Shown here piece by piece: positions 1-64,000 of a stretch of 64,000 nucleotides of DNA (its first letter is position 1; the number at the start of each line of letters is the position of its first letter). Under the pieces are notes generated by a model. The model searched no databases and was not told the DNA's origin. It saw only the letters and a list, made by a program, of their open reading frames with translations. Source of the DNA: Segatella copri (GTDB lineage: Bacteria; Bacteroidota; Bacteroidia; Bacteroidales; Bacteroidaceae); contig NZ_VZAD01000076.1 in assembly GCF_009495355.1 (NCBI RefSeq), positions 1 through 64,000 on the forward strand, in the 5' to 3' direction. The translations under genes and the position numbers were made by a program.

Positions 1-56
1 ATACAACTTTGGTATCTATGTGTTAAAAGGTAAAAAGTTTAATGCGTTTGCCCTGT

Positions 57-184
57 CAGAGCCTATAAAAGTTTTGTTCAGAGCCTATAAAAGTTCCGTT
101 CAAAGCCTTTGAATGTGCGTTCAAAGCCTTTGAATGTCCGTTCAGAGCCTTTGAATGTCCGTTCAAAGCCTTTGAACAGAGATT
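57..184. repeat. tandem array of 21-22-bp units
   Basis: CAGAGCC/CAAAGCC recurs at 57, 79, 101, 122, 143 and 164, a period of 22, 22, 21, 21 and 21 bp. The last four units carry a near-palindrome, TTCAAAG-C-CTTTGAA. Spacers between cores are not unique, so this is not a CRISPR. It lies about 200 bp upstream of the glycosyltransferase/mfd pair. Function is unknown. The rest of 1-380 holds no gene I can support. Confidence 0.85.
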
Positions 185-313
185 TTAATGTGGTTTAACG
201 ATTTTAAAGTAACTACTTATGGCTATAGGGGGTGCTGAGTAGTTACTTTATTTCGCAACAACGTGAATTAAATATAATCATCGTTCAGAAAATAAAAATA
301 TTCTCTTTTTCTT

Positions 314-344
314 TTCGCAAACTCAGAAAAATGCATTATCTTTG
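314..344 (+). promoter_or_regulatory. Bacteroidota-type promoter of the 398 gene
   Basis: TTCG at 314-317, 19 bp, then TATCTTTG at 337-344. This is one mismatch from the TTTG-N19-TAnnTTTG pattern of Bacteroidota housekeeping promoters and lies 53 bp upstream of the start codon. Confidence 0.6.
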
Positions 345-397
345 CATAAGATATATTAATTATTATCATGTCGATTCATTTAAACCAATAATAGCTT

Positions 398-1138
398 ATG
401 AGTGATAGTGTTGTAATTATTCCTACTTATAATGAAAAGGAGAATATCGAGAAGATTATCCGGGCCGTGTTCGGTCTGGAAAAAGACTTTGATATCCTTG
501 TTATTGATGACGGAAGCCCCGACGGTACTGCTGCCATCGTGAAGGAACTGATGGCTGGTGAGTTTGCCTCCCGTCTCCATATCCTTGAGCGAAAGGGTAA
601 GTTGGGACTGGGTACAGCCTATATCACTGGCTTCAAATGGGCGCTTGAGAAGGGGTATGAGTTTATCTTCGAGATGGACGCAGACTTCAGTCATGATCCC
701 AATGACCTGCCACGACTCTACGCCGCGACTCACGACGAGGGATTCGATGTGGCTGTGGGCTCGCGCTATGTCTCGGGTGTCAACGTGGTGAACTGGCCCA
801 TTGGTCGTGTGCTGATGAGCTATTTCGCCTCGAAGTATGTGAGAATGGTCACGGGATTCAAGGTGAATGATACTACGGCAGGTTTCGTATGTTACCGCCG
901 CAAGGTGCTGGAAACCATAAATCTTGACGAGATCCGTTTCAAGGGTTATGCCTTCCAGATAGAGATGAAATACACTGCCCACAAGATTGGCTTCAAGATC
1001 AAGGAAGTGCCCGTAATCTTCGTCAACCGACGTGAGGGTACGAGCAAGATGAGCGGTGGAATCTTTGGTGAGGCTTTCTTTGGTGTGATGCGCCTGCGCT
1101 GGGATGGATGGTTTAAGAAATATCCCAAGAAGGTGTAG
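398..1138 (+). CDS. polyprenol-phosphate mannosyltransferase-like GT2 glycosyltransferase
   Basis: A 246-residue family 2 glycosyltransferase of the dolichyl/polyprenyl-phosphate mannose synthase (DPM1-like) type, which transfers a sugar from a nucleotide donor to a lipid phosphate at the inner face of the cytoplasmic membrane. The GT-A fold signature is clear: IIPTYNEKENI near residue 8, DDGSPDGT near 37 and the metal-binding EMDADFSHDP near 91. The C-terminal NRREGTSKM segment is typical of DPM1 relatives. No membrane anchor is visible, as in single-domain DPM1 proteins. Mfd follows after 20 bp, so the two are probably cotranscribed. The sugar and lipid acceptor cannot be read from sequence. 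Confidence 0.88.
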   Translation: MSDSVVIIPTYNEKENIEKIIRAVFGLEKDFDILVIDDGSPDGTAAIVKELMAGEFASRLHILERKGKLGLGTAYITGFKWALEKGYEFIFEMDADFSHDPNDLPRLYAATHDEGFDVAVGSRYVSGVNVVNWPIGRVLMSYFASKYVRMVTGFKVNDTTAGFVCYRRKVLETINLDEIRFKGYAFQIEMKYTAHKIGFKIKEVPVIFVNRREGTSKMSGGIFGEAFFGVMRLRWDGWFKKYPKKV

Positions 1139-1158
1139 GGGGCGAAGACTGAAGAGAA

Positions 1159-4100
1159 GTGGAAATACAGGAAATAGTACATATTTTTGAGCGGTCGCCC
1201 CAGGCGAAGGCGCTCCTGAAATTATTGGATAGAAAAACGCAGAAGACCGTTTTCCTCAGTGGATTGGTGTGCTCTTCTGCGCCTTTGTTTTTTGCCGCTG
1301 TCAAAGAGCGGTTGGCACGCCCGGTGCTCTTTGTGCTCAATGATGCCGACGAGGCGGGTTACTTCTATCACGACCTGGTGCAGATACTGGGGCAGGATCA
1401 GGCTTTCTTCTTTCCTTCTTCCTATAGGCGTGCCGTGAAATATGGGCAGAAAGACGCTGCCAACGAGATATTGCGTACCGAGGTGCTGGCACGACTGGCA
1501 TCCTCGCAGCCACTCTATGTCGTTACTTACCCCGATGCTCTGGCAGAAATGGTGGTGTCGAAGAAGAATCTCGACGAGCGTATCATTAAGCTCGCAGTGG
1601 GAGACCAGGTGTCGCTGATGGACATCTCGCATCAATTGCGCGACTTCGACTTCATGGAGACAGATTATGTCTACGAGCCTGGTCAGTTTGCCATTCGAGG
1701 CAGCATTCTCGATATTTATTCCTACAGCTGCGAGTTTCCTTTCCGCATCGACTTCTTCGGTGACGAGATAGACACCATACGTACTTTCAGCATTGAGGAC
1801 CAGTTGTCGCGCGACCGGCGTGAGAGTGTGGAGATTGTGCCCGAACTCTCGCTTGCTGAGGGTGAGAAACTGCCCTTCCTGCATTTCCTCGACAAGCGGG
1901 CTGTGGTGGCGATGAAGGACTTTATGTTCGTCTATGACCGTATAGACCAGATATACAAGGAGGGCTTCTCCTCGCAGAGCATGGTGGAACAGATGGAGGG
2001 AGCCACCGAGGTGGAGGCGGAACGGATAAGACGCGCCATGAAGAAAGAGCTGAACCTGTCATCGGCCCTGCAGTTTCAGCAGGGGGTGGCGGAGCGCCAG
2101 CGCATAGAGTTTGGCATCGCCGAACAGGGTGTGGCGGAGCGCAAGACAGAGGAGGCTGCCGACGTGGTGCCGTTCCATATCGTGCCTCAGCCCCTGTTCC
2201 ATAAGAATTTCGACCTGATAGGCCAGATGATGGAAGACTATCTTCTGCAGCAGTACACCTTATATATATTGGCCGACAGCAGCAAGCAGCAACAGCGACT
2301 CAAGGATATTTTTGAGAGTGAGGAACTGAAGCGCTATCAGGTGAGGTTTGTGCCCGTGGACAAGACCCTACACGAGGGCTTCGTCGACAACGACAAGAAA
2401 TGCTGTTTCTTTACCGACCATCAGATCTTCGACCGATTCCATAAGTACAGTCTGCGATCGGACTCAGCACGTGCCGGCAAGATGGCGCTCACGATGAAGG
2501 AGTTGCTGGAGATGGAGCCGGGCGACTATATCGTGCACGTGGATTTCGGCATCGGAAAGTTTGGCGGACTGGTGCGTGTGCCGGTGGGCAACAGCTATCA
2601 AGAGATGATACGCATCGTCTACACGAACAACGACAAGGTGGATGTATCCATCCACTCGCTCTATAAGATCAGCAAATACCGTAGCGGCGATACGGGCGAG
2701 CCGCCCCGACTGTCGACCCTCGGCACGGGTGCCTGGGACCGACTGAAGGAGAAGGCGAAGAAGCGCATCAAGGACATCGCGCGCGACCTGATCAAACTCT
2801 ATGCCCGCCGCCGTAGGGAGAAGGGATTCGCCTTCAGCGCCGATTCCTATCTGCAACATGAGTTGGAGGCCTCGTTCCTATACGAGGACACGCCCGACCA
2901 GAACAAAGCCACCATGGACGTAAAGGCCGACATGGAGAGCGCACGACCCATGGACCGACTGGTGTGCGGCGATGTGGGCTTCGGAAAGACGGAGGTGGCG
3001 ATACGCGCAGCCTTCAAGGCGGCATGCGACAGCAAGCAGGTGGCTGTGCTGGTGCCTACCACGGTGCTGGCTTTTCAGCACTACCAGACTTTCAGAAACC
3101 GACTGGAGGGAATGCCGGTAAAGGTGGACTACCTGAGTAGGGCACGCTCCGCCAAGGAGACCAGACAGTTGCTGGAAGACCTCAAGGAGGGCAGGACAGA
3201 CATTGTAGTGGGGACACACAAGCTGATTTCCAAGACAGTGAAATGGCATGACCTCGGTCTGCTCATCATCGACGAGGAACAGAAGTTCGGTGTCAGCACC
3301 AAGGAGAAGCTGCGCCAGCTGAAGGTGAATGTCGACACGCTGACGATGAGTGCCACACCTATTCCCCGCACTCTGCAGTTCTCGCTGATGGGTGCACGCG
3401 ACATGAGCATCATGCGCACGCCGCCGCCCAACCGATACCCGATACAAACAGAGGTGGTGACCTTCAGCGGTGATACTATGGCAGATGCCATCAACTTCGA
3501 GATGAGCCGTAACGGACAGGCGTATGTCGTCGTCGACCGTATATCGAAGCTCATGGAGTTGAAACTGATGATAGAAAAGTACGTGCCCGACTGCCGCGTG
3601 GCGATAGGACACGGACAGATGAAGCCCGAGGAACTGGAGAAGGTCATTATGGGATTCATGAACTACGACTACGATGTGCTGCTCTCGACAACCATTGTGG
3701 AGAACGGTATCGACATATCGAACGCCAATACCATCATCATCATCAATGCCCATCACTTCGGTCTTAGCGACCTGCACCAAATGAGAGGCAGGGTAGGGCG
3801 TAGCAACAAGAAGGCTTTCTGTTATCTCGTGGCTCCGCCGAAGAGTACACTGACACTCGATGCTCGCCGCCGACTGGAGGCATTGGAGACCTTCTGCGAT
3901 CTGGGAAGCGGGTTCAACCTCGCCATGCAGGACCTCGACATTCGCGGTGCCGGCAACCTGCTTGGCTCGGAGCAGAGCGGATTCATGGAAGACCTGGGGT
4001 ATGAAACCTATCAGAAGATTCTGTCGCAGGCTGTCACCGAACTGAAGAATGAGGAGTTTGGCGACCTGTATCAGGAGGAGATGGATGAGGGACAGCAGCT

Positions 4101-4569
4101 CACGGGTGACGACTTCGTGGACGACTGTTCTATCGAGAGCGACTTAGAGATGTATTTCCCCGACACCTATGTGCCGGGAAGCAGCGAGCGAATGTTGCTC
4201 TACAGGGAACTGGACCGCATAGAGAATGACGACGACCTGGCTGCTTACCGAAAGCGAATCATCGACCGCTTTGGACCTGTGCCCCGTGAGGGTGAGGAAC
4301 TGATGCACGTGGTGAGCTTGCGACGCCTCGGCAAACGCCTGGGCTGCGAGAAGATCATGCTCAAACAGGGTACTATGCAAATGCAGTTTGTAAGCAACGT
4401 ACAGAGTCCGTTCTATCGCAGCACGATGTTCTCGAAGGTTCTCAACTATGCCACGAGTCACGTACAGCAATGTGCGTTGAAAGAGAAGAACAACAAGCGA
4501 TTCCTTCGTATCGCCCGCATCACGAGTGTGGAACAGGCTGTCGCCATTCTCCAGGAAATACAAAAGTAA
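1159..4569 (+). CDS. mfd: transcription-repair coupling factor Mfd
   Basis: An 1136-residue Mfd protein, the ATP-dependent translocase that removes RNA polymerase stalled at DNA lesions and recruits UvrA. Domains in order: an N-terminal UvrB-like module (about 1-350), the RNA-polymerase-interacting domain (about 450-520, EPGDYIVHVDFGIGKF), RecG-like helicase lobes with Walker A GDVGFGKTEV near residue 604, the DEEQ box near 704 and motif VI QMRGRVGRS, then the C-terminal TRCF domain. Length is normal. The start is GTG at 1159, since no ATG fits the N-terminus; it is 20 bp after the upstream stop. UvrA is also encoded in this window, at 28-31 kb on the other strand. Confidence 0.97.
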   Translation: MEIQEIVHIFERSPQAKALLKLLDRKTQKTVFLSGLVCSSAPLFFAAVKERLARPVLFVLNDADEAGYFYHDLVQILGQDQAFFFPSSYRRAVKYGQKDAANEILRTEVLARLASSQPLYVVTYPDALAEMVVSKKNLDERIIKLAVGDQVSLMDISHQLRDFDFMETDYVYEPGQFAIRGSILDIYSYSCEFPFRIDFFGDEIDTIRTFSIEDQLSRDRRESVEIVPELSLAEGEKLPFLHFLDKRAVVAMKDFMFVYDRIDQIYKEGFSSQSMVEQMEGATEVEAERIRRAMKKELNLSSALQFQQGVAERQRIEFGIAEQGVAERKTEEAADVVPFHIVPQPLFHKNFDLIGQMMEDYLLQQYTLYILADSSKQQQRLKDIFESEELKRYQVRFVPVDKTLHEGFVDNDKKCCFFTDHQIFDRFHKYSLRSDSARAGKMALTMKELLEMEPGDYIVHVDFGIGKFGGLVRVPVGNSYQEMIRIVYTNNDKVDVSIHSLYKISKYRSGDTGEPPRLSTLGTGAWDRLKEKAKKRIKDIARDLIKLYARRRREKGFAFSADSYLQHELEASFLYEDTPDQNKATMDVKADMESARPMDRLVCGDVGFGKTEVAIRAAFKAACDSKQVAVLVPTTVLAFQHYQTFRNRLEGMPVKVDYLSRARSAKETRQLLEDLKEGRTDIVVGTHKLISKTVKWHDLGLLIIDEEQKFGVSTKEKLRQLKVNVDTLTMSATPIPRTLQFSLMGARDMSIMRTPPPNRYPIQTEVVTFSGDTMADAINFEMSRNGQAYVVVDRISKLMELKLMIEKYVPDCRVAIGHGQMKPEELEKVIMGFMNYDYDVLLSTTIVENGIDISNANTIIIINAHHFGLSDLHQMRGRVGRSNKKAFCYLVAPPKSTLTLDARRRLEALETFCDLGSGFNLAMQDLDIRGAGNLLGSEQSGFMEDLGYETYQKILSQAVTELKNEEFGDLYQEEMDEGQQLTGDDFVDDCSIESDLEMYFPDTYVPGSSERMLLYRELDRIENDDDLAAYRKRIIDRFGPVPREGEELMHVVSLRRLGKRLGCEKIMLKQGTMQMQFVSNVQSPFYRSTMFSKVLNYATSHVQQCALKEKNNKRFLRIARITSVEQAVAILQEIQK

Positions 4570-4648
4570 AATCAAGAATACAAGAATAAGATAAAGTGTA
4601 AGACTAAGACTAAGAATAACAATAACAATCAATATCAACTTAAAAATT

Positions 4649-6013
4649 ATGAGACAGAAAAAGTTCATCCTACAGGAAAAAGACATTCCTACACAGTGGT
4701 ACAACATTCAGGCAGAAATGCCCAACAAGCCATTGCCACCACTTAATCCGCAGACCCACAAGCCCATGACGGCTGAGGACTTGTCCCACGTGTTCAACCT
4801 GGAGTGTGCCAAGCAGGAGCTCGATACAGAACATGCCTGGATCGACATCCCTGAGGACGTGCAGGAGAAGTACACCTACTATCGTTCCACTCCGCTGGTG
4901 CGTGCCTACGGTCTGGAGGAGGCACTGGGTACTACTGCCCACATCTATTTCAAGAACGAGAGTGTCAATCCTTTAGGCTCTCATAAGATCAATTCGGCCT
5001 TGCCACAGTGTTACTACTGCAAGCAGGAGGGCGACACCAACGTCACCACCGAGACGGGTGCAGGACAGTGGGGCGCAGCCTTGTCGTATGCAGCCAAACT
5101 CTACGGACTGGAGGCGGCTGTGTATCAGGTGAAGATCACCATGCGTCAGAAACCTTATCGCTCCAGCATCATGCGTACCTTTGGCGCTACTGTGGAGGGT
5201 TCTCCATCAATGAGTACACGTGCCGGAAAGAACATCATCACACGCGACCCTAATCATCCTGGTTCACTCGGTACTGCTATCAGCGAGGCTGTCGAACTGG
5301 CTACTACCACTCCGGGCTGTAAGTACACACTGGGTTCGGTGCTCAACCATGTGGCTCTGCATCAGACGATCATCGGACTGGAGGCAGAAAAGCAGATGCA
5401 GATGGCTGGCGAATATCCCGATCAGGTGATTGCTTGCTTCGGTGGCGGAAGCAATTTCGGCGGACTGGCTTTCCCATTCATGCGTCATAATCTGAGCGGA
5501 GAGAAGAACACTGAGTTTATCGCAGCCGAGCCAGAGAGCTGTCCTAAGCTGACAAGGGGTAAGTTCGAATATGACTTCGGCGATGAGGCTGGCTACACTC
5601 CGCTGCTGCCGATGTTCACCCTGGGTCATGACTTCAAGCCTGCCAACATTCATGCTGGTGGTCTGCGTTATCATGGTGCCGGTATGATCATCTCGCAGTT
5701 GCTCAAGGACGGATATCTGCACGGTGTGGACATTCCACAGTTGGAGTCGTTCCAGGCTGGTATGCTCTTTGCCCGTACCGAGGGAATCATTCCTGCTCCA
5801 GAGAGCTGTCATGCCATCGCTGCCACTATCCGTGAGGCGCTCAAGGCGAAGGAGAAGGGCGAGGAGAAGGTCATCCTCTTCTGTCTGTCTGGTCATGGTC
5901 TCATCGATATGCCTTCATACGACAGCTATATCAATGGTGACTTGCAAAACTATTCTGTCAGCGATGAAGAAATAGGAAAATTCCTCAAGGATGTGCCACA
6001 GGTAGAGATGTAG
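4649..6013 (+). CDS. trpB: TrpB2-type tryptophan synthase beta chain
   Basis: A 454-residue PLP enzyme that condenses indole with serine. The length and the N-terminal region before the PLP fold fit the TrpB2 class rather than the about 400-residue TrpB1 that pairs with TrpA. The PLP lysine is Lys113 in GSHKINSALPQ, and the phosphate-binding glycine loop is CFGGGSNFGG near residue 260. No trpA or other trp gene is nearby, so indole salvage is a reasonable inference. The 79-bp gap after mfd is A-rich with short AAGA/ATAACA repeats. A strong hairpin terminator follows at 6061. Confidence 0.93.
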   Translation: MRQKKFILQEKDIPTQWYNIQAEMPNKPLPPLNPQTHKPMTAEDLSHVFNLECAKQELDTEHAWIDIPEDVQEKYTYYRSTPLVRAYGLEEALGTTAHIYFKNESVNPLGSHKINSALPQCYYCKQEGDTNVTTETGAGQWGAALSYAAKLYGLEAAVYQVKITMRQKPYRSSIMRTFGATVEGSPSMSTRAGKNIITRDPNHPGSLGTAISEAVELATTTPGCKYTLGSVLNHVALHQTIIGLEAEKQMQMAGEYPDQVIACFGGGSNFGGLAFPFMRHNLSGEKNTEFIAAEPESCPKLTRGKFEYDFGDEAGYTPLLPMFTLGHDFKPANIHAGGLRYHGAGMIISQLLKDGYLHGVDIPQLESFQAGMLFARTEGIIPAPESCHAIAATIREALKAKEKGEEKVILFCLSGHGLIDMPSYDSYINGDLQNYSVSDEEIGKFLKDVPQVEM

Positions 6014-6060
6014 GCCAAGGCGTAAGTGTGCTTATGCTGATTTTTCAATATATATATGTG

Positions 6061-6105
6061 AGAGAAGGCGCAACTTCATCAGGCAATGATGCGCCTTCTC
6101 TTTCT
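6061..6105 (+). terminator. terminator after trpB
   Basis: A 12-bp perfect stem (AGAGAAGGCGCA with TGCGCCTTCTCT) around a 17-nt loop, followed by TTCTGCTTCT. It lies 47 bp after the trpB stop. Confidence 0.75.
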
Positions 6106-6157
6106 GCTTCTAATAACTTGTTATAACTTGAAATTTTGAATCATTAGACTTATATTT

Positions 6158-7894
6158 ATGTTTAGTAAAGAAAAAATACTGTTATTGCTGCTCGTTGTGA
6201 TGTGCAACTTGGGCAGTCTGTCTGCTGTCCATGCCGCAACAGATCCAACCATGACGTCAGCTTTGAAACCATCGGGGACTTTACCCGTCATGTATGTTAA
6301 CACTCAGGATGCACAGCCTATCACTTCCAAAGAAACTTATGTGTCAGCCACGGCCTATATTGATGCCTTGGGATTGGAGGGGTATGAGAATATGGCTTCT
6401 GCAGATAAACCAGAAACCTTGATAATTAAAGGACGTGGTAACTGGACGTGGAAAGGGTTTGACAAGAAACCTTATCGCTTGAAGTTTGATAGTAAGGTGA
6501 ACCCTGTGGGTATGGTGAAGAGCAAGCACTTCTTGCTCATGGCTGGTGCCGATGATGATTTGGGTTTTCTCCGCAATCTGGTAGGCTATGAATTGAGCCG
6601 TCGTGTGGGCTTGCCTTATACCACAGATTCACAACCTGTTGAATTGGTGCTCAATGGAAAATATCAGGGCTTGTATTTCGTAACCGAAAAGATACGTGTT
6701 GATAAAAAACGAGTTAACATCGTAGAGCAGGCTGACAAGGCGACTGATCCTGAGGCTATCACGGGCGGATGGCTCGTGGAGATAGACAATTATGATACAG
6801 ATCCTCATATCAATGTGAAGTTGGGCAGCCAGAACATGGTGCTTACTTATCATACCCCAGAGGCGCTCTCCGCAGAGCAAGAGAACTATTTGCAGACACA
6901 GTGGAATGCCATCGCCAAGGCTATCTGTAGCAATAATGAAAACGATACGGAATGGGAAAAGTATGTAGACATCGAGTCTTTGGCAAAGGTGTATATCGTG
7001 CGTGAGCTGTTGCAAGATGAGGAGGGATTTCATGGCAGTTGCTATCTCTACAAGGAACAAGGTGCAGATACCAAGTGGACTTTTGGCCCTGTATGGGACT
7101 TTGGTAATGCTTATAATGAAACCAATTTCCGTCATTTTATCTTCCAGGGAGATAAGTTTGAGCAGTTTATCATTGATTGTGCCTGGAATTTTAAGCACTT
7201 CCGCGACAAGGTGAAGGAGGTATGGCAGGAGTTTTATGCCAATCAATATGCAGAGATGAACGCTTATATTGATGGTGTGGCGGCAAAGATTTCCGATGCT
7301 GCAGCTAACGACTATCTATGTTGGAAGAATAGCAGCAATGTCGCCAAGAACCAAGATGAACTGGCCAAGGCTGCCGTTTTTAAGAACTATATGCGCCAAA
7401 AGGCCACATGGCTTGTTGAGCAATGGGGTGGTGGCGAGGCTCCTTCTGACAAGATGAACATCTATGTGACTTGCGACGAGGATCGTGTGCCTTACCTCTT
7501 TGCTTGGGGTGAAGGAAACAACGGAGGATGGCCAGGCAATCAACTGACCGATACCAGGATGATAGGTGGCAAACTCTTCTATCATATTTCTTTGCCTTAT
7601 GGAACCAATATCATCTTCAGCTATGGTGATCAGGAAACGCAGACGGAGGATATCTTGAATGTGTCTCGCGACACCTATTATCGCTTCTATCAAGCTCCAA
7701 AGAGTGAGCATAAGGAGAAGAAAAATGGCCGTTTCGAAGATATCACACAGAAAGTGCTCACAGGCATCAGTGCAATAGTTACGTCAAAGCCGCAGCCCGC
7801 GAAAGCTGCGATATACAATATGAACGGACAGCGTGTGGATGATAGCTATCATGGTCTTGTCATCTGCAATGGTAGGAAATATATATCCAAATGA
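6158..7894 (+). CDS. secreted CotH-domain protein with a carbohydrate-binding-like module
   Basis: A 578-residue exported protein. A signal peptide ends near residue 27 (SAVHAA). A CotH kinase-like domain spans about residues 60-430: LKFDSK, KHFLLMAGADDD, GKYQGLYFVTEKI, GGWLVEIDNYD and the FGPVWDFGNA metal-site region, which has Gly where many family members have a second Asp. Around 430-520 lies a beta-rich module with an AWGEGNNGGWPG motif resembling starch-binding or CBM26-like domains. The last 35 residues (AIYNMNGQRVDD) resemble a type IX secretion tail. CotH proteins are atypical protein kinases in spore formers; their role in Bacteroidota is unclear. It stands alone between two terminators. 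Confidence 0.82.
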   Translation: MFSKEKILLLLLVVMCNLGSLSAVHAATDPTMTSALKPSGTLPVMYVNTQDAQPITSKETYVSATAYIDALGLEGYENMASADKPETLIIKGRGNWTWKGFDKKPYRLKFDSKVNPVGMVKSKHFLLMAGADDDLGFLRNLVGYELSRRVGLPYTTDSQPVELVLNGKYQGLYFVTEKIRVDKKRVNIVEQADKATDPEAITGGWLVEIDNYDTDPHINVKLGSQNMVLTYHTPEALSAEQENYLQTQWNAIAKAICSNNENDTEWEKYVDIESLAKVYIVRELLQDEEGFHGSCYLYKEQGADTKWTFGPVWDFGNAYNETNFRHFIFQGDKFEQFIIDCAWNFKHFRDKVKEVWQEFYANQYAEMNAYIDGVAAKISDAAANDYLCWKNSSNVAKNQDELAKAAVFKNYMRQKATWLVEQWGGGEAPSDKMNIYVTCDEDRVPYLFAWGEGNNGGWPGNQLTDTRMIGGKLFYHISLPYGTNIIFSYGDQETQTEDILNVSRDTYYRFYQAPKSEHKEKKNGRFEDITQKVLTGISAIVTSKPQPAKAAIYNMNGQRVDDSYHGLVICNGRKYISK

Positions 7895-7960
7895 GGTCTG
7901 TAAATTCTGTGGTGTGATTCTTCTGTATTGACAGCCATGTGGCAAGAGATATGTAAATAG

Positions 7961-8002
7961 AAAAGCCAAATGTTTCATGCAAGTAAAACATTTGGCTTTT
8001 TT
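7961..8002. terminator. bidirectional terminator
   Basis: AAAAGCCAAATGTTT pairs with AAACATTTGGCTTTT with T-runs on both strands. It separates the convergent CotH-domain gene and glutathione peroxidase gene. Confidence 0.8.
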
Positions 8003-8079
8003 GATGTTTGAGGGATAGATTCCTACAAACGATGATGGCGATATCAGAAAGTAGCGATATTGCACATATTCGTTGATTC

Positions 8080-8634
8080 TTATGAATTCAGAAGTTCCTC
8101 TATTTGCTTGGCGATATTCTCAAACTTCTCGGTAGGCTCAAAGCGGGCAACAACCTGACCTTTCTTGTTGATGAGGAACTTGGTGAAGTTCCACTTGATG
8201 TCGGCACTCTCCTTGTAGTTGGGGTCGGCCTCGCTCAGCATCTTGTCGAGGACAGGGTAAAGAGGGTGTGACTCGTCCCAGCCAGCGAAACCTTTCACCT
8301 CCTTGAGGAACTTGTAAAGAGGAGCGGCGTCATCACCGTTTACCTTTATCTTCTTGAAGCGTGAAAACTCTGTGCCGTAAGTAAGCTTGCAGAATTGATG
8401 AATACTCTCGTCGGTACCGGGTGCCTGCTGACCAAACTGGTTGCAAGGGAAATCGAGGATTTCAAAACCTTGTGAGTGATATTTCTCATAGAGATTTTCC
8501 AGTTCCTCATACTGTGGGGTGAAGCCACACTTCGTGGCTGTGTTGACGATGAGCAGCACCTCGTTGGCATACTCCTTGAGGGAAACGTCCTTTCCCTTTC
8601 TGTCCTTGACAGAGAATTCGTAAACGGTTCTCAT
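8080..8634 (-). CDS. glutathione peroxidase family thiol peroxidase
   Basis: A 184-residue GPx-family peroxidase that reduces peroxides in the cytoplasm, probably with thioredoxin since Bacteroidota generally lack glutathione. Family motifs are all present: NTATKCGFTPQYEELE with the peroxidatic Cys near residue 36, FPCNQFGQQAPG near 72, and WNFTKFLI near 149. The active residue is an ordinary cysteine codon, not selenocysteine. No signal peptide is visible. A TATCTTTG promoter element lies at 8691-8698 inside an inverted repeat, hinting at regulated expression. Confidence 0.93.
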   Translation of the reverse strand: MRTVYEFSVKDRKGKDVSLKEYANEVLLIVNTATKCGFTPQYEELENLYEKYHSQGFEILDFPCNQFGQQAPGTDESIHQFCKLTYGTEFSRFKKIKVNGDDAAPLYKFLKEVKGFAGWDESHPLYPVLDKMLSEADPNYKESADIKWNFTKFLINKKGQVVARFEPTEKFENIAKQIEELLNS

Positions 8635-8673
8635 TTTCTTTATGTATCTTTTTATAGTTTTAATCTCAGTTAT

Positions 8674-8700
8674 CGTATCTTTAACGAGTGCAAAGATACG
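8674..8700 (-). promoter_or_regulatory. glutathione peroxidase promoter within an operator-like inverted repeat
   Basis: On the minus strand TATCTTTG (8698 to 8691) matches the -7 consensus, 57 bp before the start codon. It sits in the right arm of a perfect 9-bp inverted repeat, CGTATCTTT (8674-8682) and AAAGATACG (8692-8700). A third GTATCTTT copy is at 8644-8651. A repressor binding here would cover the promoter; this is inference. Confidence 0.5.
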
Positions 8701-8743
8701 ATTTTTCTTTCATATGTGTCTATAGTTACTGATATTTTTTTAT

Positions 8744-8773
8744 AAAAAAATCCGGGAATTTCACAATCCCCGG
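8744..8773 (-). terminator. terminator downstream of the hybrid regulator
   Basis: Read on the minus strand, ATCCGGGG, a 10-nt loop, then CCCGGAT followed by TTTTTTTATA. It is the first strong terminator after the regulator stop at 8932. A second hairpin, GAATATTCCTTTC with its inverted copy at 8782-8818, lies between. Confidence 0.65.
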
Positions 8774-8931
8774 ATCACTTTGAATATTCCTTTCGTTGTT
8801 GAAGGAAAGGAGTATTCAAGAATTAAACTATCATTTAACTTTTCTAAGAACTGGTGCAAAGGTACTGCTTTCGTACAGAATCAAGGTGTAAATTCTCGTT
8901 TTTTTCGTGCACCAGGTATAAAAAAGTGTTA

Positions 8932-11900
8932 TTACTTTGAATTTTCTCTATATTCGCTTGGAATGATACCCATTTCCTTTTTGAATACCTTCGAGAAATA
9001 CTTAGGATCGCTGAAGCCCAAAGAGTAGGCGATGCTGCTAAGTGTTTCGTCGGTATTGCAGAGCAACTCGGTGGCACGCATGATGCGGATGTGGCGTACG
9101 AAGTCGATAGGCTTCATGCCCACAGCATTCTTGATCTTGCCGTAGAGCACGCTGCGGCTCATACCCATGGCTACGGCGATGTCATCGATTTTGAGGTCGG
9201 GATTGCTCATGTTCTCATTAATGAACTGTACGATCTTCTCGGTCAGAGCGTCCTCTTCCGTCATGCGCTTATTAGTAGCCGGGCTTCTGTTGTCGCCCTG
9301 TCCGGATGCTGTCTGTGGATATTCGTGCGTGATATGGAATTCGGCACCCTCGGCTCGTTGTATCTGTTTCAGCATGTCTTGCTGCAGGGCATGACGCTGA
9401 TTGATGACAGCCTCGATGCGTCCCTTGAGGTAGGTGGCCGAGAACGGCTTGGTGAGATAACCGTCCACACCTTCCTCGAAGCCTCGCAGGTGGTCTTCCA
9501 CACTGGCTTTAGCCGACAGTACGATGATAGGAATATGGGCGGTGTTGGTGTCCTGCTTGATGTAGTGTACCATCGTGAAACCGTCCATCACAGGCATGGT
9601 GACGTCGGTAAGGATGAAGTCGGGCATCTTGTTTCTTGCCATTACCAAGCCTTCCTTGCCGTTTTCGGCAAGCAGTACATTATAGTCTGTCTTGAGGATG
9701 GTGAAGAGGAACTGGCGCAGGTCGGGGTTGTCTTCTACGACGAGGATGGTGATGTCCTTTTCTGCCTGTTCAGTTTTGTCGTCCTCTTCTGTCTCTTCTA
9801 CTTCCTTGAGATAGCCTTTGGCTGTCTTGTCGCTGATGCTGCCGTTGTTCTCGCTTGACACGAATGCCTGATCGCTTCCTTCGTCAAGATAGAAGTCGCT
9901 TCCGTTGTCAAACTTCAGCATCTTGTTGAGCATATTGAGCATCTCCTTGGCATTGCGCTGAACCATCTGCAGCAGGCTGCGGCTCTCGGTAGAGAGGTTG
10001 TCCTCCTTCTCTAACACCTCGTCTATCGGACCTCCGATGAGCGTGAGTGGAGTGCGAAGCTTGTGTGAAGCCTTGCTGAAGAACCTGTTCTTCATCTCGT
10101 TCATCTCGTGGTTGATGCGTTCCTTCTGCTGCTTGTTGTATGTGATGAAACACAAAGCCGTAACACCGGCAATGATGAGGATGATGAGCAGCTTGCCCCA
10201 GATGCTTTCCCAGAACGTCGGTTGCACGTCGAGTTCCAGCGAAGCCACGTGTTTGCTCCATTTGCCATGCGTATTGGTGGCGATGACCTTGAGCACATAG
10301 TTGCCATGTGAGATTCGGTTGAAGCCGATGCGGTTCTGTCCTCGAAGGTCGATCCATACGCCTTCGGGGGTATTTCCGTCGATGCGGTATTTATAGTACT
10401 GCTGGTACTTGCGTGTATAGTCGAGTGCGGCAAAGCTGATGGACAGGTTGCGTTTGTTGGCTGGGATGACTATCTTCTTCTGGTGCAGGATAGGTATGTA
10501 CTCGTTGCTTCCGTTGTAGTGCAGCTCAGTGAAGATAATGCGGGGCTGATAGTCGGTCTGCTTCAGTCTCGCGGGGTTGAACGTCAGGCTGCCCGTAGCA
10601 GTGCCTACTGTGATGTTGTCGGTTACAGGGTCGTGAATGGGGCGTGCCTCCGAGAAGGTCATGTTGAGGTCGAAGTCGTTGGGACCGAAGACGGTCAGTT
10701 TCCTTGTCTTGGGGTTGTATTTATCGACACTCGACTCCCTGATGAGCCAGATGTTGCCACTGTTGTCCTCTATCATGCTCTGCACATTTCCCTCGCTGGT
10801 ATTGATGAAATTGCTGTATCTCACCTTCAGATTGTCCTGCAGCAGGTTTTCGCTTGTTATCATGTCGAGGGTTCCTCCGATGCTCGATACATAGGTGTCG
10901 CCGTTGGAACGCATCAGGATGTAGTTGATGTCTGATGCGGTGAGCGATGTTGTGTCGTTCTCCCTGTAGGAAGTGGTATGGAATTGTATGTTTTTGGAAG
11001 GGTGCTTTTCTTCCTTGAAGGTGACGAGGCCGGCTGTGGTTCCGATGAGCATTTCGCCACTGGCGGTACAGGTGATTCTACGTACTTTACTGTAATGTTC
11101 CTTTGGCCATCTCAGTCCGTTACGAGAAGTAAGGAATGTGATGTTGCCCTGTGGGTCTTCACGCATAAGTGCCAAGCCTCCTCCGTATGTGGCTACCCAG
11201 ATGTTGCCCTGTCGGTCGCTCACCACATCATAGATGCTGTTGCCCGGGAGGGAATTTCTGTCGGATGCATTGTAGCAGAAATGGCGCATGGTGTTTCGGT
11301 CATACAGATACAGTCCGTCGCCGTCTGTGCCTATCCACATTCTGTCCTTCATGTCTTGATAGATGGCATAAATACCTGTGCGTGAGAAGGGTGTCTGCTT
11401 CTGGCTGATCTGTCCGTTGGACTGCAGATAACCAATCTTTTTGAAGTGGCTGTCGCTGATCTTGAGGTGTCCCGACTTGAAACCATCCCAGTGGAATCCG
11501 TTGTTAGTGTAAGCCATGGCTCTTACTTCCGATTCTCCTTCTTCGAGCTTGGTCATGTTGTAGTTGTGGAACTTGAAGTTCACCTGCGTCAGGTCGTGTA
11601 TGCCTATCAGCCAGAGTATGCCTTGATCTGAAACGACATATTTCGAGATATAAGGTATATAGAAGTTGCCTGACGAGTTGCTTTTCAGCATATAGGGAAC
11701 GAGCTTTCCCGTCTTGCGGTCGTAGTAGCTGAAGGTGCCATAGTTGGGAATAGTCCACAGCGTGCCGTGCTCGTCTTCCATGATAAAGAAGCTGTTGCTT
11801 GTGGTACGGTCGGCTGGCGTTGGAGTGTCGGCATAGAGCCATCGGGCGGTCATTGTCTGAGGATTGATTACCGTCACGCCCTGTCCTTCGGTAAATGCCC

Positions 11901-12822
11901 ATACCATGTTGTGCCCGTCTACGTAGGCTTTCTTCACTTCTGCTACGGGCTGGTTGGGATTCTGCACACTGATGACGTCGGTCTTGAATGTGCGTGGATT
12001 GTACACTACGAGTCCTATGTTGGTAGCGATAATCAACTGATAACCAGTATTCTTCAGCTCGTTGATGCGAGTGACGCCTGCTGGCATGGGAATCCAGGAG
12101 AGATGGTTTTGCTTGTCGTAGACAGCCACCTTGCCATCAGTCGTGGCGAGGAAGATGGTGTTGCCCACTTCTCTGAACCACTTGAAGGGCGTAGAGGTAT
12201 GGAAGTTCTTGCCGTAGATGAATGTTCCCTTGTCGGTGAGAATCCACTCACGGCCTTGCTTGTCTTGCTTGATAAACCATACGTTGCCGCTTTGCAGTCC
12301 TTTTTCGCCCACCTTGATGAGCTCGGGCTTCATGCTCTCTATGTCCTTTCCTTGACCTACACGAATCAGGAAGTTCTGTTTGTGAGTCGTAATCCAGGTG
12401 TGTCCATTGGCGAGTGGATATATCTGGCTCGACTCCAAATGGATGCCGAAACGCTTGCAGAGCATTGTGCCAACCTTGATAAACTGGCATTGCTCTGTAT
12501 CGAAGATGTATAGCTTGCGGTCGAAGGTGACTACCCACACATTGTTGTCTGGGCTTGGGAAGATGGCGAGTATGCGGTTGGTACTCATGATGTCGATGTC
12601 GTCGGGCTCGTCACGGAAAGTCTTGAAATGATAGCCGTCGTAATAGGACAGACCATTCAAGGTGCCAAACCACATCATATTGTCGTAGCCTTGTGCCAAA
12701 TCGGAAATGGAGTTGGCTGCAAGTCCATCGAGGATTGAAAACTTTCTGACATCGCAAAAGGGTTCTGCTGATGAAAAGATTGTTATAAATGATAGTATAA
12801 TTAAAAAATGTAAGCGTTTCAT
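8932..12822 (-). CDS. hybrid two-component regulator lacking the HATPase domain
   Basis: A 1296-residue HTCS-type regulator. Start chosen at 12822 (MKRLHFLIILSFITIFSS), which gives a clean signal peptide; the reading frame is open 54 bp further. Order: periplasmic Reg_prop beta-propellers (about 20-770; repeats such as DRMWIGTDGDGLYLYD), a Y_Y_Y domain (about 790-865), one membrane helix (about 873-892), HisKA with His920 in ASHKLRTPL, then an acidic linker of about 55 residues (about 970-1024), a receiver with phospho-acceptor Asp1073 in LTDVTMP, and a C-terminal AraC-type DNA-binding domain. The usual HATPase_c (N, G1 and G2 boxes) is absent without any frame break. Two lipoprotein genes are divergently transcribed next to it and are possible targets. 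Confidence 0.92.
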   Translation of the reverse strand: MKRLHFLIILSFITIFSSAEPFCDVRKFSILDGLAANSISDLAQGYDNMMWFGTLNGLSYYDGYHFKTFRDEPDDIDIMSTNRILAIFPSPDNNVWVVTFDRKLYIFDTEQCQFIKVGTMLCKRFGIHLESSQIYPLANGHTWITTHKQNFLIRVGQGKDIESMKPELIKVGEKGLQSGNVWFIKQDKQGREWILTDKGTFIYGKNFHTSTPFKWFREVGNTIFLATTDGKVAVYDKQNHLSWIPMPAGVTRINELKNTGYQLIIATNIGLVVYNPRTFKTDVISVQNPNQPVAEVKKAYVDGHNMVWAFTEGQGVTVINPQTMTARWLYADTPTPADRTTSNSFFIMEDEHGTLWTIPNYGTFSYYDRKTGKLVPYMLKSNSSGNFYIPYISKYVVSDQGILWLIGIHDLTQVNFKFHNYNMTKLEEGESEVRAMAYTNNGFHWDGFKSGHLKISDSHFKKIGYLQSNGQISQKQTPFSRTGIYAIYQDMKDRMWIGTDGDGLYLYDRNTMRHFCYNASDRNSLPGNSIYDVVSDRQGNIWVATYGGGLALMREDPQGNITFLTSRNGLRWPKEHYSKVRRITCTASGEMLIGTTAGLVTFKEEKHPSKNIQFHTTSYRENDTTSLTASDINYILMRSNGDTYVSSIGGTLDMITSENLLQDNLKVRYSNFINTSEGNVQSMIEDNSGNIWLIRESSVDKYNPKTRKLTVFGPNDFDLNMTFSEARPIHDPVTDNITVGTATGSLTFNPARLKQTDYQPRIIFTELHYNGSNEYIPILHQKKIVIPANKRNLSISFAALDYTRKYQQYYKYRIDGNTPEGVWIDLRGQNRIGFNRISHGNYVLKVIATNTHGKWSKHVASLELDVQPTFWESIWGKLLIILIIAGVTALCFITYNKQQKERINHEMNEMKNRFFSKASHKLRTPLTLIGGPIDEVLEKEDNLSTESRSLLQMVQRNAKEMLNMLNKMLKFDNGSDFYLDEGSDQAFVSSENNGSISDKTAKGYLKEVEETEEDDKTEQAEKDITILVVEDNPDLRQFLFTILKTDYNVLLAENGKEGLVMARNKMPDFILTDVTMPVMDGFTMVHYIKQDTNTAHIPIIVLSAKASVEDHLRGFEEGVDGYLTKPFSATYLKGRIEAVINQRHALQQDMLKQIQRAEGAEFHITHEYPQTASGQGDNRSPATNKRMTEEDALTEKIVQFINENMSNPDLKIDDIAVAMGMSRSVLYGKIKNAVGMKPIDFVRHIRIMRATELLCNTDETLSSIAYSLGFSDPKYFSKVFKKEMGIIPSEYRENSK

Positions 12823-12937
12823 GCTTTTTTTAATAAAGTTTGGTACAAAGTTAGGCATTAAACTTGATATTTCCAAACATTTTAGGGAAAATCCGCTTTT
12901 TAATAGGGATTTTTCCTTAAAATAATCTACTATTCCC

Positions 12938-12968
12938 TTTGCCCTAAGAAAAGAATAAGGTATCTTTG
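12938..12968 (+). promoter_or_regulatory. promoter of the 13012 lipoprotein gene
   Basis: TTTG (12938-12941), exactly 19 bp, then TATCTTTG (12961-12968): a full match to the Bacteroidota consensus, 43 bp upstream of the start codon. Confidence 0.8.
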
Positions 12969-13011
12969 CACCAGAATTTAACGAAAATATTAACTTATAA
13001 ACAAAAGCGAT

Positions 13012-13611
13012 ATGAAAAAGATTACTTATTACTTCTCAATGATATTCATGGCTGTCATGATGCTCTCGCTCACTTCATGTGATGAGGATGCCGAAATTGC
13101 CTATGCCCTCAATGGTACATGGAGGGGAAATATGCAGACGCAGCTGGATTATGAAGGACGTTATTATCAGTCTAATATGTCTGAGGTAACTTTCAATTCG
13201 GGTTACGATTCTGGCGACGGTTACTGGATAGACTATTACAGCAATGCGCCCTGGGACTATGTAGCCAACCGCATTTACTGGAAGGTGAGTGGCACAACCA
13301 TTTACATTACATTCCGTGACACACAGGAGAAGGCTGTCATCCGCAACTATCACCTTGACGACAATGGTTACTTCTGTGGCGATATAGATTTCAACAGTAC
13401 GAACAGATGGATCAGCTTCGAGTTCTACAAGGTAGATACGCCCGATTGGGACAATTATTACTGGTATGATTCCGACGGCTGGAATAATTCTTGGGGAAAT
13501 TACGGCTACGCCAAGACACGCAGTAATAACAAGGAAGAACAGCAGGAGAGTGCTCAGGAGCAGAACGACAGCACCATGCTACCGAAGCGATTCTTCCCGG
13601 AAAACAAATAA
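13012..13611 (+). CDS. small lipoprotein of unknown function (first of a pair)
   Basis: A 199-residue predicted lipoprotein; the signal peptide ends in a lipobox, LTSC, with Cys near residue 24. The mature part starts with DEDAEIAYALNGTWRGNM, reminiscent of lipocalin-like small-molecule-binding beta barrels, and is rich in Tyr, Trp and Asp. A YYWYDSDGWNNSWGNYG block near residue 148 is echoed at the N-terminus of the next protein. The tail (NNKEEQQESAQEQND) is hydrophilic. I do not recognise a named family. It sits 23 bp before a probable paralogue and 190 bp from the divergent regulator. Confidence 0.75.
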   Translation: MKKITYYFSMIFMAVMMLSLTSCDEDAEIAYALNGTWRGNMQTQLDYEGRYYQSNMSEVTFNSGYDSGDGYWIDYYSNAPWDYVANRIYWKVSGTTIYITFRDTQEKAVIRNYHLDDNGYFCGDIDFNSTNRWISFEFYKVDTPDWDNYYWYDSDGWNNSWGNYGYAKTRSNNKEEQQESAQEQNDSTMLPKRFFPENK

Positions 13612-13634
13612 ATTCTGATTAAACTACTATTGAT

Positions 13635-14372
13635 ATGAAAAAAGTATATTCTTTGCTGACAATGGCTGTGATAGCTGCCATGTCGCTTACAATGACCAGC
13701 TGCGATGGTGATGATTATTGGTATGATCCTTATGGCTGGTACGACCATTATGATGATTGGGGATGGAGCAACAATGATTGGAATAATGGTTGGCAAGGAG
13801 GTTCGCAGAATAATGGACTTGTTGATATGGCACGGTTGCTTACAGGCGAATGGTATGGACCAGTAACCTATTCTTATCTTTCAGATGATGGGCAGTCACG
13901 ACAGACTAATGAGTTCTATGCCGATATGAAGTTCTTCCAATATGCTAACACTCGTGATGCTTTGAGTGGAGAGGGCGTGGAGACTGACTATAAGTATAAC
14001 GATGATGGTTCTGTCGCGGATCAACAGACCTTGGAGTTTAAATGGTATATTGATGATAATTACGATATTTATATCCAGTATAAGAACTCTGGGGCTACGT
14101 TTGTCATGGACCATGGCTCTTCACAGGCAGGCTTCCACTTAGGGGCAGAAAAGGGATATGACGTGGATACTTTCTGGGGCTATATGATAGGTACTGGTAA
14201 GGTGAAGGGTGATGTGATACATATTGACTTAAAGCGTGTCAACCCAACCAGTCAGGCCAAGGCCTTCGGTTCTTCTAAAACCAATGAGAAGACCATTAAG
14301 AAGTCGTTTGGCATGGGTGCGACCATCAAGCCTCTCAAGGCAGACTCTTCTCGACTGAATAATCGGAGATAA
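13635..14372 (+). CDS. small Trp/Tyr/Asp-rich lipoprotein (second of a pair)
   Basis: A 245-residue predicted lipoprotein with lipobox MTSC near residue 23. Right after the lipidated Cys comes a low-complexity stretch rich in D, W, Y, G and N (DYWYDPYGWYDHYDDWGW and on), then a GEWYGPVTY segment matching the GTWRGNM start of the upstream protein and a predicted beta-rich domain. The C-terminus (KSFGMGATIKPLKADSSRL) is basic. Likely paralogue of the 13012 product and cotranscribed with it. Function unknown; surface exposure is possible but not shown by the sequence. Confidence 0.75.
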   Translation: MKKVYSLLTMAVIAAMSLTMTSCDGDDYWYDPYGWYDHYDDWGWSNNDWNNGWQGGSQNNGLVDMARLLTGEWYGPVTYSYLSDDGQSRQTNEFYADMKFFQYANTRDALSGEGVETDYKYNDDGSVADQQTLEFKWYIDDNYDIYIQYKNSGATFVMDHGSSQAGFHLGAEKGYDVDTFWGYMIGTGKVKGDVIHIDLKRVNPTSQAKAFGSSKTNEKTIKKSFGMGATIKPLKADSSRLNNRR

Positions 14373-14407
14373 CGAAGGATGTTACGATAAATACAAAGTT
14401 GCCTTAT

Positions 14408-14466
14408 AAAAAATCGCATGTTTCGGCAGTTCTGTAATGAACTTTTGAAACATGCGATTTTTTTTT
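14408..14466. terminator. bidirectional terminator
   Basis: AAAAATCGCATGTTTC pairs with GAAACATGCGATTTTT around a 22-nt loop, with T-runs on both strands. It separates the lipoprotein pair from the convergent nuclease gene. Confidence 0.75.
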
Positions 14467-14530
14467 GTCTTACTGAAGTATTACTTGTGTATAGGAAATC
14501 CAAGCTAAATGGCTATTATCCTTTGATTTC

Positions 14531-15472
14531 TTATTTTTCTATACTTCCCCAGTCGCTAAGTATTTTTTTGCTTTCAACATCCCGCTCGATATCGTCGGGA
14601 AGATTGCAGAAGAAGTCTATACCAGTCTTTGCTTCCAGATCCTTGATACTCATGGCGTAATCAGACAGTTTGTCGTCTCCATGATATACATTGGTGTGTG
14701 GGAACCACATACCGATAGACTTGTAGTAAGCCTGTCCGTTGACCATCTTCTTGACGAGGACTGCCACAAAGAAATACTTCGGTACGATGAGCTTTCCCTT
14801 TATACGGGTTAGAATGTGTTCCTCCTTATCGATAGTTCCGCCCTTGCAAACATACATCGTGTCTTTATCGTAGAGTTTGAAGTTATGTAGATAGTTCTCC
14901 ATCTTGATCCAAATACCTGAATATGGATGGTCTTTATGGCTTCCGTTAAACACAGCATATTGTGGCTGCATATTGGTGAGATAGAAAGTTTGATAGTTGA
15001 CTTTGGAATTATACATACGATCGTTCGAAGGACAGATGTGTCCGTGGTCAAAGCCAGAACTGTAGATGTAGTCTTTCTCCCATCTGTTAGAAGCTGCCAA
15101 ATCTGGGTCGTAGGGATATTGGTTGTCCTGGCTGTAATAACGTTTTATATTATCGGGATTGCCGCTGTTCTGTTTGGTGATGATGTAGCAAGACCAGCGC
15201 TGCGATTTCTTGTCGCAATCCCATTCTACTGAATAGTTTACGTTGTCCGGGTCGTACTGCTTGCTGTTGCCGTCACGATAAACACGGATAATGCTGTTTC
15301 CGCCTTTCAGTTTAGGAAACTCCAGTCGGGTGACAGCCTTGTCGGTTGTTACCTCGTTCTTGTTGGTGTTGATTTCATTCGAACCATTTCCGTCTCCGTC
15401 GTCGCTGCTTCCGCAGGCTGTCATAGAGAGCACAGCGAGGAGAGCGAATAAATAAATCTTGATTTGTTTCAT
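14531..15472 (-). CDS. DNA/RNA non-specific endonuclease lipoprotein (NUC1 family)
   Basis: A 313-residue lipoprotein nuclease. The signal peptide ends in MTAC (Cys near residue 20), followed by a Gly/Ser/Asp/Asn-rich spacer. The nuclease signature is FDHGHICPSNDRMYN near residues 142-156, in which the usual DRGH reads DHGH; the catalytic His and the downstream metal-binding Asn region (YLTNMQPQ) are kept. Such enzymes cut single- and double-stranded DNA and RNA with a divalent metal. As a lipoprotein it would act outside the cytoplasm, probably in nucleic-acid scavenging. It stands alone next to the lipoprotein/TonB receptor operon. Confidence 0.88.
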   Translation of the reverse strand: MKQIKIYLFALLAVLSMTACGSSDDGDGNGSNEINTNKNEVTTDKAVTRLEFPKLKGGNSIIRVYRDGNSKQYDPDNVNYSVEWDCDKKSQRWSCYIITKQNSGNPDNIKRYYSQDNQYPYDPDLAASNRWEKDYIYSSGFDHGHICPSNDRMYNSKVNYQTFYLTNMQPQYAVFNGSHKDHPYSGIWIKMENYLHNFKLYDKDTMYVCKGGTIDKEEHILTRIKGKLIVPKYFFVAVLVKKMVNGQAYYKSIGMWFPHTNVYHGDDKLSDYAMSIKDLEAKTGIDFFCNLPDDIERDVESKKILSDWGSIEK

Positions 15473-15556
15473 AACATAGTGAATGTTAAATGATAAAATA
15501 GATAATAAGATGTTAGGATGAATCTTATAAGAAAGAGTGGGGTGATAAAGAAAAGG

Positions 15557-15604
15557 TAAAAGGTGCGCACTAACGCATATGCAACTACGTTAGAACGCAC
15601 CTTC
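15557..15604 (-). terminator. terminator after rpmE2
   Basis: AAGGTGCG-CACTAACG pairs imperfectly with CGTTAGAA-CGCACCTT; read on the minus strand the stem is followed by TTTACCTTTTC. It lies 43 bp past the rpmE2 stop. Confidence 0.65.
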
Positions 15605-15646
15605 TATCTCGTATTGATAATATATCCTTATATATAAAAAGGTATA

Positions 15647-15898
15647 TTACTTCTTCAACTTGCCGTAACGGTTCATGAAGCGGTCAACGCGACCTGCTGT
15701 ATCAACGAGCTTGCTCTTACCTGTATAGAATGGGTGAGAGGTGCTTGAGATTTCAATCTTTACTACTGGGTAAGTCTCGCCTTCGAACTCAACAGTGTCG
15801 TTGGTCTTGCAAGTTGACTGTGAGAGGAACATGTCGCCATTAGACATATCCTTGAATACTACTGGACGATAGTTCTCTGGATGAATACCTTTTTTCAT
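15647..15898 (-). CDS. rpmE2: 50S ribosomal protein L31, type B
   Basis: An 83-residue L31 of the longer type B class ([15 protein letters not shown] start, STSHPFYTG and [13 protein letters not shown] at the end), a component of the large ribosomal subunit at the intersubunit bridge. The four zinc-binding cysteines of type A L31 are absent; one Cys remains near residue 29. In other bacteria the zinc-free type is used or induced under zinc limitation. Monocistronic, with its own promoter at 16009-16040 and terminator. Confidence 0.96.
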
Positions 15899-16008
15899 TT
15901 TGTTTTTACTTTTATTTGGGTTATTAAAATTAGACGTTATGGGGATGTTGCCATCATTTCATGTCCTTGCGGTGCATGCCCATTATAGCCTTTTGACTTA
16001 ACAGGGTG

Positions 16009-16040
16009 CAAAGTTACGACTTTTTCTCCTTACTGCCAAA
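16009..16040 (-). promoter_or_regulatory. rpmE2 promoter
   Basis: On the minus strand TTTG (16040-16037), 20 bp, then TAACTTTG (16016-16009). Full consensus, giving a leader of about 105 nt. Confidence 0.75.
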
Positions 16041-16138
16041 TATTTCCAGATGTTTTTCTCTCTTTCCCTCTCTTTTCCTGTAAATTACTCCACTTTCTCC
16101 AGTTGTTCAAGTACGGGCTGAAGACCTCATATTATCAG

Positions 16139-16338
16139 CACGCCCTGAATGGGCAGAAGCTCTTAGCCCAGGGCAACGCCCTGGGTTATCATATTCGCAA
16201 ACTTGTCGCCCTGTAAGGGCAAAAGCTTAAAAAAATGCCTGAGTTTTAAAGCTTTTGCCCTTACAGGGCGCCTTGCTGATTGCCTTTATACCCAGGGCGT
16301 TGCCCTGGGCTAAGAGCTTCTGCCCCTTCAGGGCGTGC
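16139..16338. repeat. 200-bp near-perfect palindrome
   Basis: The outer arms 16139-16188 and 16290-16338 are inverted copies with about one mismatch. The inner arms 16207-16228 and 16249-16270 are perfect 22-bp inverted copies. Each outer arm also contains its own small palindrome (CCCAGGGC...GCCCTGGG). A further copy of the arm (GTTGCCCTGGGCTAAGAGCTTCTGCC) follows at 16366-16391. No transposase is present. The 15899-16574 interval holds no gene I can support. Confidence 0.85.
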
Positions 16339-16476
16339 TGCTGCAATGAACTGCTCTTTTCTTTGCGTTGCCCTGGGCTAAGAGCTTCTGCCTTTTCCCT
16401 TTGCTTTACCCTTCGGCCTGCGATTTTCAATTCTCTTTGGCCGGTGACCGTTGGTTCTGGGCGTGTGGCTCTTGCA

Positions 16477-16489
16477 TGCGAAAGTTGAG
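16477..16489. repeat. terminal motif of the interspersed repeat
   Basis: TGCGAAAGTTGAG is the reverse complement of the CTCAACTTTCGCA end of the elements at 33950, 48767 and 63071. No other part of the element is recognised here. Confidence 0.4.
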
Positions 16490-16510
16490 TAATTTAGCAA
16501 CCAAATGAAA

Positions 16511-16547
16511 TAAAAATCCCCATTGCCTGATGAGAGGCAATGGGGAT
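16511..16547 (-). terminator. terminator after the TonB receptor/lipoprotein operon
   Basis: ATCCCCATTGCCT (16517-16529) pairs with AGGCAATGGGGAT (16535-16547), and the minus strand continues into TTTTTATTTC. Very strong stem, 27 bp after the stop of the last gene. Confidence 0.85.
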
Positions 16548-16574
16548 AGTTAAAGTTATTTGTAATTGAGTGGA

Positions 16575-18041
16575 TTACTTGGCATAAACAATTTCGATTG
16601 ACTTGATGCGAAGTTGTACACCACCACCTGTTGTACCTGTAAACACATTGGTGTAGGTTGCAGTCTTGCCCGAGAAGTTTATGGTTGCAGTTTCGTTACC
16701 AACACAGTCTGTGTTCTTGTTGTTGTCATGAGTGCAAGTCAAGATGATTTTAGCAATGTTTTTGGAGCCTGTTATGGTCATTATGTTGTTGGCATAAATG
16801 CGAAGTTCTTTTGCTTTTTCGTTGTAAGCTGGCTTTGTCTTGTTGCCATTTGAATCCAATTTGAAAATAGTGCCGTCAGAGAGTGTGAACTCTGTTGGGT
16901 TTGCATCTAACTTCAATGTACTAAGATCTTCTACTTTTAAGCTTTCTCCAGCTGTGGCTCCACTATTCGTCAATGTAACAGTAAGTCCATTTACTGAGAT
17001 ACCTTCGGTTGTAGAAGGTGTATCTGGAGTTCCCGGCTCTACAGTAGGAGTACCTTCCTTAACAGTCAATTCCTTTATCTGCCATGTACCTGATTTAGCC
17101 TCGCATGCATAGTGTAAAGCGATAACGATATCCTTCTTACCCTTGTAAGGAGTAAGGTCGTAGGTATATGTAGACCAAGTTTTCCAGTCAGTTCCTTCGG
17201 TTAGAGTACCAGTGATATCGGTCCATTTTGTTGTTGTAGGATCGCCAGTGTAGTTCTCTGTAATGAGCACCTGGTTCTTCACGCCTTCTGTAGGAACACC
17301 ATTGAACGTTGCATAACGCAAGATATAAGAGAATTTCAAGGTTGCGCCCTTTGATGTAGAGAGGTCAATAGCTTTTGAAACGAGGTAGCTCTCTGAAGGT
17401 GTTATTACCTTACTTACGTTCTCATAACCTGTAGCCTTAGCATAGCCGTAAGAATCAATCACCCATGGGGTACCCTTAATGTTCTTCAGAGTAAATGTAC
17501 CGAAGTTCTTGCTGAATGTCTCATTGATGTAGCCATCAGTTGGAGTATCAGGAGTGGTAGCTCCACCTACGCCATTAAGAGAAACAATGTAGTTGCCTAT
17601 TTGGAACTCTTTGGTTCCGCTATATACGACAAGGTTACCGCAGATAACCACTTCATCGCCCTGCTTCAAAGCATCTTCGCCAGAGAACTTAGTGCGGTTA
17701 GGACCAGCATAGCCATTGTAAACATAGAACTGGTTGGTAGGAGTACCGTCGTCTGAAATGTAATATTTCAAGCTACCGTAATTTGCATCGAAACTGCCCT
17801 GTTCTACAGAAACAACTTTACCTTTAACGTATTTCAACTCAGATTCGCTTCCACCATCTTCGATGTACTTTACTGCACCTGCCACATTGAAAGGGTCGGC
17901 AGCAGTACCAGTACCTGAAGGCAGAACTTTCTGAGATTCATCCTCTGTAGGCATATTGTAAGGAGCAGGAACGTCCTCGCAGCTGCTGAATGTTATGGCT
18001 GCCATAGCCAAGAACAAGCATGAATAAATGAACTTTTTCAT
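16575..18041 (-). CDS. OB-fold/jellyroll surface lipoprotein
   Basis: A 488-residue lipoprotein (lipobox FSSC, Cys near 21). After SGTGTAADPFNVAGAVKYI (about 42-60) comes an OB-fold-like domain to about residue 158, with YVKGKVVSV, KYYISDDG, GDEVVICGNLV and GNYIVSLNG. This is followed by a choice-of-anchor-J-like jellyroll (about 170-330) and a third beta domain starting ISVNGLTVTLTN. The OB domain resembles the C-terminal domain of the neighbouring 18081 product. Third gene of the TonB-receptor operon, 39 bp after the previous one. Probably an accessory ligand-binding protein on the outer surface. The ligand is unknown, though OB folds often bind nucleic acids or sugars. Confidence 0.78.
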   Translation of the reverse strand: MKKFIYSCLFLAMAAITFSSCEDVPAPYNMPTEDESQKVLPSGTGTAADPFNVAGAVKYIEDGGSESELKYVKGKVVSVEQGSFDANYGSLKYYISDDGTPTNQFYVYNGYAGPNRTKFSGEDALKQGDEVVICGNLVVYSGTKEFQIGNYIVSLNGVGGATTPDTPTDGYINETFSKNFGTFTLKNIKGTPWVIDSYGYAKATGYENVSKVITPSESYLVSKAIDLSTSKGATLKFSYILRYATFNGVPTEGVKNQVLITENYTGDPTTTKWTDITGTLTEGTDWKTWSTYTYDLTPYKGKKDIVIALHYACEAKSGTWQIKELTVKEGTPTVEPGTPDTPSTTEGISVNGLTVTLTNSGATAGESLKVEDLSTLKLDANPTEFTLSDGTIFKLDSNGNKTKPAYNEKAKELRIYANNIMTITGSKNIAKIILTCTHDNNKNTDCVGNETATINFSGKTATYTNVFTGTTGGGVQLRIKSIEIVYAK

Positions 18042-18080
18042 ATTGATTATTCTTTTTATAGTTTTCTACTTGAGTTAGTT

Positions 18081-19322
18081 TTATTTGATGGAAACGATAT
18101 AGTTTCCACTGTCGATTTCCGGAGTTACACCTAGGTAGAGTATGAGCTTGCCGCAGATGACAACTTTCTGTCCCTTCTTGATCAAGTCCTTGTTGGCCTC
18201 GGTGTACTTCTCGTTGTTGAGATAATAGTTGCGGAATACCTTGATGGTCTTGGCAGGATCGCCAGTTCCGTCAGCATTCATACCCTTGCCGTCTACAGAG
18301 ATGTAGAATTCTGCATTACCATACTGTAGATTTACCTTTGGCTCAGAACAGATGACGCCTTCTGTATAGACCATAGCATCGGTAGTCTTTCCGTCGTTTA
18401 TCAATTTGAGAGCTTCCTCCACGGTGTAAGGGCATTGCTCTGTACCCTTGAGTAACTGCACGTCGTCAATTGTACGGATAAGAATCTGCCATGTATCGTT
18501 CTTGCTTCCTGCATAACGTGTGAAGATACCTGTAACACTCTGTATACCTTCTGGCAGGAGAGCATTGGCAAACTTGGCATAGGCAGAAGTGCGAATCACC
18601 AGGTTGTTGGTGCTGATGCCAGAGAATCCGCGGTTTACGCAGTTGGCATTGTCTTTATCTGCCGTAGCGGCAAACACCTTCTTGCCGGCATCGGCGAAGG
18701 TTACACCCTCTATTCTCATCAGCTTGCCTGAGCAAGACTTCAGATAGTCGGCATCCTTGATCTTAGTCTGGTCGAACACCTCAACCATTGCCTCAGCCTT
18801 GGCCTCGTCGGCCTCGCCGATAATCTTGTAGTGCTTCTCCCATACGTAGCGGTCTACCTTACCGATAGACTGTGAGCCCTTGTTGGTGTTGGTATAGACA
18901 CCGCCCAACTCAGCCTGCTTGCCGTAGCCACCGATGTAGAGGCCCTTGCAGTCGATAAGCACTTGCTGACCTACAGGCAGTTCGCCATAGAGTCCGCTCT
19001 TGCCGATGCAAACCAAGATACCGCCCGTCTTGTCCTGCAGGCAAATCTGGTTGTAGAGGTTGCCTCCGAGGTCGTTACCAGTAACGATACCCAATATCTT
19101 GATGTCCTCGTCCACCTGCTTGTACAGGCCACGTTCTATCTGTGTAGCATATTTCTCCTTCAGTTCGGAGATGGTGATGACATTGGTAGCCTCCAGTTTG
19201 TTGTTGCCGATGGCAGGGCCGGTATAATCCTTTTCTCCCACGGAATCAGCATAACCGTCGCCCATGCATGAAGCCAAGAGCAGGGCAGCAAATGCCATTG
19301 CGATATATTTTAACTTTTTCAT
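18081..19322 (-). CDS. DUF5689-like lipoprotein with C-terminal OB fold
   Basis: A 413-residue lipoprotein (lipobox LASC, Cys near 19). The N-terminal half (about 45-290; ITISELKEKYAT, IKILGIVTGNDLGGNLYNQICLQDKTGGILVCIG) matches the DUF5689 pattern, a beta-rich family of surface lipoproteins. The C-terminal 115 residues (YTVEEALKLINDGK, GVICSEPKV, GQKVVICGKLILY, GNYIVSIK) parallel the OB-like domain of the next gene. Only 14 bp separate it from the TonB receptor gene. Likely a surface partner of that receptor. Family assignment is from recognition of motifs, not a search. Confidence 0.8.
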   Translation of the reverse strand: MKKLKYIAMAFAALLLASCMGDGYADSVGEKDYTGPAIGNNKLEATNVITISELKEKYATQIERGLYKQVDEDIKILGIVTGNDLGGNLYNQICLQDKTGGILVCIGKSGLYGELPVGQQVLIDCKGLYIGGYGKQAELGGVYTNTNKGSQSIGKVDRYVWEKHYKIIGEADEAKAEAMVEVFDQTKIKDADYLKSCSGKLMRIEGVTFADAGKKVFAATADKDNANCVNRGFSGISTNNLVIRTSAYAKFANALLPEGIQSVTGIFTRYAGSKNDTWQILIRTIDDVQLLKGTEQCPYTVEEALKLINDGKTTDAMVYTEGVICSEPKVNLQYGNAEFYISVDGKGMNADGTGDPAKTIKVFRNYYLNNEKYTEANKDLIKKGQKVVICGKLILYLGVTPEIDSGNYIVSIK

Positions 19323-19336
19323 ATCTTTCTCTTCTT

Positions 19337-21889
19337 TTAGAATCTGTATGATACCTGGAACATTCCGTTGGTTCCGAATACGTAATACTTCTTAGGGTTC
19401 TTAGAGAACTTGTAGACGCGATCCTTGGCCTCGTTTTCCTTGTTGAGGGTGTAGTCGCTTCGGCTCTGCTCGTAACCACCTGAAACAATCTTGCGGTTGT
19501 TGAGGATGTTGGTTACCATGAGGTTGAAGTTCAGACTACCATGCTTGAGGCGGATACTCTTGCCGATGCTTCCGTCTACCATCCATCCGCCGTGGCCCTT
19601 AGCCTGGTCAACAGAACCAGGGAGAGGCTCGTCGTTGAAGAGCATGTCGCGGTTCTTCAGAGAAGACTTGTAGCGATAGCTTGGTGAGTATGACAAATAG
19701 ATGCGGTCGTACCAGTTGGCGTTGAGGTTGACGAACCAGCCGCTCTTATGGAAGTCGAGTGCAAGGCTACCGATAGTAAGAGGAGTTCCGCTTTCGCGCA
19801 TGTCCTTAATATATGCGTAGTCCTTAACCACCTCTGCCGACTTGGAGAGCATGTAGTTCACGTTGGCATTGTTGATGTTCTTGGCGTCGCTGATGGTTCC
19901 GATGGCCTTGAAGTTAAGGAAAGAAGCCACCTTGAAGTCGAGACCTGCCTCGATACCATAGTATTCTTTCTCCAATCCTGTCATGCTGAGGTAGGTGAAA
20001 GAGTTCTCGTCATCGTTGTAGAAGTTCTGCCACTCAGTGACGTGGTCGAGGCGGCTATAGTATGCGTTGACGTTGGCGTGTACCCAGGCATTCTGATACT
20101 GATAGCTGAACTCGCTGCTGAAGACATGTTCGTCGCCAAGGTTGAGCACGTAGTCGTTGCAAATCTCAGGAGAGATGAATGCTGTGTTGGCCATTGGTGG
20201 ACGCCACTCGTAACCTACACCAATCTTGAATACATGACCCTTGCCGGCATCGAAGTTGATGCTACCCTTGGCACCGCCCTCACCGAAGCGTGCGATGCGG
20301 CTATTGCCCTCAGAGTTGTTGGGGGCCATACCATTGCGCATATATCCATGGCGACGCATATTGGTCTGTCCGAGCTTAGCGCTGATCATGGTCTGGAAAC
20401 GTCCCATCTCAGCAGTGTAGGAAGTCCAGAGCAAGCCCTTCATTACCTCAATCTTATAGTCGTAACCGAACTTGTCGCCTTCGTAAACGAGAGAGCCGAG
20501 GTTGTTAGGTCCGGCAGTGTTGAGGTCGTATTGTACTCTTGGGTCGCTGGCAGGATAGGTGCCGAGCGCATAAGTATTGATGTTATGGAAGAAAGAAGCA
20601 CCCAGCAAGTCATCCATGGTCTGATAGTGACGGTTGCTGTTGCTGCCCAATACCAGTCCGCCTACGAGCGTAGAGCGCTTGGTAACCTTAGCCGACAGGG
20701 TGGAAGCCATGTTGAACATCAGGTTGTCGCTGTGCTTGGCCTGGATGAAGTAGAGTGCATCATGGCCCTGGTTGGCAGCCTGAGTGTTGGCATAATAGAG
20801 GCGTTCCCAGTTAATCTGTCGGTTGGCCTTGCTTGCTGTCCAATAGTTGTAAGAGTTCTGCCAGCTTTCGAGTGCATACTGATTGTTGCCAACAGCGTCT
20901 GGATTCCATACATTGAAGTAGCTACTTGGCAGATTCTTCCAGTAGTCTGGCTGTGGGTTCTCAGCGTTGGCGTAGTTGAGCTTGGTGCTCTTGTACATAG
21001 AGTACTTGCCAAAGACAGAGGTGGTGAGCTTCATCTTGTCGTTGATGTTCCAGTCCCATGTGGCGATGGCTGATGGCGCAAAGTCGTTCACAATGCGTGA
21101 GTTGCGCTTGTGGCCATTGTAGTAGCCCCAGTATGGGTTGTAATAGTAGTCGTTGGCGAGCCAGTAAGTCTCGTCGGTTGCTGCTCCCTGTGTAGAGCGC
21201 TCTGTAGGATTGCCCCATGTGGTGAAGCTTAGGGAGTGACCGTTGTCCCACTTCTTCTGCACACCGAAGTAGTAAGACAGCGCATTGTAGAAGGTTCCCT
21301 CTACATAACCGCGGTTTGCCCAACGATAGGTAAGACCCGCTGAGATGGCCCATCCCTTGTCGTTGAATCCACTGCTATAGGTATAAAGACCACGAAGCGT
21401 GTAGTTGCGGTTGGCAACTCCCACAGAAGCATAGTGGCCAGTCTGCATGCTTCCGGCACGGAAGTCATAGTTGTTGCTGCCTCCCATACCTGTCATGGAG
21501 TAGTTGTTGCCCTCGAAAGGCAAGGCAAAGTCAACGTTTCTTGAGAATCGGTTCAGACCTCCGATGTTAGAGAAGCGGAACTGACCAGACTCCATGTCGT
21601 TCATGGGAGCACCATTGATGTACACATCATTGTACTTCTGATTGAAGGCACGATAACGGAAACGCACTGGCGAGAACAGGTAGCCTGCCTCTGATGCGTA
21701 AACATTTGAGTTAGAATTCAGAATGGTGACGTTCTGTGACATATCGTCATCCTCACCCAACTGTGCTTCGGTGAATGTGAATGCATTCTCGTCCAATCCC
21801 TTTGCTATCTTCTGCTCGGTGGCGTTCTGAGCGAAGAGCAATGGACTGTAGCAGAGTGCAATCATTGCTAATTTTACCTTTTGTTGCAT
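19337..21889 (-). CDS. TonB-dependent outer-membrane receptor
   Basis: An 850-residue outer-membrane receptor. Start chosen at ATG 21889 (MQQKVKLAMIALCYSPLLFAQ, a signal peptide) rather than the in-frame TTG at 21895. A short plug follows (SPVRFRYRAFNQKYNDVYINGAPMNDMESGQ, read in parts around residues 75-110), then a long beta barrel ending in an aromatic terminal strand (FQVSYRF). The N-terminal carboxypeptidase-regulatory domain common in SusC proteins is absent, and no SusD gene is adjacent. Two lipoprotein genes follow in an operon and a secreted phosphoesterase-fold enzyme is divergent. A nucleic-acid or organophosphate ligand is an inference from these neighbours. Confidence 0.9.
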   Translation of the reverse strand: MQQKVKLAMIALCYSPLLFAQNATEQKIAKGLDENAFTFTEAQLGEDDDMSQNVTILNSNSNVYASEAGYLFSPVRFRYRAFNQKYNDVYINGAPMNDMESGQFRFSNIGGLNRFSRNVDFALPFEGNNYSMTGMGGSNNYDFRAGSMQTGHYASVGVANRNYTLRGLYTYSSGFNDKGWAISAGLTYRWANRGYVEGTFYNALSYYFGVQKKWDNGHSLSFTTWGNPTERSTQGAATDETYWLANDYYYNPYWGYYNGHKRNSRIVNDFAPSAIATWDWNINDKMKLTTSVFGKYSMYKSTKLNYANAENPQPDYWKNLPSSYFNVWNPDAVGNNQYALESWQNSYNYWTASKANRQINWERLYYANTQAANQGHDALYFIQAKHSDNLMFNMASTLSAKVTKRSTLVGGLVLGSNSNRHYQTMDDLLGASFFHNINTYALGTYPASDPRVQYDLNTAGPNNLGSLVYEGDKFGYDYKIEVMKGLLWTSYTAEMGRFQTMISAKLGQTNMRRHGYMRNGMAPNNSEGNSRIARFGEGGAKGSINFDAGKGHVFKIGVGYEWRPPMANTAFISPEICNDYVLNLGDEHVFSSEFSYQYQNAWVHANVNAYYSRLDHVTEWQNFYNDDENSFTYLSMTGLEKEYYGIEAGLDFKVASFLNFKAIGTISDAKNINNANVNYMLSKSAEVVKDYAYIKDMRESGTPLTIGSLALDFHKSGWFVNLNANWYDRIYLSYSPSYRYKSSLKNRDMLFNDEPLPGSVDQAKGHGGWMVDGSIGKSIRLKHGSLNFNLMVTNILNNRKIVSGGYEQSRSDYTLNKENEAKDRVYKFSKNPKKYYVFGTNGMFQVSYRF

Positions 21890-22023
21890 AGTCAATAGTT
21901 TAATTAATATAATGTGTGTGCAAAGTAAATAAATAAATTTTAAAAAAGAAAGTTTTTTTGATTAAATTTTCATTAAAAATTCACTTTTTCCACTTTTCTT
22001 ACTGATAATTACAATTTAATAGC

Positions 22024-22031
22024 TACTTTTG
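22024..22031 (+). promoter_or_regulatory. promoter element of the 22060 gene
   Basis: TACTTTTG fits the TAnnTTTG -7 consensus and lies 28 bp before the start codon. No clear TTTG is found 19-21 bp upstream. The 170-bp divergent region presumably also drives the TonB receptor operon. Confidence 0.5.
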
Positions 22032-22059
22032 CAGTAAACAAATTTTAAAACTATAAATA

Positions 22060-23103
22060 ATGAAACGACATTTGCTATTCTTGGCGGCTCTTTTGATAGT
22101 CAATTTGGCTGCCTCTGCCCAGAAGAAGTTCTCGGTTTACGCCGTTGGTTTTTACAATCAGGAGAATCTCTTTGACACCTGTCACGACGAGGGAAAGAAA
22201 GATTACGAGTATTTGCCTAACAAGGGCTGGAACGGCATGAAGTACACCAATAAGTTGCGTAATATGTCGAAGGCTTTGGCGGATATGGGAACAGACGTGC
22301 TTCCTAATGTGGGGTGTGCCTTCATCGGACTTTCCGAGGTGGAGAACCATAAGGTGCTTGATGCCTTGGTAGACCAGGCACCTCTTAAGGCCCGCAATAT
22401 GAAATATGTACATATCGAGGGTCCCGACCGTCGTGGCATCGACTGTGCGCTGCTCTATAATCCTTCGCTCTTCAGTGTGAAGAATGTGAAGCTGTTGCCT
22501 TATGTGCAGGAGTTGGCAAAGGACAGCGCCTTCTTCACCCGTGGCTTCCTCACCGTAAGGGGAGAGATGGCTGGTGATGATGTGGCGGTGATCGTATGCC
22601 ACTGGCCAAGCCGTTTCTCAGGTCCTTTCTATCGTGAGTCGGCTGCGCGACAGGTGAAGGTGATCAAGGACAGTCTTCTGAATGTGAACCAAGAGATGAA
22701 GATCTTTGTGATGGGCGATATGAACGACGATCCAGTGAACAAGAGCATGCACGTCTATCTGCAGGCTAAGCCCGAAATCAGTCAGGTGGGAGCTGGCGAT
22801 ATGTACAACCCCTGGTACAACGTTCTGGCAAAGGAAGGCAAGGGCACCTTATTCTATAGTGGCAACTGGAACCTCTTCGACCAGATAGTGATTACTCCTA
22901 ATCTGCTCAACAAGGATGCCAAGAAGAAGGACTACTCTTCGCTGAAATACTGGAAGAGCCATATCTTCCGTCGCGATTACCTCATCCAGCAGGAAGGTCA
23001 GTACAAGGGAGCTCCGCTGCGTACCACAGCGGGCGGACGCTGGCTCAATGGCTACAGCGACCACTTGCCTGTAGTGATGTATCTCGTGAAGGAGAAGAAG
23101 TAA
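22060..23103 (+). CDS. secreted endonuclease/exonuclease/phosphatase-family protein
   Basis: A 347-residue exported hydrolase of the DNase I-like EEP superfamily. A signal peptide ends near residue 20 (LAASAQ). Superfamily motifs are present in order: FYNQENLFDT near 31, GLSEVEN near 90 (metal Glu), RGIDCALLYNP near 124, VIVCHWPSR near 178, MGDMNDDP near 222 and a final YSDHLPVVMYL near 330 (catalytic His). Members hydrolyse phosphodiesters of DNA, RNA or lipids using a divalent metal; the substrate here is unknown. It is divergent from the TonB receptor, which supports a joint role in phosphoester or nucleic-acid acquisition. Confidence 0.9.
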   Translation: MKRHLLFLAALLIVNLAASAQKKFSVYAVGFYNQENLFDTCHDEGKKDYEYLPNKGWNGMKYTNKLRNMSKALADMGTDVLPNVGCAFIGLSEVENHKVLDALVDQAPLKARNMKYVHIEGPDRRGIDCALLYNPSLFSVKNVKLLPYVQELAKDSAFFTRGFLTVRGEMAGDDVAVIVCHWPSRFSGPFYRESAARQVKVIKDSLLNVNQEMKIFVMGDMNDDPVNKSMHVYLQAKPEISQVGAGDMYNPWYNVLAKEGKGTLFYSGNWNLFDQIVITPNLLNKDAKKKDYSSLKYWKSHIFRRDYLIQQEGQYKGAPLRTTAGGRWLNGYSDHLPVVMYLVKEKK

Positions 23104-23151
23104 CTTTTTACGGTAAAAAAGTAAAAAGGTAAAAAAGTAAAAAGGTAAAAA
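23104..23151. repeat. GGTAAAAA spacer repeat
   Basis: The gap between two co-directional genes is made of alternating GGTAAAAA and AGTAAAAA units. The same repeat, read along the coding strand, fills the rlmH-uvrA gap at 31020-31097. Confidence 0.7.
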
Positions 23152-23721
23152 ATGATAGAAAATCATCCTTTTGAGCCGTGGCTGCCATCGAATGCCCATC
23201 TGCTGATGCTCGGCACTTTCCCGCCTTCGCCCAAGCGCTGGTGCATTCCTTGGTATTATCCTAACTATCAGAACGATATGTGGCGCATCTTCGGGCTTAT
23301 CTTCTTCGGAGATAAACTTCATTTTGTCGATGCAGAGAACAAACGCTATCGTGAGGCAGAACTGAAGAGCTTTCTGCAGGAGAAAGGTGTGGCTATCTAC
23401 GACACGGCTCAGAAGGTGATACGTACCAAGAATACGGCTTCAGACAAAGACCTACAGGTGGTGGAGCCCTCCGACCTTGATGGTATGCTCAGAGCATTGC
23501 CCCAATGCAGGGCTGTGCTTACTGCAGGACAGTTGGCTACCCGCATCTTCTCCGAGCATTACGGCATTACAGCCACTCCGCCTATGGGAGGCTATGTGGA
23601 GTTCGGTTTCGATGGACGTATTCTCAGACTCTATCGCATGCCGAGCAGCAGCAGGGCTTATCCCTTAGCCGTGGAAAAGAAGGCTGAATATTATCGCAAA
23701 ATGTTCGAAGATGTGCTCTAA
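23152..23721 (+). CDS. uracil-DNA glycosylase family protein
   Basis: A 189-residue protein with features of the UDG superfamily: LLMLGTFPPSPKR near residue 17 (motif 1 region), YYPNYQNDMWRIFG near 37, and YRMPSSSRAYP near 163 (motif 2 region with Ser-Ser-Ser). These recall SMUG/mismatch-type enzymes that excise uracil or damaged bases. The catalytic details differ from classic Ung, so exact base specificity is uncertain. It would act in the cytoplasm on genomic DNA. It follows the phosphoesterase-fold gene by 48 bp, filled by a GGTAAAAA repeat, and precedes udk. Confidence 0.75.
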   Translation: MIENHPFEPWLPSNAHLLMLGTFPPSPKRWCIPWYYPNYQNDMWRIFGLIFFGDKLHFVDAENKRYREAELKSFLQEKGVAIYDTAQKVIRTKNTASDKDLQVVEPSDLDGMLRALPQCRAVLTAGQLATRIFSEHYGITATPPMGGYVEFGFDGRILRLYRMPSSSRAYPLAVEKKAEYYRKMFEDVL

Positions 23722-23744
23722 GTGTATGTGCTACCAAAGTGTAG

Positions 23745-23786
23745 CTCTTTTAACTTCTATAACTTCAGAACCTGATAAAGTTCAAT
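23745..23786. repeat. end fragment of the interspersed inverted-repeat element
   Basis: TTTTAACTTCTATAACTTCAGAACCTGATAAAGTTCAA matches the right end of the copy at 63071-63232. Only this end is present. Confidence 0.6.
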
Positions 23787-23799
23787 AAAAATTAAAACT

Positions 23800-24438
23800 A
23801 TGGATAAAGACAAAATAACCATCATCGGTATAGCCGGAGGAACCGGCTCGGGCAAAACCACGGTAGTGAGAAAAATTGTTGAGGCTTTGCCTCCTCACTT
23901 TGTGGCTGTAGTGCCTCTTGACTCTTACTATAACGACACAACGGGCATGACAGACGAGGAGCGTCATGCCATCAACTTCGACCATCCTGATGCTTTCGAC
24001 TGGAAGTTGTTGCACAAGCAACTCAACGATTTGCGTAACGGAAAGGCTATCGAGCAGCCTACCTACAGTTACCTCAAGTGCAACCGTGAGGCAGAGACGA
24101 TTCATGTAGAGCCCAAGCCTGTCATTATTATAGAGGGTATTATGACGCTGCTCAACAAAAAGTTACGCGATTTGATGGATCTAAAGGTTTTTGTGGATGC
24201 CGATCCCGACGAGCGGCTGATCAGAAACATTCAGCGCGATACTATCGACCGCGGACGCACGGTCTCTATGGTCGTAGACCGCTATCTGAAAGTGCTCAAG
24301 CCCATGCACGAGCAGTTTATTGAACCTACCAAGCGCTATGCCGACATTATTATTCCTGAGGGCGGTGAGAATGTGAAGGGTATCAATATTCTTTGCCGCT
24401 ATGTGGAAGGTTTGGTGAAAGATATAGAAGCTAAGTAA
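23800..24438 (+). CDS. udk: uridine kinase
   Basis: A 212-residue uridine/cytidine kinase that phosphorylates uridine and cytidine in pyrimidine salvage. Walker A GIAGGTGSGKTT is near residue 10, the nucleoside-binding PLDSYYND near 45, NFDHPDAFDW near 60, PTYSYLKCNRE near 87 and VIIIEGIMTLL near 108; the lid region RNIQRDTIDRGR is near 147. Length is normal. It lies downstream of the UDG-like gene, and the salvage role fits an organism that takes in nucleic-acid breakdown products. Cytidine deaminase is encoded at 44.9 kb. Confidence 0.95.
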   Translation: MDKDKITIIGIAGGTGSGKTTVVRKIVEALPPHFVAVVPLDSYYNDTTGMTDEERHAINFDHPDAFDWKLLHKQLNDLRNGKAIEQPTYSYLKCNREAETIHVEPKPVIIIEGIMTLLNKKLRDLMDLKVFVDADPDERLIRNIQRDTIDRGRTVSMVVDRYLKVLKPMHEQFIEPTKRYADIIIPEGGENVKGINILCRYVEGLVKDIEAK

Positions 24439-24480
24439 TTTGTCTGTATTTTTATGCTGTATATTCATACGGTAATAGCC

Positions 24481-24718
24481 AAAAAAACGTTTCCCAGTTA
24501 GGTTTTTTAATCCGCCTAATTGGGAAAATATTTTTTCCTAACTATGAATTTTTTTTTCATAGTTAACTAAGCTATGGCTGTGAATATATATGCAAAAGTA
24601 TTCTTGCTGTCTTATTCTTGTTTTATAGCAAGAAATAGAACGTGCAGCACAAATAATAACCTCCGCTTTAGCGACTGTGAAAGCGGAGTTTAACATATTA
24701 TTTCCCTTTGCCGTAGAA
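24481..24718 (-). ncRNA. candidate structured RNA with own promoter and terminator
   Basis: A minus-strand TATCTTTG promoter element at 24731-24724 has no gene immediately downstream. The predicted transcript folds into nested helices: GCACAA with TTGTGC, AATAATA with TATTATT, and CTCCGCTTT with AAAGCGGAG (24661-24688). A second hairpin TAACTATGAA/TTCATAGTTA follows at 24539-24565. It could end at the hairpin CCCAATTAGG/CCTAACTGGG (24493-24524), which is followed by a T7 run. An alternative is a 52-codon ORF within it (ending 24538), whose product looks like no known protein. No match to a known RNA family is claimed. Confidence 0.35.
24493..24524. terminator. hairpin after udk
   Basis: CCCAGTTAGG pairs with CCTAATTGGG (one G-T pair), with T-rich sequence on both sides: ATATTTTTTCC on plus and AACGTTTTTTT on minus. 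It may end udk transcription from one side and the candidate RNA from the other. Confidence 0.5.
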
Positions 24719-24723
24719 TTGTG

Positions 24724-24731
24724 CAAAGATA
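24724..24731 (-). promoter_or_regulatory. orphan promoter element
   Basis: Minus-strand TATCTTTG followed by CACAATTC. It points away from the M6 protease gene and towards the structured segment 24481-24718. No good TTTG partner was found. Confidence 0.45.
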
Positions 24732-24789
24732 CAAAATACAATTTGTGGGAATGTCGAAGAGTGTTGCAGACTGTCGTTAAGTACATGAC

Positions 24790-24922
24790 CTAAAGAAGCG
24801 CTTCCTTAGACCCTAAAGAAGCGCTTCGTTACACCTTAAGGAAGCGCTTCGTTAACACCTAATAAAGCGCTTCGTTAAGTCTCATAGAAGCGCATCATCA
24901 GAATGGATGCTTGCGCTTCCTT
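24790..24922. repeat. tandem array of 23-bp units with palindromic core
   Basis: GAAGCGCTTC, a perfect palindrome, begins at 24795, 24818 and 24841; variants begin at 24864 (AAAGCGCTTC) and 24887 (GAAGCGCATC), and a degenerate sixth at 24910. Spacing is exactly 23 bp throughout. Linkers are similar (CTTAGACCCTAAA-like), so this is not a CRISPR. It lies just past the 3' end of the M6 protease gene. Confidence 0.85.
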
Positions 24923-24931
24923 AAAATTGCC

Positions 24932-26725
24932 TTATTTTATCACCACTTTCTTCTTGCCGATGATGTAGATTCCCTTCGTCAATTTGCTTGCATCATTGCC
25001 GAGGTAACGACCATCGAGGGAGAAGATCTGCTTTGTAGTCATATCAGTTTCATCTACAGAAGGGAGCTGGATGGCGCTGATATTATTAAGATAGTCGAAG
25101 GTGATGACTCCATTTTCTTCCTTGATATTATAGATAGGCTTCTCTAAGGTGCTGTTGTTGAGTACGACACTCAAAAGTTCGGTCTTATTTGTAGCACCTG
25201 GGAAAGGATCGCCTTGGAGACTTTCCTTGTACTGATCGTCTGTCCATTGTTTGCCATCACCATGGTTGTAGTCAGAGATTACATAACCATCAGCTGGAAC
25301 AATCATAACTTTTGGCTTGCCTATAGTGTTATTTGGATTGTCAAAGAGGTTGACATCTTTGTTGTTATAGTCAATTCGCCAAACCAACATACCTGTTTTG
25401 TAAACTAATGCTACACCTGTCCACCATCCGCCTATCTGGATGTTTTGTAACAAGAGGTACTCATTGTTTTCTCCCTTTATTTTATAAGCTACCCTTTCTT
25501 TGCCGTATGATTTGAGAGTAACAGTCTGCTTTTCATCGCTCAGTTCTATAGGTGTAGCCCATCCCATGGCATCCATTTCCCAAGGTGAATAAGGAGTGGG
25601 GCAGTAGCCGCCATTATAAGTATATTCTCCTCCATCCATCAAATCCCACATTTCTGGGTTTTGGTTATCTACTTTTGATGCGTCAACAGTAGGGTAAAGG
25701 TCGGGCAGACCGAGCGTATGAGAGAATTCATGGCAGAACAGTCCGATTCCGCTAAGTAAGAAACCGTTCTTTTGGTTCAATTCCCGTCCAAAGTTGAGTT
25801 CTGCATGAACTCCATATCTGCAGACCTTTTTGCCGTCATAGGTTCCGAAACTGTCATTACCAGGTCCAGACTTTGGCCAAATGTCATTTGGATTGCCCGA
25901 CATGCTGGCAGGATAACCTGCATAGATGAGATACACGAGATCTACCATTCCGTCACCGTCTGCATCATATCGTGAAAAGTCAACATCTTTATCGGCTGCT
26001 TTACAGGCATCGCTGACAAGGGCATAGGTGTTGTCTTTGTCACCTTGTCCATAGTAAAGAGAAGAATGATTGAGTTTATACGGACCTACAACATCAAACT
26101 TTGGAGTGTATGTGCCCTTACTCATGTCGTAAAAATAGTCAGAAACACTTCCTTTGTTGCGTAACTTATTATTCTTGTATGAACCTGTATATGCCTCATA
26201 ACCATCAGGTAAGTTGTTCTCATCCTTTCCTTTAAGAAAGTGCTCAAAAACATTCTTGGCTTTCTCTCCACTTTGGAAGGGTGTGTCAGAAAACTCAACC
26301 AGAATAACCAATGCTTTTGGACTGCCACTATGTGGGAAATACTTCACTCCGCTGTTTCCGGTACCCATTGCTTTTGCTGGTGATGCCTTTTTAATGGCAT
26401 AACTTCTAAAGCGTGAAAGGTCTTGCTTTTTGATGGCTTTGATTTCTGCAGGCACACGTTTGTTGGCATTATGGGCAATATAGTTTGTTGCTTTCAATGT
26501 GCCGTATGAGGTAGTTTCTGCAATATAGTAGTTGTTTCCTTCTTGTACAAGAAGAACTCCATCCTCTGTGGTGAGCCAATTGAAATGTTCGTCACCGTAT
26601 ATTCTGACGTTTAATTCTGTTCCGTCGCTCTGTGTGACAGTGACTATGCCTGGGTATGCTTTTGCCGCAAATCCGCTAACGATGCCCATCAGAGCAAATG
26701 TGATGCTAAGTAAAATCTTCTTCAT
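24932..26725 (-). CDS. secreted M6-family metalloprotease with T9SS-like tail
   Basis: A 597-residue exported zinc protease. A signal peptide ends near residue 20 (GFAAKA). The pro-region lies at about 20-130, including AETTSYGTLKATNYIAHN. The catalytic domain holds the zinc site FCHEFSHTLGLPDL near residue 333. M6 (immune-inhibitor-A-like) proteases are broad-specificity secreted enzymes. The final 70 residues (QIFSLDGRYLGNDASKL then GIYIIGKKKVVIK) are a type A T9SS sorting-like tail, so export through the outer membrane and surface attachment are likely if the organism has T9SS. Possibly a nutritional or virulence protease; the sequence does not decide. Confidence 0.9.
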   Translation of the reverse strand: MKKILLSITFALMGIVSGFAAKAYPGIVTVTQSDGTELNVRIYGDEHFNWLTTEDGVLLVQEGNNYYIAETTSYGTLKATNYIAHNANKRVPAEIKAIKKQDLSRFRSYAIKKASPAKAMGTGNSGVKYFPHSGSPKALVILVEFSDTPFQSGEKAKNVFEHFLKGKDENNLPDGYEAYTGSYKNNKLRNKGSVSDYFYDMSKGTYTPKFDVVGPYKLNHSSLYYGQGDKDNTYALVSDACKAADKDVDFSRYDADGDGMVDLVYLIYAGYPASMSGNPNDIWPKSGPGNDSFGTYDGKKVCRYGVHAELNFGRELNQKNGFLLSGIGLFCHEFSHTLGLPDLYPTVDASKVDNQNPEMWDLMDGGEYTYNGGYCPTPYSPWEMDAMGWATPIELSDEKQTVTLKSYGKERVAYKIKGENNEYLLLQNIQIGGWWTGVALVYKTGMLVWRIDYNNKDVNLFDNPNNTIGKPKVMIVPADGYVISDYNHGDGKQWTDDQYKESLQGDPFPGATNKTELLSVVLNNSTLEKPIYNIKEENGVITFDYLNNISAIQLPSVDETDMTTKQIFSLDGRYLGNDASKLTKGIYIIGKKKVVIK

Positions 26726-26783
26726 TTGTCTATAGAATTATTTAGTTATTATTCAAGTTTTGGTAGGTGATAGACAGTTACAC

Positions 26784-27614
26784 CTATTTATAATAATATT
26801 GTCCTTTCTTCTGTGTCTGTCTGCCAAACTCGATGGCATGATGTGGACAATGATGATAGCAAGAGAAACAGGTGAGGCAGTCGTCGTGGTGGAGCCATAC
26901 GGGTTGCTTGCCTTTGCCTCCAGAGATGTCACCCACAGGGCAGACGTTGGCACAGATGCCGCATTTCACGCATCGCTCTTCCACTACATGGAAACGCTTG
27001 TCGGTGATGAGCACATGCTCGAAGAATCCTCCTACTATGTGGGTGAAGAACCAGGGAAGCGGACCTTCCGTCAGATGGCTGATACCGGTCTTTCGCTCTC
27101 TCAGGTCTTCGCAGATGGCTTTCAGCTGCTGTGCTGCCTTCTCCTTCTTGCGCTTCTCCTTCTCGGAAGGATCTACATCCATGAATGGTAAGCCCACATA
27201 CGACTCAGGCATGATGAGCGAATAAGCTGAGTCGGGCTGGCTGATGCCCATCGCCTGCAACTGATGGTTGGCCTGCAGGCATTTGTTGAGTGTGTCGATC
27301 GTTTTCCCGATGCTGTCGCCTGCAGTGCATACTGCATAGCAGAAAGGTTTGCTGTCAGGAGAAATACCATCGCCGAAGGGTTTCAGTCTCAGTCGGCTGA
27401 CGAACGAACGCACCAGTCTTGGCACTCTCCAGCCATGAACGGGGAAAACGAAACCAAGCCGTTCACCTTCTTTCAAGGCAAACGGCTCGATGTCTTTATC
27501 GGCTGAAAGATAGTCGGAATAGTCGGCTATGTTGATCAGTCGTTCTTGCGTGGCAGCCCCAATCTGAATGGCGGCCCAGCGTGTATTTCCTGTTCCTGAG
27601 AAATAGAATATCAT
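26784..27614 (-). CDS. EFR1-type flavodoxin/ferredoxin fusion
   Basis: A 276-residue cytoplasmic redox protein. Start chosen at 27614 (MIFYFSGTGNTRWAA), which begins directly with the flavodoxin FMN-binding loop; the longer frame would run into the upstream gene. The N-terminal flavodoxin-like domain covers about 1-150. Two [4Fe-4S] motifs lie near the C-terminus: CVKCGICANVCPVGDI near 216 and CLTCFSCYHHCPHHAI near 247. This EFR1 (ferredoxin plus flavodoxin) layout is common in gut anaerobes and shuttles electrons; the partner is unknown. Only 2 bp separate it from the DUF1573 gene upstream, so they are cotranscribed. Confidence 0.88.
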   Translation of the reverse strand: MIFYFSGTGNTRWAAIQIGAATQERLINIADYSDYLSADKDIEPFALKEGERLGFVFPVHGWRVPRLVRSFVSRLRLKPFGDGISPDSKPFCYAVCTAGDSIGKTIDTLNKCLQANHQLQAMGISQPDSAYSLIMPESYVGLPFMDVDPSEKEKRKKEKAAQQLKAICEDLRERKTGISHLTEGPLPWFFTHIVGGFFEHVLITDKRFHVVEERCVKCGICANVCPVGDISGGKGKQPVWLHHDDCLTCFSCYHHCPHHAIEFGRQTQKKGQYYYK

Positions 27615-27616
27615 TA

Positions 27617-28003
27617 CTACTTCTTGACTTCGGTCATGACACCTTCTATATACAGACGAGTCATCTCTACAGTGCCGTTGGTACGTACGGTGATGCTCTT
27701 CTTGAAGTGACCGGGCCATGTGCCGTCGCTTTTGTAAGTTACCTCAATCTGGCCCTTCTGACCAGGAGCTATTGGAGCCTTGGTGTACTTGGGCACGGTG
27801 CAGCCGCAGCTTGCCAATGCCTGATTGATGATAAGAGGCTTGTTGCCTACATTGGTAAATGTGAATGTAGTCTTGTGGATCTTCTCTGTCTCAGGGAATG
27901 AGCCAAAGTTGTGAGTCTGCTTGTCAAACTTGATTTGAGCCTGTGCGTTGGCGCTCAGAGCGCAGCAAACTGTCATACATATAAAGAGTACAAACTTTTT
28001 CAT
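27617..28003 (-). CDS. exported DUF1573 protein
   Basis: A 128-residue exported protein with a signal peptide ending near residue 20 (LSANAQ). The rest is one Ig-like DUF1573 domain (FDKQTHNFGSFPE, FTFTNVGNKPLIINQALASCGCTVP, then GTWPGHFKKSITVRTNG). The SCGCT motif is the hallmark of the family. Function is not established; the domain resembles ASH/MSP-type beta sandwiches. First gene of a two-gene unit with the EFR1 protein, with a TAATTTTG promoter element at 28056. Confidence 0.92.
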   Translation of the reverse strand: MKKFVLFICMTVCCALSANAQAQIKFDKQTHNFGSFPETEKIHKTTFTFTNVGNKPLIINQALASCGCTVPKYTKAPIAPGQKGQIEVTYKSDGTWPGHFKKSITVRTNGTVEMTRLYIEGVMTEVKK

Positions 28004-28055
28004 TTTCTTTCTTTTTTAAAAATGTAACGTTTTCTGTTCTTTTAAGTTTTGGATG

Positions 28056-28063
28056 CAAAATTA
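28056..28063 (-). promoter_or_regulatory. promoter element of the DUF1573-EFR1 unit
   Basis: Minus-strand TAATTTTG fits TAnnTTTG, 53 bp before the start codon. Confidence 0.5.
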
Positions 28064-28148
28064 CACATAAAGTTTAGTATGTCTCTACTTTTTTACATCT
28101 TTTAGCATCTCTTGTGGCGTATTTACCTCAGTTTAATAGCTTTTCGCC

Positions 28149-31007
28149 TTATTTTGGCAGATATTTCTTCAGAAATTGTCCTGTGATGCTGCCTGGGCAG
28201 GCTGCCACTTGCTGAGGTGTACCGCAGGCTACCAGGTTGCCACCCTTGTCTCCTCCGTCGGGGCCTAAGTCTATGATATAGTCTGCACACTTGATGACAT
28301 CGAGGTTATGCTCGATAACCACCAGTGAGTGTCCGCGCTCTATCAGGGCGTTGAAGGCATGGAGCAGACGTCGGATGTCGTGGAAGTGAAGACCGGTGGT
28401 AGGCTCGTCGAAGATGAAGAGTGTGGGTTCCTGTTCCTCCTTGCCGATGAAGTAGGCGAGTTTGACACGCTGGTTCTCACCTCCCGACAGGGTGCTTGAG
28501 CTCTGACCGAGCTTGATATAGCCCAGGCCCACTTCCTGCAGAGGCAGAAGTTTTCGTACGATGATGCGGCACTGGTCGAAGTCGTCGTCGCTATGCGAGT
28601 TTTTCTCGTCGCTGAAGAACTCGATGGCTTCGTTCACAGTCATGTTGAGCACATCGTTGATGTCCTTTCCTCCATATCTCACGTCCAGTATGTCGTGCTT
28701 GAAGCGCTTGCCGTGGCATGCTTCGCAGGTCAGGGTGAGGTCTGCCATAAACTGCATCTCGATGGTGACATATCCGGCACCCTTGCATTCCTCGCATCGT
28801 CCGCCTTCGGTATTAAAGGAGAAATACTGTGCTGTAAAGCCCATCTGTTTAGCCAGAGGCTGGGCGGCAAAGAGCGTGCGGATGGCATCGTAGGCTTTCA
28901 GATAAGTGGCAGGATTGCTGCGTGTACTCTTGCCTATAGGGTTCTGGTCGACAAACTCGATGTGTCGGATGCTCTTCCAGTCGCCTTCCAATGAGGCAAA
29001 CTCGCCAGGAGCATCAGCCACGAGGTCGAGTCGGCGGCGGAGGGCAGGGTAGAGTATGCCCTTGATGAGCGACGACTTGCCCGAGCCCGACACACCTGTC
29101 ACTACTGTAAAGACATTGAGAGGTATCTCCACATCAATGCCTCGCAGGTTGTTCATGCGAGCCCCTCGGATGGTGATGCACATGTTCCATGCCCTTTGTG
29201 AGGCAGGACATTCTATCTCCTCGTCGTGGGTGAGGTAGCGTATGGTGTAGCTCTTGGGGTAGCGGTCCAACAGTTTCTGTTGGGCGGCCTTGTCGGTAGT
29301 ATCGTACTCGGAGGCAGGTCCGGCATAGACCACCTCGCCACCTAAGCGTCCTGCATCGGGACCTATATCTATGAGATAGTCGGCAGCCCGCATGATTTCC
29401 TCATCGTGTTCCACGACAACCACGGTGTTGCCCAACTGTTGCAGTTCGCGAAGTACCTTGATGAGGCGGTCGGTGTCACGGCTGTGCAGTCCGATACTTG
29501 GCTCGTCGAGGATGTACACACTGCCCACGAGCGAAGAACCCAGGCTCGTGGTCAGGTTGATGCGTTGGCTCTCACCACCCGACAGACTGTTGCTGAGTCG
29601 GCCTAAGGTGAGGTAACCCAATCCTACATCGAGCAGGAACTGCAGGCGGTTGTTGATTTCGGTAAGCAGTCGTTTGCCGATGCTCTGCTCGTGTTCTGTA
29701 AGCTCCAACTTGTCGAACCAAGCTTTCAGATTGGTAATCGACATTTCCACCAGTTCGGTAATGCTTCTTCCGCCTATCTTCACATAGGTGGCTTCCTTCT
29801 TGAGTCGTGTGCCATGGCAGTCGGGACAAACTGTCTTTCCACGGAAACGGCTCAGCATCACTCGGTATTGTATCTTGTACTGGTTCTCTTTCACCATTTG
29901 GAAGAAGGCTTCGATACTCACCTGCTCGTGGATGTCCTTTTTGCGGTCGCAAGGCAATCCGTGCCAGAGCATATCCTTCTGTTTCTGTGTCAGATTAAAG
30001 TAAGGCTCGAAGATTGGGAAGTCGTACTGTGCAGCACGGCGGATGAACTCTTTTTGCCACATGCCCATCTTCTCGCCACGCCAACAAACCACGCACCCAT
30101 CATACACACTCATTGAGGTGTTGGGGATGACGAGTTTCTCGTCGATACCTATCACACTTCCGAAGCCCTCGCAGGTAGGACAGGCCCCTAAGGGAGAGTT
30201 GAAGGCAAACATATTGTCGGAAGGATCTTCGAAGGTGATGCCGTCTGCCTCGAAGCGGGTAGAGAAGTCGTAGCAGATATGGCTGGGAAGGAACAGAAGG
30301 CGGCAGGCACCATCGCCCTCATAGAAGGCAGTCTCAGTAGAGTCGGTGAGTCGGCTGATGTCGCTCTTCTCCTCGCTTACCGATGAGCGGTCGATAACAA
30401 GGTAGATGTCCTGAGCTTCGGCTTTTCCGTCGAAGTCCTCGATACGTACGAACTCATCTTTCACCAAGATGCGCGAGTAACCTTCCTGCAGATACATCTC
30501 CAACTGGCGGTCAAGAGTGCGTCCTTCTGCCACATGGATAGGGGCAAGAATCACAAACTTGGTGCCAGGAGAATACTGTCGGGTGCAGGCCAGGACGTCT
30601 TCAGTGGTATGTCGCTTCACCTCCTCGCCGCTGATGGGTGAGAAGGTTCTTCCTATGCGTGCATAGAGCAGGCGCAGGTATTCGTAGATCTCGGTAGTGG
30701 TTCCTACTGTGGAGCGAGGATTGCGCGAGATGACTTTCTGCTCGATAGCAATAGCTGGCGGCAAGCCTTTGATGAAATCACATTCGGGTTTGCTCATTCT
30801 GCCCAAGAACTGGCGGGCATAGCTTGACAATGACTCTACATAGCGACGCTGGCCTTCGGCATAAAGAGTGTCGAAAGCCAATGACGACTTGCCCGATCCC
30901 GATACGCCTGTTATGGCTACAAACTTGCCCTGAGGAATCTTGATGTCGATATTCTTCAGGTTGTTGGCCCTGGCTCCTTTGATCTCAATATATTTTTCTT
31001 TTGCCAT
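28149..31007 (-). CDS. uvrA: excinuclease ABC subunit A
   Basis: A 952-residue UvrA, the damage-recognition ATPase of nucleotide excision repair. Both ABC halves are intact: Walker A GVSGSGKSSL near residue 33 and again near 640, signatures LSGGESQR near 490 and LSGGENQR near 835. The zinc modules show as CPTCEGFG near 275 and CEECKGAGY with CEACHGKR near 740-760. The protein ends FLKKYLPK. It follows rlmH after 90 bp filled with a GGTAAAAA-type repeat. Mfd, its recruiting partner in transcription-coupled repair, is at 1.2 kb. Confidence 0.97.
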   Translation of the reverse strand: MAKEKYIEIKGARANNLKNIDIKIPQGKFVAITGVSGSGKSSLAFDTLYAEGQRRYVESLSSYARQFLGRMSKPECDFIKGLPPAIAIEQKVISRNPRSTVGTTTEIYEYLRLLYARIGRTFSPISGEEVKRHTTEDVLACTRQYSPGTKFVILAPIHVAEGRTLDRQLEMYLQEGYSRILVKDEFVRIEDFDGKAEAQDIYLVIDRSSVSEEKSDISRLTDSTETAFYEGDGACRLLFLPSHICYDFSTRFEADGITFEDPSDNMFAFNSPLGACPTCEGFGSVIGIDEKLVIPNTSMSVYDGCVVCWRGEKMGMWQKEFIRRAAQYDFPIFEPYFNLTQKQKDMLWHGLPCDRKKDIHEQVSIEAFFQMVKENQYKIQYRVMLSRFRGKTVCPDCHGTRLKKEATYVKIGGRSITELVEMSITNLKAWFDKLELTEHEQSIGKRLLTEINNRLQFLLDVGLGYLTLGRLSNSLSGGESQRINLTTSLGSSLVGSVYILDEPSIGLHSRDTDRLIKVLRELQQLGNTVVVVEHDEEIMRAADYLIDIGPDAGRLGGEVVYAGPASEYDTTDKAAQQKLLDRYPKSYTIRYLTHDEEIECPASQRAWNMCITIRGARMNNLRGIDVEIPLNVFTVVTGVSGSGKSSLIKGILYPALRRRLDLVADAPGEFASLEGDWKSIRHIEFVDQNPIGKSTRSNPATYLKAYDAIRTLFAAQPLAKQMGFTAQYFSFNTEGGRCEECKGAGYVTIEMQFMADLTLTCEACHGKRFKHDILDVRYGGKDINDVLNMTVNEAIEFFSDEKNSHSDDDFDQCRIIVRKLLPLQEVGLGYIKLGQSSSTLSGGENQRVKLAYFIGKEEQEPTLFIFDEPTTGLHFHDIRRLLHAFNALIERGHSLVVIEHNLDVIKCADYIIDLGPDGGDKGGNLVACGTPQQVAACPGSITGQFLKKYLPK

Positions 31008-31019
31008 TTAGTAACTTTT

Positions 31020-31097
31020 TTTATTTCCTCCTTTTTTACCTTTTTACCCTTTTACTTTTTTACCCTTTTACTTTTTTACCTTTTTACCTTTTTACCT
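31020..31097. repeat. GGTAAAAA spacer repeat
   Basis: Read on the minus (coding) strand, the gap between rlmH and uvrA is about ten GGTAAAAA/AGTAAAAG units. It resembles the gap at 23104-23151 and has the same orientation relative to transcription. Confidence 0.75.
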
Positions 31098-31568
31098 TTA
31101 TTCATGATGATATGGCTCACCTTTTATAATAGTGCATACCCGATAGAGGGCTTCGGTGAAGATAAGTCTTACCATCTGATGGGAGAAGGTCATCTTGGAT
31201 AGCGAAATCTTCTCGTTGGCACGGTCGTATACCGCCTGAGAGAATCCATACGGACCACCAATGACGAAGACGAGTCTTCGTGAAGTAGCCTGCTTGCGCT
31301 CTATCCATTTGGCAAACTCGATGCTGCGAAACTCCTGTCCATGTTCGTCCATCAGCACTACTGTGTCAGAAGGCTGCAGCTGTTTCAGTATCAGTTCGCC
31401 TTCGCGCTCTTTCTGTTGCTGTTCACTCAGACTCTTTGTGTTTTTGAGTTCGGGAATGGTGGTGATGGTGAAAGGCATGTAATGGGTGATACGCTCGGCA
31501 TAATCCTTGATGCCAGCAATGAAATGCTTGTTGATGGTTTTGCCCACCAGTATGAGTTCAGTCTTCAT
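31098..31568 (-). CDS. rlmH: 23S rRNA (pseudouridine1915-N3)-methyltransferase RlmH
   Basis: A 156-residue SPOUT-family methyltransferase that modifies pseudouridine 1915 in helix 69 of 23S rRNA. The SAM-binding trefoil knot is at the C-terminus: VFVIGGPYGFS near 102, LSKMTFSHQMVRLIFTEALY near 122 and the RVCTIIKGEPYHH end. Length is typical. It follows the DUF4491 gene by 10 bp and is probably cotranscribed with uvrA further on. Confidence 0.96.
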   Translation of the reverse strand: MKTELILVGKTINKHFIAGIKDYAERITHYMPFTITTIPELKNTKSLSEQQQKEREGELILKQLQPSDTVVLMDEHGQEFRSIEFAKWIERKQATSRRLVFVIGGPYGFSQAVYDRANEKISLSKMTFSHQMVRLIFTEALYRVCTIIKGEPYHHE

Positions 31569-31578
31569 TTTCCGTCTT

Positions 31579-31914
31579 TTACTTTCGTTCTTCGTCCTTC
31601 ACCTCATCCTTATAATAACCCTTGCCGATGCGCTTGGGATTTTTAGGAAACCATCCTTTCTCGCAACGTTGTTTCTGCTCGAAGAGCTCACCGATACTCC
31701 AAAGACAGGAGGCTCCCAAAACGCCATGAATAGCCGACAGAAGAACGTCCTCTATCAGGAATGCCGCAGCGATGGTGGCTAATCCCAGAACGAGAAATAC
31801 CCACCAGTAGCGGGTGCCAGTGTAGTATTCGGTCTTGATGACAATAGGGTGGAAGATTCCTATAATGAGAAATGTGCTGACGGCAATGATGATGCCTGTG
31901 AAATGTAATTCCAT
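31579..31914 (-). CDS. DUF4491 family small membrane protein
   Basis: A 111-residue membrane protein. Start chosen at ATG 31914 (MELHFTGIIIAVSTFLIIG) rather than 57 bp upstream, as the hydrophobic N-terminus then begins correctly. Three hydrophobic segments (about 5-25, 37-55, 57-75) are followed by a charged, lysine-rich tail (GWFPKNPKRIGKGYYK). I recognise this as the DUF4491 family of Bacteroidota; function unknown. It is 10 bp before rlmH. Confidence 0.82.
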   Translation of the reverse strand: MELHFTGIIIAVSTFLIIGIFHPIVIKTEYYTGTRYWWVFLVLGLATIAAAFLIEDVLLSAIHGVLGASCLWSIGELFEQKQRCEKGWFPKNPKRIGKGYYKDEVKDEERK

Positions 31915-31997
31915 GTTTAATATTTTTATTGTTACTGATATTGTTACTGAAAATGGTACAATCTTGTCCAAAAGATGACCAAATATATTTTAGAATG

Positions 31998-32005
31998 CAA
32001 AAATA
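31998..32005 (-). promoter_or_regulatory. promoter element of the DUF4491-rlmH-uvrA unit
   Basis: Minus-strand TATTTTTG fits TAnnTTTG, 84 bp before the DUF4491 start. Confidence 0.4.
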
Positions 32006-32027
32006 CAAAAAAATCTTCAATCTTGCT

Positions 32028-32057
32028 TTTGTTTCTCGGATATTTTATATATCTTTG
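32028..32057 (+). promoter_or_regulatory. promoter of the phosphohexomutase gene
   Basis: TTTG (32028-32031), 18 bp, then TATCTTTG (32050-32057), 40 bp upstream of the start codon. Confidence 0.7.
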
Positions 32058-32097
32058 CAAAAAGAACTAAAATAACAATTATATAATACCATTAACT

Positions 32098-33849
32098 ATG
32101 GCTAATAACACAGAATTAATTAAGCAGTGTGAAGAAAGAGCTCAGCAGTGGCTCACACCTTCATTCGATGAAGAAACCCGTAAGGAAGTAAAGGCAATGC
32201 TCGACGCAGAGGACAAGTCTTCTCTCGTTGATGCATTCTATCAGAACTTGGAGTTCGGTACTGGTGGTTTGCGCGGTATCATGGGCGCAGGTACCAACCG
32301 CATGAACAAGTATATCGTCGGCATGGCTACCCAGGGCTTTGCTAACTACATCCTCAAGGCTTTCCCTGGTGAGGAGAATCTGTCGGTAGTGGTAGGTCAC
32401 GACTGTCGTAACAACTCTCGTCTCTTCGCTGAGACCGTAGCTGCCATCTTCTCTGCCAATGGCATCAAGGCTTATCTCTTCGAGAGCCTCCGTCCTACAC
32501 CAGAGATTTCTTTCGCTATCCGCGAGCTCGGTGCCAAGGCTGGTGTCAACGTAACAGCTTCTCACAACCCTAAGGAGTACAACGGTTACAAGGCTTACTG
32601 GAGCGACGGTGCTCAGGTTCTGGCTCCACACGATACAGGTATCATCGAGGAGGTAAACAAGGTTACTATTGACCAGGTGAAGTTTGAGGCTAACTGGGAT
32701 AAGATCAAGATTATCGGTGGTGAGATGGATTACGACTACATGACAGCCGTTCATTCTGCTATGATTGACCAGGATGTCATCAACCGTCAGAAAGACCTCA
32801 ACATCGTTTATTCAGCTATGCACGGTACAGGTCGTGTCATCGTACCTCTCTGTCTGCGTTCTTGGGGCTTCCAGAATATCAATGTAGTTCCTGAGCAGAT
32901 GGTTGTAGATGGTAACTTCCCAACAGTAGTTTCTCCTAACCCAGAGAATGCAGAGGCTATGACCCTCGGTATGAAACTCGGTACTAAGTTGAATGCTGAC
33001 CTCGTGGTTGCTACCGACCCTGATGCTGACCGTCTGGCTATCGTTTGCCGTGACGATAAGGGTGAGTGGATGATTATCAATGGTAACCAGACCTGCATGA
33101 TGTTCTGCTACTACATCATCGAGAACAAGAAGAAGTTGGGCAAGTTGAAGCCAACAGACTTCCTCGTGAAGACCATCGTAACTACAGAGGTTATCGCTGA
33201 GATTGCCAAGAAGAACAACGTAGAGTTGCGCGACTGCTACACTGGCTTCAAGTGGATTGCACGCGAGATTGCTATCTCTGAGGGCAAGCAGCAGTATATC
33301 GGTGGTGGTGAGGAGAGCTTCGGTTTCTTGCCATACGACAAGGTTCGTGATAAGGATGCTCCTGCTTCTATCTGCCTGATTTGCGAGATTGCAGCCTGGG
33401 CTAAGGACCATGGCAAGACTCTCTACGACCTCTTGATGCAGATTTATGCAGAGTATGGCTTCAGTAAGGAGTTTACCGTCAACGTGGTTCGCCCTGGCAA
33501 GACTGGTGCTGACGAGATTAAGCAGATGATGGCTGATTTCCGTGCCAACCCTCCAAAGGAGTTGGGTGGCAGCAAGGTGGTTACCTGGAAAGACTATCAG
33601 ACATTGGAAGAAAAGCATGCTGACGGCAGTGTGGAGAAACTCAACATGCCGACAACAAGCAATGTGTTGCAGTGGTTCTGTGATGACAATACTAAGGTAA
33701 GTGTTCGTCCTTCAGGTACAGAGCCAAAGATTAAGTTCTATATTGAGGTGAAGGATTCTACCTTCAAGTGTGCTGGTTGTTACAACCGTTGTACAGCAGC
33801 TGCTATGGAGAAGATCGAGGCTATCAAGAAGAGCTTGAACTTGGAATAG
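32098..33849 (+). CDS. phosphoglucomutase/phosphomannomutase family protein
   Basis: A 583-residue alpha-D-phosphohexomutase that interconverts hexose 1- and 6-phosphates through a phosphoserine. Motifs: GTGGLRGIMGAGTNRMN near 50, active-site TASHNPKEYNGYK near 156 (phospho-Ser), metal loop ATDPDADRLAIV near 305, sugar-binding GGGEESFG near 402 and phosphate-binding RPSGTEPKIKFY near 537. The length suits the PgcA-like branch. Codon use is strongly biased (CGT, GGT), as in highly expressed genes. Monocistronic with a consensus promoter. Preference for glucose or mannose phosphate cannot be settled. Confidence 0.93.
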   Translation: MANNTELIKQCEERAQQWLTPSFDEETRKEVKAMLDAEDKSSLVDAFYQNLEFGTGGLRGIMGAGTNRMNKYIVGMATQGFANYILKAFPGEENLSVVVGHDCRNNSRLFAETVAAIFSANGIKAYLFESLRPTPEISFAIRELGAKAGVNVTASHNPKEYNGYKAYWSDGAQVLAPHDTGIIEEVNKVTIDQVKFEANWDKIKIIGGEMDYDYMTAVHSAMIDQDVINRQKDLNIVYSAMHGTGRVIVPLCLRSWGFQNINVVPEQMVVDGNFPTVVSPNPENAEAMTLGMKLGTKLNADLVVATDPDADRLAIVCRDDKGEWMIINGNQTCMMFCYYIIENKKKLGKLKPTDFLVKTIVTTEVIAEIAKKNNVELRDCYTGFKWIAREIAISEGKQQYIGGGEESFGFLPYDKVRDKDAPASICLICEIAAWAKDHGKTLYDLLMQIYAEYGFSKEFTVNVVRPGKTGADEIKQMMADFRANPPKELGGSKVVTWKDYQTLEEKHADGSVEKLNMPTTSNVLQWFCDDNTKVSVRPSGTEPKIKFYIEVKDSTFKCAGCYNRCTAAAMEKIEAIKKSLNLE

Positions 33850-33898
33850 ACAGGTTTTTAGTTATGGAGGTAATACCTCTATAGTATCTCTTATTTAT

Positions 33899-33938
33899 AA
33901 CTGCGGGTGACTGAGAAGTTGCCTGCAGTTCTTATTTT
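33899..33938 (+). terminator. terminator after the phosphohexomutase gene
   Basis: AACTGC-GGGT and its partner GCC-TGCAGTT form an imperfect stem followed by CTTATTTTG, 50 bp after the stop. Confidence 0.5.
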
Positions 33939-33949
33939 GTATAAAAGAC

Positions 33950-34150
33950 TGAACTTTAGCAAGTTTAGAAGTTGTAGAAGTTAAAGAAGTTATCACGTTA
34001 AACCACACTCCCTTCGGTTTTGAATAGAAAAGCTTCGAAAAATGAAAGCGGCTTCGATAGTCAATAAAGCCTATTGCGTAGAGCAATGAAAGCGGCTTCG
34101 TAAGCAGTTGAAGCCTATTGCATTATTCTGATATTTTGCGAAAGTTGAGT
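33950..34150 (-). repeat. interspersed inverted-repeat element, copy C (reverse orientation)
   Basis: Read on the minus strand it starts CTCAACTTTCGCAAAA and ends GTGATAACTTCTTTAACTTC...CTTGCTAAAGTTCA, matching the copies at 48767 and 63071. The middle is expanded by two direct copies (about 45-bp period, 34041 and 34085) of ATGAAAGCGGCTTCG...AAGCCTATTGC. No ORF. Together with the terminators on each side it fills most of the 33850-34248 gap. Confidence 0.7.
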
Positions 34151-34159
34151 AAAAGAAAT

Positions 34160-34187
34160 AACCCAGGGCGGAAAGCCCTGGGTTTAT
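34160..34187 (-). terminator. hairpin terminator for the 34249 gene
   Basis: A 10-bp perfect stem AACCCAGGGC/GCCCTGGGTT with a 5-nt loop; the minus strand continues ATTTCTTTTA. The CCCAGGGC arm is also found in the 16.1-kb palindrome. Confidence 0.55.
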
Positions 34188-34248
34188 TGTTGTACTTTGG
34201 GTGCTTTTGCAGCTATCCCATTGTGAGGTCTTTGCTCTTTACTCAGAC

Positions 34249-34647
34249 TTAATCGAAAAGTTCGGCAAAGGCTTCTGCTGTCTTTCCTTCGTAAACCACC
34301 ATGTCGGTAACAGGTTTGTAGCTGAAGTCGACAAAGCGAAGCAGCTGGGCTCCTACAAACTGATGGTCTTTAGAGATGCAGGTGTCCAATCGCATGTTGC
34401 CCATATCGCTCTTGCTGTACTTCTTGCCCTTGTTGCGCTGTTCCATAATGGTGTTGTTGCCGCCATTGAGCAGTTTCTCTAATTGTCCGCCTACTTCTAC
34501 CGAGTATTCATTCTGGTTAACTTTGATGACACTCTGTGAAGGTTTATAGACAGCCTGAGTGAAAAGTCCGAAGCATGTTTTCTTTATTTCGATTTCTGGA
34601 AGCGCCTTCAGTTGGTCGCACATTTCCAAATGGTTGATACTTGCCAT
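34249..34647 (-). CDS. conserved-looking hypothetical protein
   Basis: A 132-residue soluble protein without signal peptide or membrane helix. It begins MASINHLEMCDQLKALPEIE and has a hydrophobic/charged pattern of a folded domain, with Lys-rich NKGKKYSKSD in the middle. Codon use is like the neighbours and no frame break is seen, so a real gene is likely. I do not recognise the family. A terminator-like hairpin follows at 34160-34187. Confidence 0.65.
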   Translation of the reverse strand: MASINHLEMCDQLKALPEIEIKKTCFGLFTQAVYKPSQSVIKVNQNEYSVEVGGQLEKLLNGGNNTIMEQRNKGKKYSKSDMGNMRLDTCISKDHQFVGAQLLRFVDFSYKPVTDMVVYEGKTAEAFAELFD

Positions 34648-34793
34648 AATTTAAGTTGTTTATATATTGTCTGTTTTTTTTGAATTTGATATAACTCACC
34701 AGTCCTATGCCCGTCTTCGAACATAGGTAAACAGTGAGGTTGATGACTTCCCGAAAAGGAAAAACTCGTGATTCTTTTTTGTACAGGCAAGTG

Positions 34794-35159
34794 TCAGCAA
34801 AGAAGATGCCGCAGGCAAATGACATAATATTTGCTTGCAACATCAAAATGGATAGGCGCCGATTCCTGGCGCTCGTGTCCACGGTAGGTGGTTAAAAGAA
34901 AATGATAAAAATGATTCTTGAGTGGTAGCTTGTTGGGCGTTGATGTTTCGGAAGCCCAGCATGGTATCACTCTCTGTGGTCGGGCGTTACAGATGCGATA
35001 AATGTTGCTCGAATCGGTAAGTACCGCCTGTTGTTGAGGCTTATGCTCTTCTACTTTCTGCAGTCTGTCTTTAGTGACAGGCGCAGCATGGCTCTCTCCA
35101 TAGCTTCCGAAAGCCATGGCAAGTACCAGTGTGATGAAAAGTAGAATGCGTCTTAGCAT
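34794..35159 (-). CDS. small exported protein of unknown function
   Basis: A 121-residue protein with a signal peptide (MLRRILLFITLVLAMAFGSYG; cleavage likely near SHAAP, residue 26). The mature part is basic and contains YRICNARPQRVIP near residue 54 and ends YYVICLRHLLC. It recalls small exported proteins seen in Bacteroidales but I cannot name a family. 146 bp separate it from the 34249 gene, transcribed in the same direction. Confidence 0.5.
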   Translation of the reverse strand: MLRRILLFITLVLAMAFGSYGESHAAPVTKDRLQKVEEHKPQQQAVLTDSSNIYRICNARPQRVIPCWASETSTPNKLPLKNHFYHFLLTTYRGHERQESAPIHFDVASKYYVICLRHLLC

Positions 35160-35273
35160 ATATTGTTCTTTCTATTCTATACTTTATATATAGGCACTTC
35201 GCCTACACATTATATTATATATAATCCACAAAGCCTATATCTTTTTATATATAGCTTCTTAGGGTACATTGGT

Positions 35274-36305
35274 TTATAGTGTGATTTCACCCGCAAGCGA
35301 TTGTTGTAACTTCTCACGTACTATCTTGTTGTCGCTGTATCGGCCTTGCAGGTACATCAGCTTGGTGACAGCTGCTTCCACGGTACTGTCGCGTCCACTG
35401 ATAACGTGGGCTATCTTTAGCTGGAAGCCGGCTCCGTATCTGCTCATTTCCACACTTCCCGTAAGACATTGACTGATATTGATGATGTTGACACCGCGAT
35501 GGGCAGCCTGGTCGAGCAGACGCATAATCCAAGGTGCCTGAGGAGCATTGCCCGAGCCGTAAGTTCGCATCACAATGCCTCGTAGAGTAGGTGACTCGAG
35601 TACATGACGCACGATGGCATCCTGTATGCCTGGAAAGAGACTGAAGACGATGACGTTCGGATCGAGCTTCAGGTGTGGAACCATAGGCTTGTCATAGTCT
35701 GGCGTCAGGATGTGATGGTCGTGGAAGGAGAAGTTGATGCCCACATCGCAGAGATGGGGATGGTTGAAGGAGTCGAAGGCATGAAAACCTTCCGCATTAA
35801 TCTTGATGGCTCGGTTGCCTCGCAGCAGTCTGCCATTAAAGAAGATGCATACCTCTGGAACCATAGGTCTTCCTTCCTTGTTCTTCATCGAAGCCAATTC
35901 TATAGCAGTCATGAGGTTCTCCTTTCCGTCGGTTCGCAACTCACCAATAGGCAGCTGGCTTCCTGTGAGGATGACAGGTTTGGTGAGGTTTTCCAACATA
36001 AAGGAAAGGGCTGATGCTGTATAGGCCATGGTGTCGGTTCCATGCAGGATGACAAAACCGTCATATTCTTCGTAATTATTGGCTATCAGTCCTACTAATT
36101 CTGCCCACCGCATAGGATCCATATCACTGGAGTCGATAGGTGGGTCGAATTTACGTACATCGATGTCGGCTTGTATGAGCTGGAATTCGGGCATTGAGGA
36201 AACTAAATGGTTGAAGTCAAGAGGCTCAAGGATACCAGTCTCGACATTTTTTCCCATGCCGATGGTTCCTCCTGTGTATATAATCAAAATCCGAGCTGCC
36301 GCCAT
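35274..36305 (-). CDS. ansA: type I L-asparaginase
   Basis: A 343-residue asparaginase that hydrolyses asparagine to aspartate and ammonia. Both catalytic threonine motifs are present: YTGGTIGM near residue 10 and VILHGTDTMAYTASAL near 85. No signal peptide is seen, so it is the cytoplasmic type I enzyme rather than the periplasmic type II. Length and the LTGSQLPIGELRTDG segment near 115 fit the family. Divergent from thrS. A TATTTTTG promoter element lies at 36419. Confidence 0.94.
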   Translation of the reverse strand: MAAARILIIYTGGTIGMGKNVETGILEPLDFNHLVSSMPEFQLIQADIDVRKFDPPIDSSDMDPMRWAELVGLIANNYEEYDGFVILHGTDTMAYTASALSFMLENLTKPVILTGSQLPIGELRTDGKENLMTAIELASMKNKEGRPMVPEVCIFFNGRLLRGNRAIKINAEGFHAFDSFNHPHLCDVGINFSFHDHHILTPDYDKPMVPHLKLDPNVIVFSLFPGIQDAIVRHVLESPTLRGIVMRTYGSGNAPQAPWIMRLLDQAAHRGVNIINISQCLTGSVEMSRYGAGFQLKIAHVISGRDSTVEAAVTKLMYLQGRYSDNKIVREKLQQSLAGEITL

Positions 36306-36418
36306 ATCTTGTACTTTTAATCTTTTTATTCCTTAAACTTATTGTAGGGTTATGCATTTTTTTTGTTTCTACCTCCTCTTTTAGTGTAGAGATGGTGAAA
36401 ATAAATGTTTCCTGTCTG

Positions 36419-36426
36419 CAAAAATA
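36419..36426 (-). promoter_or_regulatory. ansA promoter element
   Basis: Minus-strand TATTTTTG followed by CAGACAGG, about 114 bp before the start codon. Confidence 0.4.
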
Positions 36427-36490
36427 CAATAAAAAATAGTCAGAACAAAAAAAAGTTGGAAAAATATGTGCGTCGTATGCAAAAAAGCAT

Positions 36491-36498
36491 TACTTTTG
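36491..36498 (+). promoter_or_regulatory. thrS promoter element
   Basis: TACTTTTG fits TAnnTTTG, 31 bp upstream of the thrS start. The best upstream partner is TGTG at 36467-36470, 20 bp away. Confidence 0.6.
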
Positions 36499-36528
36499 CA
36501 TTTGATTTAATAAAAATACTAAGTTGTT

Positions 36529-38481
36529 ATGGTAAAAATCACATTCCCAGACGGATCTGTTCGTGAGTATGAGCAGGGCGTAACTGGTTTACAAATCGCC
36601 GAGAGTATCTCACCGGCTCTCGCTCGCAACGTTGTATCTTGCGGTGTAAATGGTGAGACAGTAGAGTTGAACCGTCCTATCAATGAGGATGCTAATGTAG
36701 AACTCTATAAGTTTGAAGATGAGCAGGGCAAGCATACCTTCTGGCATACTTCTGCCCACTTGCTCGCAGAGGCTCTTCAGGAGCTTTATCCAGGCATCCA
36801 GTTTGGTTTCGGTCCAGCCGTAGAGAGCGGTTTCTTCTACGATGTGATGCCAGCTGAGGGTCAGGTGATTTCTGAGAATGACTTCGCTAAGATTGAGGCT
36901 AAGATGATGGAGCTTGCCAAGAAGAACGAGCCTGTGGTTCGTAAGGAGATTGCTAAGGCTGATGCACTCGCTGAGTTCAAGGCCGACGGTCAGCAGTACA
37001 AGTGCGAGCACATTGAGCAGGACTTGGAGGATGGCACCATCACCACATATACCCAAGGTAACTTCACCGACCTCTGCCGTGGTCCTCACTTGATGAGCAC
37101 TGGTCTTATCAAGGCCGTGAAGATTACAAGTGTGGCTGGTGCTTTCTGGCGCGGTGATGCCAAGCGTGAGCAGATGACCCGTATCTACGGTATCAGCTTC
37201 CCTAAGAAGAAGATGCTCGATGAGTACCTCGTGGTTCTCGAAGAGGCTAAGAAGCGCGACCACCGTAAGATCGGTAAGGAGATGGAACTCTTCATGTTCT
37301 CTGAGCGTGTAGGTAAGGGTCTTCCTATCTGGTTGCCAAAGGGTACACAGCTCCGTCTGCGTCTGCAGGAGTTGCTCCGTTCTCTCCTGAAACCTTATAA
37401 CTATCAGGAGGTTATCTGTCCAGGTATTGGTGGCAAGAGCCTCTATGTGACATCTGGTCACTATGCTCATTATGGCAAGGATGCATTCCAGCCTATCCAG
37501 ACTCCTGAGGAGGATGAGGAGTATATGCTTAAGCCAATGAACTGTCCTCACCACTGCGAGATCTATGCTCGTAAGCCTCGTTCTTACAAGGATCTTCCTT
37601 TGCGTATTGCAGAGTTCGGTACCGTGTTCCGCTATGAGAAGAGCGGTGAGCTCCACGGTTTGACTCGTGTCCGTACATTTACTCAGGATGATGCCCACAT
37701 CTTCGTCCGTTCAGATCAGGTGAAGTCTGAGTTCGAGAATGTAATCGACGTAATCTTGAAGGTATTCAAGATCTTCGGTTTCGAGAACTACGAGGCGCAG
37801 ATTTCACTCCACGATCCTAAGGATACCGAGAAGTACATCGGTTCTGAGGAGATTTGGGCAGAGAGCGAGAACGCTATCCGCGAGGCTTGCAAGGAGAAGG
37901 GTCTTGAGACTCGTGAGGAGGTTGGCGAGGCTGCCTTCTATGGTCCTAAGCTCGACTTTATGGTAAAGGATGCCATCGGTCGTCGCTGGCAGTTGGGTAC
38001 TATCCAGGTGGATTACAACTTGCCAGAGCGTTTCAAGCTGGAATATACCGCTGAGGATAACTCAAAGAAGACTCCTGTGATGATCCACCGTGCACCATTC
38101 GGTTCATTGGAGCGTTTCACAGCCGTTCTCATCGAGCATACAGCCGGTCACTTCCCATTGTGGTTGACTCCAGACCAGGTTGCTATTCTTCCTATCTCAG
38201 AGAAGTTCAACGATTATGCCCAGAAGGTACGTCAGTACTTCGACAAGCAGGGCGTTCGTGCTTTGGTAGATGACCGTAACGAGAAGATTGGCCGTAAGAT
38301 TCGTGACAACGAGTTGAAGCGAGTTCCTTATATGGTTATCGTAGGTGAGAAGGAAAGCGCTGAGGGTTTGGTTTCTATGCGTAAGCAGGGTGGTGGCGAG
38401 CAGGCTACCATGTCAATGGAAGAGTTTGCTCAGCGCATCAATGCTGAGGTAGCTGAGCAGTTGAAGGCTGCTGAGGAGTAG
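36529..38481 (+). CDS. thrS: threonyl-tRNA synthetase
   Basis: A 650-residue class II synthetase that charges tRNA-Thr. It has the N-terminal TGS domain (about 1-62), the editing domain with [11 protein letters not shown] near 73 and the Cys/His zinc-editing region (TDLCRGPHL near 182), the catalytic core with [10 protein letters not shown] near 338 and [13 protein letters not shown] near 380, and the anticodon-binding domain from about 540. Full length. Upstream of infC-rpmI-rplT, as in many bacteria, but with a separate terminator and promoter in between. Confidence 0.98.
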
Positions 38482-38508
38482 GCCTTTTCAAGCTGATATA
38501 TATATTAG

Positions 38509-38607
38509 TCACGCAGATTTCGCAGATTTCGCAGAATTTCTTTGGGTATTCTTTGTGGGGGTATTCGGAAAATTGGCGTAGTTTGGGTAATCTGCGTGAT
38601 TTTTTTA
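38509..38607 (+). terminator. terminator-like inverted repeat after thrS
   Basis: TCACGCAGATT (38509-38519) and AATCTGCGTGA (38589-38599) are perfect inverted copies, followed by TTTTTTT. The loop is long (69 nt) and begins with two CGCAGATTT units. A partial second copy (GAAATCTGCG then TTTTGCGTGATTTTTTT) follows at 38719-38760. The 397-bp gap otherwise holds only the infC promoter. Confidence 0.5.
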
Positions 38608-38809
38608 GGGAAATACTTGTTGTTTCATAGATGACGGGAACCTCATCGCTACAATATACTTAATGCTTAAGAATATCGCAAGAATGAAAAGACTACGTCA
38701 TCTACGAAATCTGCGATCCCTAAAACAAGCCTTGTAAGTGAATTTTGCGTGATTTTTTTATTACCAGCAGCAAAATATGTGGCAAAAATTAAAAATAACT
38801 CTTTGAAAA

Positions 38810-38841
38810 TTTGGAGAGTTGACTAAAAAATCGTAACTTTG
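38810..38841 (+). promoter_or_regulatory. infC-rpmI-rplT promoter
   Basis: TTTG (38810-38813), 20 bp, then TAACTTTG (38834-38841): full consensus, 36 bp upstream of the start codon. Confidence 0.85.
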
Positions 38842-38877
38842 CAGCCGTTTAATAAAAAATTGACATTAGAATAGTTA

Positions 38878-39564
38878 ATGAAGAATGACAAAATGAAAAA
38901 TCAGTATCGCGTAAATGAACAGATACGCGTACGTGAAGTAAGAGTAGTGAGTGAAGGCGGATCTGAAGTGATGCCAACACGCAAAGCCCTTGATATGGCT
39001 CGCCAAGAAGGAGTAGACCTCGTGGAGATTTCTCCAAATGCACAGCCACCTGTTTGTCGTATAGTCGACTATTCTAAGTTCCTTTACCAGCAGAAGAAGC
39101 ATGCAAAGGAAATGAAGCAGAAGCAGGTGAAGGTAGAGACAAAGGAGATTCGTTTCGGACCTCAGACTGATGAGCATGACTATCAGTTCAAGTTGAAGCA
39201 TGCACAAGACTTCCTTAACGAAGGTAACAAGGTGAGAGCCTATGTGTTCTTCCGTGGTCGAAGCATCCTTTTCAAGGAACAGGGTGAAGTTCTTTTGCTT
39301 CGTTTTGCCAACGACTTGGAAGAGTATGGCAAGGTAGAGCAAATGCCTAAGCTTGAAGGTAAGAAGATGTTCCTCTATCTCAGTCCAAAGAAGGCTGGTG
39401 TAGCCAAGAAGAGCCAGCAGAAAATGGATCGTGAGAAGCGTGAGGCTGAAGCCAAGGCTGCTGCGCAGGCAGAACGTGATGCCAATGCAGAGAAGAATGG
39501 TTTGCTTGCCAACGCTAAGGGTGGTGATGCCCTGAAGAAACTCGCAGAGAACAACGAGGATTAA
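38878..39564 (+). CDS. infC: translation initiation factor IF-3
   Basis: A 228-residue IF-3, which prevents subunit joining and checks start-codon pairing on the 30S subunit. The N-domain has [14 protein letters not shown] near 12 and [17 protein letters not shown] near 38; the C-domain has [20 protein letters not shown] near 90. Start ATG at 38878; an in-frame ATG at 38893 ([10 protein letters not shown]) is a possible alternative. About 50 extra charged residues ([20 protein letters not shown]) extend the C-terminus beyond the usual about 180. First gene of infC-rpmI-rplT. Confidence 0.97.
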
Positions 39565-39645
39565 TAGAGAAAAAAGAGATGCGTAACGCCGTGGTATATG
39601 CGTTGCCATCCGTTAAATAAATAACAATTTAAATTAAAAGTAAAA

Positions 39646-39843
39646 ATGCCAAAAGTAAAGACTAATTCCGGCGCAAAGAAGAGATTCCGTTTCACCGGTA
39701 CAGGTAAGATCAAGCGTCATCACGCTTATCACAGTCACATCTTGACTAAGAAGACAAAGAAGCAGAAGAGAAACCTCCTTGGTGAGACTCTCGTAGATCG
39801 TTCAAATCTGAAGCAGGTACGCGACTTGCTCTGCCTTCGTTAA
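39646..39843 (+). CDS. rpmI: 50S ribosomal protein L35
   Basis: A 65-residue, very basic L35 ([20 protein letters not shown] start, [19 protein letters not shown]). Large-subunit protein. It sits between infC and rplT in the usual order, with 81- and 39-bp gaps. Confidence 0.98.
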
Positions 39844-39882
39844 TTATTAACTTTTTAGTCGAACTTTTAAAGAAAGAAAATT

Positions 39883-40227
39883 ATGCCAAGATCAGTAAAT
39901 CACGTTGCATCTAAAGCAAAAAGAACAAAAATCTTGAAGCTCACTAAGGGTTATTATGGAGCTCGCAAGAATGTATGGACAGTAGCTAAGAACACTTGGG
40001 AGAAGGGTCTTACCTACGCTTATCGTGACCGTCGTAACAAGAAGCGTAACTTCCGCGCATTGTGGATTCAGCGTATCAACGCTGCTGCGCGTCTTGAGAA
40101 CATGAGCTATAGCCAGTTGATGGGTGCTCTGCACAAGGCAGGTATCGAGATTAACCGTAAGGTTCTCGCTGACCTCGCTGTAAACAACCCTGAGGCTTTC
40201 AAGGCTATCGTTGACAAGGTTAAGTAA
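39883..40227 (+). CDS. rplT: 50S ribosomal protein L20
   Basis: A 114-residue L20 ([20 protein letters not shown] start, [33 protein letters not shown]). It binds 23S rRNA early in assembly and in several bacteria represses its own operon. Whether it does so here cannot be read from the short leaders. Last gene of the operon, with a strong terminator at 40253. Confidence 0.98.
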
Positions 40228-40252
40228 TCGAGTCACTACATTAAGCTAAAAT

Positions 40253-40297
40253 AAAAGTTGCATTTCTCACGTTTTATTCGTGGAAATGCAACTTTTT
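40253..40297 (+). terminator. terminator after rplT
   Basis: AAAAGTTGCATTTC pairs with GAAATGCAACTTTT around a 16-nt loop, followed by TCTTTTAG. 25 bp after the rplT stop. Confidence 0.9.
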
Positions 40298-40427
40298 CTT
40301 TTAGTATGAAACTACGAGGATGTTCTGTAAATCATATTGTTGTTGTGTGTAGGGGGCTGTTGCTCCTGTCTATGATTGCTTAGATGTTCTTTTTTTGAGG
40401 CATTTTTGGAAAAAAGTTAATGAAAAA

Positions 40428-40459
40428 TTTGGTGGAATCAAAAAATAGTACTACCTTTG
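40428..40459 (+). promoter_or_regulatory. promoter of the tRNA-Pro array
   Basis: TTTG (40428-40431), 20 bp, then TACCTTTG (40452-40459), about 60 bp before the first tRNA. Confidence 0.85.
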
Positions 40460-40519
40460 CAACCGCAAATCAGAAATGCAGTTGATACTGTGTACAAGAT
40501 GAGCTAAAAAGAATATAAA

Positions 40520-40593
40520 CGGGGTGTAGCGCAGCCCGGTAGCGCTCCTGGTTTGGGACCAGGTGGTCGCAGGTTCGAATCCTGTCGCCCCGA
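40520..40593 (+). tRNA. tRNA-Pro(TGG), copy 1
   Basis: Complete 74-nt cloverleaf. Acceptor CGGGGTG/CGCCCCG (one T-G pair), anticodon stem CCTGG/CCAGG with loop TTTGGGA and anticodon TGG, T-arm GCAGG-TTCGAAT-CCTGT, discriminator A. CCA is not encoded. Confidence 0.98.
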
Positions 40594-40624
40594 CTTATTC
40601 TTAGTTCATTTATGTATTGTATTT

Positions 40625-40698
40625 CGGGGTGTAGCGCAGCCCGGTAGCGCTCCTGGTTTGGGACCAGGTGGTCGCAGGTTCGAATCCTGTCGCCCCGA
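40625..40698 (+). tRNA. tRNA-Pro(TGG), copy 2
   Basis: Identical to copy 1, exactly 105 bp downstream. The 31-bp spacer is the same as the later spacers. Confidence 0.98.
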
Positions 40699-40729
40699 CT
40701 TATTCTTAGTTCATTTATGTATTGTATTT

Positions 40730-40803
40730 CGGGGTGTAGCGCAGCCCGGTAGCGCTCCTGGTTTGGGACCAGGTGGTCGCAGGTTCGAATCCTGTCGCCC
40801 CGA
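40730..40803 (+). tRNA. tRNA-Pro(TGG), copy 3
   Basis: Identical to copies 1 and 2; the 105-bp period continues. Confidence 0.98.
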
Positions 40804-40834
40804 CTTATTCTTAGTTCATTTATGTATTGTATTT

Positions 40835-40908
40835 CGGGGTGTAGCGCAGCCCGGTAGCGCTCCTGGTTTGGGACCAGGTGGTCGCAGGTTCGAATCCTGT
40901 CGCCCCGA
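40835..40908 (+). tRNA. tRNA-Pro(TGG), copy 4
   Basis: Identical in the mature region; its 3' flank differs and leads into the terminator. Confidence 0.98.
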
Positions 40909-40915
40909 CAATAAG

Positions 40916-40945
40916 GCTAAGAAGAATTTTCTTCTTAGCTTTTTT
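40916..40945 (+). terminator. terminator of the tRNA array
   Basis: GCTAAGAAGAA pairs with TTCTTCTTAGC, followed by TTTTTTG. It starts 7 nt after the last tRNA. Confidence 0.9.
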
Positions 40946-40981
40946 GTTATATGTAAATTGATACACTAAATAGTTTTCAGT

Positions 40982-41557
40982 ATGATAATAACAATAGCAA
41001 GGCAGTGTGGTTGTGGTGCTGCAAATGTTGGTAAGTTGCTTTCGAAGCATTATGGTATTCCTTTTTATACTCGTAAAAACTTGCTGGAGATGGCTGACAA
41101 AAGAGGTATGCTTGACGAGATGGAATCTTTTTTTGATGAACGTCCTGTCGATGAGTTGCTCTTTGCCATTTCTTCTTTTGGAGAGAATAGACGCGACTTG
41201 ACGGAAAAGCCATTGCATGCTCTTGCTGCAATGATAGGAGATGAGGACTGTATCATCATTGGAAGATGTGGTAATTATATTTTCAGAGAACGCAAGGATC
41301 TGGTATCGCTCTTCTTGAAAGGAGGTCTTGATGAGCGTGTGGATGCAGTTCAACAGGAACAACATATTTCTTTTGCGGATGCCAAGGATTTCGTAGAACA
41401 TACAGATGAGTGCCGTGAGGCTTATCACAAATATTATACGGAGTTGACATGGGGTAATGCTCAGGATTATGATTTGTGTGTTGACAGTGTGCGTTTGGGT
41501 ACAGAGAAAACAGCGAGATTTATTGAGCAGTATATTCAAGAAATAAAAAACAAATAA
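40982..41557 (+). CDS. cytidylate kinase-like family protein
   Basis: A 191-residue P-loop-like protein of the cytidylate kinase-like family (Cytidylate_kin2). The N-terminal loop IITIARQCGCGAANVGKLL is a variant P-loop in which the usual GxGxxxGK/S ends as GCGAANVGK. IIIGRCGNYIF near 91 and a C-terminal YDLCVDSVRLGTE near 161 follow the family. The true substrate is not established for this branch, so CMP kinase activity should not be assumed. Followed after 29 bp by an lrgA/lrgB pair on the same strand. Confidence 0.85.
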   Translation: MIITIARQCGCGAANVGKLLSKHYGIPFYTRKNLLEMADKRGMLDEMESFFDERPVDELLFAISSFGENRRDLTEKPLHALAAMIGDEDCIIIGRCGNYIFRERKDLVSLFLKGGLDERVDAVQQEQHISFADAKDFVEHTDECREAYHKYYTELTWGNAQDYDLCVDSVRLGTEKTARFIEQYIQEIKNK

Positions 41558-41586
41558 TGTTTTCTTAGAAAACCATATAGTTAACA

Positions 41587-41946
41587 ATGAAATATCTCAT
41601 ACAGTTTTTGATTATCATCGCTTTTTCTTTTATGGGTGAATTGCTCCATTACTGCCTGCCGTTGCCCATTCCAGCGAGTATTTATGGTATTGTCTTGCTC
41701 TTTATGGCTCTTGAACTGAAATGGATCAAAGTGAAGGATATTCGTGAGACAAGCAGCTTTCTGATTGCAGTCATGCCGGTAATGTTCATCCCCGCTGCTG
41801 TAGGACTCATAGATTCGTGGTCGGCTATCAGCAATGCCTGGTTGCAATATGTAGTAGTTACAATCGTCAGTACGTTTGTTGTAATGGGAGTGTCGGGAGT
41901 TCTGACGCAATATGTTATACGAAAAGGAAAGGAAAAGAAAAAATGA
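41587..41946 (+). CDS. lrgA: CidA/LrgA family holin-like membrane protein
   Basis: A 119-residue membrane protein with four hydrophobic segments (about 4-22, 28-45, 57-78, 85-107). Family motifs: GELLHYCLPLPIPASIYGIV near 18 and the PAAVGLID region near 75. CidA/LrgA proteins are holin-like and, with LrgB, affect autolysis or transport pyruvate in other bacteria; the role here is unknown. Its stop codon overlaps the lrgB start (ATGATG), so translation is coupled. Confidence 0.93.
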   Translation: MKYLIQFLIIIAFSFMGELLHYCLPLPIPASIYGIVLLFMALELKWIKVKDIRETSSFLIAVMPVMFIPAAVGLIDSWSAISNAWLQYVVVTIVSTFVVMGVSGVLTQYVIRKGKEKKK

Positions 41947-42635
41947 TGTCTGTATTTCAAGATTCGGTATTTTTCGGTGTGCTGCTTAGTTTGGCATCTT
42001 ACAGCATTGGTCTGGCTTTGAAAATTAAGACGGGTTGGTCTTTGATGAATCCTCTTTTGATATCTATCGTGTTGGTAATTGTGGTTCTGTTGATAACAGG
42101 TGTCAACTACTCTTCGTATAATGCCAGCGCCAATTGTATCAGTTTCCTTCTCACTCCGGCAACCATATGTCTTGCTGTGCCTTTGTATCAGCAGGTGGAA
42201 CTATTGAAGCGTAATTATAAGGCAGTGCTGATAGGAATCTCGTCGGGTGTGCTTGCCAGTTTGTGCTCTGTATTGATTCTGGCAATACTTTTTCATTTCG
42301 ATCATGCCGCTTATGTCACTTTCTTGCCAAAGTCAATCACGACGGCGATAGGTATTGGTGTGGCAGAAGAGTTGGGAGGACATGTCTCTGTATCGGTAGT
42401 AGTCATTATCATTACAGGAGTGTTGGGAAATATCTTTGCTGAGATCTTCCTTAAACTGTTGCGTATAGAAGAACCAATTGCCAGGGGTATAGCCATAGGT
42501 TGTTCGTCTCATGCACTTGGTACAGTCAAGGCCATGGAAATGGGAACGATAGAAGGAGCTATGAGCAGCCTCTCTATTGTGGTATGTGGTGTGATGACCG
42601 TTATAGGCGCTTCTATCTTTGCCTTGTTCTTGTAG
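41943..42635 (+). CDS. lrgB: LrgB family membrane protein
   Basis: A 230-residue membrane protein. Start at ATG 41943 overlaps the lrgA stop by 4 bp. About seven hydrophobic segments are visible. Family motifs: NPLLISIVLVI near 35, FLLTPATICLAVPLYQQ near 70, FLPKSITTAIGIGVAEELGG near 128 and GIAIGCSSHALGTVKAMEMG near 182. Partner of LrgA in a two-gene transport/holin unit. Confidence 0.95.
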   Translation: MMSVFQDSVFFGVLLSLASYSIGLALKIKTGWSLMNPLLISIVLVIVVLLITGVNYSSYNASANCISFLLTPATICLAVPLYQQVELLKRNYKAVLIGISSGVLASLCSVLILAILFHFDHAAYVTFLPKSITTAIGIGVAEELGGHVSVSVVVIIITGVLGNIFAEIFLKLLRIEEPIARGIAIGCSSHALGTVKAMEMGTIEGAMSSLSIVVCGVMTVIGASIFALFL

Positions 42636-42758
42636 GGTAAGTTGGTGGTGAGTGCACGAAGGGAACTTTTGGTGTGCATTATTTCTTAAATAGCCTTAAC
42701 TTCTCACATGTGAAATGGCATAAAGCAATAAGATGGGAATTTTTTCGTTATATAGATA

Positions 42759-44273
42759 ATGAAAAAGATTAAAGCTATATTTTATATAATATGTGTAGTC
42801 TTCGGACTGATGACAGCCTCGTGTGTAGATGATGACAGTTTTACAACATCTGCAAGTGATGTGCTGTCTTTTTCCGTGGATACGTTGAGTCTGGACACAA
42901 CTTTCTCTAACGTACCTACACCTACTAAGACCATGTGGGTTTATAATCGCGCGGGCAAAGGTATCAGATGTCAGTCTGTGCGACTGGAAAGTGGTAATCA
43001 GAATGGTTTCAGAGTCAATGTAGATGGTACTTATCTTGGACAGACTTCTGGTTTTCAGACTCAGGATGTGGAAATACGCAAGGGAGATAGTATCAGGGTG
43101 TTTGTTGAGCTTACTTCCAAATTGCAGCATACTGATGTGCCCAATCTGGTAGAAGACAATCTGATATTCCTGCTTGAGAGTGGTGTGCAACAGAAGGTGA
43201 ACCTCAATGCATATTCCTGGGATGCCGAGTTTTTGAAAGATAAGATAATTGCCAAGGGGGTAAACGAAGTCTTTTCGAATCAGGGAAAACCGATTGTCGT
43301 ATATGGAGGCATCAAGGTAGACAGTACTGCCACATTGACAATCAAGCCAGGTGTGAAACTTTATTTTCATGAGAATGCCGGACTTGATGTATATGGAACA
43401 CTGAAGATAGAAGGTGAAAAAGGCAACGAGGTTTTGTTGAGGGGAGACCGCATCGACAATATGTTTGACTATCTGCCTTACGACCGTACTCCTGGTCAGT
43501 GGCAAGGTTTGCGACTTCGTAGTTCCTCGGTTGGAAACAAAATTCAGTTTGCGGATATCCATAGTGCGTATAATGGTATAATGGTTGATTCTTGTCATGA
43601 CGAGACTGTCTCAAAATTGTCAAAATTAGAACTGTTGCAGTCTACTGTTCATAATTGCCAGGGATATGGAGTCATGGTAGACTCTGCTGCCATTGTCAAG
43701 ATAGAGAATTGTCAGATATCCAATACGCTGAATCATTGTCTTTATGTCTATGGCGGTTCGGTAACTATGAATTATACAACCTTGGCTCAGTTTTATCCAT
43801 TTGATTCTCGCCGTAAGTCGGCATTAGGATTCAAGGCGCCTGTATATCAGTTGGATGTAACCAACTCTCTTGTCACGGGCTATGCTGATGATGAAGTGGT
43901 ATGGACGCCAGTAGAGGAACAACCTCTGAAAGCTAACTTCAGTTACAGTGTATTGCGTACAGTGGAGATGAATGACAAGGATAAGGAAAAGTGTCCTGAT
44001 GTAGTCTTTGGTGACAGTATTCTCTATGAGAAAGGCGATTCTATAGAGCGTGAAGGTAAGTACATTTTCTTCGGAAAAGAACATTTCGTGAAATTTGATA
44101 CAGATAATTTAGTATATGACTTCCGTCTTCTAAGTAAGTCGGCAGCTGTGGGATGGGCAAATCCTAAGTCTTCGGCACCTGATAGAGACGGCACAGAACG
44201 AGAACAAGAAAAACCTGATGCAGGTTGTTATCAGCATCGGGAAAAGGCAGAAGAAAGCGAAAGCGGCAAATAA
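42759..44273 (+). CDS. beta-helix lipoprotein of unknown function
   Basis: A 504-residue lipoprotein with lipobox MTASC (Cys near 22) and acidic CVDDDS after it. The N-terminal part (about 35-155) looks like an immunoglobulin-type beta domain (LDTTFSNVPTPTKTMWVYN). From about 180 a right-handed parallel beta-helix follows, with TLTIKPGVKLYFHENAGLDVYGTLKIEG in outline and turns such as HSAYNGIMVDSC and VHNCQGYGVMVDS. Not a recognised polysaccharide lyase; no catalytic motif seen. Followed by a TPR gene 27 bp later. Confidence 0.8.
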   Translation: MKKIKAIFYIICVVFGLMTASCVDDDSFTTSASDVLSFSVDTLSLDTTFSNVPTPTKTMWVYNRAGKGIRCQSVRLESGNQNGFRVNVDGTYLGQTSGFQTQDVEIRKGDSIRVFVELTSKLQHTDVPNLVEDNLIFLLESGVQQKVNLNAYSWDAEFLKDKIIAKGVNEVFSNQGKPIVVYGGIKVDSTATLTIKPGVKLYFHENAGLDVYGTLKIEGEKGNEVLLRGDRIDNMFDYLPYDRTPGQWQGLRLRSSSVGNKIQFADIHSAYNGIMVDSCHDETVSKLSKLELLQSTVHNCQGYGVMVDSAAIVKIENCQISNTLNHCLYVYGGSVTMNYTTLAQFYPFDSRRKSALGFKAPVYQLDVTNSLVTGYADDEVVWTPVEEQPLKANFSYSVLRTVEMNDKDKEKCPDVVFGDSILYEKGDSIEREGKYIFFGKEHFVKFDTDNLVYDFRLLSKSAAVGWANPKSSAPDRDGTEREQEKPDAGCYQHREKAEESESGK

Positions 44274-44300
44274 CAGAAATTGGCAAAGGAAAGGACATAT

Positions 44301-44969
44301 ATGCAGAACTTGCTATATAAGAGCAAAGGGTTGGCTACGAGATGGCTAACCCTTATTGCTTTTGTTTTCGTTTGCCTTTTGACACATGCCCAAAGCGCTC
44401 CAACCCACAACAAGCAAAAAGATGCAGAGCAATTGGGTAAGGCTTTGGAATACTTCGCTTCCCAGAAATATCATGAGTGTCTGCTTATCCTACAGGGACT
44501 GGATAAGCAATATCGTCTGAACCCTCGTTATAAAGCATATTTGGGTGTATGCTATTATTACGAGTGGGACTATGAGAATGCCGTAAAACATCTGACTGTC
44601 GCAATTCCCAAGTTGGTGAACTTCGCACCCCATGAGCGTTCTTTTTACTATTGGGCCTTGGCTGAGAGCTATTTTAATCTCAGGCATTACGAGAAAGCTG
44701 TACCCTGCTATCAAGATATGCTCAAACTGTGCTATGAAAAAGAGCGTGCCGAGGCATATTACCGTTTAGGTTTCTGCTTTCTGTTTGGCGAAGACTGGGC
44801 TGATGCATGGAGCAACTTTTATGCAGCCCAGAACTGTTTTCGTAAATATCGGCCAGGCGAAGAACCGGCTCGTATGGCGCAGATAGGAAATATGCTGAAG
44901 GCACTGAATGGCAAAGTGGCAGGCGAGGCTTTAGTGCATATTGGCATCAACAAAGCTAAAGGGAAGTAA
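44301..44969 (+). CDS. exported tetratricopeptide-repeat protein
   Basis: A 222-residue exported protein. Start chosen at ATG 44301 (MQNLLYKSKGLATRW) because the open frame before it begins with TTG only; an AGGAAAGG stretch lies just upstream. A signal peptide ends near residue 31 (LLTHAQ). TPR-like helical pairs follow: ALEYFASQKYHECLLILQGL, KAYLGVCYYYEWDYENAVKHL, YWALAESYFNLRHYEKAVPCY and AEAYYRLGFCFLFGEDWADAW. A scaffold role is likely; partner unknown. The 3' end overlaps the convergent cdd gene by 39 bp. Confidence 0.82.
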   Translation: MQNLLYKSKGLATRWLTLIAFVFVCLLTHAQSAPTHNKQKDAEQLGKALEYFASQKYHECLLILQGLDKQYRLNPRYKAYLGVCYYYEWDYENAVKHLTVAIPKLVNFAPHERSFYYWALAESYFNLRHYEKAVPCYQDMLKLCYEKERAEAYYRLGFCFLFGEDWADAWSNFYAAQNCFRKYRPGEEPARMAQIGNMLKALNGKVAGEALVHIGINKAKGK

Positions 44970-45410
44970 GTCCTTGATGCTTTCAAACACATAGATGCCC
45001 TCTGTGCCGTATAGCAAGATGCGTACAGGTCGCTGGTAACGGTCTTCTATCTCGAGTACTACTTGTCGGCAGGCACCGCAAGGTGATATGGGCGACTTCA
45101 GCAATCCATTGACATTTCTTGCGGCTATGGCAAGGGTTGTGATAGGCTGATCGGGATGATTGGCCTGTGCGGCAAATATGGCTGTACGCTCAGCACACAG
45201 TCCAGAGGGGAATGCTGCATTCTCCTGATTAGCTCCAATAACAACATTTCCGTTTTCTAACAAGCAGGCTGCTCCTACGTGAAAGTTGCTGTATCGTGCA
45301 TATGAATTATTTGTCGCGTCAATGGCTTTTTGTACCAATGCTTGTTCTGCAGGGGGCAGTTCGTCGGGTTGTACTAATAGATAATTGATGGCTGTTGTCA
45401 GTTTTTTCAT
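44931..45410 (-). CDS. cdd: cytidine deaminase
   Basis: A 159-residue zinc enzyme that converts cytidine and deoxycytidine to uridine forms in pyrimidine salvage. Motifs: NFHVGAACLLENG near 42, GANQENAAFPSGLCAERTAIF in outline near 57-77 (catalytic Glu, zinc Cys) and SPCGACRQVV near 106 (two zinc Cys). Length is typical. With udk at 23.8 kb this gives a cytidine/uridine salvage route. Its 3' end overlaps the TPR gene on the other strand. Confidence 0.96.
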   Translation of the reverse strand: MKKLTTAINYLLVQPDELPPAEQALVQKAIDATNNSYARYSNFHVGAACLLENGNVVIGANQENAAFPSGLCAERTAIFAAQANHPDQPITTLAIAARNVNGLLKSPISPCGACRQVVLEIEDRYQRPVRILLYGTEGIYVFESIKDLLPFSFVDANMH

Positions 45411-45452
45411 ATCGGTTTTCTCGTTTAATGGTTACTTAAAGAATTTTTATCT

Positions 45453-46739
45453 TTATTTGGTATAGAAATCTATGACGCGGCTGATAGCCTGTTGGCAGAC
45501 TGGGCAGAACTCAGGATTCTGATTGGTTCTCATGCGGCAGTCTTGTGTGCCTCGGTATACGCCTTTGAGGCTGTAGCCAGCTCCTTCGTAGACGCCTACT
45601 TTGGTCATCACGTCTTTGGCTTTGCGTGAGAGTGGGGTAGGAATAGGCGTGCCAGGCTTGATCAGGTTTTCCCATTTTCCTTTGAAATCGACCAGTGTTG
45701 TGATGTTCGATTCCCATGGTTCCACATCGTGTGGATACATCGGAATGGCCTCGTCCTCGTATGCGTATTCATCAGCCAGTCCGGCAAAAGAATGTCCGAA
45801 CTCATGTACTACTACGGGCTTGAACCATTCGTTGTGGGTCATTGAGAGATTGTAGGAGTTCAGAATTCCGCCTCCGCCATATTTCTCAGTATTTACTAAT
45901 ATAATAATGTGTTCGTAGGGAGTGCCAGCAAGCCAGTTGTGTACATCTTTGAGATGGAGTGTAGTAAGATATCTGTCACTGTAGAACGTATCGAAATGTG
46001 AACTGAGTGCAGTGTTCTTCCAGATGCCTTTGGATGGCTCGCTTGTTCCGCTTTCTTCTGAATCCGACTTGACGGCTATGATGTTAAACTTGTCTTTCTT
46101 GCTTTTGAATGGTTCGTGCGCAAACAATGCATCGGTAGCTGTCTGTGCATCTTTAATGAACAGTCCCATTTCTTCCTGCTTGTAGCCTTCTGCCAGATAG
46201 GCAATATGGATGCAATTGGTGGTGTCGGCTGCTTGATGAAGTGTTACAAAGGGAGTTGGATTCTCGCCTTTGTGTCTTATCAGGATGTCGTCGGGCACTA
46301 TCTGATGGGTGAGTGTACTCATGATTTCGCGACGGTTGTTGCGCAGGTCGATGGTTACATCAATCGTGTCTTTAGGCATGGGTACTAAGAAGATGTTCTC
46401 GAAACTCTTGGTCTGCGTTTTGGCTTCTGGGTAGGTGAGCCATTCCTGAAAGAGTGTAGAGAAGGAATTGCGATAGATTATATTGCCGGATTGATGGTCG
46501 CGGACCGTGATTTGCCCATTACCTTCCATTGGCAATTCGTTGAGCCGATGCTTCTTCCCATACCATCGTGGCATGACATTGAGCTCGTCGACTGCAATCA
46601 TCTGCTTTTGTGAGTTGCCGGCAAAGATATAGTCGATTCGTAGAGTTTTATCTACGAAGTATTTGCCAAAGTCCTGTGCACTTGTGATGCCTGGCATCAT
46701 TGTGAGGATTATGAGAAGTGTCAATATGCTTTTTTTCAT
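45453..46739 (-). CDS. exported M64-family metallopeptidase
   Basis: A 428-residue exported peptidase of family M64 (named for an IgA peptidase of Clostridium ramosum). A signal peptide ends near residue 21 (ITSAQ). An N-terminal beta domain (about 22-160; LRIDYIFAGNS) precedes the catalytic domain, with the zinc site VVHEFGHSFAGLADEY near 310. Four cysteines (two in CRMRTNQNPEFCPVCQQ) are at the C-terminus. IgA cleavage is not implied by homology alone. 43 bp from cdd. Confidence 0.93.
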   Translation of the reverse strand: MKKSILTLLIILTMMPGITSAQDFGKYFVDKTLRIDYIFAGNSQKQMIAVDELNVMPRWYGKKHRLNELPMEGNGQITVRDHQSGNIIYRNSFSTLFQEWLTYPEAKTQTKSFENIFLVPMPKDTIDVTIDLRNNRREIMSTLTHQIVPDDILIRHKGENPTPFVTLHQAADTTNCIHIAYLAEGYKQEEMGLFIKDAQTATDALFAHEPFKSKKDKFNIIAVKSDSEESGTSEPSKGIWKNTALSSHFDTFYSDRYLTTLHLKDVHNWLAGTPYEHIIILVNTEKYGGGGILNSYNLSMTHNEWFKPVVVHEFGHSFAGLADEYAYEDEAIPMYPHDVEPWESNITTLVDFKGKWENLIKPGTPIPTPLSRKAKDVMTKVGVYEGAGYSLKGVYRGTQDCRMRTNQNPEFCPVCQQAISRVIDFYTK

Positions 46740-46767
46740 CAGACTGTCTTGTTATTTTTGTTTATCT

Positions 46768-47694
46768 TTATCTTACTTTCAACTGTGCGCCCGGACGGAT
46801 TTGGTAGTCCGGTGACAGATGGTTCATCTTGTACAGGTACTTCAGACGTATGCCGTATTTCTGTGAGATGGTGTACATGCTCTCACCTGGCATTACTGTA
46901 TGAGGACGGCGCTTGTACTGTTTGGGTGCCTTTTTGCGTTTCTTCTTCAGATAGATGACGTCGCCCTTGTGCAGAATGGCCTTCTTGTCTCTTTCGTTGT
47001 ATTTAGCCAACTTTCGCCAACTGATGTTCACTTCTCTTCCTATGCTTTTGAAGGTATCGCCTTCACGAGCATAAAGATAATAGTTGTCGTTGAAAATGTG
47101 TATGGGGTGTAGTGTCCCTTCTGCATTGATGGGAACATCTGTTCCGCTGTGAGTTGCCATAAAGCGGTCGTAGCTTTTGGCTTTGTCATAGTCTTGTAGC
47201 CTGTAAAGTTCTATGATTTGAATGAGTTTGTTGGCATATTGGGGATTAGTGGCATAACCGCACGACTTAAGTCCATGAGCCCATCCTTTGTAATCTGTGG
47301 TGTTGAGACTGAAAAGGCGTGAATAACGAGGTTGCTTGGCCAAAAAACGGCTGTGGTCTTCATAACTCTCTTTGGCATCCTGATACACTCTGAAGCATTC
47401 GCCGCGTGCGTCGTCGTCGTGGTATTGGGTAGGACCTGTCCAGTTATGGCATTTGATGCCAAAGTGGTTGTTGCCTTGTCTTGCGAGATCGCTCTGTCCA
47501 GCTCGGCTCTCAAAGAGTCCCTGGGCAAGAGTGATACTTGCGGGTATGCGGTAACGAAGCATCTGCTCGATGGCGAGATCCTTATACTGGTTGATGTATG
47601 TCTGATAGCTTTGATTCCATTTCATTTGTGCGCTACTGGTGGCGCACATAAGTAGCATGGCGAAGCTTATGATATGTTTACGTATGCAGTTCAT
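46768..47694 (-). CDS. exported glucosaminidase with LysM domain
   Basis: A 308-residue exported cell-wall hydrolase. A signal peptide ends near residue 22 (ATSSAQ). The glucosaminidase (GH73) domain covers about 30-165: PASITLAQGLFESRAGQSDLA, NHFGIKCHNWTG and GYATNPQYANKLI. A LysM-like segment is at about 205-245 (YYLYAREGDTFKSIGREVN) and a clear LysM is at the C-terminus (HTVMPGESMYTISQKYGIRL). It cleaves peptidoglycan between GlcNAc and MurNAc, probably in remodelling. Confidence 0.93.
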   Translation of the reverse strand: MNCIRKHIISFAMLLMCATSSAQMKWNQSYQTYINQYKDLAIEQMLRYRIPASITLAQGLFESRAGQSDLARQGNNHFGIKCHNWTGPTQYHDDDARGECFRVYQDAKESYEDHSRFLAKQPRYSRLFSLNTTDYKGWAHGLKSCGYATNPQYANKLIQIIELYRLQDYDKAKSYDRFMATHSGTDVPINAEGTLHPIHIFNDNYYLYAREGDTFKSIGREVNISWRKLAKYNERDKKAILHKGDVIYLKKKRKKAPKQYKRRPHTVMPGESMYTISQKYGIRLKYLYKMNHLSPDYQIRPGAQLKVR

Positions 47695-47749
47695 ATTGCA
47701 AAAATATAAAAAAATACGGATAACAGGTGTTTTTTTTAAGTATTTTCAC

Positions 47750-47757
47750 TAACTTTG
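47750..47757 (+). promoter_or_regulatory. promoter element of the HPPK-like gene
   Basis: TAACTTTG followed by CACAGCAAAG. It lies inside the open frame upstream of the chosen start (47787) and argues against the longer N-terminus. Confidence 0.65.
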
Positions 47758-47786
47758 CACAGCAAAGAACCAAAAAGGTAACTATA

Positions 47787-48194
47787 GTGACAAAAATTAT
47801 CATTTCTTTGGGATCTAATACGTTTCCCGAGCAACATATAGAACAAGCCATCTGTTTGCTGCGACAAGCTTTTGGTGAACTCATGGTTACTCGTCAGCTG
47901 TGGACAGAACCTATCGGAATGGAGTCTTCCTGTAAGTTTTTGAATATGCTGGTGATGGTTTCTTCTGCAAGGTCAATGCAGCAGGTGCAGGAAGAACTGA
48001 AGCGGATAGAAGTTCTGTGCGGAAGAAAACCTGAAGATAAGGCTAAGGGGACTGTGGTTGTTGATGCAGACTTGCTGCTTTACAACGACAAGCGCTGCCA
48101 TTTGAATGACTGGCAACGCGATTACGTGAAAATATTGATGGCTGAGTTGGATGCTTCCTATGCAGATTTTTCAGCAAGCAATGATATTGTGTGA
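47787..48194 (+). CDS. HPPK-like (7,8-dihydro-6-hydroxymethylpterin pyrophosphokinase) protein
   Basis: A 135-residue protein. Start chosen at GTG 47787 (MTKIIISLGSNTFP): a promoter element at 47750 lies inside the longer open frame and residue similarity begins here. HPPK motifs: ISLGSNTFPEQHIEQA near 6, WTEPIGMESSCKFLNMLV near 38, LKRIEVLCGRKPEDK near 71 and VVVDADLLLYND near 90. It is shorter than typical folK (about 160) and the catalytic half is slightly altered, so the folate-pathway role is likely but not certain. Confidence 0.8.
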   Translation: MTKIIISLGSNTFPEQHIEQAICLLRQAFGELMVTRQLWTEPIGMESSCKFLNMLVMVSSARSMQQVQEELKRIEVLCGRKPEDKAKGTVVVDADLLLYNDKRCHLNDWQRDYVKILMAELDASYADFSASNDIV

Positions 48195-48202
48195 TGTGTC
48201 TG

Positions 48203-48718
48203 TCAGAGTTGTGGGTTAGGGTTGTCTTTTGTGAAGATGAGTTCTACTACTTCACCTTTTTCCAATGACTTTCTGACGTTGATGATGCGCTGATTGCTGC
48301 TGCCACGGAAGAACAGTTCTTCATCGCGCAAGTCTTTGATAAAGGGACCGTCTACCAGTACATCTATCTGTTGGAGCAAGGCGAGTTGCTTGGGGTTTTT
48401 CAGTAAGTTTTCATATTTGTATCCGGTAAAACACCAAATGGTTTTGTCACTTTCTTTGCGTATCGCTTTTGCCAGTTCTGTAAATCCTTCTGCCTGGAAC
48501 ATAGGATCGCCACCAGAGAAAGTGACATTGGCAAAGGGATCGCTCATGATTTCTTTCATGATGTCGGCTGTCGATGTCATGGTTCCGTTTTTAATGTCCC
48601 ACGACTGTGGGTTGTGGCATTCGGGACAATGGTTAGGACAACCTGCACAATAAATAGAGGTCCGGAATCCCGGACCGTCTACCATTGTGTCGTGTACGAT
48701 GCTTAAAATGCTAATCAT
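48203..48718 (-). CDS. nrdG: anaerobic ribonucleotide reductase activating protein
   Basis: A 171-residue radical-SAM activase that installs the glycyl radical on NrdD. Start chosen at ATG 48718 (MISILSIVHDTMVDGPG); the frame before it begins with TTG. The iron-sulfur motif CPNHCPEC (C-x3-C-x2-C) is near residue 30. NVTFSGGDPMFQAEG near 69 is the SAM-binding glycine motif. It lies 224 bp downstream of nrdD, separated by an interspersed repeat. Confidence 0.95.
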   Translation of the reverse strand: MISILSIVHDTMVDGPGFRTSIYCAGCPNHCPECHNPQSWDIKNGTMTSTADIMKEIMSDPFANVTFSGGDPMFQAEGFTELAKAIRKESDKTIWCFTGYKYENLLKNPKQLALLQQIDVLVDGPFIKDLRDEELFFRGSSNQRIINVRKSLEKGEVVELIFTKDNPNPQL

Positions 48719-48766
48719 CTTTGTGTTATGCAATTGTCAGAATTTTCAATTTTTGTATCTTCATCA

Positions 48767-48940
48767 CTCAACTTTCGCAAATGGGGAAGTTAAAGAATTT
48801 AAAGAAGTTAGAGAAGTTAAAGCCATATGCTTTATAGCTAAATATACAACCAAAAAGGCTATTGGCTATAACTTCTAACGACCGAAGGAAGTGATAACTT
48901 CTTTAACTACTATAACTTCCGTACATGCGAAACTTCAGTC
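48767..48940. repeat. interspersed inverted-repeat element, copy A
   Basis: Starts CTCAACTTTCGCAAATGGGGAAG and ends with TATAACTTCCGTACATGCGAAACTTCAGT, an imperfect inverted copy. The middle contains GGCTATTGGCTATAACTTC and CGAAGG-AGTGATAACTTCTTTAAC, shared with the copy at 63071. No ORF. It fills the nrdD-nrdG gap and ends two bases from the nrdD stop codon. Confidence 0.8.
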
Positions 48941-48942
48941 AC

Positions 48943-51165
48943 TTATTGCTTGGGTGTGTCAATATGGGTTACGCGGTCATGGAGTTCGGCCAACTTTCCG
49001 CTGTTCCAACGATCGGTAGTACCTACAAGATAACCGGTAATTCGCTGAAGCTTGTCGATGTGGTGGCTTCCGCACTTAGGGCATACTTCCAGATTGGCAT
49101 CTGCATTCTCATATCCACAGTCAAGACAGCGATTGCGGTTGTGGTTTACTGATCCATATCCCATGTTATATTTGTCCATCATATCAACTACACTCGAGAT
49201 GACTGAAGGATTATGGGTTGCGTCACCGTCAATTTCTACATAGAAAATGTGTCCACCACGTGTGAGGTCGTGATAAGGTGCCTCAATCTGTGCCTTTTTC
49301 AAGGCTGTGCACTTATAGTATACTGGAACGTGGTTGGAATTAGTATAGTAGTCGCGGTCGGTCACGCCAGGGATAATACCAAACTCCTTGCGGTCTTTCT
49401 TTGTAAACTTACCGCTGAGTCCTTCGGCTGGTGTGGCGAGAATAGAGTAGTTGTGATGATACTCCTCGCTGAATCCATTGGCTCTGTCGCGCATATAGGT
49501 CACAATCTTGAGTCCGAGTTCTTGTGCTTCCTCGCTTTCACCATGGTGGTGACCAATAAGGGCTACAAGGCATTCTGCCAGACCGATAAAGCCTATACCC
49601 AAAGTTCCATGGTTGATGACACTTTCTATAGATTCTTCTGGTTTCAGTTTCTCGGCACCTATCCAGAGATATTTCATCAGCAGCGGGAACTGCTTGGCCA
49701 TTGCTGTCTTCTGGAACTGGAAGCGTTCATCAAGTTGCTTGGCTGTAATCTGCAGGATGTTGTCCAATTTTGCAAAGAACATGTCGATGCGCTGCTTTTT
49801 GTCCTCTATGCCCATGCATTCGATGGCAAGTTTAACAATATTGATGGTAGAGAAACTGAGGTTTCCACGTGCAATACTTGTCTTTTCTCCCCAACGGTCT
49901 TCGAACACGCGGGTGCGGCAACCCATTGTGGCAATTTCCCACTTGTAGCGTTCAGGATCATCTGCATGCCATTTCTCATTTTGGTTGAATGTGGCATCGA
50001 GGTTGAGGAAATTGGGGAAGAAGCGACGTGCTGTCACCTTGCAAGCTAATTGATAGAGATCATAGTTGCGGTCTTCTGGGAGATAGTTCACGCCACGTTT
50101 TTTCTTCCAAATCTGGATAGGGAAGATGGCTGTCTCACCGTTGCCCACACCTTCGTAGGTGCTTTCCAGAATCTCGCGCATGATGCAGCGGCCTTCAGCA
50201 CTGGTGTCTGTACCGTAGTTGATGGATGAGAATACTACCTGGTTTCCACCACGTGAGTGAATGGTGTTCATGTTGTGGATGAAAGCCTCCATTGCCTGAT
50301 GTACGCGGTTTACAGTCTTGTTGATGGCATGCTGTTCCAATCGCGCGTCTCCTTCCAGTCCCTCGAGGTCTTTCTGCAGATAATCGTCAATCTCTATATT
50401 ATAAAGGTGTTTTAAATCCTTTCCTGTCAACTTTTCGAGATTTTTCACCTCTTCCTGATACGACATGCGTACATAGGGAGCAAGATAGAAGTCGAATGCA
50501 GGGATGGCCTGACCTCCGTGCATCTCGTTCTGGCATGTTTCCAGCGAGATACAGGCCAGGACGGCTGCTGTCTCTATGCGCTTGGCAGGACGGCTTGAGC
50601 CATGACCGGCTGTGAATCCATGCTGCAGGATGACATCGAGTGGATGCTGTACGCAGGTAAGACTCTTGGTGGGATAGTAATCCTTATCGTGTATGTGGAG
50701 GTAGTTGTGCTTGACGGCGTCGCGCGACTCTTCGCTCAGAAGATAGTCGTCTACAAATGGTTTGGTGGTTTCTGAAGCAAACTTCATCATCATGCCGGCG
50801 GGTGTGTCGGCATTCATGTTGGCGTTTTCACGGGTGATATCGTTATTTTTGGCATTCACAATACTCATGAATATATCGCGAGTCTTTGCTTTACGGGCAA
50901 TACTACGCTGGTTGCGGTAGGCAATATAGCGTTGTGCCACGTCCTTGCGGGCGCTCTTCATCAGCTCCAGTTCTACTGCATCCTGAATGGCCTCTACGCT
51001 CATCTGGCTTTTGCCACGATAAGCCACATGGTCGGTTATTTGCTCAATGAGGGAGCTGTCTTCACCCTTGTCGGTATGGAGCATTGCCTTGCGGATTGCT
51101 GCCATGATTTTTTGTTCGTTGAAACCAACGATGCGTCCGTCGCGCTTAACTACAGTTTGTATCAT
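48943..51165 (-). CDS. nrdD: anaerobic ribonucleoside-triphosphate reductase
   Basis: A 740-residue class III reductase that makes dNTPs under anaerobic conditions. An N-terminal ATP-cone (about 1-95; VVKRDGRIVGFNEQKIMAAI) precedes the glycyl-radical barrel. The C-terminus holds the zinc ribbon CLDCGYENADANLEVCPKCG near 683 and the radical loop RITGYLVGTTDRWN near 710, with the radical Gly. Full length. Upstream lie a TATCTTTG element and repeated GTTTTGGA(C/T)AA(C/T) motifs. Anaerobic dNTP synthesis fits a gut anaerobe. Confidence 0.98.
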   Translation of the reverse strand: MIQTVVKRDGRIVGFNEQKIMAAIRKAMLHTDKGEDSSLIEQITDHVAYRGKSQMSVEAIQDAVELELMKSARKDVAQRYIAYRNQRSIARKAKTRDIFMSIVNAKNNDITRENANMNADTPAGMMMKFASETTKPFVDDYLLSEESRDAVKHNYLHIHDKDYYPTKSLTCVQHPLDVILQHGFTAGHGSSRPAKRIETAAVLACISLETCQNEMHGGQAIPAFDFYLAPYVRMSYQEEVKNLEKLTGKDLKHLYNIEIDDYLQKDLEGLEGDARLEQHAINKTVNRVHQAMEAFIHNMNTIHSRGGNQVVFSSINYGTDTSAEGRCIMREILESTYEGVGNGETAIFPIQIWKKKRGVNYLPEDRNYDLYQLACKVTARRFFPNFLNLDATFNQNEKWHADDPERYKWEIATMGCRTRVFEDRWGEKTSIARGNLSFSTINIVKLAIECMGIEDKKQRIDMFFAKLDNILQITAKQLDERFQFQKTAMAKQFPLLMKYLWIGAEKLKPEESIESVINHGTLGIGFIGLAECLVALIGHHHGESEEAQELGLKIVTYMRDRANGFSEEYHHNYSILATPAEGLSGKFTKKDRKEFGIIPGVTDRDYYTNSNHVPVYYKCTALKKAQIEAPYHDLTRGGHIFYVEIDGDATHNPSVISSVVDMMDKYNMGYGSVNHNRNRCLDCGYENADANLEVCPKCGSHHIDKLQRITGYLVGTTDRWNSGKLAELHDRVTHIDTPKQ

Positions 51166-51244
51166 TTTCTTGTTTTACTTTAAGGTATGTATTTAATTTG
51201 CTTAATACTAATTTATTACGTCAAAAGAAGGTGTAGAAACCTTA

Positions 51245-51300
51245 GTTTTGGACAATGCAAAGATAGTAAAGATATTCCAAAGTTGTACGTTTTGGATAAC
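51245..51300 (-). promoter_or_regulatory. nrdD upstream region with repeated TTTTGGACAA motif
   Basis: Direct copies GTTTTGGACAAT (51245-51256) and CGTTTTGGATAAC (51288-51300) flank a minus-strand TATCTTTG element (51265-51258), 93 bp upstream of the nrdD start. The same 13-mer appears as an inverted pair at 51353-51392. Operator function is inferred. Confidence 0.45.
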
Positions 51301-51345
51301 TTTTCTTGTGTTAAAATATGTCAAGTCGCTGAAAATCAGGCGTAT

Positions 51346-51392
51346 AAAAAATCGTTTTGGACAACTCTGTAAAATGGCGGTTGTCCAAAACG
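51346..51392 (-). terminator. terminator after the pantothenate kinase gene
   Basis: CGTTTTGGACAAC (51353-51365) and GTTGTCCAAAACG (51380-51392) are perfect inverted copies; on the minus strand the stem leads into ATTTTTTATACG. It is 75 bp past the coaW stop. Confidence 0.75.
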
Positions 51393-51466
51393 AATAACTT
51401 CTTGTTTATCAGTCCTTTCCTGTAGATGTGTATGGAAGAGGGCTTTGGTTGAGGTGTTTATATGCT

Positions 51467-52300
51467 CTATTTTTGTTGACGCTTGTAGTCGAGTGCCGCA
51501 CCTATGGCAGTGCAGAATTCAGAATACTTGGGTACATGGAATCTTACTCCGTACACCTTCTCCATAGCTGGATAAACTTCTCGGCACAAGGGTAAAAGCG
51601 ACAGGTTGCCTATGAGTACGAAATCTTTGATGCCCGATTCGAGCGAAGACAGAATAGTGGCAGAACCGATGCATTGCAGCACCATCCAGATAAGGCCCTT
51701 TGCGATGTCTTCTCGAGAAGCATTGGTCTTGGCATTGCTGAAGAGTGACGCCACGGCACTCATAGGAAGTCCAGGAAGAGGTTTGGCGCTGATGTCTTTG
51801 ATCAGGAGATTGATTTTTGATACATCTCCGTCTTTTGCAAGGTTCGTTATCTGTTTAATGTCATCGGTTTTAAGCATTATTCGGCTCAGACCGGCAAGTG
51901 TACCTCCACCGATTCCAATTCCTCCGATGTGCTTGATGTTTTCACCATCGCATTTTACCAAAGAGGTGCCTGTGCCCATGCTCACAACGATCATTCGGTC
52001 AAGTTTGCTTTCGTATTTTGCTCCCAATCCGTCTGCTATGAATTCTTCGCTTTTTGAGGTGGGCAAGCCGTATATGTGTTCGTCAATATAGGCTGCGCCT
52101 ACTCCGGTAAGCATGACATGCTCTATTTCGTCCAACTTGATTTTGTTGTCGTGCAGATACTTGCCAAAGGCTCCGTAGAGCGAAGTGATGGGGTCGGTTG
52201 CCTTGATACGGATAGGGCTGATCACCATGCCCTTCTCGTCAATTCCTACAATCTTTGTTGTTGATATTCCAACGTCAATTCCGATTACTATTTTCTTCAT
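51467..52300 (-). CDS. coaW: type II pantothenate kinase
   Basis: A 277-residue ASKHA-fold kinase that starts coenzyme A synthesis by phosphorylating pantothenate. ATP-binding loop IGIDVGISTTKIVGID near 5, TGVGAAYID near 65, VVSMGTGTSLVKCDG near 106 and GIGGGTLAGLSRIM near 127 fit type II PanK, as does the C-terminal FCTAIGAALDYK. The type II class is best known from staphylococci and eukaryotes. 30 bp downstream of the anion transporter gene, so probably cotranscribed. Confidence 0.88.
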   Translation of the reverse strand: MKKIVIGIDVGISTTKIVGIDEKGMVISPIRIKATDPITSLYGAFGKYLHDNKIKLDEIEHVMLTGVGAAYIDEHIYGLPTSKSEEFIADGLGAKYESKLDRMIVVSMGTGTSLVKCDGENIKHIGGIGIGGGTLAGLSRIMLKTDDIKQITNLAKDGDVSKINLLIKDISAKPLPGLPMSAVASLFSNAKTNASREDIAKGLIWMVLQCIGSATILSSLESGIKDFVLIGNLSLLPLCREVYPAMEKVYGVRFHVPKYSEFCTAIGAALDYKRQQK

Positions 52301-52330
52301 TCGTGACTTTAAGTTTCTTTTTTTTGCTAT

Positions 52331-53800
52331 TTACAAGACTCCCATCTTGCAGAAAGTGATGAGTACAGCATATCCTATAATCATACTGATGACTCCTATG
52401 CTGAGACCTGCCTTCACCATGTCGGTTTGCTGTATCAAGCCGGTAGAGTAGGCGATGGCATTAGGAGGAGTGGAGATTGGGAGCGACATGGCGCATGAAG
52501 CGGCAACAGCCACACCTATTATAATGGTAGAAGTGCCACCTATGGCGTCGAGCGAATGTCCCATACCGGCACAAACCACGGTAAGGATAGGTATCAGCAA
52601 TGCTGCTGTTGCCGTGTTGCTGATAAAGTTACTCAGTGTAAAGCATACGAGTCCTGAAACTATCATGATGACAAATGGGTTGAATTCGCCGAAAGGAATG
52701 CTCTTAACTGCTGCTTCGGCAAGTCCTGTTCCGTTCATGGCAAGTCCAAGTGCAAATCCGCCGGCAACCATCCAGATCACGGCCCAGTCTATTTCCTTCA
52801 GGTCGTTGGCTGTAATTACTCCCGTGAAGGCAAATACTGCTATTGGCAGCATGGCCACGGTGTTGGCGTTGATACCAAGATAGTTCTTGCCGAAAATCCA
52901 AAGCAGGATAGTGAGTACAAAGGTGCCTGCCACAACGATTGTTCGCCAGTTGAACTCGATTTCGCCTTCAATCTTCAGGTCGATGGTTTTCTGTGAGAAT
53001 GGGAACATCTTGCGGATGATAAACCATGCAATGACGAGCATCACGATCACCATCGGGCACATAATCATCATCCAGTCGCCGAAACCGATATCGAGGTTCA
53101 GACCGTCTGGAGCTGTCAGTACCTTATAGGCAAATGCGTTAGGAGGTGTTCCGATTGGCGTTCCCATACCGCCCAGGTTGGCTCCGATGGGGATGGCCAT
53201 GGTGAGAGCTATTCGCCCCTTGCCATTGGCAGGCAGAGCCTTGAATACCGGTGTCAGGAAAGTAAGCATCATGGCAGCGGTGGCGGTGTTGGATATAAAC
53301 ATGGAGAAAATACCTGTGATGAGCATGAAGCCCAAAAGCACATTTTCAGAACGCTTGCCGAAAGGAGCGATGAGTGTCTTGGCCATGAGTACGTCGAGGC
53401 GACTTTTGGTAGCAGCTATGGCCATGATGAAGCCTCCTAAGAAAAGGATGATGGTTGGGTCGGCAAAACATGCCATGATACCTTGGTATTCCAGCAGGTT
53501 TCCGTATTCACCCTCAGAACCTTGCATGATGTTGAAGGCTGAGTTGGACGCGCCAAACAGCAATACGAAAATGATGACCACGGAAGTGGCCCATGCCGGT
53601 ATGGCCTCTGTCAGCCATAACATCACAGCCATCACAAAGATTGCGATGATGCGTTGTTGTACTACGGTCAGGCCTTCTATGCCAAAACAGTCAATAGGTA
53701 GATTCCATACCAAGACAGTAAGTAGGGCAGTGATGAGGAACATGAGCCCTTTCTTGCGATTGAAATCGCCTGTCAATGCTTTTTTTACAGTTTCTTTCAT
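52331..53800 (-). CDS. DASS/SLC13-family anion:sodium symporter
   Basis: A 489-residue inner-membrane transporter with about 11-13 hydrophobic segments. The two substrate-site motifs of the family are present as SNTATAAMM near 170 and SNTATAALL near 402, and PIGANLGGMGTPIGTPPNA near 206-224 and SLPISTPPNAIAYSTG near 452. DASS proteins import di- and tricarboxylates (succinate, malate, citrate) with sodium. The substrate here is open; in a fermentative anaerobe succinate or fumarate exchange is plausible. Upstream of coaW. Confidence 0.92.
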   Translation of the reverse strand: MKETVKKALTGDFNRKKGLMFLITALLTVLVWNLPIDCFGIEGLTVVQQRIIAIFVMAVMLWLTEAIPAWATSVVIIFVLLFGASNSAFNIMQGSEGEYGNLLEYQGIMACFADPTIILFLGGFIMAIAATKSRLDVLMAKTLIAPFGKRSENVLLGFMLITGIFSMFISNTATAAMMLTFLTPVFKALPANGKGRIALTMAIPIGANLGGMGTPIGTPPNAFAYKVLTAPDGLNLDIGFGDWMMIMCPMVIVMLVIAWFIIRKMFPFSQKTIDLKIEGEIEFNWRTIVVAGTFVLTILLWIFGKNYLGINANTVAMLPIAVFAFTGVITANDLKEIDWAVIWMVAGGFALGLAMNGTGLAEAAVKSIPFGEFNPFVIMIVSGLVCFTLSNFISNTATAALLIPILTVVCAGMGHSLDAIGGTSTIIIGVAVAASCAMSLPISTPPNAIAYSTGLIQQTDMVKAGLSIGVISMIIGYAVLITFCKMGVL

Positions 53801-53860
53801 GTTTATAGTTGAACCTTTATGTTTCTTATGGACTTCGACTATGTATTTTTAGTTTAGGGG

Positions 53861-53888
53861 CAAAATTACATATATTTTTTGATATGGC
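53861..53888 (-). promoter_or_regulatory. promoter of the transporter-coaW unit
   Basis: Minus-strand TAATTTTG (53868-53861), 60 bp before the start codon, with a TTG-like element about 19 bp upstream (ATTG, 53891-53888). Confidence 0.5.
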
Positions 53889-53953
53889 AATAGAAAAGTA
53901 TTTTTTTTTGCTTTTTTTTGTGTAATGTATGTGGAAGTTTGAAGATAATTCAT

Positions 53954-53961
53954 TATATTTG
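53954..53961 (+). promoter_or_regulatory. promoter element of the 54044 gene
   Basis: TATATTTG fits TAnnTTTG, 82 bp upstream of the start codon. Confidence 0.5.
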
Positions 53962-54043
53962 CAGCGACAAGTAATGCTTTGGGCATTGTTGAGAGAATGT
54001 GAATATCTAAATTTTATAAACAATTTATTAACTGTTATATATC

Positions 54044-54328
54044 ATGAGCAATTCGAATTTGATCCTCTTAGTGGTTTTGGTAGTAGTCTTTGCTATTATT
54101 GTTTTCTCTTATCTTCACAAGCGTCATCATGAGTACAAAATGGCTGATATAGAGAAGGCGGTTCGCAAGGCATATGTTGGTGAGGCTACCTCTGTTAGCA
54201 AAGAGGAACTTGTCAAGGTGGTTAAGACTTATTTTCACTGCTCGTCTAAAGAGGCTTTATATATAATAGGTGTAGCTCGCCGTAAAAAGATCGTTGACAT
54301 TGCTGACGGAAAGGTTTCGCTGCTTTAA
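54044..54328 (+). CDS. small single-pass membrane protein of unknown function
   Basis: A 94-residue protein with one N-terminal membrane helix (LILLVVLVVVFAIIVFSYL, residues 6-24) and a basic HKRHH stretch just after, placing the rest in the cytoplasm. The cytoplasmic part is predicted mostly helical (DIEKAVRKAYVG, SVSKEELVKVVKTYFHCS) and ends in a short hairpin-like VDIADGKVSLL. It has a good promoter element, and codon use fits its neighbours. I do not recognise the family. Confidence 0.7.
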   Translation: MSNSNLILLVVLVVVFAIIVFSYLHKRHHEYKMADIEKAVRKAYVGEATSVSKEELVKVVKTYFHCSSKEALYIIGVARRKKIVDIADGKVSLL

Positions 54329-54473
54329 ATCGGGTGCAGTAGGCTTTTGCAGGCTTTTTCGAGGCTGTTGCATTATTTTTTAAGAATGACAATACATGAC
54401 GGGGAAGTTTTCTTCGGCCATAAAATTCTTTGGCTTTTGCTGATGGGCGTTTTTTGTATTCTTTGACAGAATG

Positions 54474-54548
54474 ATGAGGCTTAATAGATGGCAGGCCTTG
54501 GTCTTAATAGATGACAGGCTTTGGTCTTAATAGAAGGCTTGCTTTGCC
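54474..54548. repeat. tandem array of 23-bp units
   Basis: CTTAATAG begins at 54480, 54503 and 54526, exactly 23 bp apart, within GGTCTTAATAGATGACAGGCTTT-like units; a looser copy is at 54571 and a degenerate one at 54609. The 54329-55025 gap also holds GTTGGGAAAAAATATTTTTCC at 54722-54742, similar to a stretch at 24519-24538, and the gyrA promoter. No gene seen. Confidence 0.75.
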
Positions 54549-54905
54549 CGTTATTGTTGTACGTTTCGGTCTTAATAGACAGGTTTAGTCTTTGTTTGGC
54601 TGATTGGGCTTAACAGAAATGTTTTAAGATCTCGCAACAAATCCAGAAAAAGGTGACAGGAAAGCCTTTGTATATTTATTCGCCAGTAAGCTATACTTAA
54701 TTGTGAAAAAATAATTTTGTAGTTGGGAAAAAATATTTTTCCAGTTGGGGCGATATTGTTTTGCAGTTGAGATTTTTATTTTTTTTGCAATTACTGCATG
54801 AATATACTAATGACACTTTTTGCCGTTAACCTCCCATGAAAAACAAAATAATGCTAAATTCGTGCTTTTTTTTCGATTTAACGGCTTTTATTGAATTATT
54901 ATTTG

Positions 54906-54913
54906 TACCTTTG
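54906..54913 (+). promoter_or_regulatory. gyrA promoter element
   Basis: TACCTTTG followed by TCGAGAA, 113 bp before the start codon. No clear TTTG partner. Confidence 0.6.
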
Positions 54914-55025
54914 TCGAGAATTAGCATTTGGCAAAAAACGCTTAGAACGCAAAAAAATAGCCTTAGAGGCGATTTTGTCGCAAAAATGAAGAATAAAAAC
55001 AATTAAAATACAACGTTAAATTTAA

Positions 55026-57620
55026 ATGGACGAAAATCAGACTCTTGATCATGACAGAATCATGAAAATCAACATCGAGGAGGAGATGAAGTCATCCTAC
55101 ATCGACTATTCTATGTCGGTGATCGTGGCTCGTGCCCTTCCTGATGTGCGTGATGGTTTCAAGCCTGTACATCGCCGTATCCTATACGGTATGTTGGGTA
55201 TTGGAAACACCAGTGACAAACCTTATAAGAAATGTGCCCGCGTAGTAGGTGAGGTGTTGGGTAAGTATCACCCTCATGGCGACAGTTCTGTTTACGGTGC
55301 CCTTGTTCGTATGGGACAGGAATGGAACATGCGCTATACCCTTATCGACGGACAGGGTAACTTCGGTTCTGTGGATGGCGACTCACCTGCAGCCATGCGT
55401 TATACAGAGTGCCGCCTCTCCAAGATGGGAGAACACATCATGGACGACCTGGACAAGGAAACCGTTGACATGATGAACAACTTTGATGACACCCTGCAGG
55501 AGCCTACAGTGATGCCTACCAAGATTCCTAACCTCCTCGTCAATGGTGGTAATGGTATCGCCGTAGGTATGGCTACCAATATTCCTACCCACAACCTGGG
55601 TGAGGTGATTGACGGTTGCTGTGCCTACATCGACAATCCTGATATCGATACCGATGGATTGATGCAGTATATCCCTGCTCCCGACTTCCCAACAGGTGCC
55701 ACTATTTATGGTATCCAGGGAGTGAAGGATGCTTACGAGACAGGTCGTGGCCGTATCGTGGTTCGTGCTACAGCCGAAATAGAGTGTGGCGACAGTCACG
55801 ACAAAATCGTTATTACCGAGATTCCTTATGGTGTCAACAAAGAACAGCTCGTGATGGCCATTGCCGACCTTGCGAAGGAAGGCCGTGTAGACGGAATCGC
55901 CAACGTGAACGATGAGTCTGGTCGTCAGGGTATGCGTATCGTGGTAGACGTGAAGCGTGACGCCAACGCCAATGTTCTGCTCAATAAACTCTTCAAGATG
56001 ACTGCGCTACAGAGCTCGTTCTCTGTGAATTGTATCGCCCTTGTGGGTGGCCGTCCTCGCCTGTTGAGCCTGAAGGAGTGCGTGAAGTATTTCGTAGACC
56101 ATCGTCATGATGTGACGATCCGTCGTACTCAGTTCGAATTGAAGAAGGCACAGGAGCGTGCTCATATCCTGGAAGGTTTGATCATCGCCTGCGACAATAT
56201 CGACGAGGTGGTACATATTATCCGTGCCAGCAAGACTCCTTCTGATGCTCAGCGCAACCTGGAGAAGCGTTTCGAGTTGGATGAACTGCAGAGCAAGGCG
56301 ATTGTGGATATGCGTCTGAGCCAGCTCACAGGCTTGCGCTTGGAGCAGTTGCACAACGAGTTTGACGAGTTGATGAAGACCATCGACTATTTGAACCAGA
56401 TTCTCAATGACCCTGAGCTTTGCAAGAAGGTGATGAAGGACGAGTTGAACGAGGTGAAAGAGAAGTATGGTGACGCACGCCGCACCATGATCAAGCCCGA
56501 CGACCACGAGTTCAATCCAGAGGACTTCTATCCCAACGACCCTGTAGTCATCACCGTGAGCCATCTTGGCTATATCAAGCGTACTCCATTGTCAGAGTTC
56601 CGTGAGCAGGCACGTGGTGGAGTAGGTGCCAAAGGTGCCCGCACACGCGACAAGGACTTCACCGAGTATATTTATCCTGCCACCATGCACCAGACGATGC
56701 TCTTCTTCACCAAGAAGGGACGATGCTATTGGCTGAAGTGTTACGAGATTCCTGAGGGCGACCGCAACTCTAAGGGCCGTGCCATCCAGAACCTTCTCAA
56801 TATCGACAGCGATGACCAGGTGAATGCTTTCCTCCGTCTCAGAGGTTTGAACGATGCCGAGTTCATCAACAGTCATTATATAGTATTCGCTACTAAGAAC
56901 GGTACGGTGAAGAAGACTTGTCTGGAGGCTTACTCACGTCCTCGTGCCAATGGTGTGATTGCCATCAATATCGTAGAGGGCGACGAGGTGGTTGACGTTC
57001 GTCTGACCAATGGTCACAACGAGCTGATTATGGCCAACCGCAATGGTCGTGCTGTACGCTTCGATGAGAATACTATCCGAACGATGGGACGTACCTCAAC
57101 GGGTGTTCGTGGCATGCGTCTTGATGGTGACGATGATGCGGTAGTAGGTATGATCGTTGTCAACGATCCTGAAAAGGAAACCGTCATGGTGGTGAGCGAA
57201 CGGGGTTACGGCAAACGTTCGGATGTGATGGATTACCGTGTGACCAACCGTGGTGGTAAGGGTGTGAAGACCCTGAATATTACCGACAAGACCGGCCGAC
57301 TGGTAGCTATCAAGAATGTGACCGACGAGAACGACCTGATGATCATCAATCAGAGCGGTATTGTTATCCGACTGGCTGTGTCTGAGTGCCGCGTCATGGG
57401 ACGTGCCACACAGGGCGTACGCCTCATCAACCTGGCCAAGAAGAATGATGTCATTGCCAGCGTATGCAAGGTGATGAGCTCGGAACTTGAGGCTTCGGTA
57501 GAGGAGGAGAGCAAGGCTGCATGGGCCAAGAAGAGCGAGGAGATAGAGGGTGAGACAGCATCTGCAGAGAGCGAGGAAACTCCCGATACAGAGGAAACTC
57601 CCAACATCGACTTCGAATAA
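55026..57620 (+). CDS. gyrA: DNA gyrase subunit A
   Basis: An 864-residue GyrA, which cuts and rejoins DNA in the gyrase tetramer. The catalytic Tyr lies in AAMRYTECR near residue 127. The GyrA box, [12 protein letters not shown] near 528, confirms gyrase rather than topoisomerase IV ParC, and is followed by the six-bladed C-terminal DNA-wrapping domain. The quinolone region reads [15 protein letters not shown]: Ser87 equals E. coli Ser83 and Gly91 sits where E. coli has Asp87. The C-terminal tail is acidic (about 40 residues). Followed after 41 bp by a TPR gene. Confidence 0.97.
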
Positions 57621-57661
57621 TGTGAATTAACAAATTAACACAAACTTAATTGATAAAGAAC

Positions 57662-58861
57662 ATGAAAAAGTTTATTGTTGCTGCTATGTTGGTACTAGGT
57701 GCCACATCAGCTTTTGCTGGCGACAGCGATGCTCTCAAGGCTGTGCTCAGTGCCAAGAAGTATTCTGAGGCCAAGGAATTGGTAAAGCAGAATCTTGCTT
57801 CTATGGCAAGCGACGCCGAGAGAGCCAAGGCTTACAACTACCTGGTAAAACTCAGTATGGATGCCTTCAACAAGGAGTCTGCCAAGGAATTGGAAGACCA
57901 GATTAAGAAGACAACTACAGCCGACAAGGAGTCGATGTACAAGAATGCCTACAATGCGCTTACCTCTGCCATTGAGTGCTACAAGTACGACCAGCTCCCT
58001 GATGCCAAGGGTAAGGTGAAGCCTAAGTATAATGGCAACAAGGATCTCGTTTGGTCAGCCCGTATCCAGCTCGTTAATGCTGGTCAGGATGCTGCCCAGA
58101 AGAATCAGCCAGAGAACGTGCTCAAGTACTGGGGTCAGTTCCTCGATACAGAGAATGCTCCTCTCTTCGATTCTAAGGTAAAGGAGAAAGAGGCAGAGAA
58201 GGATTACCTGGGTCAGGTGGCTCTCTTCGCCGCTCGTTATGCTTACCAGGCTAAGGACATCAAGCGCTGCGAGAAGTATTGCGACATCGCTATGAAGGAT
58301 CCGGAGCAGGCTAAGGATGCTCTCAACCTGAAACTCTACGTGATGAAAGACGCCTTGAAGAATCATGCTGACTCTCTGGCTTACGTCGAGAAGTTGAAGG
58401 CTCTCTATGTCAACGACGAGAATAATGATGTGATTCTGGACGGTCTGAACAGCATGTACTCTTCATTGAAGATGGAGAAGGAGCAGGTCGAGTTGCTCGA
58501 CGGTGCTATTGCCAAGAATCCAAACAACTTCGTAGCTTTGGCCGACAAAGGTATGTATTATATCAGCAAGAACGATGCCGACAAGGCTATCGAATGCCTG
58601 AACAAGGCGCTTGCTGTACAGCCTGACAACGTGGTTGTGATGACTTATCTCGGTGCCTGCCTCAATGTGAAGGCTTCTAACCTTAGCAAGGAAGAGGGTA
58701 AGGCTGTTTACGAGGAGTCTATCAAGCACCTCGATAAGGCTAAGGAACTCGATCCAAACAAGGAGAAGGCCAACTGGGGCTATAACCGCTTCCAGGCTTA
58801 TTATGGTCTCTACGGTCCTAACGACGCCAAGACAAAGGCTGCCGAGGAGGAGAGCCACTAA
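57662..58861 (+). CDS. exported tetratricopeptide-repeat protein
   Basis: A 399-residue exported protein. Start chosen at ATG 57662 (MKKFIVAAMLVLGATSAFAGD, a signal peptide cut near residue 19); the frame opens 12 bp earlier with TTG. Helical repeats run through the mature part; the clearest TPRs are at the end: NPNNFVALADKGMYYISKND and CLNKALAVQPDNVVVMTYLG. Codon bias is high. Function unknown. It lies between gyrA and a terminator. Confidence 0.83.
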   Translation: MKKFIVAAMLVLGATSAFAGDSDALKAVLSAKKYSEAKELVKQNLASMASDAERAKAYNYLVKLSMDAFNKESAKELEDQIKKTTTADKESMYKNAYNALTSAIECYKYDQLPDAKGKVKPKYNGNKDLVWSARIQLVNAGQDAAQKNQPENVLKYWGQFLDTENAPLFDSKVKEKEAEKDYLGQVALFAARYAYQAKDIKRCEKYCDIAMKDPEQAKDALNLKLYVMKDALKNHADSLAYVEKLKALYVNDENNDVILDGLNSMYSSLKMEKEQVELLDGAIAKNPNNFVALADKGMYYISKNDADKAIECLNKALAVQPDNVVVMTYLGACLNVKASNLSKEEGKAVYEESIKHLDKAKELDPNKEKANWGYNRFQAYYGLYGPNDAKTKAAEEESH

Positions 58862-58906
58862 AAAATGACGAAAAAGCGATAAAATCGCTCTGAAACCGTG
58901 ATATTT

Positions 58907-58948
58907 ACCTCGCGTTATATCTTTTTGGGATATGGCGCGAGGTTTTGT
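58907..58948 (+). terminator. terminator after the TPR gene
   Basis: ACCTCGCG-ATATC pairs with GATAT-CGCGAGGT, followed by TTTGTTTTG; 45 bp past the stop. Confidence 0.85.
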
Positions 58949-58970
58949 TTTGTAAAAAAATCATATTAGA

Positions 58971-59002
58971 TTTGGGAGGAACATATTTTTTTTGTAACTT
59001 TG
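58971..59002 (+). promoter_or_regulatory. ileS promoter
   Basis: TTTG (58971-58974), 20 bp, then TAACTTTG (58995-59002): full consensus, 38 bp before the start codon. Confidence 0.85.
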
Positions 59003-59040
59003 CGCGCAAAAGAAAATAAACAATATAATATAAAGGTAAT

Positions 59041-62000
59041 ATGGCTAAGAAATTTGCCGAACACAATGGTCTCAACTTGACAAAGACCAACAATGACGTA
59101 CTTGCAGAGTGGGAGAAGAATGATATCTTCCACAAGTCTATTGACGAGCGTGAAGGCTGCCCTCAGTTTATCTTCTTCGAGGGACCTCCATCTGCTAATG
59201 GCCACCCTGGTATTCACCACGTGCTGGCGCGTAGTATCAAGGATACGTTCAACAGATACAAGACGATGAAGGGATTCCAGGTTCACCGCAAGGCTGGATG
59301 GGATACTCACGGACTTCCTGTTGAGCTTGGTGTCGAGAAGGAACTCGGCATCACCAAGAAGGATATCGACAACAAGGCTTCTGAGAAGTATATCTCTACA
59401 GAGGACTATAACCATAAGTGTCGTGAGAATGTGATGAAGTTTACTGCCGAATGGCGCGAGCTGACCGAGAAAATGGGTTACTTCGTGGATCTCGATCATC
59501 CTTACATCACTTACGATAACAAGTATATCGAGACACTCTGGTGGCTCCTCAAGCAGCTCTACAACAAGGGTCTGCTCTACAAGGGTTACACCATCCAGCC
59601 ATACTCTCCAGGCGCAGGTACAGGTTTGAGTTCTCACGAGTTGAACCAGCCTGGTTGCTACCGCGATGTAAAGGACCTCACCACCACAGCCCAGTTCCTC
59701 ATCAAGGATCCTAAGGCTGAGTGGACCAAGTGGGGCAAGCCATACTTCATCGCATGGACCACTACACCTTGGACTTTGCCATCAAACGTGGCTCTCTGTG
59801 TAGGTCCTAAGATCGACTATGTAGCTATCGAGACCTACAACCTCTACAATGGCGAGCCTATGACACTCGTGATGGCTGAGGCGCTGGTAGGTTCATATCT
59901 GAAGGCTGACCAGGAGTGCAAGGAGGGCGATCTCCTTCCATTCGACAAGGAGAAGAAGCAGTGCCCATGGCGTGTTATCGACCACATGAAGGGTACCGAC
60001 CTCGAAGGCATGCACTATGAGCAGCTCCTGCCATGGGTAAAGCCATGCGAGAAGGTAGATGCTTTCGCTCCAGCTTTCGTTACAGAATATGCAGCAGCTC
60101 ATCCTGAGAAGGTATTCGCTTCTGAGGATGGTCGCGATAAGTTCGTAGAGATGGATAGCGAGGCTTTCCGCGTGATCCTCGGCGACTATGTTACTATCGA
60201 TGACGGTACTGGTATCGTTCACATCGCTCCTACATTTGGTGCTGATGATGCCAAGGTGGCTAAGGATGCCAACATCCCTGCGCTTTACCTTATTAATAAG
60301 AAGGGCGAGACTCGTCCAATGGTTGACCTGCAGGGTAAGTTCTATCTCATCGAGGACCTCGATGCCAACTTCGTGAATGCTTGCGTCAACAAGGAGGCAT
60401 ACGCTCATCACGCAGGCGACTACGTGAAGAATGCCTACGACCCACAGTTTAATGTGGATGGTGTCTGGGATAAGAAGGCTTCTGATAAGGCTGAAGACCT
60501 GAATATCGTACTCTGCTACGAGTTGAAACAGGAGGGCAAGGCATTCAAGAGCGAGAAGCACGTGCACAACTATCCTCACTGCTGGCGTACCGACAAGCCT
60601 ATCCTCTACTACCCATTGGATAGCTGGTTTATCAAGGATACCGCCCGCAAGGAGCGCATGGTGGAACTCAACAAGACCATCAACTGGCAGCCAGAGAGCA
60701 CCGGTACTGGCCGTTTCGGCAACTGGCTCGAGAATCTGAACGACTGGAACCTTTCACGTTCCCGCTTCTGGGGTACTCCATTGCCTATCTGGCGTGACGA
60801 GAACCGTGGCGAGAAGTGCATCGGCAGCCTTGAGGAGCTCTATGCTGAAATCGAGAAGTCTGTGGCTGCCGGCATCATGCAGAGCAACCCATTGAAGGAG
60901 AATGGTTTCGTGCCTGGCGACTACAGTCAGGAGAACTATGATAAGATTGACCTCCACCGTCCATACGTTGACAAGATTGTATTGGTTAACGAGGAGGGCA
61001 AGCCAATGTATCGTGAGAGCGACCTGATCGATGTTTGGTTCGATTCTGGTTCAATGCCTTACGCCCAGCTACACTACCCATTCGAGGGCGAAATGGCCCG
61101 TGGTACAGAGGCTGATCGCGATGCACTCATCCACAGCACCTACGAGGGATATGCTATTCCTCCTAAGTTCTATCCTGCCGACTTCATCAACGAGGGCGTG
61201 GATCAGACCCGTGGATGGTTCTTCACCCTGCATGCCATTGCTACCATGGTATTCGATAGTGTAGCCTTCAAGAACGTCATCTCTTCTGGTCTCGTTCTCG
61301 ATGCCAAGGGCAACAAGATGAGTAAGCACGTGGGCAACGTGACCAACCCATTCGAGATGATCGACAAGTATGGTGCCGACCCTGTTCGTTTCTATATGAT
61401 GACCAACAGCGAGCCTTGGGATAACCTCAAGTTCGATCCTAACGGTGTGGACGAGACCCGTCGCAAGTTCTTCGGTACCTTATATAATACCTACAGCTTC
61501 TTCGCCCTCTATGCTAATGTAGATGGTTTCGATGCTGAGGCTGCTCAGGTGCCATTCGAGAAGCGCCCAGAGATTGACCGCTGGATTCTCTCTTCACTCA
61601 ATACCCTCATCAAGGGCGTTGACAGAGAGTTGGCTGGTTACGATCCAACCCGCGCAGGACGTCTTATCGATGCTTTCGTCAACGATGACCTCTCCAACTG
61701 GTACGTTCGTCTGAACCGTAAACGTTTCTGGGGTAAGGAGATGAGCGAGGATAAGCTCAGCGCTTACCAGACTCTCTATACCTGTCTGATGACAGTGGCT
61801 AAGCTCTTGGCACCATTCGCTCCATTCTATGCTGACGAGTTGTATCACGACTTGGGCGGCGAGTTGGAGAGTGTACATCTCGATAAGTACCCTGTAGCCG
61901 ATGAGGCTGCTATCGATGCCGATCTGGAGGAGCGTATGGCCATCGCACAGAAGATTACTTCTATGGTATTAGCATTGCGCCGTAAGGTGAACATCAAGGT

Positions 62001-62652
62001 TCGTCAGCCACTGCAGCAGATCATGATTCCTGCCGTAGATGATGTACAGAAGGCACACATCGAGGCAGTAGCCGGACTGTTGAAGAACGAGGTGAACGTG
62101 AAGGAGGTTAACTTCATAGAGGGGCAGGGTATTCTCGTGAAGAAGGTGAAGTGTAACTTCAGAGTGATGGGTAAGAAGTTCGGCAAGCTGATGAAGGGTG
62201 TTGCTGCCCAGATGTCTGCGCTCGACCAGGACCAGATTGCAGCCTTCGAAAAGGCAGGCAACATCACACTGAACGTTGACGGACAGGAAGCCGTGGTAGA
62301 GGTAGCCGACGTGGAGATTATCTCAGAGGATATCCCAGGATGGCTCGTATCTAACGAGGGTAATCTGACCGTAGCGCTTGAGGTAGAGTTGACTCCTGAA
62401 TTGAAGAAGGAGGGTATGGCCCGTGAGCTGATCAACCGTATCCAGAACCTCCGCAAGGAGACAGGTCTTGAGATTACCGACCGCATCAAGGTGACTGTGG
62501 CTCCTAACGAGGAGACCAATGCTGCCATAGAGGCTTTCGGCGACTACATCAAGACACAGGTGTTGGCTGACTCTATCCTGATAGCAGAAAACAATGGATC
62601 AGAAACTGAGTTCGACGAGTTCAAGCTCAATATTCTGGTAGAGAAAAATTAA
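59041..62652 (+). CDS. ileS: isoleucyl-tRNA synthetase
   Basis: A 1203-residue class I synthetase for tRNA-Ile. The HIGH signature appears as HPGIHH near residue 58 and KMSKS as KMSKH near 760. The editing domain lies at about 200-430 (AWTTTPWTLPSN near 238). The length and the C-terminal region with a long extra domain place it in the IleS2-like group shared with eukaryotes, a group often associated with lower mupirocin sensitivity. Heads a run of genes: ileS, dksA-like, lspA, lipoprotein. Confidence 0.97.
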   Translation: MAKKFAEHNGLNLTKTNNDVLAEWEKNDIFHKSIDEREGCPQFIFFEGPPSANGHPGIHHVLARSIKDTFNRYKTMKGFQVHRKAGWDTHGLPVELGVEKELGITKKDIDNKASEKYISTEDYNHKCRENVMKFTAEWRELTEKMGYFVDLDHPYITYDNKYIETLWWLLKQLYNKGLLYKGYTIQPYSPGAGTGLSSHELNQPGCYRDVKDLTTTAQFLIKDPKAEWTKWGKPYFIAWTTTPWTLPSNVALCVGPKIDYVAIETYNLYNGEPMTLVMAEALVGSYLKADQECKEGDLLPFDKEKKQCPWRVIDHMKGTDLEGMHYEQLLPWVKPCEKVDAFAPAFVTEYAAAHPEKVFASEDGRDKFVEMDSEAFRVILGDYVTIDDGTGIVHIAPTFGADDAKVAKDANIPALYLINKKGETRPMVDLQGKFYLIEDLDANFVNACVNKEAYAHHAGDYVKNAYDPQFNVDGVWDKKASDKAEDLNIVLCYELKQEGKAFKSEKHVHNYPHCWRTDKPILYYPLDSWFIKDTARKERMVELNKTINWQPESTGTGRFGNWLENLNDWNLSRSRFWGTPLPIWRDENRGEKCIGSLEELYAEIEKSVAAGIMQSNPLKENGFVPGDYSQENYDKIDLHRPYVDKIVLVNEEGKPMYRESDLIDVWFDSGSMPYAQLHYPFEGEMARGTEADRDALIHSTYEGYAIPPKFYPADFINEGVDQTRGWFFTLHAIATMVFDSVAFKNVISSGLVLDAKGNKMSKHVGNVTNPFEMIDKYGADPVRFYMMTNSEPWDNLKFDPNGVDETRRKFFGTLYNTYSFFALYANVDGFDAEAAQVPFEKRPEIDRWILSSLNTLIKGVDRELAGYDPTRAGRLIDAFVNDDLSNWYVRLNRKRFWGKEMSEDKLSAYQTLYTCLMTVAKLLAPFAPFYADELYHDLGGELESVHLDKYPVADEAAIDADLEERMAIAQKITSMVLALRRKVNIKVRQPLQQIMIPAVDDVQKAHIEAVAGLLKNEVNVKEVNFIEGQGILVKKVKCNFRVMGKKFGKLMKGVAAQMSALDQDQIAAFEKAGNITLNVDGQEAVVEVADVEIISEDIPGWLVSNEGNLTVALEVELTPELKKEGMARELINRIQNLRKETGLEITDRIKVTVAPNEETNAAIEAFGDYIKTQVLADSILIAENNGSETEFDEFKLNILVEKN

Positions 62653-62686
62653 TCATACATTTTTATTAACTTAATACTTAATATCT

Positions 62687-63070
62687 ATGGCAAGCGAAAA
62701 GAAAAGATACAGTGATGAGGAGCTCGAGGAGTTCCGCGACATCATAAACGAGAAACTGAAAGTGGCACGAGCCAATTATGAGGAAATGATGGCACAGCTC
62801 AATCATTCAAACAGTAATGACATCATTGATACATCACCCACCTACAAGGCTTTGGAGGAGGGTAGTGAGGCTCAGAGCAAAGAGGAGATTATCCAGATGG
62901 CACAGCGCCAGCAGAAATTCATCTTGGGGTTGGAGGCCGCTCTCATTCGCATCAAGAACAAAACTTACGGTATCGACCGTGAGACAGGAGAGTTGATTCC
63001 TAAAGAGCGTCTCCGGGCTGTTCCGCATGCTACGTTGAGTGTCGCTTCTAAGCAAGCCAGAAAGCATTAA
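62687..63070 (+). CDS. TraR/DksA family regulator lacking zinc-finger cysteines
   Basis: A 127-residue protein of the DksA/TraR family, whose members bind RNA polymerase in its secondary channel. The N-terminal coiled coil is about 5-80 (EELEEFRDIINEKLKVARAN). The finger region reads KNKTYGIDRETGELIPKERL: no cysteine is present anywhere in the protein. The ERLRAVPHATLS signature at 107-118 is typical of the family. A zinc-free member is likely. 34 bp after ileS; the stop is directly followed by a repeat element. Confidence 0.9.
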   Translation: MASEKKRYSDEELEEFRDIINEKLKVARANYEEMMAQLNHSNSNDIIDTSPTYKALEEGSEAQSKEEIIQMAQRQQKFILGLEAALIRIKNKTYGIDRETGELIPKERLRAVPHATLSVASKQARKH

Positions 63071-63232
63071 CTCAACTTTCGCAAACAGGGAAGTAAAAAA
63101 AGTTAAAGGAGTTAGACAAATGCTTTAGAGCACTTGAAATAAAACATCAAGGCTATTGGCTATAACTTCTAACGACTGAAGGGAGTGATAACTTCTTTAA
63201 CTTTTATAACTTCTGAACTTGCCAAAGTTCAA
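63071..63232. repeat. interspersed inverted-repeat element, copy B
   Basis: Starts CTCAACTTTCGCAAACAGGGAAG directly after the dksA-like stop and ends CTTGCCAAAGTTCAA. It shares GGCTATTGGCTATAACTTCTAACGA and GTGATAACTTCTTTAACT with copy A. It fills the gap before lspA. No ORF. Confidence 0.8.
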
Positions 63233-63242
63233 TTATTAATAA

Positions 63243-63947
63243 ATGAAGCAATGTAAAATTCATACAGGATGGCTCGTCACGGCAATGGTGGTGATATTGC
63301 TGGTTATTGACCAGATAATCAAGCTATATATCAAAACCCACTTTTACCTTGGTGAGTCTGTTCGTGTTACAGACTGGTTCTTTATAGATTTCGTGGAGAA
63401 CAATGGTATGGCATGGGGCATGTCGTTTATCAACAAGCTCACGCTGAGTTTGGTTCGTACTGTTGCCATCATTGTCCTGCTGTGCTATCTGCGCAACATC
63501 ATCAAGGCCGGAACCCATCGCCTGCTGTATATCTATATGGTGGCGCTGGTTACCACGGGTGCCATTGGCAATATGATAGACTCTATGTTCTATGGTCTCA
63601 TATTCACTTCTTCCGAACCTTTCTATGTAGCCAAATTTGTACCTTTTGGTCAAGGTTACTCAGCATTTATGATGGGTAAGGTGGTCGATATGTTCCGTTT
63701 TCCTTTCTTCACCTTTACATGGCCTTCGTGGTTCCCGTTTTGGGGAGGAAGCGAGTTTACGTTCTTCGATCCGGTATTCAACTTTGCCGACTCTTGTGTC
63801 ACGGTAGGTATCATCTCTCTCTTGCTCTTCTGTCGTAAGGAGTTGGAGGCTTTAGGTAAGAAGGAGGAGGTTTTGGACAAGAAAGAAGAAACTTCGGATA
63901 AGAATAAGGAGAATTTAGACACGAAGAATGAGGAGGAAAAGGCATGA
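63243..63947 (+). CDS. lspA: lipoprotein signal peptidase
   Basis: A 234-residue inner-membrane aspartic protease that removes signal peptides from prolipoproteins. Motifs: LVIDQIIKLYIKTHF near 20, FVENNGMAWGM near 50, and the catalytic Asp pair in GNMIDSMFYG near 112 and NFADSCVTVG near 181. Four membrane helices are visible. It is longer than the usual about 160-170 residues because of an insertion (about 120-175) and a charged Lys/Glu tail of about 35 residues (EVLDKKEETSDKNKENLD). Translationally coupled to the next gene. Confidence 0.95.
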   Translation: MKQCKIHTGWLVTAMVVILLVIDQIIKLYIKTHFYLGESVRVTDWFFIDFVENNGMAWGMSFINKLTLSLVRTVAIIVLLCYLRNIIKAGTHRLLYIYMVALVTTGAIGNMIDSMFYGLIFTSSEPFYVAKFVPFGQGYSAFMMGKVVDMFRFPFFTFTWPSWFPFWGGSEFTFFDPVFNFADSCVTVGIISLLLFCRKELEALGKKEEVLDKKEETSDKNKENLDTKNEEEKA

Positions 63948-64000
63948 TGAAAATGAAGCAGACTCTGTGGGTATTGGCTCTCTTGATGTCGGCATGCTGT
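63944..64000 (+). CDS. lipoprotein, N-terminal part (cut by window end)
   Basis: The frame ATGATGAAAATGAAGCAG overlaps the lspA stop by 4 bp and encodes MMKMKQTLWVLALLMSACC, a lipoprotein signal with lipobox LMSAC. In many Bacteroidales lspA is followed by a DUF4296 lipoprotein, so that is a plausible identity, but nothing of the mature protein is in view. Confidence 0.7.
   Translation, partial: MMKMKQTLWVLALLMSACC

Follow-up and report, generated by a model that had tools for sequence, protein, structure and literature searches.

The window, a 64,000-nucleotide stretch of Segatella copri DNA (NZ_VZAD01000076.1, positions 1 to 64,000), encodes a hybrid two-component regulator that lacks the HATPase_c catalytic domain, a loss that is inherited and has arisen more than once among its relatives. 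The periplasmic sensor, transmembrane helix, HisKA domain, receiver and AraC-type HTH of an HTCS are all found in a single chain (the transmembrane helix being recognised from a hydrophobic run and a model helix only), and because HATPase_c is missing by both Pfam and a family-specific profile, the protein is a variant derived from HTCS, i.e., a non-canonical HTCS. Regulators of this type, presumed membrane sugar sensors, probably do not serve as kinases but remove phosphate or switch shape. The mechanism tentatively favoured here, largely from residue patterns, is that of a kinase-dead regulator in which a ligand-gated DHp would dephosphorylate the protein's own receiver, itself charged from outside.

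Domain layout and the missing catalytic domain

The regulator gene runs on the minus strand from 12822 down to 8932, as given by its frame and translation. The features of the protein and of the adjoining genes are as follows, the structure model of the protein beginning at residue 880.

8932–12822, minus strand: HATPase-less hybrid two-component regulator, 1296 aa (open frame, Pfam)
10423–12750, minus strand: periplasmic sensor of Reg_prop propellers, residues about 25–800, approximate (Pfam Reg_prop 4.7e-24, five stretches)
10225–10404, minus strand: Y_Y_Y domain, residues 807–866 (Pfam 5.9e-8)
10135–10194, minus strand: transmembrane helix, about residues 877–896 (hydrophobic stretch of the translated frame; in the model, one unbroken helix into DHp)
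9910–10095, minus strand: HisKA/DHp helical hairpin, residues 910–971 (Pfam 1e-9; two long helices in the model)
10063–10065, minus strand: His920, phospho-acceptor position (ASHKLRTPL)
10060–10062, minus strand: Lys921 (H+1), replacing the catalytic acid
10051–10053, minus strand: Thr924 (H+4), phosphatase position of HisKA proteins
9754–9906, minus strand: acid-rich linker replacing HATPase_c, residues 973–1023 (no Pfam match, no significant catalytic-profile match)
9415–9747, minus strand: receiver domain (Response_reg), residues 1026–1136, active site intact (Pfam 3.8e-24)
9604–9606, minus strand: Asp1073, receiver phospho-acceptor (TDVTMP; translation and residue comparison of HATPase-less with HATPase-bearing proteins)
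9529–9540, minus strand: AHIP, residues 1095–1098, at the receiver–HTH inhibitory contact, where most HTCS have S/CHIP
8944–9177, minus strand: AraC-type HTH_18, residues 1216–1293 (Pfam 4.1e-20)
13012–13611, plus strand: small lipoprotein, divergent from the regulator gene (cluster 15, in 4/5 subclade loci), a candidate target
13635–14372, plus strand: second small lipoprotein, adjoining gene in the subclade (cluster 11, in 5/5 subclade loci; Lipocalin_4 at E = 0.0086, below Pfam's cut-off)

This layout bears out the initial annotation, which had described an uninterrupted frame with an AraC domain, the phospho-acceptors His920 and Asp1073, and an acidic linker in place of HATPase_c. No HATPase was present among the Pfam families listed for the protein at E up to 1, and HATPase_c was detected at 3e-25 in a control HTCS from the same genome (L009). 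When the catalytic segments of 64 proteins with a HATPase were used to construct a profile, it recovered all 64 (E ≤ 3.5e-35), and its best match among 75 HATPase-less proteins was not significant (E = 0.35). The acid-rich linker, of about 50 residues, has pLDDT values below 50 at residues 973–1017 and is on that account read as disordered. A divergent HATPase_c concealed between HisKA and the receiver, the finding that the initial annotation had set against its own reading, is ruled out by Pfam, by the family-specific profile and by the low-confidence, unstructured linker in the model. The DHp hairpin is membrane-anchored, presumably dimeric, and loosely linked to the intact receiver and AraC HTH.

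Nine HisKA matches in the same genome lie above the Pfam cut-off and only that of the window gene has no adjoining HATPase_c match; a tenth, sub-threshold match does have HATPase_c beside it, and none of the genome's 20 HATPase_c matches is on contig C45. HTCS-derived HisKA, receiver and catalytic profiles detected no further gene in 373 frames around 43 loci of group 1 (see below), a search that other kinase types might escape; a HATPase of HTCS type supplied by a neighbouring gene is thus ruled out there. With the HATPase missing, the window protein is very unlikely to autophosphorylate, which supports the earlier view that it cannot phosphorylate itself.

Relatives and repeated loss of the HATPase domain

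The HATPase domain is missing from all 43 of the group-1 proteins scanned with Pfam, the window protein included, and from 12/12 members of an earlier relative set, which supports the settled form, rather than fresh mutation, proposed in the initial annotation. The window protein alone, used as query for related loci, gave no matches; an alignment query did retrieve loci. Group 2, separated from group 1 by frame length plus two named exceptions, is a second HATPase-less set with periplasmic-binding-protein sensors (Peripla_BP_4, HisKA, receiver and HTH in 3/3 scanned). It is presumably akin to BT1754-type HTCS, which have a sensor of that type, but differs from them in lacking the HATPase, and its sensor is unlike that of the window protein. 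Locus ends truncate several of the group-1 frames among the 75 HATPase-less proteins.

Group 1 is nested within HATPase-bearing frames 1440–1503 aa long (e.g., L127, L131, L132, L133, and L134), and a single HATPase loss was rejected by an AU test on a quick tree (p = 6e-6). The loss, shared among relatives and incompatible with one origin, is thus inherited and has occurred repeatedly. In a wider search of the genus that scored up to six candidates per genome, at least 128 of 398 genomes had one or more continuous HisKA-to-receiver matches (E ≤ 1e-60) too short for a HATPase. Loss so widespread and repeated within the genus lay outside the readings of the initial annotation.

A decaying gene or assembly error could be suspected from the internal TAG in one relative (G077; L019/L101), but this reading, to which we assign almost no probability, is refuted by the identical gap in 43/43 group-1 proteins from separate records and by the purifying selection that the tested close pairs show; a recent deletion is likewise ruled out by relatives with the same gap. 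In 11 close group-1 pairs, none from the window's subclade, DHp dN/dS was 0.01–0.07, similar to the receiver, and selection was weakest in the linker (L100 and L069 were each used twice, several dS values exceeded 1, two pairs were partly saturated, and for the last two the receiver boundary differed slightly). Beyond the window's subclade, group-1 DHp is therefore under strong purifying selection.

Phosphorelay residues and candidate mechanisms

In HisKA proteins the acid at H+1 is required for kinase but not phosphatase activity, and Thr or Asn at H+4 for phosphatase but not kinase activity (PMC3510030). The H+1 acid is present in 10/75 HATPase-less vs 63/64 HATPase-bearing proteins and in none of the 44 of group 1, and its position changed 12 times over a tree length of 24.9 in the former set vs three times over 52.6 in the latter. 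The H+4 Thr is found in 75/75 and 64/64, respectively, with no change on either tree set. Among the HATPase-less proteins the phospho-acceptor His is kept in 74/75 (Asn replaces it in L011/L093, a member of the window's subclade) and the receiver Asp and Lys in 75/75. The window protein, with Lys921 and Thr924, has the combination expected of a phosphatase-only HisKA protein.

Loss of the H+1 kinase acid with retention of the H+4 phosphatase Thr supports the phosphatase reading, which was absent from the initial annotation. The gene belongs to a class of hybrid regulators from which the ATP-binding catalytic domain has disappeared on more than one occasion, most members also lacking the catalytic acid adjoining the His. 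In this reading another kinase or acetyl phosphate would charge the receiver, and the sensor, acting through the DHp helices, would set whether the receiver keeps its phosphate, DHp serving as a putative ligand-gated phosphatase on its own receiver. Both the ligand and the target genes are presumed. DHp by itself suffices for phosphatase activity in EnvZ or NtrB, where the EnvZ His helps but is non-essential (PMC3510030), DrBphP, in which the H+1 acid is missing, occurs naturally as a phosphatase (PMC8292422), and HTCS receivers autophosphorylate in vitro with the small donor PAM (PMC11253607). The model is also favoured by the low DHp dN/dS in the 11 close pairs, the receiver Asp and Lys kept in 75/75, the S/CHIP-D-K inhibitory motif found whole in 39/39 group-1 proteins beyond the subclade, and neighbouring acetate kinase and phosphotransacetylase genes in the same genome. 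Counting against the model, CA strongly boosts the phosphatase activity of EnvZ and NtrB (PMC3510030), and ten of the 75 HATPase-less proteins still have the H+1 acid. The Thr is invariant in the HATPase-bearing set too, so its retention alone may be structural.

Phosphorylation in trans by another HTCS had been suggested earlier; in a wider form, in which another HTCS or histidine kinase would act on the receiver or the His and the protein would be a slave output channel, it appears unlikely. Its His route is disfavoured since the H+1 acid, which a partner CA should need in order to phosphorylate His920, is gone throughout group 1. Phosphotransfer to the receiver from another kinase could still occur; the receiver is intact and four HATPase-bearing frames of 914–1403 aa in the same genome also match HisKA and receiver. 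The null result around the 43 group-1 loci speaks against this reading, and the protein's own large sensor domain against a pure slave.

The other earlier suggestion, ligand-driven conformational signalling alone, is a realistic possibility that is strengthened for the window's subclade by faster DHp evolution and an altered receiver–HTH contact motif. The ligand would shift the DHp helices and thereby change how far apart, or how free, the two HTH domains are; phosphorylation of the receiver would be unneeded, and DHp would act in dimerisation and as a transmission rod. The whole S/CHIP-D-K motif occurs in 62/75 HATPase-less and 45/64 HATPase-bearing proteins and in 39/39 group-1 proteins outside the subclade. 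The five subclade members have AHIP, AHIP, NNIP, SHIP, and NHLP, the S/C being missing in 4/5 and the Asp shifted one residue later in 5/5; the window protein has Glu at the Asp position, Asp one residue later and the Lys kept. Deviations from S/CHIP-DK, a motif defined in PMC11253607, are there linked with phosphorylation-independent DNA binding. Relative to the propeller, DHp evolves faster in the subclade (median ratio 0.81 vs 0.46 in matched group-1 pairs outside it, of which 0/359 reach 0.81), as does the receiver (0.52 vs 0.34); DHp dN/dS in the subclade, where computable, was 0.37 and 0.18 with dS near-saturated. These features and the Asn for His in L011/L093 stand against the phosphatase model within the subclade, and three propeller-Y_Y_Y-HTH proteins without HisKA or receiver matches in the same genome also favour signalling without phosphate. 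On the other side, the phosphorelay residues are conserved, subclade included save the one His (the window protein keeps His, Thr and Asp), and with the whole motif outside the subclade they argue against a pure rod, where drift would be expected; the Asp one residue later might still form the contact. For the window protein the phosphatase reading has a small lead, and within its subclade phosphate-independent signalling is nearly as likely.

A bolder extension of the phosphatase reading, offered with less confidence than either, is that in Prevotella-group bacteria loss of the ATPase domain repeatedly converted glycan sensors that phosphorylate themselves into ligand-gated phosphatases. With receivers charged by acetyl phosphate, glycan gene control would then respond jointly to external sugar and to how central carbon metabolism stands, and the window's subclade may be further on, towards a phosphate-free switch. 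The acetate kinase and phosphotransacetylase genes (ackA, pta) are adjacent in the same genome.

Comparison with known systems

HTCS are modelled as self-phosphorylating, and HATPase-less regulators, in at least 128 of the 398 genomes, are unlikely to work in that way; a sensor, DHp and receiver that occur together in nature with no kinase represent a clean test of DHp's own role. HTCS are described as a major regulator class for polysaccharide-use genes in Bacteroides (PMC11253607), and no description of a HATPase-less HTCS was found in the largely open-access articles searched, including passages of PMC3404733, PMC10269533, PMC5706477, and PMC11784079.

Like Bacteroides HTCS, the window protein joins sensor, transmembrane helix, HisKA, receiver and AraC HTH in a single polypeptide; it differs in having neither HATPase_c nor the H+1 acid and, within its subclade, in the altered S/CHIP-D-K motif. 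BT4236, with Gln for the phospho-His, likewise departs from the canonical HTCS phosphorelay and has a non-consensus contact motif, but is described by its His substitution, the accessible text mentioning no HATPase loss (PMC11253607). The DHp fragments of EnvZ and NtrB are also HisKA DHp domains without CA that act as phosphatases, although as laboratory truncations acting on separate regulators (PMC3510030). DrBphP of Deinococcus radiodurans, reported as a phosphatase with no detectable kinase activity, similarly has the H+1 acid replaced and kinase activity lost, and it is by analogy that phosphatase activity is proposed for the window protein; DrBphP differs in having a separate response regulator, Glu at H+4 and a retained CA with a changed N box, the latter two counting against the phosphatase model (PMC8292422). 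The RocA pseudokinase (PMC7028121) and the DivL pseudo-kinase are reported as further kinase-dead relatives of sensor kinases, but each works on another protein, its partner kinase (CovS and CckA, respectively), and RocA retains a CA-like domain.

Architecture of the regulator

The regulator gene lies on the minus strand, for which the initial annotation gave no orientation, and its frame (12822 to 8932) translates into 1296 residues with the following layout.

Domain layout of the window regulator
N-terminal to Y_Y_Y: Reg_prop repeats (Pfam)
Residues 807-866: Y_Y_Y (Pfam)
Residues 910-971: HisKA (Pfam)
Between HisKA and receiver: acid-rich linker of ∼50 residues (sequence)
Residues 1026-1136: Response_reg (Pfam)
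Residues 1216-1293: HTH_18 (Pfam)

HATPase_c had been described as missing between HisKA and the receiver, and this is correct, as Pfam returned no HATPase match to the protein at E values up to 1. An AlphaFold2 run on the cytoplasmic part, using a 43-row alignment (mean pLDDT 79.6, pTM 0.47), modelled the HisKA hairpin (DHp) as a helical hairpin continuous with the membrane helix and followed by the receiver and AraC HTH, with linker residues 973-1017 at pLDDT <50. Elsewhere in the window, positions 6158-7894 encode a protein of CotH-kinase type, flanked by genes which we take to be TrpB-like and glutathione-peroxidase-like.

Spread and origins of HATPase loss

Matches to the window protein at E ≤ 1e-200 were obtained in 13 of 100 genomes of the genus, its own included, and the 12 other relatives (36-58% identity) all have the identical HisKA-receiver gap, which bears out the earlier view of a clean, settled deletion. 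A wider search of 398 genus genomes with a 12-row HisKA-linker-receiver alignment (E ≤ 1e-60) gave matches in at least 128. At least 45 matches in at least 44 genomes, scoring 311-420 bits with frames of 1129-1383 residues, are of the same kind as the window protein (group 1). The cytoplasmic parts of 43 group-1 proteins (41 of these 45 matches and two records from another search) were scanned with Pfam; each matched HisKA, receiver and HTH, and none matched HATPase. These 43 proteins and the 12 relatives rule out an artefact as the cause of the gap. One group-1 relative (L019/L101, genome G077) carries an in-frame TAG.

The remaining matches score 205-243 bits; apart from L091, whose frame has 1292 residues, their frames span ∼500-880 residues (group 2). 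Group 2 (L073-L090, L092 and others) is a second HATPase-less set, frequent in the genus, with a different sensor; in 19 of its proteins HisKA leads directly into the receiver behind one common type of N-terminal part, matched by Pfam as Peripla_BP_4 in the three scanned. Order-wide, a continuous HisKA-receiver match (E ≤ 1e-45) was detected in at least four of 393 genomes, at least two of them outside the genus.

The linkers of 139 distinct HisKA-receiver proteins from the loci compared are either short (34-77 residues; 75 proteins, namely 44 of group 1, 30 of group 2 and L091) or long (median 208; 64 proteins). A profile of the catalytic segments of the 64 HATPase-bearing proteins retrieves its own sources at E ≤ 3.5e-35, and its best match among the 75 short-linker proteins has E = 0.35, so that the divergent HATPase_c envisaged in the initial annotation was not found there. 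In an alignment of 18 proteins DHp helix 2 is retained and the catalytic domain (CA) is gone.

A quick tree built from the HisKA, receiver and HTH segments nests group 1 among HATPase-bearing frames of 1440-1503 residues (e.g., L127, L131-L134) and implies at least four switches in HATPase state, one of them depending on a weak node (SH-aLRT 55) that joins L077 and L092 to HATPase-bearing L188 and L002. HATPase has been lost more than once. A single origin, imposed as a one-clade constraint on a quick tree, was rejected (AU p 6.3e-6). Since L077 and L092 branch apart at the weak node, the second set possibly includes more than one loss. A further separate loss is seen in L091 (G152, contig C4), a propeller protein with His-Asp at the active site that is perhaps a young case. 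The window's own genome also encodes three proteins of ∼790-830 aa (L003, L004, and L006 on C78, C20, and C56) with Reg_prop, Y_Y_Y (below the Pfam cut-off in two) and AraC HTH matches, in which Pfam matched neither HisKA nor receiver; they appear to carry the same sensor in one-component form.

Retained residues and the proposed phosphatase role

The phospho-His is retained in 74/75 HATPase-less and 63/64 HATPase-bearing proteins, and the H+4 Thr, receiver Asp and receiver Lys in all (75/75 and 64/64 each), whereas the H+1 acid is present in 10/75 against 63/64 (group 1, 0/44; group 2, 9/30; L091, 1/1). On a tree built without the H+1 residue, H+1 changes 12 times over a length of 24.9 in the HATPase-less set vs. 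3 times over 52.6 in the HATPase-bearing set; H+4 changes in neither, and H-1 to H-3 change frequently in both. One HATPase-bearing protein, L141, has Gln-Gln in place of His-Glu. Twelve close group-1 pairs, none of them from the window protein's subclade, gave the following dN/dS ranges: DHp, 0.01-0.07 (value obtained in 11 pairs); receiver, 0.01-0.08 (11); propeller part, 0.04-0.25 (12); linker, 0.10-0.70 (10). Because its constraint equals the receiver's, the DHp of group 1 outside this subclade is not a relic.

In HisKA proteins the H+1 acid is reported to serve kinase but not phosphatase activity, and the H+4 Thr/Asn the reverse (PMC3510030). Acid and CA are lost here while Thr, the receiver chemistry and, in most proteins, His persist, as expected of a kinase-dead, phosphatase-competent DHp, which by analogy is the favoured reading. 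The phosphatase case hangs on the contrast with H+1, since Thr is equally invariant in HATPase-bearing proteins. Such a DHp would lack kinase activity and retain phosphatase ability, and the receiver would therefore need to be charged with phosphate from outside. HTCS receivers are reported to become phosphorylated in vitro with PAM, a small donor molecule (PMC11253607). In the window's own genome, the genes for phosphotransacetylase and acetate kinase are neighbours on contig C15.

For the window protein itself, the motif and rate evidence from its five-member subclade makes a switch that needs no phosphate almost as probable as the phosphatase model. An S/CHIP-D-K contact is described as keeping the HTH inactive before phosphorylation (Gao, Wu and Stock, PMC11253607). 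A pattern search with K built in left 37/64 HATPase-bearing and 2/75 HATPase-less proteins unmatched, and the motif was recounted by alignment, with D placed 39 from K, a spacing inferred from the numbering in PMC11253607. It is whole in 39/39 group-1 proteins outside the subclade, 23/31 other HATPase-less and 45/64 HATPase-bearing proteins, and in 0/5 of the subclade, where the S/CHIP position reads AHIP (window protein, L013/L095), NNIP (L011/L093), SHIP (L012/L094) or NHLP (L112) and the Asp of every member is displaced by one residue towards the C terminus, although it may still make the HTH contact from there. Relative to the propeller, the subclade's DHp evolves faster than in 359 rest-of-group-1 pairs matched for propeller distance (median 0.81 vs. 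0.46; 0/359 reach 0.81), as does its receiver (0.52 vs. 0.34; 6/359 reach 0.52), and DHp dN/dS is 0.37 and 0.18 in the two of five pairs tried where it was computable (dS >1). In L011/L093 Asn replaces the phospho-His, but the window protein still has His, Thr and the receiver Asp and Lys.

Frames around the 43 group-1 loci were clustered, and each cluster was named from the Pfam match of a single representative. Frames of a GH3 cluster occur at 18/43 loci, of a GH57 cluster at 12/43, of GH43 and pectinesterase clusters at 6/43 each, and of a GH28 cluster at 5/43; the sequence covered around the five subclade loci contains no member of these clusters. What the subclade has in common is a pair of small lipoprotein genes transcribed divergently from the regulator (cluster 15 at 4/5 loci, cluster 11 at 5/5); these are candidate targets. 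Beside the 43 group-1 genes, searches turned up no additional HTCS-like frame of HisKA, receiver or catalytic-domain type.

Comparison with known systems

No description of a HATPase-less HTCS was found in the literature searched, most subscription journals being outside its scope. The nearest case found there is BT4236, in which Gln replaces the phospho-His (PMC11253607). Willett and Kirby (PMC3510030) cite the isolated DHp of EnvZ or NtrB as a phosphatase whose activity CA raises greatly. DrBphP is described as a natural phosphatase that, like the window protein's kind with its proposed phosphatase activity, is without the H+1 acid (PMC8292422).
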